The translations under genes were made by a program, and so were the position numbers. A stretch of 16,105 nt of DNA from Clostridia bacterium. Its GTDB lineage: Bacteria; Bacillota; Clostridia; Monoglobales; Monoglobaceae. The notes below the pieces were generated by a model. It ran no database searches. It was not told the origin of the DNA and saw only the letters and a program-made list of their open reading frames with translations. The DNA lies in contig JAGALN010000196.1 in NCBI GenBank assembly GCA_017625185.1, positions 1-16,105 on the forward strand, written 5' to 3'. Positions 1-16,105 of this stretch are shown piece by piece (positions within the stretch are counted from its first letter, which is position 1; every line of letters begins with the position of its first letter).

Positions 1-40
1 ACTATATCGAATATACCATTTTAATACCCAAGGAATGACC

Positions 41-115
41 GTAGGGGAGGGTCTCCGTGCCCTCCCGGTGATATTCCGAATCACCATACGGGCGGGGATG
101 GAACCCCGCCCCTAC
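41..115. repeat. Composite double-palindrome intergenic repeat, unit 1
   Basis: Two hairpins sit head to head. The first starts with GTAGGGG and has arms GGGAGGG (45-51) and CCCTCCC (60-66). The second has arms GGGCGGGG (90-97) and CCCCGCCC (104-111) and ends in CCCCTAC. The spacer between them contains CCGAATCACC. The whole unit therefore begins with GTAGGGG and ends with its reverse complement. A second unit of the same design lies at 199-271. This looks like a short non-autonomous mobile or REP-like repeat; no coding potential is visible. Confidence 0.7.
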
Positions 116-145
116 AACCAAACCGGATAATATCACAAACCCACA

Positions 146-174
146 ACGGTTCGTCGGGGACGCCGGTCCCTACA
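146..174. repeat. GTAGGG-type repeat fragment
   Basis: The stretch contains CGTCGGGGACGCCGGTCCC followed by TAC and then AACCAAACC. It is the reverse complement of the core of the long hairpin at 14199-14240, where the loop and right arm read GTCCCCGACGGTCCC. It also resembles the end of the 84-bp repeat at 2541-2624. It belongs to the same dispersed repeat superfamily as its neighbours but is present here as a single half. Confidence 0.6.
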
Positions 175-198
175 ACCAAACCGAGTGGATTAAACATC

Positions 199-271
199 GT
201 AGGGGCAATTCATGAATTGCCCGTTGTCATGTTCGAATCACCTTGGCGGGACATTCGTGAATGTCCCCTAC
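199..271. repeat. Composite double-palindrome intergenic repeat, unit 2
   Basis: This unit has the same design as 41-115. GTAGGGG opens it, then comes a perfect 20-nt palindrome at 203-222 built on GGGCAATTC/GAATTGCCC. A spacer with TCGAATCACC follows, then a second palindrome at 248-267 (GGGACATTC/GAATGTCCC), and CCCCTAC closes it. The palindrome at 248-267 recurs as its exact reverse complement at 2505-2524. Apart from these units and the terminator at 296-318, the gene-free stretch 1-321 shows nothing else recognisable. Confidence 0.7.
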
Positions 272-295
272 AACCAAACAGGGAACCTATGCCAA

Positions 296-318
296 AAACC
301 CCCGAAATTCGGGGGTTT
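296..318 (-). terminator. Intrinsic terminator of the apbE-amidohydrolase operon
   Basis: Read on the minus strand, the arms CCCCCGAA (308-315) and TTCGGGGG (299-306) form an 8-bp GC-rich stem, flanked by A residues on one side and a run of T on the other. It lies directly after the amidohydrolase stop codon at 322-324, where a factor-independent terminator is expected. Confidence 0.8.
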
Positions 319-321
319 CCC

Positions 322-1494
322 TTATCCTCTATATGCGATTTCTCCGTCTATTATAACCATCTCCGGTACGGCGGTCATTTTCGGCGGGGTGCCCTTCCAG
401 ATGACCAAATCGGCGTCCTTGCCCGGCGCCAGAGAGCCAACCCGATGAAACAATCCGCAGATTTCTGCGGGAATCCGGGTGATGGCAGCGAGGGCGTCCC
501 TGGCAGAGAGCCCTGCCCGCATGGCAGTCCCCGCACACAAGAGGAGATGCTTTTGGGGGGTTTCCGGATGGTCGGTAATGATGGCGGTGGGGATGCCTGC
601 GTCCGTCAGGAGCTTGGGTGCACTTTCTGTCTGGTTCTTCAGCTCCGGCTTGCTCCGGTCGGTAAGAATGGGTCCCGATAATACGGGAACCTTTTCTTTT
701 GCAATCCGCTCCGCCGCAAGGTGTGCCTCGGTGCCGTGAACCAGCACCAGCTTTAAACCGAACTCCTTGGCAATCCGCAGAGCCGTGAAGATATCGTCCA
801 GACGGTGGGCATGGGCATAAAGGGGCAGTTCCCCCTTGAGGACGGACAGAAGTGCCTCGTACTTCATATCCCAGTCCGGCTTACTCTCCTCGGTATCCTG
901 TTCCGCCTTATGGAGCTGTTCTAGGTACTTTTTGGCTTTATACAAGGTCTCCCGGAGCAGAGCCGCCGTTCCCATCCGGGTCACCGGGGTCTGGCTCTTG
1001 TCGTGGTAGACCGATTTGGGGTTTTCTCCAAAGGCAATTTTCATCCCGGCGGGAGATAAAACCGTCATATCATCAATGCAGCAGCCAAAGGTCTTCATGG
1101 CAAGGAGCTGTCCCCCCATGGGGTTGGCACTGCCGGGGCCGGTTACCACCGTGGTAATCCCGGCGGCAACGGCTTCTTCAAAGGCCCTGTCTTGGGGGTT
1201 CACCCCGTCAATGGCACGCATCTGGGGCGTGACGGGGTCGGTGTCCTCGTTGCCGTCATCTCCTTCAAAGTCAATGCCGTCCTCCCAGATGCCAATGTGG
1301 GAATGGGCGTCAATCAGTCCCGGGGTAACCGTCTTTCCGGCAAGGTCTAAAACCTCGGCACAGGCGGGAATCTCCGGAGCCTTCGTCATATCCCCCATGG
1401 CGGATATTTTTCCGTCCCGAATGAGGAGATATCCGTCGGGATAGTCGGTGCCCTCCTGGGTCAGTAAATTTCCGTGAATCATGTATAATTCCAT
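322..1494 (-). CDS. Amidohydrolase family protein (imidazolonepropionase-like metal-dependent hydrolase)
   Basis: The predicted protein is a 390-residue cytoplasmic hydrolase of the amidohydrolase superfamily. Visible family marks are the strand-1 metal motif in VTPGLIDAHSHIG (about residues 58-70), a histidine in AHAHRLDD, a second in LVHGTEAH, and the late metal/catalytic aspartate in IITDHPET. It closes with the usual C-terminal segment GSLAPGKDADLVIW, followed by a small beta domain. Family members hydrolyse C-N bonds in cyclic amides, imides or dipeptides; the substrate cannot be told here. The start at 1494 is chosen because AGGGAGGA lies 8-9 nt upstream; the frame stays open 26 codons further but would overlap apbE. 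The gene begins 13 nt after the apbE stop, so the two are surely co-transcribed. No histidine-degradation genes are nearby, so a role as hutI is unsupported. Confidence 0.88.
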   Translation of the reverse strand: MELYMIHGNLLTQEGTDYPDGYLLIRDGKISAMGDMTKAPEIPACAEVLDLAGKTVTPGLIDAHSHIGIWEDGIDFEGDDGNEDTDPVTPQMRAIDGVNPQDRAFEEAVAAGITTVVTGPGSANPMGGQLLAMKTFGCCIDDMTVLSPAGMKIAFGENPKSVYHDKSQTPVTRMGTAALLRETLYKAKKYLEQLHKAEQDTEESKPDWDMKYEALLSVLKGELPLYAHAHRLDDIFTALRIAKEFGLKLVLVHGTEAHLAAERIAKEKVPVLSGPILTDRSKPELKNQTESAPKLLTDAGIPTAIITDHPETPQKHLLLCAGTAMRAGLSARDALAAITRIPAEICGLFHRVGSLAPGKDADLVIWKGTPPKMTAVPEMVIIDGEIAYRG

Positions 1495-1507
1495 ATGGTT
1501 TTCCTCC

Positions 1508-2443
1508 CTAATCGGTAAAGAATACAGTGGTATAGAACCGGTCGGCAAGGGCGGTGCCCTTCTCTCTGCCAAGAATCAGGCAGGCGGTGGAGAGGCAGTC
1601 TGCATAGAGGGCAGAATTGCCGGTTACCGTGGCACTCTGGCTTTCGGTTTCTGCCGGGAACCCGGTTTTTGGGTCCAAAATATGATGGAACAGGGTCCCG
1701 TTATAAGAAAACCGCCGCTGATAGGTGCCCGAGGTCACCACCGTTCCGGCATCTTCAATGGGAACGGTGCGGGCATAGGTTCCGGCAGGCTGGTTTGGAG
1801 CTTGAATCCCGATCTCCCAGCCTCCGTCCTTGCGGGCGGGGTTCTTGCCAAAGACCACTACATTTCCTCCAAAATCCAAAACTCCCCAGGCGGCACCTGC
1901 CTCTATCATGGCGTTTTTCGCCATATCTGCAGCGTACCCCTTGGCACAGCCGCCCAGGTCAATGGCAACGCCCTTTTCCCGCTTGGTCAGGGTTTGGGTT
2001 TCGGTGTCAAGCAACAGCTTTTCCCAGCCAATCCGGGGGAGAACCTCTGCCACCGCTGATTTTTCCGGGGGAAGGGCGCCCTCGGCAAAGTCCCAGAGTG
2101 CCTTTGCCGGAGCAACGGTGATATCGAAGGCACCGCCTGATGCCTCACTCACCTTCAGGGCGGTGGCTACAATGGTGTAGGTGTGGGAATCCAGGGGAAC
2201 GGGAACCCCGGCGTCCGCCCGGTTAAAGGCAGATACGGTGGAGTTTTCGTCATAAAAGTCGGTGGCATCCTGGACCTCCCGAGCCATAGAGAACCCCGCT
2301 AAAATGGCGGACTTCGAATCACTCCGGATGGTACAGACTGTGTCCATCAGGAAATGGGTCTGGGAATATTCGGGGGTTTTTCCCGGCAGACTGCACCCGG
2401 TAAGGAGCAGGCAGAAAAGTAAGAACGGTAACAATCGTTTCAT
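1508..2443 (-). CDS. apbE: FAD:protein FMN transferase, lipoprotein (ApbE family)
   Basis: This 311-residue exported lipoprotein transfers FMN from FAD to threonine/serine residues of extracytoplasmic flavoproteins such as Rnf/Nqr subunits and FMN-binding-domain proteins. The N-terminus is a lipoprotein signal peptide with lipobox LLTGC (Cys17). Family motifs follow in order: FLMDTVCTI (31-39), the S-x-F-N segment, GGAFDITVAPAKALWDF, IDLGGCAKGYAADMA, LDFGGNVVVFG, TSGTYQRRF, HHILDPKTGFPAE, and the metal-site ADCLSTACL near the C-terminus. No key motif is missing. MKRLLPF at 2443 is preferred because the frame extends to 2515 only through AT-rich promoter sequence; the ribosome binding site is weak (GGAA). 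The next gene is the amidohydrolase. No flavoprotein target is in the window. Confidence 0.93.
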   Translation of the reverse strand: MKRLLPFLLFCLLLTGCSLPGKTPEYSQTHFLMDTVCTIRSDSKSAILAGFSMAREVQDATDFYDENSTVSAFNRADAGVPVPLDSHTYTIVATALKVSEASGGAFDITVAPAKALWDFAEGALPPEKSAVAEVLPRIGWEKLLLDTETQTLTKREKGVAIDLGGCAKGYAADMAKNAMIEAGAAWGVLDFGGNVVVFGKNPARKDGGWEIGIQAPNQPAGTYARTVPIEDAGTVVTSGTYQRRFSYNGTLFHHILDPKTGFPAETESQSATVTGNSALYADCLSTACLILGREKGTALADRFYTTVFFTD

Positions 2444-2474
2444 GAAGAAAAATTCCATTTCATGTTTTTTGTTT

Positions 2475-2502
2475 AGTATAACATAAAAAACAAAAAAATC
2501 AA
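2475..2502 (-). promoter_or_regulatory. Sigma-A-type promoter of apbE
   Basis: On the minus strand, TTGATT (2497-2502) is separated by 16 nt from TATACT (2475-2480). Transcription would start near 2468, leaving a leader of about 25 nt before the ATG at 2443. The -35 box directly abuts the palindrome at 2505-2524. Confidence 0.7.
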
Positions 2503-2504
2503 GC

Positions 2505-2524
2505 GGGACATTCACGAATGTCCC
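2505..2524. repeat. 20-bp palindromic repeat upstream of apbE
   Basis: GGGACATTC and GAATGTCCC arms flank a 2-nt centre. The element is the exact reverse complement of 248-267, so identical palindromes stand at both ends of the apbE-amidohydrolase operon. It lies 2 nt upstream of the apbE -35 box, so it could also act as a binding site or a block to upstream transcription; this is inference. Confidence 0.6.
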
Positions 2525-2540
2525 GCCGTGATTTTCGCAA

Positions 2541-2624
2541 TGGCAACGGACCGTCGGGGACGCACGTCTCGGCTCTCGCCTCGGTCAGTGCTGAACGATT
2601 TCCACCGGCAATCAGCACCCCTAC
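2541..2624 (-). repeat. 84-bp dispersed repeat (family B), copy 1
   Basis: Position-by-position comparison with the reverse complement of 6191-6274 gives 82 identities of 84. The differences are G/A at the 17th base and T/G at the 61st base. The two copies are inverted and lie on either side of carB. The element ends in CCCCTAC here (GTAGGGG in the other copy), linking it to the GTAGGGG superfamily at 41-271 and 14199-14240. Internal arms GTGCTG/CAGCAC and ATTGCC/GGCAAT form a nested hairpin in copy 2; the T/G change weakens it here. The rest of the gap up to the carB promoter (2625-2702) is AT-rich with nothing recognised. Confidence 0.85.
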
Positions 2625-2702
2625 GATACATAAAATTTTCCCGAAAAATTCATCCGATTTTGATACAAAATACCAATATTTTAGAAAATTCAAAAAATTC
2701 CC

Positions 2703-2730
2703 TTGATTCTTGCAAGCTTTATGATATAAT
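2703..2730 (+). promoter_or_regulatory. Sigma-A-type promoter of carB
   Basis: TTGATT (2703-2708), a 16-nt spacer, and a perfect TATAAT (2725-2730). Transcription would start near 2737, giving a leader of only about 46 nt. That is too short for a PyrR attenuator or a riboswitch, so transcriptional control by a leader RNA is not supported. Confidence 0.8.
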
Positions 2731-2782
2731 TGTTAAGATAGGTATATTGCGATTAAAATTTTGAATAGAGGATGGGGATTCT

Positions 2783-5999
<3,217 letters not shown>

Positions 6000-6001
<2 letters not shown>

Positions 6002-6038
6002 AGAAGATGGCACCCTGTGGTTGGGGTGCCTCTTCTTT
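6000..6038 (+). terminator. Intrinsic terminator of carB
   Basis: Arms AAAGAAGA (6000-6007) and TCTTCTTT (6031-6038) enclose a second stem, GGCACCC (6009-6015) with GGGTGCC (6024-6030). One bulged T (6008) is the only imperfection. It begins within the stop codon region and ends in a T-rich tract. Confidence 0.88.
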
Positions 6039-6044
6039 GTTGGA

Positions 6045-6180
6045 CCAGTCGTGTTTGAAAATTGGCGAGCTTTGCCCGCTGCTGCAATGGGGATTGCCAG
6101 TCATGTACACAAAGTACACTCCTGTCATTCCCCATCTTGCACCGAACAAATCTCATCAAATTTTCTGCGCACTCGTCGTG
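6045..6180 (+). repeat. ~135-bp structured intergenic repeat (family C), copy 1
   Basis: The element aligns without large gaps to 14046-14180 at roughly 80% identity. It has a small hairpin GCGAGC-TTT-GCCCGC, then a long imperfect hairpin at 6087-6135 whose centre (GTACACAAAGTACACTCC) is invariant between copies, then a less conserved tail. The outer arms differ between copies in a pairing-preserving way. Both copies lie just downstream of a stop codon in the orientation of that gene. Short open frames across it on the minus strand repeat in both copies but merely reflect the repeat. The family is not one I can name. Confidence 0.75.
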
Positions 6181-6190
6181 TTTGAAAATT

Positions 6191-6274
6191 GTAGGGGTGC
6201 TGATTGCCGGTGGCAATCGTTCAGCACTGACCGAGGCGAGAGCCGAGACGTGCGTCCTCGACGGTCCGTTGCCA
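6191..6274 (+). repeat. 84-bp dispersed repeat (family B), copy 2
   Basis: Inverted partner of 2541-2624 (82 of 84 identical). It starts with GTAGGGG immediately after the family C element. It contains a nested hairpin: GTGCTG and CAGCAC outside, ATTGCC and GGCAAT inside around a GGT loop. With family C, the carB terminator and the terminator at 6297-6331, this accounts for nearly all of the 346-nt gene-free stretch 6002-6347. Confidence 0.85.
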
Positions 6275-6296
6275 AAACGATAATCCACAGGGAGTA

Positions 6297-6331
6297 AAAA
6301 AGCGTGAACCAACCTTTGGTTCACGCTTTTT
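6297..6331. terminator. Bidirectional terminator between carB and the SLH gene
   Basis: A perfect 16-bp stem, AAAAAGCGTGAACCAA with TTGGTTCACGCTTTTT, closes a 3-nt loop. The A-run and T-run at its two ends make it functional on both strands. It lies between the convergent carB and SLH genes; the SLH gene stops 16 nt away, so its main role is likely minus-strand termination. Confidence 0.92.
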
Positions 6332-6347
6332 GGTTTGAATTCTTTTC

Positions 6348-8996
6348 TTACGCCGGAGTCGCCTCGGACACAGCAACCGTCTTGGGGGCGCCATCACCAA
6401 TTTTGATGATCAGGTTGGTGGGCATCTCGCTCTTGAGGAGGGATACGGTATCGATTTCCTCCTCGTTGATGGTAACTGCGGTGTCCCGCAAATCCATGGG
6501 AACAACCACGATGGCAAGAGGAGCATCTTCGCTTGCAAAGGTCAGAGCCAGAGAATCCAACTGGGAGAGCTTGCCTTTGCACACACCGTCTGCGAAAACA
6601 TAGGCATCGTGCAGATTCTCGGAAAGCTGGGAATCTTCCATGGTTGCCGCCGTATAGGTTGGGTAAAGGATGGCATCCAGCGCACCCGCCAGACCCTGAA
6701 CGACAGGCTCGTGGTCAAAGAAATTGTACGCCACATTGGGGATGGTGCCCGGCTCTGCTTTCTCAATACCAATCTTGATGTCGACGGTATTATTTAAGAA
6801 CTGGTTCTTTTTCAAGGCATTCCCTTCGGTGGTCAGCGCCGTTGCATCGGCATAAGCCAAGGCGGATGAGAAGCCATCAAAGATATTGCCCTCAATCACA
6901 ACGGTGTCACCTTCGGCAGGAGCCATCAAGAAAAATCCGTCATTGGTTTTGCCCGCATCGCCTTTCAATTCATTGTTCTTTGCAGTCAGAGCAACCGCTT
7001 TCACATTGTCCAGAATTTTAGCAAAACCGTCCCCGTCCACGGTGAGGCCCTCTAAGGTCAGGCTTGCTGCCTTGGTGGCAACTGCTTCGGTTTCTCCCTC
7101 GGGAATTTCGGTGGCGTTGGCAACCATGGAGGTAAGAGCTCCAGCGGCTGCAACATCCAGATTTTTTAAGGTAACATCGGCATCCTTTTCTATCAGCAAG
7201 GGCTGCTCCAGAACCAAAGCCTTCCGGCCTGTTACGGGAGCATAACTGCCGTCGGTCAGGGTAATGCCGGCATCTACGGTAATCTTTTCAACAGCCTTAT
7301 CGGCAAGAGCCGCCGTGAATTGCTCCAGGGTGGAAACGGTTTTGTAGGAGTAGAGAACCAAATCCGAAACATCCACAGAAAGACTGCTCTTATCCTTACC
7401 GTCCCCGTTCAAATCTATCGTGAAGACAATCTTTTCGTCCTGCATTTCCTCGGTGATTTCAAATATCTGGGTATAGGTGGTGTTTCCCGCGGTGAAGTTT
7501 TCATACGCTGGGAATTCTTCGTCACCAAAGGCAATCTTCAACACCGATTTGACCGGGTTAGTTACCCGGCTGGGGAGCTGATAGGTGATTGCCAGGAAGT
7601 TGCCCTCCCCGTCTATGGCGGGGCCAGTGTGATAATCGGTAACATACTTCAGAGCGCCGGTTGCCTCAAAGGCGTCGGTATTTCTGGCCTCGGTAATTTC
7701 CACACCTACCATCAGTTCTGCAGCGGATTTACCGGTATGATCAATGTTTTCGCCGGTTGCTGCCTTTAAGGTGCCGTAACGACCGGAATTCTTTTGCCAG
7801 CCCGCATACAGCTCCTTGACACTGGCACTGTTGACAACATCGGTGCTTTGCAGCTTCTTGGACTCGGTCAGATTGTTAGCGGCGACCTCGCTGACATACC
7901 AGCCTTTGAAGGTATAACCTGTCCGTTTGGGATTGTTGGGCAGATGGAATACATAGGTTTTTCCGCTGGTGCATCTCACGATGATCTCGGACTCGCCATC
8001 ATCCCAGAAGCCGCCGTTTCCGTAAAAGGCTACGTTATACTTCGTGGTGGAGCTGGAACTGCTGCCACCGGCACCGCCACCGCCACCCATGGAGGGCGTA
8101 CTGTTGTAGTTTGTGTTATACCCGGTGCTATAGCTGCTGTTATTGATAATGCCGCCATATTTATTAGAGGTAGATGCCACGGTGGCGCCAATAATCCCTA
8201 CGGTAGCGTCTGCTGAAAGAACGCAGAGCCGGCCGTTGATATAGCTGTTGCTGTTGAAATTCACGCTTCCTTCTACAGCAGGGCAAATCACAGCGCCGCC
8301 TAGAACAACCCCGTCAAAGGTGGTAGGTGCCTTAACAATGGCAATTTTATCGCCATAGGTGCCGTTGAAATAGCTCTTGCTGCCATCGGCATAGACTGCC
8401 ACCATGTTGTTCAGAATGGTCACAATCTCTGCCCGGGTAATGGGGTCGCCGGGACGGAACATTCCGTCGCTGCCCTGAATAAAGTTTCGCTCGGCCATAA
8501 AGGCAACAATGGGACTTGCCCAAGACTGAATCTGCCCGTTGTCGCTGAACTGGGTCAGAACCCCGGTGTTCACATTGGCGGTGTCCAAATCAAAGGCACG
8601 GCCAATCATAACCGCAGCTTCCTGTCGGGAGATGGGGGCGCCGGGGCGAATGGTGCCGTCTTCGTAACCGGTCATCACCCCTGCCTCATACAGCCGGGAA
8701 ACAGATTGTGCAAACCAATCGTCTGCTGCCACGTCGGAAAAGACTTTGATGCTGGCTTTCTGATACCCAATCAGGTTGTCCATCATTTTGGCTGTTTCCG
8801 CACGGGTGATGGGGTCGCCGGGACGGAAATTCCCTGCATCATCACCATTGACAACCCCTCTGTCGCTCCAGACAGAAATGGCTTCTGCTGCCCAGTGCCC
8901 GGAGGAATCCGTAAAGTCTTTCGCCATGGCCGGCACCCCAAACAGGGTGCATAACATCGTTGCGATCATCACAACGGAAAGTATTCTCTTTTTCAT
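6348..8996 (-). CDS. Secreted SLH-domain surface protein with InlB-type repeat and predicted beta-helix region
   Basis: This 882-residue protein is predicted to be exported and held on the cell wall. Residues 1-25 are a signal peptide ending in AMA. Three S-layer homology domains follow (about 28-78, 86-138, 150-200), each with the wall-polymer-binding signature (ITRAE 63-67, ISRQE 122-126, ITRAE 186-190). A Gly/Ser linker lies at 303-318. Residues 319-401 look like an InlB B-repeat / Listeria-Bacteroides repeat (YTFKGWYVSE ... ELYAGWQ). The remainder is unassigned; about 560-740 has repeated short strands (LTLEGLTVDGDG, VVIEGNIFDGF) suggesting a parallel beta-helix. SLH domains normally bind pyruvylated secondary wall polymer. 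GGCGGAG precedes the ATG at a good distance. Ligand or enzyme activity is unknown; an adhesin or S-layer-associated role is inference. Confidence 0.9.
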   Translation of the reverse strand: MKKRILSVVMIATMLCTLFGVPAMAKDFTDSSGHWAAEAISVWSDRGVVNGDDAGNFRPGDPITRAETAKMMDNLIGYQKASIKVFSDVAADDWFAQSVSRLYEAGVMTGYEDGTIRPGAPISRQEAAVMIGRAFDLDTANVNTGVLTQFSDNGQIQSWASPIVAFMAERNFIQGSDGMFRPGDPITRAEIVTILNNMVAVYADGSKSYFNGTYGDKIAIVKAPTTFDGVVLGGAVICPAVEGSVNFNSNSYINGRLCVLSADATVGIIGATVASTSNKYGGIINNSSYSTGYNTNYNSTPSMGGGGGAGGSSSSSTTKYNVAFYGNGGFWDDGESEIIVRCTSGKTYVFHLPNNPKRTGYTFKGWYVSEVAANNLTESKKLQSTDVVNSASVKELYAGWQKNSGRYGTLKAATGENIDHTGKSAAELMVGVEITEARNTDAFEATGALKYVTDYHTGPAIDGEGNFLAITYQLPSRVTNPVKSVLKIAFGDEEFPAYENFTAGNTTYTQIFEITEEMQDEKIVFTIDLNGDGKDKSSLSVDVSDLVLYSYKTVSTLEQFTAALADKAVEKITVDAGITLTDGSYAPVTGRKALVLEQPLLIEKDADVTLKNLDVAAAGALTSMVANATEIPEGETEAVATKAASLTLEGLTVDGDGFAKILDNVKAVALTAKNNELKGDAGKTNDGFFLMAPAEGDTVVIEGNIFDGFSSALAYADATALTTEGNALKKNQFLNNTVDIKIGIEKAEPGTIPNVAYNFFDHEPVVQGLAGALDAILYPTYTAATMEDSQLSENLHDAYVFADGVCKGKLSQLDSLALTFASEDAPLAIVVVPMDLRDTAVTINEEEIDTVSLLKSEMPTNLIIKIGDGAPKTVAVSEATPA

Positions 8997-9031
8997 AATA
9001 ACTCCGCCTTTCCAAAAGAACTCTTTTTTTC

Positions 9032-9060
9032 ACTATAACATAACGGATTTTCTTTGTCAA
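9032..9060 (-). promoter_or_regulatory. Sigma-A promoter of the SLH protein gene
   Basis: On the minus strand a consensus TTGACA (9055-9060) is spaced 17 nt from TATAGT (9032-9037). This near-ideal promoter suggests abundant expression of the surface protein and marks it as a separate transcription unit from the upstream membrane protein gene. Confidence 0.88.
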
Positions 9061-9100
9061 AGGAAGAAGGCGGGTTCCTTTTTACATTTCTGTTACAAAG

Positions 9101-9118
9101 CAGGGAACAAGCCCTGTC
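9101..9118. terminator. Possible weak terminator after the YkvI-like gene
   Basis: Inverted arms CAGGG and CCCTG enclose a 6-nt loop about 15 nt beyond the stop of the minus-strand membrane protein gene. The stem is only 5-6 bp and the T-tract is short on the minus strand, so termination here is uncertain. Confidence 0.3.
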
Positions 9119-9132
9119 TTATTTTCTAATCC

Positions 9133-10152
9133 CTACGATCTTCCCCGCCAGAAATACTCCACCCCAATCCAGAACATCCAGACAAGGCCGGTAACCCCGA
9201 AAAAGCCGTACAGCCGGTCTACCAGAACAGAAAAATCAATCATGGCAAAGGGAATGGCAGAAAGACACAAAATGCCGGCAGAAAGACACCGGTTCTTTGT
9301 GTTTTTGATGCCAAAATGACTCAGAATCCCGAAGCCCTGAGAGATGGCAGTGGTAGAAATTGCCATCAGGAGAACGGCGGTGTATACCTTTTTCTGGAGC
9401 CTGCCCGCCATGGCGGCAAGCTTGAGCATAGGAAGCTGGCTCTCCCAGAGGGCGTCGAAAAAGATGCTCTGGCTCGCCCAGATGACCAGAATCAAAAGCC
9501 CCAGAGAAAGACCGCCCGCCATGGCGGCAAGCCGGATTCCCGCCGGGGTGATTCCCCGTTGCAGAGGAACCAGCACCGAGGGCGCCGAAATGGTGTTGTA
9601 GCTGACGTAGCAAAGGGCGGAGAGCAAAACCCCGTGGGTCATTCCCTGGGGGGAGAATACCGCTGCCGTTCCAAACAAGGTTGCAGAAATACAGATATAG
9701 AAAATCCCCAGAATCATACAGGGAACCATGACGGTATTTGCCGCTATAATTCCCCTTAAATCAAAGGAGAGAACCAGAAAACAGACCGCCGCCAGGAGCA
9801 AAATTCCCACAACATCCGGCAGCAGGTAGCTCTGGGCAAGGAGGGCGCCGCTCCCCGAGAGCATGGTGAAGAACCCGCAGAAAAGGTAGACAAACAAAAA
9901 CACCTTTACCCCTCCGGCAAACCGTCCCGCCACCGCCGAGAGGTACTCCTGGCAGGTAGCCATGTTTCCCCGATGGGCACGGGAGAGCACCAGATAGCAA
10001 AGGGCAATCAACAAGAAGGTGGCAAAGACAATCCCGCTGTGGTCGGTGCCGGAGGGGATGTTGAAATATTCCATGATCTCTCGCCCCGAGGCAAACCCTG
10101 CCCCAATCACCAATCCGATATAGACAAATGCCAGTGACAAACCCTGTTTCAT
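9133..10152 (-). CDS. YkvI-family membrane protein (APC-superfamily-like transporter)
   Basis: This is a 339-residue, very hydrophobic protein with about ten predicted membrane spans. The N-terminal signature VIGAGFASGREIMEYF (about residues 15-30) matches the first broken helix of the YkvI family, a LeuT/APC-fold group found in Bacillus and Clostridia. No substrate is established that I know of, so none is assigned. A further conserved-looking span is SYNTISAPSVLVPL. The start is set by AAGGAGGAG 8 nt upstream. It is divergent from the ribosomal cluster and followed by the separately promoted SLH gene, so it appears monocistronic. Confidence 0.82.
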   Translation of the reverse strand: MKQGLSLAFVYIGLVIGAGFASGREIMEYFNIPSGTDHSGIVFATFLLIALCYLVLSRAHRGNMATCQEYLSAVAGRFAGGVKVFLFVYLFCGFFTMLSGSGALLAQSYLLPDVVGILLLAAVCFLVLSFDLRGIIAANTVMVPCMILGIFYICISATLFGTAAVFSPQGMTHGVLLSALCYVSYNTISAPSVLVPLQRGITPAGIRLAAMAGGLSLGLLILVIWASQSIFFDALWESQLPMLKLAAMAGRLQKKVYTAVLLMAISTTAISQGFGILSHFGIKNTKNRCLSAGILCLSAIPFAMIDFSVLVDRLYGFFGVTGLVWMFWIGVEYFWRGRS

Positions 10153-10197
10153 GGCAGCGACTCCTCCTTATGTCCGGCTTCTTTCCTTATATATATG

Positions 10198-10211
10198 CGG
10201 AAGATTCCGCG
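10198..10211. promoter_or_regulatory. Short perfect palindrome upstream of the YkvI-like gene
   Basis: GCGGAA and TTCCGC flank a GA centre. On the minus strand it lies just upstream of a TATATATAAGG tract that could be the -10 region of the membrane protein gene, about 40 nt upstream of its ATG. It could be an operator; there is no independent support. Confidence 0.3.
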
Positions 10212-10301
10212 CCCATGAATGGTTGGTCTTGTGGTTTGAATAGCCTTCAACCGCCAGATGTTGTGCTTGGGAAAAAATTTGCGTTTTTTCTGAAAAAAGC
10301 A

Positions 10302-10330
10302 TTGACAAACCTTGCAAATTGTGATATCAT
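10302..10330 (+). promoter_or_regulatory. Sigma-A promoter of the rpmG-secE-nusG-ribosomal cluster
   Basis: Consensus TTGACA (10302-10307), 17-nt spacer, TATCAT (10325-10330) with an upstream TG at 10322-10323 (extended -10). The predicted start is near 10337. This is the strongest promoter seen in the 267-nt divergent region 10153-10419. Confidence 0.88.
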
Positions 10331-10336
10331 ATCTCT

Positions 10337-10359
10337 ACCTCTCGAAAGAGGTTTTATTT
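10337..10359 (+). promoter_or_regulatory. Hairpin plus T-tract at the 5' end of the rpmG transcript
   Basis: ACCTCT (10337-10342), a CGAA loop, AGAGGT (10347-10352), then TTTATTT. The stem starts at the predicted first nucleotide of the transcript. It could be a 5' mRNA-stabilising hairpin or a very early attenuator; the stem is short for a terminator. A second imperfect stem follows at 10368-10377 / 10384-10393. Confidence 0.45.
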
Positions 10360-10419
10360 GTGTGAACAAAAGGTTGGGGCTTTCCAAGCTTTTGAAATTA
10401 GATGGACGAGGTGAAAAAG

Positions 10420-10569
10420 ATGCAAACCAAGATTACTTTAGCCTGCACCGAATGCAAGCAGAGAAATTACGATACCACCAAGAATAAGCAGAACTGCCCT
10501 GACAGACTGGAAATGAACAAGTACTGCAGATTCTGCCGGAAGCACACCCTGCATAAGGAAACCAAATAA
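10420..10569 (+). CDS. rpmG: Ribosomal protein bL33
   Basis: bL33 is a small protein of the 50S subunit near the E site. The product is 49 residues, the usual size, and is the zinc-binding form: CxxC at Cys9/Cys12 and CxxC at Cys36/Cys39. Recognisable segments are [18 protein letters not shown] and [22 protein letters not shown] sits about 7 nt before the ATG. It is the first gene after the cluster promoter, followed 44 nt later by secE, the common order in Firmicutes. Confidence 0.97.
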
Positions 10570-10613
10570 GAATCCGTTGCGGGAGATTTCCTGCGGAAAA
10601 GGAGTTGTAGAAA

Positions 10614-10823
10614 ATGGAACAGACAAAGCCGAATTTCTTTGCAAGAATCGGGAGCTTTTTCAAGGAAGTCAAGTCCGAGCTCAAGAAGGTTGTATGGCCT
10701 ACCTTTGCAAAGATTAAGCAGAATACATTGATTGTTATCATTTATGTTCTGGTCATTGGCGTGGTTATCTGGGGTCTGGACCTGCTCTTCGGATGGGGCA
10801 TGTCCCTCTTCATTAACCGATAA
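10614..10823 (+). CDS. secE: Preprotein translocase subunit SecE
   Basis: SecE clamps SecY in the plasma-membrane Sec translocon. The product is 69 residues, the short single-span form typical of Gram-positives. It shows the conserved amphipathic helix EVKSELKKVVWPTF (about 18-31) followed by one membrane span (about 38-60). AAGGAG lies upstream of the ATG. It lies between rpmG and nusG, the standard location. Confidence 0.97.
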   Translation: MEQTKPNFFARIGSFFKEVKSELKKVVWPTFAKIKQNTLIVIIYVLVIGVVIWGLDLLFGWGMSLFINR

Positions 10824-10831
10824 TTAGTAAT

Positions 10832-10863
10832 AGGAGGGAAGGGATTCGTTCCCCAATATTATG
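10832..10863 (+). promoter_or_regulatory. Distant Shine-Dalgarno of nusG with hairpin spacer
   Basis: AGGAGGG (10832-10838) is 22 nt from the nusG ATG, too far for ordinary initiation. In between, GGGA (10841-10844) and TCCC (10850-10853) can pair around a 5-nt loop. Folding this stem would shorten the effective spacing to about 9-10 nt. No nearer ribosome binding site is visible. Confidence 0.5.
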
Positions 10864-11379
10864 GCAAACGCAAAATGGTACGTCGCCCACACCTATTCCG
10901 GCTATGAGAACAAGGTGATGACGGATATACAGAAAACCGTAGAGAACCGGAACATGGCTGATATCATTCAGGAGATTCGGGTTCCTATGGAAGAGGTTGT
11001 TGAAATCAAGGACAACCAGAAAAAGATTGTGGAGCGGAAAATCTACCCCGGCTACGTGATGGTCAAGATGGTCATGACGGACGAAAGCTGGTATGTAGTC
11101 CGGAACACCCGTGGTGTTACCGGTTTTGTCGGCCCCGGCTCTTCACCGGTACCTCTTACCGAGACCGAGGTTGAGAATATGGGCTTAGAGCGCACCACCA
11201 TCGAGCTGGATTTTGCTGCCGGCGACAACATCCGGGTCAAGTATGGACCCTTGGAGGGCTTTGTCGGCGTGATTACCGAAATCCAGATGGACAAAAAGAA
11301 GATTCGTGCCAAGGTTTCCATGTTCGGCAGAGATACCGACGTGGAGCTGGAGTTCAACCAGGTAGAAGCCTTGGTATAA
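10861..11379 (+). CDS. nusG: Transcription termination/antitermination protein NusG
   Basis: NusG binds RNA polymerase and influences pausing, termination and coupling to ribosomes. The 172-residue product has the NGN domain (from KWYVAHTYSGYENKV, through GYVMVKMVM and VRNTRGVTGFVG) and a C-terminal KOW domain starting near 120 (AGDNIRVKYGPLEGFVGVI). The ATG at 10861 is required because the NGN core begins at residue 5. The ribosome binding site is unusually distant. It is followed by the structured 134-nt leader of rplK. Confidence 0.97.
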   Translation: MANAKWYVAHTYSGYENKVMTDIQKTVENRNMADIIQEIRVPMEEVVEIKDNQKKIVERKIYPGYVMVKMVMTDESWYVVRNTRGVTGFVGPGSSPVPLTETEVENMGLERTTIELDFAAGDNIRVKYGPLEGFVGVITEIQMDKKKIRAKVSMFGRDTDVELEFNQVEALV

Positions 11380-11393
11380 GCAAAACATCGTTC

Positions 11394-11449
11394 CCCACAC
11401 GGATGATTCCGTTTTTATATTCCGGCAAAGGTTTTTGCCGGTCTGTGGG
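11394..11449 (+). ncRNA. Three-way junction in the rplK leader
   Basis: CCCACA (11394-11399) can pair with TGTGGG (11444-11449), enclosing two hairpins: CGGA/TCCG (11400-11403, 11408-11411) and an 8-bp stem CCGGCAAA/TTTGCCGG (11422-11429, 11434-11441). The closing stem uses the same GTGG bases that form the putative L1 site just downstream, so the two folds exclude each other. No T-tract follows, so it is not a simple terminator. Confidence 0.5.
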
Positions 11450-11486
11450 AGGGATACGGACAGGCGTTCGTTCCCGGTAATACCAC
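11445..11486 (+). promoter_or_regulatory. Putative ribosomal protein L1 binding site upstream of rplK
   Basis: The RNA can form GTGG (11445-11448) with CCAC (11483-11486), and an inner helix GGGA + ACG (11451-11454, 11456-11458) with CGT + TCCC (11469-11475). This leaves an asymmetric internal loop, GA(G) on the 5' side and GGTAATA on the 3' side. L1 is known to repress the L11-L1 operon by binding an mRNA mimic of its 23S rRNA site, which has the same two-helix, asymmetric-loop design with GUGGGAG and AAUACCAC. It lies 27 nt before the rplK ATG. Confidence 0.65.
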
Positions 11487-11513
11487 GTTTGTAAAACAAG
11501 GAGGTGTATTGAA

Positions 11514-11939
11514 ATGGCACAGAAGATCACAGGTTACATTAAGCTGCAGATTCCGGCTGGTAAGGCAACTCCGGCACCCCCGGTAGGTCCCGCTTTAGGT
11601 CAGCACGGTGTTAACATCATGGACTTTACCAAGCAGTTTAATGAAAAGACACAGAAGGATGCAGGTTTGATTATCCCGGTTGTTATCACCGTATATCAGG
11701 ACAGATCCTTCACCTTTGTAACCAAGACTCCCCCCGCACCTGTTCTGATTAAGAAGGCTTGTAAGATCCAAAGCGGATCCGGCGTTCCTAACAAGACCAA
11801 GGTTGCACAGCTGAGCAAGGCGGACTTAAAGGCAATTGCTGAACAGAAGATGCCCGATTTGAACGCAGGTTCTGTTGAGGCAGCAATGTCCATGATTGCT
11901 GGTACTGCTCGCTCTATGGGCGTTACCGTTGAGGAGTAA
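11514..11939 (+). CDS. rplK: Ribosomal protein uL11
   Basis: uL11 forms the GTPase-associated centre stalk base on 23S rRNA. The product is 141 residues, the normal length. The N-terminal domain contains the hallmark [18 protein letters not shown] (about 22-39); the C-terminal rRNA-binding domain contains [14 protein letters not shown] and [19 protein letters not shown] lies 10 nt upstream of the ATG. Translation is probably controlled by the preceding L1-site-like structure; L1 is encoded by the next gene. Confidence 0.98.
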
Positions 11940-11967
11940 TCGAATCGGTTACAAGTATTTGAAAATA

Positions 11968-12002
11968 GTGGGAGGAACAGATATTCTGTTCTGTAGAACC
12001 AC
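11968..12002 (+). promoter_or_regulatory. Second putative L1 binding site, upstream of rplA
   Basis: GTGG (11968-11971) pairs with CCAC (11999-12002). The inner helix GAACAGA (11975-11981) pairs with TCTGTTC (11985-11991), where the last A-T pair may open. The internal loop is GAG (11972-11974) on the 5' side and TGTAGAA (11992-11998) on the 3' side. The 3/7 asymmetry and the 5' GAG match the known L1 recognition element, and the outer helix equals that at 11445-11486. It ends 3 nt before the AGGAGG of rplA, ideally placed to block its own gene. Confidence 0.65.
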
Positions 12003-12005
12003 CAT

Positions 12006-12022
12006 AGGAGGATGTAACATTG
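12006..12022 (+). promoter_or_regulatory. Ribosome binding site deciding a TTG start for rplA
   Basis: AGGAGG (12006-12011) is 8 nt from TTG (12020-12022). No in-frame ATG exists upstream before a stop at 12005, and the L1 family start KKGKKYQD follows directly. An ATG at 12012 abuts the Shine-Dalgarno sequence and is followed at once by TAA, so it cannot be the start. Confidence 0.85.
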
Positions 12023-12715
12023 AAGAAAGGTAAAAAGTATCAAGACAGCGTAAAGCTGATTGAAAAGGGTAAGTTATATGACCCGGCTGAAGCACTGGAA
12101 CTGGTATGCAAGACTGCAACCGCAAAGTTTGACGAAACCGTTGAACTCCATGTAAAGCTCGGCGTTGACTCCCGTCATGCGGACCAGCAGGTTCGTGGTG
12201 CGGTTGTACTCCCCAACGGAACCGGTAAGACGGTTCGGGTTCTGGTATTTGCCAGAGAGGGTAAGGCCGACGAAGCAAAGGCTGCCGGTGCTGACTATGT
12301 TGGTGCTGAGGAGCTGGCACAGAAGATCCAGACCGAGAACTGGTTCGATTTCGATGTTGTTGTTGCAACCCCTGACATGATGGGTGTTGTAGGTCGTATC
12401 GGTAGAATCTTGGGTCCCAAGGGCTTGATGCCTAACCCCAAGGCAGGCACCGTTACCCCCGATGTTGCGAAAGCCATCGAGGAAATCAAGTCCGGTAAGA
12501 TTGAGTACCGTCTGGACAAGAGCAACATCATCCACTGTCCCATTGGTAAGGCATCTTTCGGCGGCGAGAAGATCTCTGCTAACTTTAACGCTCTCATGGG
12601 CGCTATCGTGAAGGCAAAGCCGGCTGCTGCAAAGGGTCAGTATCTGCGGTCTGTAACCGTAGCTTCCACCATGGGCCCCGGCATTAAGCTCAACCCCAAC
12701 AAGGTAGAGGGTTAA
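12020..12715 (+). CDS. rplA: Ribosomal protein uL1
   Basis: uL1 forms the L1 stalk that guides tRNA out of the E site and, in studied bacteria, represses its own operon. The product is 231 residues, the normal length. Recognisable segments are [67 protein letters not shown] and the C-terminal [12 protein letters not shown]. Initiation is at TTG. An L1-site-like hairpin lies directly before the ribosome binding site. The gene is followed by a 197-nt gap carrying the rplJ leader. Confidence 0.98.
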
Positions 12716-12750
12716 GCCACAATTCACTTTAAAAAAATTAAAATGGATAA

Positions 12751-12854
12751 CATTCCGCAGACAGCAGGTGGCACACCGCCGTAAATCCTGCCGAGGATGA
12801 CAATACGCGTGTCTTTGTGTATTCTGTCCCTCGCATTTCTGCGAGGGATTTTTT
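12751..12854 (+). ncRNA. L10-type ribosomal protein leader
   Basis: The gap between rplA and rplJ has the hallmarks of the L10 leader described in Firmicutes: GCAGG (12764-12768) paired with CCTGC (12787-12791), the conserved TAAATCCTGCCGAGG segment, a further AATAC/GTATT pairing, and a terminal intrinsic terminator. L10 (probably as the L10-L12 complex) is known to bind such leaders and shut off rplJ-rplL. Assignment is from memory of the family consensus. Confidence 0.75.
12827..12854 (+). terminator. Attenuator terminator in the rplJ leader
   Basis: A perfect 9-bp stem TCCCTCGCA / TGCGAGGGA with a TTTC loop is followed by six T residues. It is 58 nt upstream of the rplJ start, so readthrough is needed for rplJ-rplL expression. 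Confidence 0.92.
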
Positions 12855-12900
12855 CTCGCTAGATGCCGATTCCGACTTGTGTGGAATGAAAAAACAGAAA

Positions 12901-12915
12901 GGAGGATGTACATTG
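12901..12915 (+). promoter_or_regulatory. Ribosome binding site deciding a TTG start for rplJ
   Basis: AAAGGAGG, ending at 12905, is 7 nt from TTG (12913-12915). The frame is open further upstream to an ATG at 12817, but that codon lies before the terminator hairpin and encodes no L10-like sequence. An in-frame ATG at 12886 lacks a ribosome binding site. The context GGAGGATGTAC-ATTG nearly copies that of rplA. Confidence 0.82.
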
Positions 12916-13587
12916 CCAAGCGAAAAAGTTTTAGAAAACAAAAAGGCGATTGTTGCACAGCTTACAGAAAGATTCCAGAACGCCCAGGCAGGTGTTCTGG
13001 CCGACTACAGAGGTCTTACCGTTGAGCAGGATACCGCTCTTCGTGTCAAGCTGAGAGAAGCAGGTGTTGAGTACACCGTTTTAAAGAACAACCTGACCCG
13101 GTTCGCTGCCAATGCAGCAGGTCTTAACGAGTTGGACTCCGTCCTGAAGGGCCCGACTGCTATTGCAACCAGCACCGATGACGTTGTTGCTCCGGCTAAA
13201 ATCCTGGTTGAGTTTGCAAAGACCAACGAGGCTCTGGAGATTAAGGGTGGCTTTGTAGACGGAAAGGTAATTTCTCTTGACGAGGTAAAGACCTACGCAT
13301 CAATCCCCAGCAAGGAAGAACTGATTTCCAAGATGATGGGCTCTTTGCAGTCCCCGATTGGAGCTTTGGCTCGGACCTTGCAGGCTATTGTTGACAATGA
13401 GGCAGTTCCCGGCCAGGCAAAAGCTGAAGAAGCTCCCGCCGAGGAAGCTGCACCCGCAGCCGAGGAGGCTCCTGCAGTAGAGGAAGCACCCGTTGAGGCT
13501 CCGGCAGAAGAGGCTGCTCCCGCCGAGGAAGCACCTGCCGCAGAAGAAGCTCCCGCAGAGGAAGCTGCTCCTGCTGATGCAGAGTAA
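12913..13587 (+). CDS. rplJ: Ribosomal protein uL10 with long Ala/Glu/Pro-rich tail
   Basis: uL10 anchors L7/L12 dimers at the ribosomal stalk and is the autogenous regulator of rplJ-rplL. The core (about 165 residues) is normal: SEKVLENKKAIVAQLTERF, VLADYRGLTVEQDTALR, YTVLKNNLTRFAA, LKGPTAIA and a C-terminal helix for L12 binding. The protein is 224 residues because about 55 residues of low-complexity, acidic sequence built from EEAPAEEAA-type units follow the core. E. coli L10 ends without such a tail. The tail's role is unknown; it may extend or shield the stalk. Start is TTG. Confidence 0.96.
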   Translation: MPSEKVLENKKAIVAQLTERFQNAQAGVLADYRGLTVEQDTALRVKLREAGVEYTVLKNNLTRFAANAAGLNELDSVLKGPTAIATSTDDVVAPAKILVEFAKTNEALEIKGGFVDGKVISLDEVKTYASIPSKEELISKMMGSLQSPIGALARTLQAIVDNEAVPGQAKAEEAPAEEAAPAAEEAPAVEEAPVEAPAEEAAPAEEAPAAEEAPAEEAAPADAE

Positions 13588-13664
13588 TCTGCTGACCCCA
13601 AAGGACTGACAGAAGTTTATTCCAAATGAAAATCAAATCATATTAAAAAATGGAGGATAATAAA

Positions 13665-14036
13665 ATGGCTGACGTAACTAAAATTCTTGATGAAATCAAA
13701 GAACTGACCTTACTGGAAGTAAACGACCTGGTAAAGGCTTTAGAAGAAGAGTTTGGCGTATCCGCTGCTGCTCCCGTTATGGTTGCAGGTGCTGCTGGTG
13801 CAGCTGCAGGCGCTGCTGAAGAGAAGACCGAGTTTGACGTAGTTCTGGCTAACGCTGGTGCACAGAAGATTAAGGTAATCAAGGTTGTAAGAGAGATCAC
13901 CGGTCTGGGTCTGGCTGAAGCAAAGGCTCTGGTTGACGGTGCTCCCAAGACCGTGAAGGAAGCTGTTGCTAAGGAAGAAGCAGAAGATATGAAGACCAAG
14001 CTGGAAGAAGCTGGCGCAACCATCGAACTCAAATAA
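13665..14036 (+). CDS. rplL: Ribosomal protein bL12 (L7/L12)
   Basis: bL12 is the multi-copy stalk protein that recruits translational GTPases. The product is 123 residues, the usual length. It has the N-terminal dimerisation domain ([26 protein letters not shown] type), an Ala/Gly-rich hinge (about 36-52), and the C-terminal domain with [20 protein letters not shown] and [15 protein letters not shown] is 9 nt before this ATG; an in-frame ATG 15 nt earlier overlaps the ribosome binding site and is rejected. rpoB does not follow. Confidence 0.98.
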
Positions 14037-14045
14037 GTTTGAAAG

Positions 14046-14180
14046 CCAGTCGTGCTTGAAAATCGGCGAGCTTTGCTCGCTGCTACAAAGAGGAATGACG
14101 GTCATGTACACAAAGTACACTCCCGCCATTCCTCTTTTTGTATCAAACAAAGTTCATCCAATTTTCTGTGCACTTGTTTT
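14046..14180 (+). repeat. ~135-bp structured intergenic repeat (family C), copy 2
   Basis: Related to 6045-6180 at roughly 80% identity. It contains a perfect small hairpin GCGAGC-TTT-GCTCGC and a long hairpin at 14087-14137. It lies 9 nt downstream of the rplL stop. The part of the element from the invariant hairpin centre to the tail end is conserved in both copies, so it is not simply a local terminator. Confidence 0.75.
14087..14139 (+). terminator. Repeat-derived terminator after rplL
   Basis: Arms AAAGAGGAATGACGG (14087-14101) and CCGCCATTCCTCTTT (14123-14137) pair at 14 of 15 positions, with further TGTAC/GTACA pairing inside; two more T residues follow. This gives a T-rich end (five T in a row) suitable for ending the ribosomal transcript. 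The hairpin is part of the family C repeat. Confidence 0.65.
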
Positions 14181-14198
14181 GGGATAAATTATGTGGAA

Positions 14199-14240
14199 AA
14201 CCTCGTAGGGACCGGCGTCCCCGACGGTCCCTACGAGGTT
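14199..14240. repeat. Long perfect hairpin of the GTAGGG repeat superfamily
   Basis: Two 16-nt arms, AACCTCGTAGGGACCG and CGGTCCCTACGAGGTT, are perfectly complementary around a 10-nt loop. The loop and right arm share the GTCCCCGACGGTCC core with the repeats at 146-174 and 2541-2624. No T-tract follows, so it is a repeat rather than a standard terminator, though it could still impede transcription or stabilise RNA. Confidence 0.75.
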
Positions 14241-14412
14241 ATCCGGATAAATGAGGGCGAAGGGGCAAATTAACCATCTTAAAAAAGGACAATCCTCTTT
14301 CTGGAACAAGCTTTTTTCAAAAATAAGGCAAAAATTTTGCTTAAAAAGAGGAAATGCCCTTTTTGCGTCGAAATTATAAGGTAAGAACTTTTATGAACAG
14401 GAGTGAAGCCTC
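14241..14412 (+). other. AT-rich upstream region of gyrA
   Basis: No gene is present. Small inverted features are AGGA-CAA-TCCT near 14286-14296, the near-palindrome at 14328-14340 (GCAAAA/TTTTGC), and AAAAAG(A)GG / CCCTTTTT at 14343-14364, which resembles a small terminator-like hairpin. No convincing -35/-10 pair was found, though a promoter is expected here. AGGAG lies 9 nt before the gyrA ATG. Confidence 0.4.
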
Positions 14413-16105
14413 ATGGCTGAAGAGTTATTTGATACTTCCAAACTGAAAGTCATTCCGGTGGAAATCAACAGCGAAATGAAGAAGTCCTACATCGACTATG
14501 CAATGTCGGTCATTGTAGGCCGTGCGCTGCCGGATGTCCGGGACGGCTTAAAGCCGGTTCACCGCCGTATCCTCTACGCAATGTATGAAGACGGCATCAC
14601 ACCGGACAAGCCCTACAAAAAGTGTGCAACCACCGTGGGTAACGTGCTGGGTCGGTACCATCCTCATGGTGATGCGTCGGTTTATGATGCCCTGGTTCGT
14701 ATGGCACAGGACTTTTCTCTCCGGTATCCCACCATTGACGGGCACGGTAACTTCGGTTCGGTGGACGGGGACGGTGCGGCAGCTTACCGTTATACCGAGG
14801 CAAGAATGTCCAAGCTCTCTTTGCATTTGCTCACCGACATCGAAAAAGAAACGGTGGACTTTATGCCCAACTTCGATGAGAGCCGGAAAGAGCCCATCGT
14901 TCTGCCCTCCCGGTTCCCCCATCTGTTGGTGAACGGTTCCAACGGAATTGCGGTAGGTATGGCAACCAACATTCCGCCCCATAACCTAACCGAGGTTATC
15001 AACGGCATTGTTGCCCTGGTGGATAACCCGGATATCAGCATTGACGAGTTGATGGAATACATCCCCGGCCCCGACTTCCCTACCGGTGCCCAGATTATGG
15101 GGGTCAGCGGAATCCGTGCCGCTTACCATACGGGAAGGGGCAAGATTCGTGTCCGTGCCAAGGCGGAAATTGAGGACTGGAAGGACAATCGCCAGAGAAT
15201 CGTAGTTACCGAGATTCCCTACGGGGTCAACAAGGCACGGCTGATTGAGAAGATTGCCGAACTGGTCCATGACAAGCGGGTGGAGGGTATTTCTGACCTT
15301 CGTGACGAATCCGACCGTGACGGTATGCGGATTATCATTGAACTCAAGCGGGATGCCAACGGCACCATTGTTTTGAATCAGTTGTATAAATATACCCAGT
15401 TAGAGGACAGCTTTAGCGTTATCATGCTGGCGCTGGTGAACCAAACCGACCCCAAGGTCCTTAACCTAAAAGAGGTTTTGGTCAACTACGTAGAATTCCA
15501 GAAGGATGTCATTGTCCGCCGGACCCGCTTCGACAAGAAGAAAGCAGAGGCTCGGGCACATATTTTGGAGGGGTTAAACAAGGCTCTCGACCACATTGAC
15601 GAGGTCATCAGCATCATCCGGAGCAGCTACAACGACCCCAAGGAACGGCTGATGAATCGGTTCGGATTCTCTGAGTTGCAGGCGCAGGCGATTTTGGATA
15701 TGCGCCTTGCCAGACTCTCCGGACTGGAGCGGGAAAAGGTGGAAAAGGAATACGCCGAGATTCAGGCACTCATTGCCCACCTGACCGAGGTTTTGGGCAG
15801 CGAACAGATGGTTCGGGATATCCTGAAAGAAGAAATCATTGCCATTCGTGACAAGTTTGGGGACGAGAGACGGACCTCCATCGAGCCGGCAGTGGATGAC
15901 ATTGACATTGAGGATTTGATTGAGGAAGAAGAAAACGTGGTAACCCTGACCCATCAGGGGTACATCAAGCGTCTGGCTGCCGATACCTATAAGAGCCAGC
16001 GCCGTGGCGGCAAGGGTATTATCGGTATGCAGACCAAGGAGGAGGACTTTGTTTCCACCATGTTTGTCACCTCCACCCATGCCCACATTCTCTTCTTTAC
16101 CAATA
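14413..16105 (+). CDS. gyrA: DNA gyrase subunit A (partial, runs off the window)
   Basis: GyrA is the DNA-breaking and rejoining subunit of gyrase. The first 564 residues are present and open to the right edge. The N-terminus [37 protein letters not shown] is GyrA-like rather than ParC-like. The catalytic Tyr127 sits in YRYTEARM after Arg126. The quinolone-resistance region reads [12 protein letters not shown] (81-92), with Ala88 where E. coli has Ser83 and Asp92 where it has Asp87. The winged-helix/tower and coiled-coil ([18 protein letters not shown], about 417-434) are intact, and the C-terminal beta-pinwheel has begun ([13 protein letters not shown]). gyrB is not upstream; rplL is. Residue 125 is Tyr where Met is usual. 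Confidence 0.97.

Follow-up and report, generated by a model that had tools for sequence, protein, structure and literature searches.

The rplK-rplA operon analysed here very probably carries two L1 autorepression sites, an arrangement that is already in print as a class. From the comparisons of sequence and predicted structure set out below, we put the probability at roughly 85% that the operon has two translational operators for L1, each a mimic of the L1 site in 23S rRNA. With somewhat less than even confidence, the modelled folds further suggest that the rplK leader of one Clostridia family may be a protein-controlled bistable RNA, in which the closing strand of a three-way junction would sequester the L1 site and be displaced by L1. 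The window, i.e., the whole stretch of DNA that was analysed, comprises 16,105 nucleotides from a Clostridia bacterium of the family Monoglobaceae (assembly GCA_017625185.1, contig JAGALN010000196.1), and its features are collected in Table 1. The neighbouring genes secE, nusG, rplJ and rplL were assigned by eye from their translations and the gene order. The gap between rplK and rplA, read from the sequence, is 80 nt, the length that an earlier note on this DNA had given.

Table 1. Features of the rplK-rplA region, in window coordinates.
Feature	Positions	Strand	Basis or parts
Three-way junction P1-P2-P3, window's family	11394..11449	+	P1 = 11394-11398 CCCAC with 11445-11449 GTGGG; P2 = 11399-11412; P3 = 11422-11441
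L1-binding-site mimic of rplK: outer helix GTGG/CCAC, asymmetric loop GA / GGTAATA, inner helix of 10 bp	11445..11486	+	sequence, folding, conservation, 23S match, covariance model
Shine-Dalgarno GGAGG of rplK, 13 nt 3' of the L1 site	11500..11504	+	sequence; pattern
rplK (ribosomal protein L11), 141 aa	11514..11939	+	ORF; match in 38/38 family genomes, own included
L1-binding-site mimic of rplA: inner helix closed by G-U, GTAGAA as 3' loop (6 nt)	11968..12002	+	sequence, folding, conservation, covariance model
Shine-Dalgarno GGAGG of rplA, 4 nt 3' of the L1 site	12007..12011	+	sequence; pattern
rplA (ribosomal protein L1), TTG start, 231 aa	12020..12715	+	match in 30/30 genomes searched, own included

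As read from the letters, the rplK site is GTGG-GA-GGGA..TCCC-GGTAATA-CCAC and the rplA site is GTGG-GA-GGAACAG..CTGTTCT-GTAGAA-CCAC, with 27 and 17 nt, respectively, from the end of CCAC to the start codon. The earlier note had described a GTGG/CCAC structure at both places, and each was found there and folded alone as described (z of -2.25 with 4 of 200 shuffles equally stable at rplK, and z of -2.53 with 2 of 200 at rplA). The 7-nt 3' side that it had read at both sites stood for rplK (GGTAATA) and fell for rplA, where the G-U closing pair leaves 6 nt. The pattern GTGGG­AG..CCAC had two matches in the window against 0.34 expected and 11 of 200 shuffles also reached two, so that the letters of the window alone are only mildly unusual and the sites are regarded as beyond chance because they are conserved in relatives. 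A covariance model of 28 other sites, built without the window's sequences, gave 31.0 bits to the rplK site and 25.3 bits to the rplA site, and the next match in the window had 8.1 bits. Searches with Rfam 15 returned no match over either site or the junction in the window (E ≤ 1); in four relatives, all matches were to L10 leaders, apart from one snoRNA hit below threshold on the opposite strand of L114. An L10 leader (RF00557, 72.8 bits) was also found in the window at 12737-12863, between rplA and rplJ, so that three autogenous RNA elements (L1, L1 and L10) follow one another in this cluster. This leader resembles the L1 sites in being an autogenous leader of the same cluster, but it is an unrelated RNA that serves another protein complex, L10(L12)4 (PMC10931766).

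Both L1 sites were present in each of the 38 genomes from the window's family, among them the window's own, and at both the inner helix was variable while the loop and the outer helix were kept. Constrained folding showed that the inner helix of the rplK site was closed by a G-C pair in 38/38 genomes and had a loop of 7-8 nt, which read GATAATA in 17 genomes, GATATTA in 14 and a near variant in 7. The rplA site was G-U closed in 36/38 genomes with a 6-nt loop in 34/38, and no fewer than 30/38 had a loop of the type GYNNAA. Among the 38 genomes, 31 different inner hairpins occurred at rplK and 29 at rplA, which bears out the claim that the inner helices differ while the architecture is kept. 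A genome-wide search with covariance model R1 (29 positions) gave hits at E ≤ 0.001 in 0/38 family genomes; R1 is too short and weak at this scale, and therefore a pattern of the site plus a Shine-Dalgarno sequence was used. It had 75 matches in the 38 family genomes, 69 at the rplK and rplA places and 6 elsewhere, and a reversed control pattern had none. The site pattern failed to pick up 7 of the 76 sites, owing to GGAGA as the Shine-Dalgarno sequence in 2 and to a long spacer in 5. The six matches outside the operon (G013:C3, G032:C9, G036:C30, two in G037:C6, and G046:C22) were inspected by eye and rejected as L1-site hairpins. Some members of genus g7 (L141-L143, L145, L146) had an insert of ∼40-50 nt between the rplK L1 site and its Shine-Dalgarno sequence.

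The 23S comparison was made with G031, the one genome of the 38 with a 23S sequence and a family member other than the window's own genome. Its L1-stalk region, GGTGGGAG ... GGGATACCAC, which we take to be H76-H77 (helix numbers after a review), shares its core with the mRNA sites: 5' GTGGGAG and 3' ATACCAC. Where the rRNA has an arm, most mRNA sites have one short inner hairpin instead. The comparison with 23S rRNA, for which the earlier note had named this genome's own sequence, found the core common to both, and the note's central claim, L1-binding-site mimics at both genes, is supported by this match together with the conservation of the sites and the varying inner helices.

L1 binds H76-H78 and represses rplK-rplA via mRNA mimics, and in Firmicutes both rplK and rplA can have an L1 site upstream (PMC10931766, citing Fu et al. 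2013); dual L1 sites also occur in Thermus and Thermotoga (PMC10931766, citing Mikhaylina et al. 2021). The dual uL1 mRNA sites of these groups are irregular stem-loops before rplK and rplA with an internal bulge that mimics 23S rRNA (PMC10931766), as are the sites described here. Since this review of 2024 describes dual sites in Firmicutes (PMC10931766), the dual-operator reading is not new as a class. What may set the window's family apart from the dual sites elsewhere is that its two copies differ consistently from each other (G-C closed with a 7-8-nt loop at rplK, mostly G-U closed with a 6-nt loop at rplA) and that a predicted three-way junction competes with the rplK copy. In the 2013 study by Fu and colleagues, dual sites were reportedly confirmed biochemically.

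To follow the sites beyond the family, the pattern GTGG[GA]AG..CCAC was applied to 109 Clostridia loci with both genes, which came from the genomes searched that had rplA and from the best 80 of 590 related stretches. The genomes may overlap, one of the loci is that of the window's own genome, and locus L079, which lacks rplK, was left out; because the best 80 of 590 were taken, the set represents the closest relatives of the window's L1 and is not an even sample. In this set, 66 loci had both sites, 20 the rplK site only, 17 the rplA site only and 6 neither, and some of these last six may hold variant sites. The gap between rplK and rplA was 0-23 nt in 20/20 loci with the rplK site only, and where it exceeded 40 nt the rplA site was present in 84 of 87 rows (the window and its duplicate L001 included), both counts again drawn from the set with the best 80 of 590 stretches. 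In the same set, the three loci with a gap above 40 nt and no rplA site were L020 (68 nt), L027 (45 nt) and L029 (127 nt). L029 has a variant, TTTGGGAG..GATACCACC, in place of the standard rplA site. The distribution fits separate operators where rplK and rplA lie apart and coupling where they lie close, and with it the earlier note's proposal that the two genes are controlled separately, although the association is partly built in because one site itself takes ∼40 nt. By eye, an extra hairpin was seen in the 3' loop side of several sites (at rplA in L074, L089, L097, L105 and L108; at rplK in L040, L043, L053 and L066), and such an insertion would turn the mimic into a three-way junction that resembles 23S H76-H77-H78 to some degree. 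In L109 and L110 (gaps of 175 and 179 nt) the rplA L1 site had a very long insert between GTGGGAGGAA and TTCCGCAAATACCAC.

In the regulation that we propose, the operators, each immediately ahead of the ribosome-binding site of its gene, rplK or rplA, would act as mimics of 23S H76-H77. Free L1 would bind both and block ribosome entry at each gene, and 23S rRNA would compete L1 away from the mRNA operators. As 80 nt separate rplK from rplA, either gene would have an operator of its own.

Upstream of the rplK site, the family has a conserved block that in most members reads GTTNCCCACACGG..CCGT, followed by a joint rich in A/T and by another hairpin, which ends just before GTGGGAG. The CCCAC strand of this block is the exact complement of GTGGG, and as the resulting helix P1 draws on bases that the L1 site needs for its outer helix, the two helices are mutually exclusive. 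The junction element of the window had a z of -3.83, and none of 200 shuffles was equally stable. When the element was cut out and folded freely, P1-P2-P3 was predicted in 38/38 family genomes, a result that is helped by cutting at both P1 strands, which favours P1. RNAalifold also predicted the three-way junction P1-P2-P3, with a small covariation term (-0.28 of -8.1 kcal/mol). In the 35 sequences compared, four of the five P1 pairs were invariant and the fifth was U-G in place of C-G in two genomes; P1 is thus nearly invariant, and no compensatory double change was seen in it. One pair of P3 had changes on both sides in 16/35 sequences, with 11/35 broken or gapped because some P3 helices are displaced in the alignment; in P2, one pair had such changes in 2/35. 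In genus g3 (L137, L138) the closing strand CCTACC still pairs with GGTGGG, and the sequences of P2 and P3 are quite different. In 36/38 family genomes the junction model R2 had a single match, which lay at the rplK leader, and the two genomes that it missed were the genus g3 pair with only 18.4 and 13.4 bits. R2 found nothing in 13 other genomes of the order, with filters that lose some weak matches, and a single hit (E of 2.3) in 91 other loci, 11 of which (L020-L030) come from genomes that the search of the order had also covered. Because R2 was built from family sequences, its family hits are by construction, and it would overlook junctions with another sequence outside the family.

The competition between the two folds was assessed from the presence of the upstream partner and from predicted pairing. 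An exact CCCAC 24-100 nt upstream was found for 36/38 rplK sites of the family and for none of its 38 rplA sites, 67 other rplK sites or 64 other rplA sites; it occurred in 38 of 760 shuffles made with our own approximate dinucleotide shuffler. When G-U pairs were allowed, a 5-nt partner of GTGGG was present for 38/38 family rplK, 36/38 family rplA, 58/67 other rplK and 40/64 other rplA sites, and it is the exact CCCAC alone that sets the family rplK sites apart. GTGGG was predicted to pair upstream (P > 0.5) in 37/38 family rplK sites, against 3/38 family rplA, 6/67 other rplK and 7/64 other rplA sites. The outer helix of the L1 site was predicted with P > 0.5 in 0/38, 23/38, 12/67 and 18/64 of the same groups; since it is also weak in most other rplK and rplA sites, its weakness is not peculiar to the window's family. 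In a shorter context P1 exceeded 0.5 in 31/38 family genomes and lay below it in 7/38, and the L1 outer helix exceeded 0.5 in 2/38. The ensemble difference favoured P1 over the L1 fold in 35/38 genomes, by a median of only 1.9 kcal/mol, which is within the error of the energy model. Sequestration of the Shine-Dalgarno sequence by the alternative fold was also considered and found to be unsupported, as its accessibility hardly differs between the two folds (0.58 vs. 0.49); any effect is therefore likely to be on L1 binding, not directly on the ribosome.

A conserved alternative fold on the bases of the regulatory site, the mark of a bistable leader, is thus found before rplK at the level of prediction. 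If the rplK operator of the window's family is bistable, the upstream CCCAC would capture GTGGG in the three-way junction, which is transcribed first and is usually predicted to be the more stable fold without protein. The junction should form first, because transcription completes P1-P3 ahead of the 3' strand of the L1 site. L1 would then have to win against the junction at rplK and not at rplA, and the alternative fold may tune how easily the L1 brake engages.

The upstream block could instead have nothing to do with L1, the operators themselves being real, and serve as a promoter for an rplK transcript: many family members have, by eye, TTACCC and TATATA 17 nt apart. We consider this unlikely. 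A scan of 11300-12100 listed two promoter-like sites, neither of them there, albeit with four of six matches required per hexamer, so that a weak promoter would be missed. P2 varies as a helix does (ACGG/CCGT, CAGC/GCTG and, in L137 and L138, a longer helix of other sequence), its greater length in L139 and L141-L145 changes the spacing, L137 and L138 keep the junction without TATATA, and CCCAC matches exactly the five bases GTGGG. Poorer odds still attach to P2 and a U-rich tail forming a weak terminator behind nusG that P1 merely overlaps; a terminator scan did flag 11399-11412 followed by TTTTATATTC, but this one site compares with 0.9 expected in shuffles, the P2 stem has only 4-6 bp in 35/38 genomes (all but L137-L139), and CCCAC and P3 would be left unexplained. 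That the hairpins at both genes are RNase processing sites or generic stems is very hard to credit, common as intergenic hairpins generally are in ribosomal operons, since conservation falls on the letters of the loop and outer helix common to 23S rRNA and not on the inner stem, and the motif with a Shine-Dalgarno sequence occurs almost only at rplK and rplA (69 of 75 matches in 38 genomes).

The preferred reading, two L1 operators with a possible competing fold at the first, joins a known class to a part of which we found no description in section 3.1 of PMC10931766, in Rfam or in a limited literature search that was not aimed at the junction: the twin sites are the known class, and the competing fold before rplK in the window's family is that part. 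The twin sites add one Clostridia family to a known feedback loop. If the competition holds true, the first and the second gene of one operon would differ in how sensitively they respond to their common repressor. Should the competing junction prove real, it would show how two set-points for one repressor can lie within a single mRNA, and it is a simple, testable RNA.
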